From the NCBI GenBank assembly GCA_018623675.1, contig JAAZVJ010000013.1, positions 1 through 12,113 on the forward strand: a stretch of DNA of 12,113 nucleotides, in the 5' to 3' direction. A program made the translations under genes and the position numbers. Positions 1-12,113 of the stretch are shown here, piece by piece. A model generated the notes under the pieces. The model did no database searches. It was not told where the DNA came from and worked only from the letters and a program-made list of their open reading frames with translations. This DNA is from Synechococcus sp. HW_metabat.54. GTDB lineage: Bacteria > Cyanobacteriota > Cyanobacteriia > PCC-6307 > Cyanobiaceae. Position 1 is the first letter of the stretch; each line of letters begins with the position of its first letter.

Positions 1-87
1 CACGAGCGCAACGCTCACAACTTCCCCCTCGACCTGGCTGCTGCTGAGTCCACTCCTGTGGCTCTGCAAGCTCCTGCCATCGGCTGA
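1..87 (+). CDS. psbA: Photosystem II D1 protein, C-terminal fragment
   Basis: Only the last 28 codons and the TGA are in the window; the gene starts to the left. The frame reads HERNAHNFPLDLA followed by AAESTPVALQAPAIG, the hallmark D1 C-terminus. D1 is the photosystem II reaction-centre subunit that carries ligands of the Mn4CaO5 cluster. In the family, the C-terminal protease CtpA removes the extension after the alanine of LDLA, leaving that alanine carboxylate as a cluster ligand. The extension here is about 15 residues, so it needs CtpA processing. A strong intrinsic terminator follows 42 bases downstream, so transcription should end before the transporter gene. This part of the protein does not show which D1 isoform (low-light or high-light form) is encoded. 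Confidence 0.93.
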   Translation, partial: HERNAHNFPLDLAAAESTPVALQAPAIG

Positions 88-128
88 GGCTGAAGTCCAA
101 ACAACGGCTCAGCTCAGCTGAACCGGAA

Positions 129-156
129 AGCCCCCTCCTCGGAGGGGGCTTTTTGT
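129..156 (+). terminator. Rho-independent terminator of psbA
   Basis: A perfect 10-bp GC-rich inverted repeat (AGCCCCCTCC and GGAGGGGGCT) surrounds a TC centre, which in practice gives a 4-base loop and 9 pairs. It is followed directly by a T-rich run (TTTTTGTT, counting the last stem T). It sits 42 bases after the psbA stop codon and is the clearest intrinsic terminator in the window. Confidence 0.9.
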
Positions 157-234
157 TGGCTGCTTGTCAGCAGATCAACCCAGCCAGGCACTGCTTAACC
201 TTCGCTCCACATCCACTGAACTGCTTTCAAGACC

Positions 235-1101
235 TTGATCGAGCTTGTTCTTTCCGCTGGGCTGGCCTTCATCATGTTGAGCCTGGGTCTGTCGTTACAA
301 CCAGCTGATTTCACGCGGGCCTTGCGACAACCGCGAGCACTTCTGGCTGGGGCCCTTGCCCAGGTGGTCTTGTTGCCTGTCGTGGCCTTGAGCTTGTTGT
401 GGCTCTCTGGCCTGGAAGGCGACCTTGCTGTTGGCGTGATGATTCTGAGCTGTTGCCCAGGTGGCATCACCTCCAATGTGATGACACGCCTCTCCCGGGG
501 TGATGTGGCGTTGTCGATCTCCTACACCGCACTCGCCAGCTTGGTCACGGCCATCAGCATGCCGCTGGTCCTTGGTGTGACAGCACCGTTGTTTCTGCCG
601 GAGAGAGCGATGGAACTCTCGATCCTGCCCCTCAGCATCAAAGTGTTCTCGATCGCCACCGTGCCTGTGCTCATTGGTGTGTGGTTCAAGCAAAGAGCGC
701 CGGGATTCGCTGCACGTGTCGAGCCGGCTGCAAGTCGGCTGGCCAATCTCCTGTTTGGGCTAATCGTGGTGGGCACCTTGACCAGCCAGTGGAGCGTGTT
801 CACCTCCAATTTCCCCACCTTGGCCCCCACGCTCCTGAGCCTGAATCTGCTGATGGTGGCCGTTGGTCTTGGGCTTGGTGCGCTGCTGCGTTTGCCGAGG
901 GCTCAGGCCACCACGTTGTCCATCGAAGCCGGCTTTCAGAACGGCACCATCGGGATCGTGGTTGGCTCTCTGATTGGCCCCGCAGTGATGAACGGAGGCC
1001 TCAACAGCTTCAGTCTCCCTTCGGCTGTTTACGGCGTGCTGATGACGGTCACCATCATTCCCTTCGTCCTCTGGAGGCGGGGCCTCTGCCCAGCCTCCTG
1101 A
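235..1101 (+). CDS. BASS-family (bile acid:sodium symporter-like) membrane transporter
   Basis: This 288-aa, very hydrophobic protein has about nine to ten predicted membrane helices. It carries two BASS/SBF-family signatures: a CCPGG-TSNVMTRLSRGDVALS stretch around residues 76-98, and EAGFQNGTIG at residues 231-240. In family structures the E-x-G-x-Q-N segment lies at the crossing helices and supplies sodium ligands, so E231 and Q235 are probable Na+ ligands here. The family couples sodium entry to uptake of organic anions (bile acids in animals, pyruvate and other 2-oxo acids in plants); the substrate cannot be told from sequence. TTG is the only plausible start: an in-frame TGA lies at 217-219, and the later ATG at 274 would remove much of helix 1. 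No convincing ribosome binding site is visible. The gene stands alone between the psbA terminator and a tRNA on the other strand. Confidence 0.85.
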   Translation: MIELVLSAGLAFIMLSLGLSLQPADFTRALRQPRALLAGALAQVVLLPVVALSLLWLSGLEGDLAVGVMILSCCPGGITSNVMTRLSRGDVALSISYTALASLVTAISMPLVLGVTAPLFLPERAMELSILPLSIKVFSIATVPVLIGVWFKQRAPGFAARVEPAASRLANLLFGLIVVGTLTSQWSVFTSNFPTLAPTLLSLNLLMVAVGLGLGALLRLPRAQATTLSIEAGFQNGTIGIVVGSLIGPAVMNGGLNSFSLPSAVYGVLMTVTIIPFVLWRRGLCPAS

Positions 1102-1116
1102 GCAATCCTTTGCTCA
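1099..1116 (+). other. Hairpin over the stop codon of the transporter gene
   Basis: TGAGCAA and TTGCTCA form a 7-bp stem with a TCCT loop that includes the TGA stop codon. No T-run follows on either strand, so it is not a standard intrinsic terminator. It could slow polymerase or protect the 3' end. The 119-base gap that follows, up to the tRNA, shows no other feature. Confidence 0.35.
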
Positions 1117-1220
1117 AGAGCACACCCGGCAGCAGGGTTGATCTGCCCATTCGCTGCTGACGATTAATCCCCGGGTCACTCCTGCAAGAGGAGAAGACCT
1201 TTGGATCAGTCCAAAAAGAA

Positions 1221-1293
1221 AGCCGATGACCTGACTTGAACAGGCGACCCACGCTTTACGAAAGCGTTGCTCTACCAGCTGAGCTACATCGGC
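1221..1293 (-). tRNA. tRNA-Thr (anticodon CGT)
   Basis: Read on the - strand this 73-base stretch folds as a complete cloverleaf. The acceptor stem is GCCGATG/CATCGGC. The D arm has stem GCTC/GAGC with loop AGCTGGTA. The anticodon stem is ACGCT/AGCGT with loop TTCGTAA. The variable loop is GGGTC, and the T arm is GCCTG-TTCAAGT-CAGGT with one G-T pair. The anticodon CGT (plus-strand 1258-1260) reads the threonine codon ACG. The discriminator base is U and CCA is not encoded, so CCA must be added after transcription, as is usual in cyanobacteria. The gene is single, not part of a tRNA cluster, and no integrase or attachment-site duplication is visible beside it. Confidence 0.96.
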
Positions 1294-1302
1294 AACGAGA
1301 GG

Positions 1303-1331
1303 AACTTAACATTTGACATTGCGTCGTTTAA
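1303..1331 (-). promoter_or_regulatory. Candidate promoter of the tRNA-Thr gene
   Basis: On the - strand the sequence TGTTAAGTT fits an extended -10 element (hexamer at 1308-1303). It would place the transcription start about three bases before the tRNA. A weak -35 candidate, TTAAAC (1331-1326), lies 17 bases upstream. The -35 region therefore touches the start of the DUF3493 gene on the other strand. Confidence 0.4.
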
Positions 1332-1334
1332 GGC

Positions 1335-1589
1335 TTGAACGGTCAGAACCCCAATGGTCTCGATCCAGCCCTGAAAGAGCGTCTTCTGCGGGAATCACGC
1401 ACCCCCTGGAGAGGCCTCAGGAGGCTGCTCTGGGTTGCTCTCTTCGCCTCCGGGGGGTTGGGTCTGTTCGTGATGAGTTTCCGTGTCAGCGCCGGCGACA
1501 ATGTCGTGCTCACTGATCTGGCGATCCAGGTCGGCGCTGTGGTTCTCTTCGGTGGTTTGCTCTGGTTCGACCGTTCCCGTGACAGCTGA
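1335..1589 (+). CDS. Small two-helix membrane protein, LPA1-like/DUF3493 family
   Basis: An 84-aa protein with a basic N-terminal part containing ESRTPWRGLRR (residues 20-30), a membrane helix at about residues 31-49, a short loop and a second helix at about 62-78. The 'R-x-P-x-RGLRR' entry into helix 1 is characteristic of the DUF3493 family, which as I recall is the domain at the C-terminus of plant LPA1 and algal REP27, thylakoid proteins needed for D1 synthesis and photosystem II assembly or repair. A related role here is inference. The start is TTG at 1335, since a TAA at 1329-1331 closes the frame just upstream. Only 41 bases separate it from the divergent tRNA. Its last 65 codons (stop included) lie antisense to the tail of the membrane protein gene on the other strand, in exact codon register. 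Confidence 0.75.
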   Translation: MNGQNPNGLDPALKERLLRESRTPWRGLRRLLWVALFASGGLGLFVMSFRVSAGDNVVLTDLAIQVGAVVLFGGLLWFDRSRDS

Positions 1590-2435
1590 GTTTTCTGCGG
1601 TGAGCTGAACTGCATTGGAGTGATCCACTACCGGGATCGTGTCCGCTTCACCGGCTTCGTTCGACATTTCAGTGATGTCGTCACTGGTTGGTTCAGAAAT
1701 CGATGGCTCGGTGCTGCTCTCTTCGCTTTCTCCTAAAGCAACGCTGCTTTCCTGGGGCTGTTGGTCTGCATCTGCAGTGGCTGGAGAGGGAATGCCCGCG
1801 GTATTGGCTTCATCGGTCGACGAAGAGCTGGTCGATTTGATCGGGGGCTCCCAGTCCAGGGAGGGCATGTTGAGTAGCCCAAGTCCGAAGGACGTGGTGG
1901 AGCTTTGCAGCGCCGCGTCATTCAGTGGGCTCAAAGACTCGATCACACGCGCCTCGCGAGTGAGCAGCCATGCGCTCTGAACCAGTTGTTGCCATTGCCA
2001 GAGCAGCAAGGCCAACAAGGGCCCAGCGCAGAGAAGGCTCCCCAGCCGGCTGCCGTTGCTCAGGGGGGACAGGTCGGCAACGAGCAGCGCTGAGCTGTCG
2101 ATCCACCAAACGGTGAACAGAAGCGGAAGGGCTCCAGCGGCTTGAAGCAGCTTCAAGGGAAATGTGCCTTGAGCAGCACTGAGCTGTCGTTGTAAAGCAC
2201 TACGACCCATCAACGGCCGTCTGACCAGAAGCAGGGATCCCCAATCAGGGGGACGCTTCCAGAGCAGAAAGGTGGGAACGAGAACGCCAATGGCCCAGAT
2301 CAACACCCGTTCCAGGCCAGGGACGGGACCAACGTCCGCTGCCGCAAGCACCAGCCTGAGCAGCAGCAACTCCAACGGAATCACACCGATGGCAAGACAC
2401 TGAAGCCAGAGCAGGGGCTCGCGGCGGGAACTCAC
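1395..2435 (-). CDS. Membrane protein with acidic low-complexity tail, overlapping the DUF3493 gene
   Basis: A 346-aa protein. The N-terminal 160 residues hold four likely membrane helices, near 8-33, 43-59, 94-112 and 131-148. From about residue 205 to the end it is a Ser/Glu/Thr/Asp/Pro/Gln-rich tail, probably disordered. The last 64 residues contain 15 acidic residues, one Arg, no Lys and no aromatic residue. I recall a cyanobacterial family annotated 'low-complexity tail membrane protein' with this architecture; function is unknown. It starts at GTG, 26 bases after the infB stop, so it is probably the last gene of the rimP-nusA-ylxR-infB operon. The helical part is not antisense to any gene, which supports the frame as real. 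The stop TGA (1397-1395) is complementary to the Ser21 codon of the DUF3493 gene, so transcription from the two sides collides here. Confidence 0.75.
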   Translation of the reverse strand: MSSRREPLLWLQCLAIGVIPLELLLLRLVLAAADVGPVPGLERVLIWAIGVLVPTFLLWKRPPDWGSLLLVRRPLMGRSALQRQLSAAQGTFPLKLLQAAGALPLLFTVWWIDSSALLVADLSPLSNGSRLGSLLCAGPLLALLLWQWQQLVQSAWLLTREARVIESLSPLNDAALQSSTTSFGLGLLNMPSLDWEPPIKSTSSSSTDEANTAGIPSPATADADQQPQESSVALGESEESSTEPSISEPTSDDITEMSNEAGEADTIPVVDHSNAVQLTAENSAVTGTVEPEQTTEENHSADLDRQISEHDIVAGADTETHHEQTQPPGGEESNPEQPPEASPGGA

Positions 2436-2461
2436 GATGGTCTGAGCGGAGGGAACAACGA

Positions 2462-5400
2462 TCAGGTGCTGAGCTTGCGGCGTTGGGTGACCATCTTGAA
2501 GCCTTCAATCCGGTCGCCTTCTTCCCAGTTAGCAAATCGATCACAGCCAATGCCGCACTCGAAGCCTGTGGCCACTTCCTTGACGTCGTCTTTGTTGCGA
2601 CGCAAGGAGTCGAGATCGCCCTCGTAGACCACTTCCTTGCCACGACGCACCCGCACTTTGCAGTTGCGTTGCAGCTTGCCGGTCGTGACGTAACAGCCAG
2701 CCACAGCGCTCTTGCCGATCGTGAAGATGGCGCGCACTTCCGCTTCTCCAAGAGGCTCTTCCACCAATTCGGGCTCGAGAAGACCCTCCATGGCGAGCTG
2801 AATGTCCTCCAGAAGCTTGTAGATCACGTCGTAATCACGCACATCCACGCCGGTGGCATCAGCAGCACGCTTGGCGCCGGAGGCCATTGAGGTGTTGAAG
2901 CCCACGATCACAGCACCGGATGCAGCGGCTAGGTCCACATCGGTTTCGGTGACTTCGCCCGGTGCCGACAGGAGAACACGCACCTGAACCTCGTCCTTCG
3001 GCAGTTGCTCGAGCGATCCGAGGATTGCTTCCACACTGCCTTGAACGTCGGCTTTGAGGATGAGGTTGAGCTCCTTGAGCTCGCCGTCGCTGGCCTGGCC
3101 AGACATGGCGGTGAGCGAAACGCGCCGTGATGCCATCTGCTGGGCCAGGCGAGTTGCACGGGCGTCGGAGGCGCGATCGCCCACAACGGCGCGGGCCGAT
3201 TTCTCGTCGGGGTAAACCTCGAACTCGTCGCCTGCCGTTGGCACTTCGCTGAAGCCAAGTGCTTCAACCGCAAAGGAAGGGCCAGCTTCCTTCACGCGTT
3301 TGCCGGCGTCATCGACCATGGCGCGAACCTTGCCGAGCACAGGGCCAGCTGCCAACACATCACCGGTTTTGAGGGTGCCGTTCTGGACCAGCAGGGTGGC
3401 CACTGGGCCTTTGGCTTTGTCGAGGTGCGCTTCGATCACGGTGCCTCGCGCCAGGCGGTCGGGGTTGGCCTGCAGGTCTTCCACTTCGGTGACCAGCAGG
3501 ATCATCTCGAGAAGTTTGTCGATGTTCTCGCCCTTGATGGCACTCACGGGAACCATCACGACGTCGCCACCCCATTCCTCTGCGAGCAGGTTTTGCTCCG
3601 AGAGCTCTTGCTTCACCCGGTCAGGAGAGGCCCCTTCCTTGTCGCACTTGTTGATGGCGACAACGATTGGAACTTCGGCCGCGCGGGCGTGGCTGATGGC
3701 TTCCAAGGTCTGAGGACGCACGCCGTCGTCAGCCGCTACCACCAACACCGCCACGTCGGTGACTTTGGTGCCTCGGGCACGCATGGCCGTAAAGGCTTCG
3801 TGACCAGGGGTGTCGAGGAAGGTGATTTTGCGGGGCTGTTCGTTGACGTCGATTTCGACCTGATAGGCACCGATGTGCTGGGTGATGCCACCGGCTTCGC
3901 CAGCCGCCACCCGTGCCTTGCGGATCGCGTCGAGCAAGCTGGTTTTGCCGTGGTCGACGTGGCCCATCACGGTGACCACGGGTGGACGACGGATCAAATG
4001 CTCGAGGTCTTTCTCCTCGATCATTTCGACGGTCTTCTTCGCCGCCTCTTCCACATCATCCTGGAGAACAGGAACACCGAATTCGTCGGCCACTGCCTCG
4101 ATGGTGGGCATGTCGAGGGTCTGGGTGACCGTGGCGATGATGCCCTTGAAGAACAGGGATTTGATGATCTCGGAGCTCTCCACGCTGAGCATGTCGGCGA
4201 GCTCCTGCACCGTGAGGTTGTCCTCCGGCACCACGATCATTTCGGGCCGTACCTGCTTGGCCTCCCGCGCTGCACGCAGCTCCATGGCGCGGCGACGCTG
4301 GCGCTGACGTGCCGTTTCTTTGCGGCGTTTGCGCACTGCAGCGACGGGTTTCGCTGTGGTGCGTTGCTGAGATTTCGGCTTGGCTGGACGGGCCAGGCTG
4401 GCCGACAGCACCATGGCCTCCTGTTCACCGGCGTAGCCGCCGGTTTGTGCAGCAAAGGCGTCGTCGTTCTCGCCAATGATGTGAACCTTCTGGCGCTGCT
4501 TCTGAGGCGAGCGGCTGCGCAAGGCTTCCAGCTTGGCGCTGTCATCCCAGTCGGGACGTCCAGGACGCCGTTGTCCGCCGGCACCTGGAGCGGGTCGGTA
4601 GCCCGGACGACGGGGTGCCGCGGCAGGGGATGGAGGCGTAGGCCTCGACACGGGAGGCGTGGCCTTGCGTTCCGGACCATCCGCCGTGCGAGGACCGACA
4701 GTGCTGCCATCGGGACGGCGTGGCGGCGGAGCACCAGGGCGGCCACTGGGTTTCTGCAGCTGCATGAGCTGGCCCGGTGCGACGGGTTTGCGCATGCCAC
4801 TGGGCATTCCAGGGCGGGTTGGTGCAGCAGGCCGACCGTTGCTGTCGCGTCCGCCAGCTCCCTGGCCATCACGGCGGATGGGCTTGCCCACCAGCTCCAC
4901 AGGGTTAGCAGCTGGTCGAGGACCGCCCGGTCGATTCACGCCTGCGCGGCCTGCTCCTGGGCGTGAGGGAGCGCCTGGTCGTTGTGGAGCACCAGGCCGT
5001 TGCGGCATGGCTGGCCGCTGATTTTGATTAGGGGCCTGCACAGGGCGTGGGCTGACGCCAGGACGCTGGCCTTGTGCTGACCGGGTGGGAGCTCCAGGTG
5101 GTCGTTTGGGTTGTGGACGACCCACAAGTTCCGGCCTGGACACCGGTTTCTGCGGGCTGGGAATCGTGCGTTTGACCGGTGCTGGAGCCGAGGGGCGGGG
5201 GGCTCCACCACCCTTCGCCTGAACAGGACGTGGGCTTGGGGTGAGTGGCTTGTTCGCCACGGGCTTTGGACTCGGCGCCGCCGGGCGAGACGGGGGCGCG
5301 GATGGTTTGCTGCTGGGTGCTGCAGCCGCAGGACGCGCTGGAGGAGCCTTCGCAGCTGCTGCGGGCTTCGCGGCGGCTGGTGCTGCCTTGACCGGTGCAG

Positions 5401-5827
5401 GCCGGCTGACTGGAGCACTGGCTGCGGCCTGACGCGCGACCGGTTGCTTCGGAGCTGCTGATGTGGCTGGCTTGGCCGCAGGCGCAGAAGCCGCCGGACG
5501 GGCCGGTGCTGGCTGGGGCTTCGCGGCAGGTGGCTTCACCGGTGCAGGAGCTGCCGGCTTGGCTGCAGCTGGTGCCGATGGCGCTGCTGGGGCGTCGGCC
5601 TTCTTCACAGACAAAATCGCTTTGCCCGCCGGCGGCTTCGCGGCTGTTGCAGGCTTGCTGCCCTGCTTCAGCAGGCTGCGAATTTTGCCTGCTTCTGCCT
5701 CACTGATGGAGCTGCTGTGGCTTTTTGCCGCAATGGACAGCTTTTCAGCGGCATCCAGCACGTCTTTGTTGTCCAGGCCCATGTCCTTGGACAGCTCATA
5801 AATTCTGACTTTGCCGCTGCTGGTCAT
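2462..5827 (-). CDS. infB: Translation initiation factor IF-2
   Basis: A GTPase that brings fMet-tRNA to the 30S subunit and promotes 50S joining. The 1121 residues comprise an IF2_N helical module (about 1-55), a Pro/Ala/Arg/Gly-rich linker of roughly 400 residues, a basic helical stretch (about 500-530, with [15 protein letters not shown]), a second IF2_N module (about 535-600), the G domain, and the C-terminal beta-barrel, domain III and tRNA-binding barrel. G motifs are complete: GHVDHGKT (622-629), [16 protein letters not shown] (672-677), NKCD (726-729) and SAI. The catalytic His of DTPGH is present. E. coli IF-2 is about 890 residues; the excess is the N-terminal linker, as is usual in cyanobacteria. 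The start is ATG, with GGAG seven bases upstream. The gene follows ylxR by 72 bases and precedes the tailed membrane protein gene by 26 bases. Confidence 0.98.
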
Positions 5828-5899
5828 TCAGGTCTCCGGTCGGTCCGGGCACTTGGGCCTCGGGGCTCCAGACAAGCTGGTGCCAATGTTCATCTTGCC

Positions 5900-6169
5900 T
5901 CAGCGGCTGGTTCTCTCGGAAGAGAGCCGCTCCTGCAACACCGCGATCAGACTGTCTGGAACCTGGCAACGCAGGGCCTTATTCAGTCGTTTTCGGCGGC
6001 GTGCCTCATCCAGGCAGGTCTCGGTCGGACAGAGATAGGCCGATCGACCCATCCCCCGATCCAAGAGGACCCCATCTTGATGGTCGCGGATCACCCGCCA
6101 CAGCAGCTGGCGATCCAGCAGCTGTCGACAGGCTACGCAGCGACGCAGGACAGGGCGTGGCTCGTTCAC
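5900..6169 (-). CDS. ylxR: YlxR/RnpM family RNA-binding protein (DUF448)
   Basis: An 89-aa basic protein with the family marks: RRCVACRQLLDR near the N-terminus (residues 9-20) and GRSAYLCPTETCLDEARRRKR (about 41-61), the usual form being GRGAYLC. YlxR has a positively charged cleft and binds RNA; in Bacillus it has been reported to modulate RNase P and was renamed RnpM. Whether the cyanobacterial copy does this is not known to me. The Cys pairs (CVAC and CPTETC) are suggestive of metal binding, but the family fold is not known to need it. The start is GTG, sharing GTGA with the nusA stop (a 4-base overlap), so translation is probably coupled to nusA. The position between nusA and infB is the conserved one in bacteria. 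Confidence 0.93.
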   Translation of the reverse strand: MNEPRPVLRRCVACRQLLDRQLLWRVIRDHQDGVLLDRGMGRSAYLCPTETCLDEARRRKRLNKALRCQVPDSLIAVLQERLSSERTSR

Positions 6170-7605
6170 CGGGCTCCGTCCTCGTCTTCGCTGTTGACGG
6201 TGTTGTCGCCAGTGGCTTCATCAACAGAGGTGTCCTCGGTTGGCTGTGGTTCGGCCAGCTCACCTTCTTCGTTGGCTTGGTCTTCAACGCCCTCTTCGCC
6301 GTACTCCTCCTCGTCTTCCGGCAGGGGATACAGCTCGCGAAGGCGCGCATCTTCTTCGGCCCGTGCGGCTTGCTCCGCCGCAAGCCGCTCCTCGGCTTCC
6401 CGTTGCAGAGCTTCCTCTTCCTCGCGTTGCGAGATCAGCTCAGCAACAACGGCATCTTCGCTGGCCTGGTCGTATTCCTGGGAGTTTTTGATGTCGATCT
6501 TCCAACCGGTCAGACGGGCTGCCAGGCGAACGTTCTGACCCTCTCGGCCGATCGCCAAGCTCAGTTGGTCGGGGGGAACGAGCACGTGGGCGTGCTGGCC
6601 CACGGGGTCGACCAGGCGCACCATTTCGACCCGTGCTGGGCTGAGGGAATTGGCGATGTATTGGCCAGGGTCTTGAGACCAGCGAATCACGTCGATCTTT
6701 TCGCCGCGTAGTTCGTTTACCACCTGCTGGATTCGAGATCCGCGGGCACCGATGCAGGCACCCACTGGATCAACTTCGCGTTCGATGCTGTCGACAGCCA
6801 CCTTGGTGCGGGGGCCCACCGATCGGGAGGGGGGATTGGCTTCGCGGGCCACAGCCACGATGCGCACCGAACCTTCTTGAATCTCTGGGACCTCGTTTTC
6901 GAAGAGGTAGACAACCAGGCCTGCGTTCGCGCGGCTCACGAAGAGCTGGGGTCCACGACGAGGCACTTCGCTCACTTCTTTGAGGAAGACTTTGAACGTG
7001 GCGTTGGCCCGATAGTTGTCGTTGGGGAGCTGATCGCGGCGGGGGAGTTCAGCCTCCACCTCAGGCCTTCCAAGGCCGGAACTCACGGCCATGATCACCG
7101 ACTGGCGTTCGAAGCGAATCACCCGCGCGGTCAGCACTGGATCTTCGAGGTCGGCGAATTCTTCCTGGATCATGCGTCGCTGCTGGTCACGCAGCTTTTG
7201 CGCCAGCACCTGCTTGGTGGTGGCCGCCGCCATTCGGCCGAATTCTTCTTTTTCTGGGGTGACGTCGAGCACCACGGTGTCGCCGACCTGGGCGTCTTCC
7301 GCCACTTGCATCACTTCGGCAAGAGCGATCTGGTGGTCATCGCTCTCCACCTCTTCAACAATGATCTTGCTCGCCAGTACGCGGTAGCCCTCTTCGTCGA
7401 GATCGAGGGCGACATCGAAATTGCTGAAATATTCCTCGTCGAAAGGATCGTCGTTGATCCCCAGGTAAAGGGTGCGGCGATAGCGCTCATATCCCTTCAG
7501 CAGGGCTTCCCTCAAGGCAGCCTCCACAACCTGAGGCGGCAGCTTCTTCTCTTCGCTGATGTCGTCGATCAGGTTGCTGAGGCCGGGAAGGAGAACGAGT
7601 GCCAT
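6166..7605 (-). CDS. nusA: Transcription termination/antitermination factor NusA
   Basis: A 479-aa protein that binds RNA polymerase and nascent RNA and modulates pausing, termination and antitermination. It has the N-terminal polymerase-binding domain (about 1-130, starting ALVLLPGLSNLIDDIS), an S1 domain (about 135-200, with VLDVTPEKEEFGR just before it), KH1 (VGACIGARGSRIQQVVNEL) and KH2 (LAIGREGQNVRLAARLTGWK). After KH2, from about residue 390, comes a charged coiled-coil-like stretch of Gln/Glu/Ala/Arg and then a strongly acidic tail (EDEEEYGEEG and onwards). The proteobacterial AR repeats are absent, as in most bacteria. The acidic tail may have a similar autoinhibitory or protein-contact role, but that is inference. 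The ATG start has only a weak upstream ribosome site. The rimP stop lies 64 bases upstream, and the stop codon overlaps the ylxR start. Confidence 0.97.
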   Translation of the reverse strand: MALVLLPGLSNLIDDISEEKKLPPQVVEAALREALLKGYERYRRTLYLGINDDPFDEEYFSNFDVALDLDEEGYRVLASKIIVEEVESDDHQIALAEVMQVAEDAQVGDTVVLDVTPEKEEFGRMAAATTKQVLAQKLRDQQRRMIQEEFADLEDPVLTARVIRFERQSVIMAVSSGLGRPEVEAELPRRDQLPNDNYRANATFKVFLKEVSEVPRRGPQLFVSRANAGLVVYLFENEVPEIQEGSVRIVAVAREANPPSRSVGPRTKVAVDSIEREVDPVGACIGARGSRIQQVVNELRGEKIDVIRWSQDPGQYIANSLSPARVEMVRLVDPVGQHAHVLVPPDQLSLAIGREGQNVRLAARLTGWKIDIKNSQEYDQASEDAVVAELISQREEEEALQREAEERLAAEQAARAEEDARLRELYPLPEDEEEYGEEGVEDQANEEGELAEPQPTEDTSVDEATGDNTVNSEDEDGAR

Positions 7606-7669
7606 CGAGGGCGCAAATTGGAGGGAATGTGGAAGGTCGTTGGGTCGACCGATGGGAAAGGTTCCGGAA

Positions 7670-8188
7670 CTAGCTGGTGGGGCTAGTCAGACGAACGTTT
7701 GAAACAGCAGTGCGGGGGATGCGTTTGATCCTGCCCTTGATGTTGATTTCAAGGTGATCTGCGTTCCGATCCAGAAGGGAGCCAGCCAAGGTCTGTGAAT
7801 GGCCATCACCATCCTCGAAGCTGACCTCCACAGGGAAGCCCTTGAAGGTCTGGAAGTCGCGATCGCTTTGCAGCAAGTCTCCGATTCCAGGACTGCTGAT
7901 TTCGAGGACATACGCCTCACTCAGCAGGGAGGACGCCTCAATGGCATCACCCATGGGGCCGCTGAACCCGGCGCAGTCATCAAGGGTGACATCTTCACCA
8001 CTCGCACGCCTGATCTGAATCTGCACCGTCATCGGGCGAAGGTGAGTCAGCACCTGGAGATCCACGAGCTCAAATCCCTGGTCACCAGCGGCACTCGCTG
8101 CGACAGAGGTGAGATCTGGCAGAAGGGGGTGAGGCAACGAGGGGGAGGAAGTGTCGGGCTCAGGCCCGACGGCTGATGCTGAGATCAC
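7670..8188 (-). CDS. rimP: Ribosome maturation factor RimP
   Basis: A 172-aa protein needed for maturation of the 30S subunit (RimP/DUF150 family). The N-terminal alpha/beta domain includes GFELVDLQVL and VQIQIRR followed by GEDVTLDDCAGFSGPMGDAIEA. The central YVLEISSPGIGDLL matches the family hallmark 'LEVSSPG-dRpL', and the C-terminal SH3-like barrel runs from about residue 115 (FKGFPVEVSFEDG onwards). The order rimP-nusA-ylxR-infB fixes the identification. The first 20 or so residues (ISASAVGPEPDTSSPSL) are Ser/Pro-rich and not part of the conserved fold, so the true start could lie downstream, for example at the TTG codon at 8135-8137. The listed GTG is directly abutted by AGGAGG with no spacer, which is too close for normal initiation. 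Confidence 0.93.
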   Translation of the reverse strand: MISASAVGPEPDTSSPSLPHPLLPDLTSVAASAAGDQGFELVDLQVLTHLRPMTVQIQIRRASGEDVTLDDCAGFSGPMGDAIEASSLLSEAYVLEISSPGIGDLLQSDRDFQTFKGFPVEVSFEDGDGHSQTLAGSLLDRNADHLEINIKGRIKRIPRTAVSNVRLTSPTS

Positions 8189-8199
8189 CCTCCTGGTGA
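8185..8199 (-). promoter_or_regulatory. Hairpin holding the rimP ribosome site and start codon
   Basis: On the - strand TCACC and GGTGA form a 5-bp stem with loop AGGAG. The Shine-Dalgarno core is in the loop and the proposed GTG start is in the descending stem. This is visible in the sequence; a role in limiting rimP translation is inference, and the stem is short. Confidence 0.3.
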
Positions 8200-8223
8200 G
8201 AGGAACTCGCCAGGCCTTTGGTC

Positions 8224-8229
8224 AATGTA
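8224..8229 (-). promoter_or_regulatory. Candidate -10 element for the rimP-nusA-ylxR-infB operon
   Basis: On the - strand TACATT (8229-8224) matches the -10 consensus at four of six positions. It would give a leader of about 30 bases before rimP. No good -35 is seen at 16-18 bases. It is the best candidate in the 84-base gap between rimP and the secreted-protein gene. Confidence 0.3.
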
Positions 8230-8250
8230 GTGGATCGCCTGCAGGGGGTT

Positions 8251-8267
8251 CCCCAAGCATCTTGGGG
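8251..8267 (-). other. Hairpin after the secreted-protein gene
   Basis: CCCCAAG and CTTGGGG form a 7-bp stem with a 3-base loop, beginning five bases after the stop codon of the 175-aa gene as read on the - strand. No T-run follows, so it is at best a partial or factor-assisted terminator. It separates that gene from the rimP operon. Confidence 0.4.
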
Positions 8268-8272
8268 CTATG

Positions 8273-8800
8273 TCAGTGACAGCCTTGTACTGAAATGCGG
8301 TAGCTGAAGCCTGTGGCGCCAGGGTCCTTGTTGGCTCCGACCCGAAAATTCACCTGACTGACGGCTTTCCCTGAAGGGGCGGTGAATGGGCCGAACTGAG
8401 CTCCGCTACCAGTGGGTGGCTTCATCGCTTGGTTCACAACCTTGAGGTTCCCTCCATCTGTGAACTTCAGGAAGGCTTCCACGGGATAGGAACCGGGATT
8501 GCTGTCCGTTGAATCAGCGGTGAAGAAAAGCTTGAACGTCCGGTAGGGCTTGTTGACCACAAAATCGGTGTTCCAGTTCGTGCGGCCGACAGCCCGACCG
8601 ATCAACCCTTTGGGGCGTTCGACCTTTTTCTTGACGATCCAGGGCTTCGGGCCGTTGCCGTTCCCGCCAATGGGCATCAAAAACTCGCAAGCGGCTTCGG
8701 CTCCTGCCCCTGCCAGCAGAGCACCGATCGCCAGACCAGTGAGGGCGCTGAAGACGGTTTGACGGTGGGACAGCACGGCATTCAGTTGATCTCCTTTCAC
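8273..8800 (-). CDS. Predicted secreted protein of unknown function
   Basis: A 175-aa protein that I do not recognise as a characterised family. The N-terminus looks like a Sec signal peptide: a basic SHR, a hydrophobic core (residues 16-34) and likely cleavage in the AEAA stretch at residues 34-37. The mature part begins with C38 and ends with C174, the only two cysteines, which could pair as a disulfide. It contains a basic segment (KPWIVKKKVERPKG) and then alternating polar and hydrophobic stretches (FKLFFTADSTDSNPG, GFSYRISVQGC) that suggest a beta-sandwich. The residues before C38 (EAA) do not make a good lipobox. The GTG at 8800 is followed by AAAGGAG inside the frame, so the in-frame GTG at 8776 (residue 9, VLSHRQ) may be the real start; its spacing from that site, 14 bases, is long. 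Export to the periplasm or outside is inference. Confidence 0.65.
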   Translation of the reverse strand: MKGDQLNAVLSHRQTVFSALTGLAIGALLAGAGAEAACEFLMPIGGNGNGPKPWIVKKKVERPKGLIGRAVGRTNWNTDFVVNKPYRTFKLFFTADSTDSNPGSYPVEAFLKFTDGGNLKVVNQAMKPPTGSGAQFGPFTAPSGKAVSQVNFRVGANKDPGATGFSYRISVQGCH

Positions 8801-8875
8801 TGTGAAAAGAGGGTTGCTAACTGTCCACTTGTTGGTCTGCGAATCAGTGCGAGATCGGCACGTTTGGAACCAAAC

Positions 8876-9157
8876 TCAGGCAGCTGTATTTGTTCCGGGC
8901 GGCTTGTCGCCAAGCTCGATGGCTGGCACTTCTTCGTAGTAATCGCCCGGTTGCTTTTGTCCCCGTTTGTTGGGGTCCTGGTTGATGCACTGTTGTTTTT
9001 GCTCGTCAGTTTTGAGGTATTGGCAAACCCTGCCCCAGAGCTTGCTGCGCGTTCCGCTGCTGCCACTGCTGAAGAACACTTGGTCAACGCCACCGCTGGT
9101 GTCGATCTCAACCTGACAGAGGGCACAGCGTTGCCTTTGGCTCTGGGGGGCGGTCAT
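8876..9157 (-). CDS. Small four-cysteine protein of unknown function
   Basis: A 93-aa soluble protein with no signal peptide or membrane segment. Cysteines lie at 11, 14, 45 and 57. The first two form a CxxC (RCALCQVEIDTSGG) and the others lie in GRVCQYLKT and QQCINQDP. Four cysteines with one CxxC could bind zinc or form disulfides. The second half is charged and ends in a Pro/Gly/Thr-rich tail with DYYEEVPAIELGD. The pattern looks like a small conserved picocyanobacterial protein, from memory of similar sequences only. The start is ATG at 9157 with no clear ribosome site. It lies 75 bases upstream of the secreted-protein gene on the same strand and diverges from the HtrA-type protease gene, with 93 bases between the start codons. 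Confidence 0.65.
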   Translation of the reverse strand: MTAPQSQRQRCALCQVEIDTSGGVDQVFFSSGSSGTRSKLWGRVCQYLKTDEQKQQCINQDPNKRGQKQPGDYYEEVPAIELGDKPPGTNTAA

Positions 9158-9187
9158 CGCAATCGCTACACAGTGGCCGAAAGCTAA

Positions 9188-10375
<1,188 letters not shown>

Positions 10376-10380
10376 AACCC

Positions 10381-10390
10381 TTGCTACGGT
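10381..10390 (+). promoter_or_regulatory. Candidate extended -10 promoter of rpiA
   Basis: TGCTACGGT fits an extended -10 element (TG, one base, then hexamer TACGGT at 10385-10390), placing the start of transcription near 10397 and leaving a leader of about 22 bases. No clear -35 is seen, as is common with extended -10 promoters. The gene could also be read through from the protease gene. Confidence 0.35.
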
Positions 10391-10418
10391 CGCGCCAGCC
10401 TTTGGCACTCGATAGACG

Positions 10419-11132
10419 GTGGATCTTCAGACCCAGATGAAACAGGCGGTGGCAGCCGCCGCGGTGGATCAGATCAAGGACGGCATGGTGTTGGGCCTGG
10501 GATCTGGTTCCACCGCTGCTCTGATGATTCAGGGCCTTGGCGCCAAGCTCGCCAGCGGCGAACTGAAGGACATCGTTGGCGTGACCACGTCTTTTCAGGG
10601 AGAGGTGCTCGCCGCCGAACTGAAGATTCCCCTTCTCAGTCTCAACGCTGTGGATCGCATTGATTTGGCGATCGATGGAGCTGATGAGGTTGATCCCGCC
10701 TTCCAGTTGATCAAGGGGGGTGGAGCTTGTCACGTGCAGGAAAAGCTCGTGGCTGCTCGAGCCGAACGCTTCGTTGTGGTTGTGGATTCCACCAAGCTGG
10801 TGGATCGCCTCAATCTGGGCTTCCTGCTGCCTGTGGAGGTTTTGCCTGGAGCTTGGCGCCAGGTTCAGCAGCAGCTTTCGGAGATGGGCGGTTCGGCAGA
10901 ACTGCGGATGGCTCAGCGCAAGGCCGGCCCCGTGGTCACCGACCAGGGCAATCTGGTGCTTGACGTGAAAATGGACGGCGGGATTGAAGATCCGGCTGCG
11001 CTGGAGCTGGCCATTAACAACATCCCCGGTGTTCTCGAGAACGGCTTGTTCGTGAACTTGGCCGACGAAGTCTTGGTTGGCGAAGTCAAGGGTGATTCGG
11101 CCGGAGTGCGCAGCCTCGAGCGTCGCGGTTGA
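10419..11132 (+). CDS. rpiA: Ribose-5-phosphate isomerase A
   Basis: A 237-aa enzyme that interconverts ribose 5-phosphate and ribulose 5-phosphate. In cyanobacteria it serves both the Calvin cycle, feeding phosphoribulokinase and Rubisco, and the oxidative pentose phosphate pathway. Family motifs are all present: the phosphate loop GLGSGSTA (residues 26-33), DGADEVD (about 89-95, with the two active-site Asp residues) and [14 protein letters not shown] (about 102-115, with the catalytic Lys and the Glu general base). The length is normal. The start is GTG; the in-frame ATG at 10437 would cut the conserved [11 protein letters not shown]-terminus. The gene converges on hisD with 33 bases between the stop codons and no clear terminator. 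Confidence 0.97.
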
Positions 11133-11165
11133 TCGACTGAAGGGCTGAAGGGTGAGCGAGGGCGA

Positions 11166-12113
11166 TCAGCCCAATCTCACCCGTACAGAGTTGGCGTGGC
11201 TGTGAAGGCCCTCGCTCTGCGCAAGCTGCTGCACTGCGCCACCAGTGGCTTCAAGCGCCGTTTTGTTGAAAGCAATCATGGAGGTGTGGCGCATAAAAGT
11301 TTCAACACAGAGGGCGCCGCTAAATCGTGCGGTCCCGCAGGTGGGAAGGGTGTGGTTCGGTCCTGCTAAGTAGTCGCCGACAGCTTCTGGAGACCAAGCG
11401 CCGATGAAAATGGCTCCGGCGTTGATGATTCTGTCTGCCAGTGCTTCGGGCCGCTCAACCAGCAGTTCCAGATGTTCTGGGGCAAAGCGATCACTGAGTT
11501 GGGCACAGGTTTCCAGGTTGTCGCACACCACAACCAAACCCCAGTCGCCCAGCGATTGACGGCAAATGGCTTCACGTGGATGCCCTTGAAGTTGCCGTTC
11601 CAACTCTGCTGGGAGTGCTTCGGCAAGTGCCGGCTCAGTGGTGAGCAGGATCGCGGCTGCCAGAGGGTCGTGCTCGGCCTGAGCCAAGAGATCAGCGGCC
11701 ACTTGCTCAACTTGGGCGGTGTGGTCGGCGATCACCAACACTTCGCTAGGGCCTGCCAGGGAATCGATGCCGACCTGTCCGATTACAGCCTTTTTGGCCA
11801 GGGTCACGTAGAGGTTCCCCGGGCCTGAGATCACATCCACTTTCGGCACAGTTTCAGTGCCGAAAGCCAGCGCTGCGATGGCCTGGGCGCCACCAATCCG
11901 ATACACCTCATGCACGCCTGCCAGGTGTGCGGCCGCCAGAACGGTGGTATTGACACACCCATCGGGGCCGGCCGGGGTGACCATCACCACGCGCTCGACG
12001 CCCGCGGCTTTGGCGGGTACAGCGTTCATCAGCACCGTGCTGGGGTACGCGGCACGACCGCCTGGCACATACAAACCAGCCCGTTGCACGGGGCGCCAGC
12101 GTCGACCAAGCCG
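11166..12113 (-). CDS. hisD: Histidinol dehydrogenase, 5' end beyond the window
   Basis: The last two steps of histidine synthesis: NAD-dependent oxidation of L-histidinol to L-histidine, with zinc. The frame stays open to the right edge ([20 protein letters not shown] as read from 12113), so about 315 codons of a usual 430 or so are present; the truncation is the window edge, not a mutation. Conserved parts are visible: [43 protein letters not shown] and [13 protein letters not shown]. By comparison with E. coli HisD, zinc ligands are Gln at 11679-11681, His at 11670-11672, Asp at 11373-11375 and His at 11196-11198. The catalytic Glu-His pair lies at 11472-11477. All are intact. It is not in a his operon within the window and converges on rpiA. 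Confidence 0.97.

Follow-up and report, generated by a model that had tools for sequence, protein, structure and literature searches.

Sense/antisense coding in a shared register is the subject of the Rodin-Ohno hypothesis, which reportedly concerns the ancestral aminoacyl-tRNA synthetases. Long overlaps between bacterial genes are often annotation errors, and the antisense genes that have been described are typically young and, according to an excerpt of PMC7457138, probably less constrained. In the available part of PMC2478687, 54 of 178 long convergent overlaps are given as possibly real, most of them being conserved only in very close species. In E. coli O157:H7, protein coding antisense to another gene has been proposed for pop, ano, asa and laoB, of which pop and ano are embedded, or nearly so, in the other gene, as the excerpted reports describe them.

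The gene pair described here lies in a window (the whole stretch of DNA analysed) of 12,113 nucleotides from Synechococcus sp. HW_metabat.54, and consists of a DUF3493 gene on the + strand and a colliding_TM gene, here CTM, on the - strand. Like the set in the available part of PMC2478687, the pair forms a convergent overlap longer than 60 bp, and its register matches the phase (123:321) in the excerpt of PMC2174442, in the notation of that source as read here. Unlike the overlaps covered by that part of PMC2478687, the DUF3493/CTM overlap (at least 60 nt) is present in 140 loci belonging to 62 divergence clusters, and shows residue-specific codon selection. Unlike the E. coli O157:H7 cases, as excerpted, two conserved families share their 3' ends, and the evidence is comparative instead of coming from ribosome profiling. 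The geometry is that of Rodin-Ohno coding, at least in the excerpts consulted, with each codon opposite its own reverse complement; unlike in that hypothesis, the register appears to be maintained in a gene pair of living organisms. A literature search returned, among the matches listed, no paper on the DUF3493/CTM pair or its codon-level selection.

The - strand protein of the window is a member of NF033183 (colliding_TM, low-complexity tail membrane protein), a family annotation that the sequence-only reading had pointed to, and the name of the model suggests that the gene collision was already known to NCBI curators. The NF033183 model covers the membrane domain, with the tail and the overlap lying outside it, and the register and codon-level selection are absent from the NF033183 descriptions examined. 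The + strand protein is a member of PF11998 (DUF3493; Low PSII accumulation 1 / Rep27), a family named after plant LPA1. According to the part of PMC4754418 available, LPA1 is a double-pass thylakoid protein with two TPR repeats that interacts with D1 and acts as a photosystem II assembly factor, the role in photosystem II accumulation being known for LPA1 only. In comparison, the DUF3493 protein of the window has 84 aa and no room for TPR repeats. The membrane part of plant LPA1 is presumably the DUF3493 domain.

Two convergent genes in one codon register

The DUF3493 gene (1335..1589, + strand; TTG start, 84 aa, 255-nt ORF) encodes an LPA1/REP27 domain of two long helices and matches PF11998 with an E value of 3.1e-20 and 72.6 bits (gathering cut-off 27.1); its AF2 model, with a mean pLDDT of 86.3, places the helices at residues 11-52 and 59-83. 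The CTM gene (1395..2435, - strand; GTG start, 346 aa) matches NF033183 (E 5.3e-57, 192.5 bits, cut-off 90), the match to the 188-position model being confined to CTM residues 5-190. The family match together with the AF2 model delimits the membrane domain (1866..2423, - strand). From about residue 190 a low-complexity C-terminal tail follows, whose acidic part ahead of the overlap, recognised by composition and AF2, occupies 1590..1865 (- strand). In the AF2 model of CTM (the protein without residue 1) pLDDT per ten-residue block is 86-96 up to residue 180 and below 60 past residue 200, the prediction for CTM being a confidently modelled helical domain with a disordered tail behind it. Compared with PDB folds, the CTM model gave no match at E <= 0.001 (best E 1.9) and the best match of the DUF3493 model had an E value of 1.7, while sequence searches of solved structures returned two weak matches for each protein.

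Immediately upstream of CTM, outside the overlap, an ORF at 2462..5827 (- strand) has a translation that we recognise as IF2 and take to be infB; 58 of the 65 loci searched carry the C-terminus of infB on the CTM strand, the remaining 7 being without a match in the flanks. A tRNA-Thr (CGT) gene at 1221-1293 (- strand) lies just upstream of the DUF3493 start, with a gap of about 40 nt. Elsewhere in the window, whose GC content is 57-66% across all twelve 1-kb blocks, 8273-8800 (- strand) encodes a 175-aa protein with a signal-like N-terminus that has no Pfam match and an NCBIfam match below the cut-off only.

The two genes are convergent and have 195 nt in common (1395..1589, both strands), both stops included and with coincident codon boundaries: DUF3493 codons 21-84 and the stop on the + strand, the last 64 CTM residues and the stop on the - strand. 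Position 3 of each DUF3493 codon is position 1 of a CTM codon, and position 2 stands opposite position 2. The CTM stop TGA (1395..1397, - strand) is opposite a DUF3493 Ser TCA. The sequence-only reading had described this overlap, its exact codon register, its extent over 76% of the small gene (195 of the 255-nt ORF) and the facing TGA and TCA codons, and the ORFs, families and boundaries all confirm it. That reading had also set hydrophobic residues against acidic ones. Facing residues are anticorrelated in hydropathy (r = -0.76, 63 pairs in the window), part of which the register produces by itself, since an NTN codon can only stand opposite a NAN codon; the acidity, on the other hand, goes beyond synonymous resampling, the window overlap (locus L001) encoding 15 acidic and 1 basic residues vs 8.3 and 7.2 expected. 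The opposite physical demands of the two proteins, which the sequence-only reading had stressed, do not conflict: hydrophobic codons face polar ones anyway, so that a disordered polar tail is cheap in this register. Selection is needed for an acidic tail as opposed to a basic or neutral one, and the third bases of DUF3493 set that. The openness of the antisense frame in the window is within chance for a GC-rich genome (P = 0.52 under its own codon usage); it is the charge of the tail, not the openness of the frame, that exceeds chance. A further 90-aa ORF (1343-1615, - strand), in the second antisense frame of the DUF3493 stretch, is strongly basic and probably due to chance.

Distribution of the overlap and antisense stops

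A profile search gave CTM matches in 68 of 244 genomes drawn from across the phylum, 66 of them above the cut-off (weak matches in G030 and G005 and a second match in G123 were left out), and in 176 of 300 genomes of the window's family, 167 above the cut-off. Family loci were taken from the matches listed, plus further matches in 12 genomes; G352 and G254 (near contig end) were left out. Outside the window's family, DUF3493 was absent from the 1-3 kb beside CTM in 51 of 52 loci, within the sensitivity of the profile built here, the sole exception being L224, in which CTM and DUF3493 are 58 nt apart. Three CTM relatives outside the family, L218, L026 and L219, have tails of 706, 370 and 254 residues, with no DUF3493 neighbour found; L255 likewise has CTM and no DUF3493 match in the flank.

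Among the matches listed there are 158 non-duplicate convergent DUF3493/CTM loci (L224 and loci from family genomes or named records, mostly titled Synechococcus, Synechococcaceae or Cyanobium), after 21 loci had been dropped as identical to another across 230 nt of DUF3493; L045, L046 and L105, where the CTM frame runs off the contig with no DUF3493 in view, were not counted. The codon tables have 155 rows, a filter for N letters having removed 3 of the 158 loci. Overlap and phase are conserved among these relatives, as the sequence-only reading had surmised: 147 of the 158 loci overlap, by 51-222 nt, and in all 147 the length is divisible by three and the genes are in register. Eleven further loci, nine with a shortened CTM and two full-length, are in register as well. 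In the shortened group (L257-L265, from the three genera g127, g134 and g144) part of the membrane domain is lost, and all nine keep an in-register overlap of 114-231 nt. The overlap is thus common to many picocyanobacteria and comprises up to about 70 shared codons; the uniform phase is probably inherited and may reflect one origin.

A quick tree of 155 CTM domains implies at least 8 gains or losses of the overlap. The sequence-only reading had named a broken tail beside a persisting DUF3493 frame as the mark of a read-through accident; this situation is found in a minority, 11 of the 158 loci, and the overlap is therefore dispensable over long times and not essential. The phase is kept although the CTM end has moved, the stop lying opposite one DUF3493 column in 49 loci and opposite a different one in 58. 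An in-register stop can face only TCA, TTA or CTA. The first stop column holds Ser TCA in all 49 loci whose CTM ends there, vs Ala in 89 of the 106 loci whose overlap stops short of it (18 Ala and 18 Ser among 41 added loci, namely CTM-less, shortened-CTM and two more), so that the stop codon of the neighbour seems to dictate one residue of DUF3493.

TTA, CTA and TCA are rare in GC-rich genomes, and the annotated tail might therefore be a meaningless open frame arisen by chance. The P value of the window run agrees with this, and so do a 513-aa in-register antisense ORF in infB and the whole antisense of rpiA, which are likewise open; on account of this P value and these controls, openness was rejected as evidence in GC-rich genomes. 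AT-rich relatives behave differently, those bearing CTM keeping the frame open against expectation. As zero stops inside the overlap is true by construction (as is zero stop-creating changes in the pair comparison), the analysis used only the chance of a run of that length or longer, together with CTM-less controls. In each of the seven AT-rich genomes that lack CTM, the antisense of the final 62 DUF3493 codons contains 3-9 stops, vs 4.4-9.1 expected from the genome's own codon usage. The CTM-bearing, AT-rich loci L229 (P 0.0039), L153 (P 0.003), L163 (P 0.0079) and L141 (P 0.0078) have stop-free runs of 49-64 codons, with a GC3 similar to or somewhat above that of the CTM-less genomes, and the genera coded g6 and g133 each include both CTM-less and CTM-bearing genomes. 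The runs are weaker in L202 (P 0.022), L262 (P 0.039), L198 (P 0.086) and L175 (P 0.19), and five CTM-bearing genomes with GC3 >= 0.56 have P values of 0.077-0.72; 7 of the 13 scored CTM-bearing genomes stand at P >= 0.077, mostly GC-richer ones or those with a short overlap. Judged from these runs and the CTM-less controls, the antisense frame of AT-rich relatives is more than merely open.

Composition separates the overlap from the control frame, the infB antisense stretch having fractions of.10 for D+E,.10 for K+R and.11 for C, W, Y and F vs.24,.02 and 0 in the overlap. The infB antisense ORF itself (3425-4966, + strand), which is in register inside infB, looks like a chance open frame because its composition and facing codons are ordinary. 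As a full account of the tail, chance openness was rejected on the AT-rich relatives and the composition of the control ORF, and we consider it scarcely credible.

Codon choice in DUF3493 and the charge of the CTM tail

Codon choice in DUF3493 differs inside and outside the overlap. Leu CTC, which faces Glu, accounts for 591 of 912 CTC and CTG codons (CTG faces Gln) in the overlap vs 163 of 637 outside and 1368 of 5479 in the CTM membrane domain; of the scorable clusters, 55 of 58 have a share in the overlap above the background and 42 of 47 one above the share outside. Clusters are single-linkage groups with a CTM-domain 4-fold divergence below 0.30, and are neither species nor proven independent lineages. 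Val GTC (facing Asp) is taken over GTG (facing His) in 248 of 295 cases in the overlap and 25 of 141 outside, a comparison scorable in only 3 clusters (2 for, 1 against); in the same DUF3493 segment the fractions of Val GTC and GTG are.59 and.22 where it is overlapped (58 loci) vs.11 and.74 where it is not (66 loci). Phe TTC (facing Glu) prevails over TTT (facing Lys) in 428 of 491 cases vs 42 of 61 outside, and Ile ATC (facing Asp) over ATT (facing Asn) in 221 of 268 vs 33 of 65. Ala codons facing Arg or Cys are avoided in the overlap, and so are Ser TCG and TCA, facing Arg or stop. A logistic fit that gives every alignment column its own term and includes a locus background bias (1402 codons, 15 columns, 69 clusters) attributes to the overlap a C-over-G log-odds of 2.84 (cluster bootstrap CI 2.49-3.49). 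The codon-register logic that the sequence-only reading had put forward for testing is thus borne out among the relatives.

Read antisense, DUF3493 codons 33-56 from the end are 26.9% acidic in the 58 overlapped loci and 5.9% in the 66 others. The non-overlapped segment has 3-8% D+E and is acidic in none of the three antisense frames; in the overlapped segment the in-register frame has 27% D+E and the other two 6-7%, with 24% and 40% Lys/Arg. Of the 11 loci without the overlap, 9 are scorable over the final 22 codons, and in 8 of these the C-over-G preference is gone, as expected under relaxed dual coding but not after a read-through accident. Tree contrasts for overlap loss over these 22 codons gave 5 for and 0 against in 117 of 200 pairings (mean 4.6 vs 0.1), and with only 5 independent pairs a sign test cannot attain 0.05; over wider stretches, with 6 pairs, 4.2 were for and 0 against (27 codons) and 2.3 for and 0 against (45 codons). 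A contrast of long with short overlaps at codons 33-56, with only 5 independent tree pairs (about 2 for, about 1 against), was replaced by the within-column, cluster-bootstrapped and overlap-loss tests. We are confident that the 195-nt stretch represents a true dual-coding overlap, in which the codon choice of DUF3493 would be selected so that the antisense CTM tail reads acidic.

Synonymous resampling of the 140 loci with an overlap of 60 nt or more (62 clusters) bears on the same point. The tail has on average 10.5 acidic residues vs 5.5 expected, 1.6 basic vs 5.0, and 0.1 Cys or aromatic residues vs 1.6; acidic z is positive in 61 of 62 clusters, and acid-minus-base has P<0.05 in 107 of 140 loci. 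The acidic excess is absent in some overlapped loci, such as the AT-rich L153 (P 0.77) and L229 (P 0.31), and L103 (P 0.28).

A third-base shift could also be an effect on nucleotides or RNA (a purine-rich CTM mRNA, duplex or 3'-end stability) without any selection on the tail protein, and a third-base term alone does account for part of it, lowering the negative log-likelihood from 6831 to 6260 and persisting in the joint model beside the class of the facing residue. That class by itself does better than the base, however (5903), and adds strongly to it (5804 with both). Acidic facing residues are preferred to neutral polar ones (+1.04, CI 0.79-1.31), basic ones (-1.17) and Cys/Trp/Tyr/Phe (-2.59) are avoided, and proline is slightly favoured (+0.40). 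Codons ending in T, moreover, shift in opposite directions by the residue faced: they increase opposite Ser (Ala GCT.50 vs.15, Thr ACT.36 vs.13) and decrease opposite Lys (Phe TTT.13 vs.44; Leu CTT slightly,.07 vs.10), and Ile ATT, facing Asn, is also less used in the overlap. The codon shift thus reads as amino-acid-specific and not only a base skew, and a purely nucleotide-level cause is very improbable.

At 4-fold sites (134 pairs), antisense changes that alter charge are rarer than those that keep it, with a ratio of 0.67 (0.59-0.76) in the overlap and 0.88 (0.80-0.96) outside. Over all 70 pairs synonymous divergence is about a third lower in the overlap (0.217 vs 0.318), though hardly within the long-overlap group (0.222 vs 0.234, 25 pairs), and the constraint on the tail sequence is therefore weak; the rate reduction, moderate over all pairs and nearly absent in that group, was set aside as main evidence. 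Relative to the CTM domain, the divergence of the same DUF3493 segment has a ratio of 1.13 where it is overlapped vs 1.72 where it is not. Selection is visible on both frames, for the tail as the residue-specific codon shift and for DUF3493 as conservation of positions 1 and 2, whose rates of change in the overlap (.091 and.058) are about as low as those outside (.101 and.054; 70 pairs), with somewhat more change in the overlap for the most divergent set. Among close pairs, most of the changes in overlapped codons fall at position 3 of DUF3493, i.e. CTM position 1, and the exact tail sequence therefore drifts while its charge is held.

The tail might then be translated without a positive role, selection only keeping a read-through tail harmless (soluble, not basic, free of Cys and aromatic residues and of an early stop). 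That Cys/Trp/Tyr/Phe and basic residues are strongly avoided, that the tail sequence is weakly constrained and that the overlap is lost in 11 of 158 loci would all be expected of such a tail. It would not be expected that the acidic class is favoured over the neutral polar one, nor that the tail is acidic ahead of the overlap too. D+E make up 21% there (111 loci) and 25% within the overlap, so that the tail keeps its chemistry on entering the overlap. Long acidic tails persist in most of the 11 loci without overlap (L119 and L139 are almost tailless); acidity therefore looks like a property of the protein. Mere harmlessness is in our estimation rather unlikely. Most likely, on the comparative evidence, the CTM tail is translated and would be selected for an acidic, disordered composition, not for an exact sequence.

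A putative second message in synonymous codons

We propose that the + strand encodes the DUF3493 helical hairpin and that the - strand, in the same register, would encode the last 64 CTM residues. Each hydrophobic NTN codon of DUF3493 faces a polar NAN codon, which leaves the hairpin intact and lets the antisense strand read as a disordered polar tail. The base left free at the third position of a DUF3493 codon is also the first base of a CTM codon; only in this register do the two coincide, and silent changes can therefore replace Gln by Glu and His by Asp. CTC, GTC, TTC and ATC would be preferred because they stand opposite Glu or Asp, and codons opposite Lys, Arg, Cys, aromatic residues or stop would be avoided.

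The comparison of relatives shows a conserved register, a codon shift tied to the overlap and specific to the amino acid, and, in AT-rich genomes, avoidance of stops. From this we infer translation of the CTM tail in vivo, and that its acidity, not its exact sequence, would matter. The tail would have arisen when an ancestor of the family lost the CTM stop, and the positive-inside rule suggests that it is cytoplasmic. A shared thylakoid role of DUF3493 and CTM, prompted by the LPA1 family name, is only a guess.

The DUF3493/CTM pair provides a natural and tractable case of in-register sense/antisense coding, in which the same DNA is apparently selected as two proteins, a rare situation. The design is simple, a helical hairpin opposite a disordered polar tail being an easy combination in this register. 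It is also a warning that the synonymous sites of such genes should not be treated as neutral. In this case up to about 70 codons are common to two conserved families, in many species of a widespread cyanobacterial family, and the antisense reading leaves a residue-specific mark on synonymous codons that tracks the overlap. Tentatively, and with some reserve, the silent positions of DUF3493 may be a working second message, kept in strict register over much of picocyanobacterial history and setting the charge of the cytoplasmic tail of CTM; a function of that tail, for example at the thylakoid membrane with DUF3493, might be what locks the two genes together.
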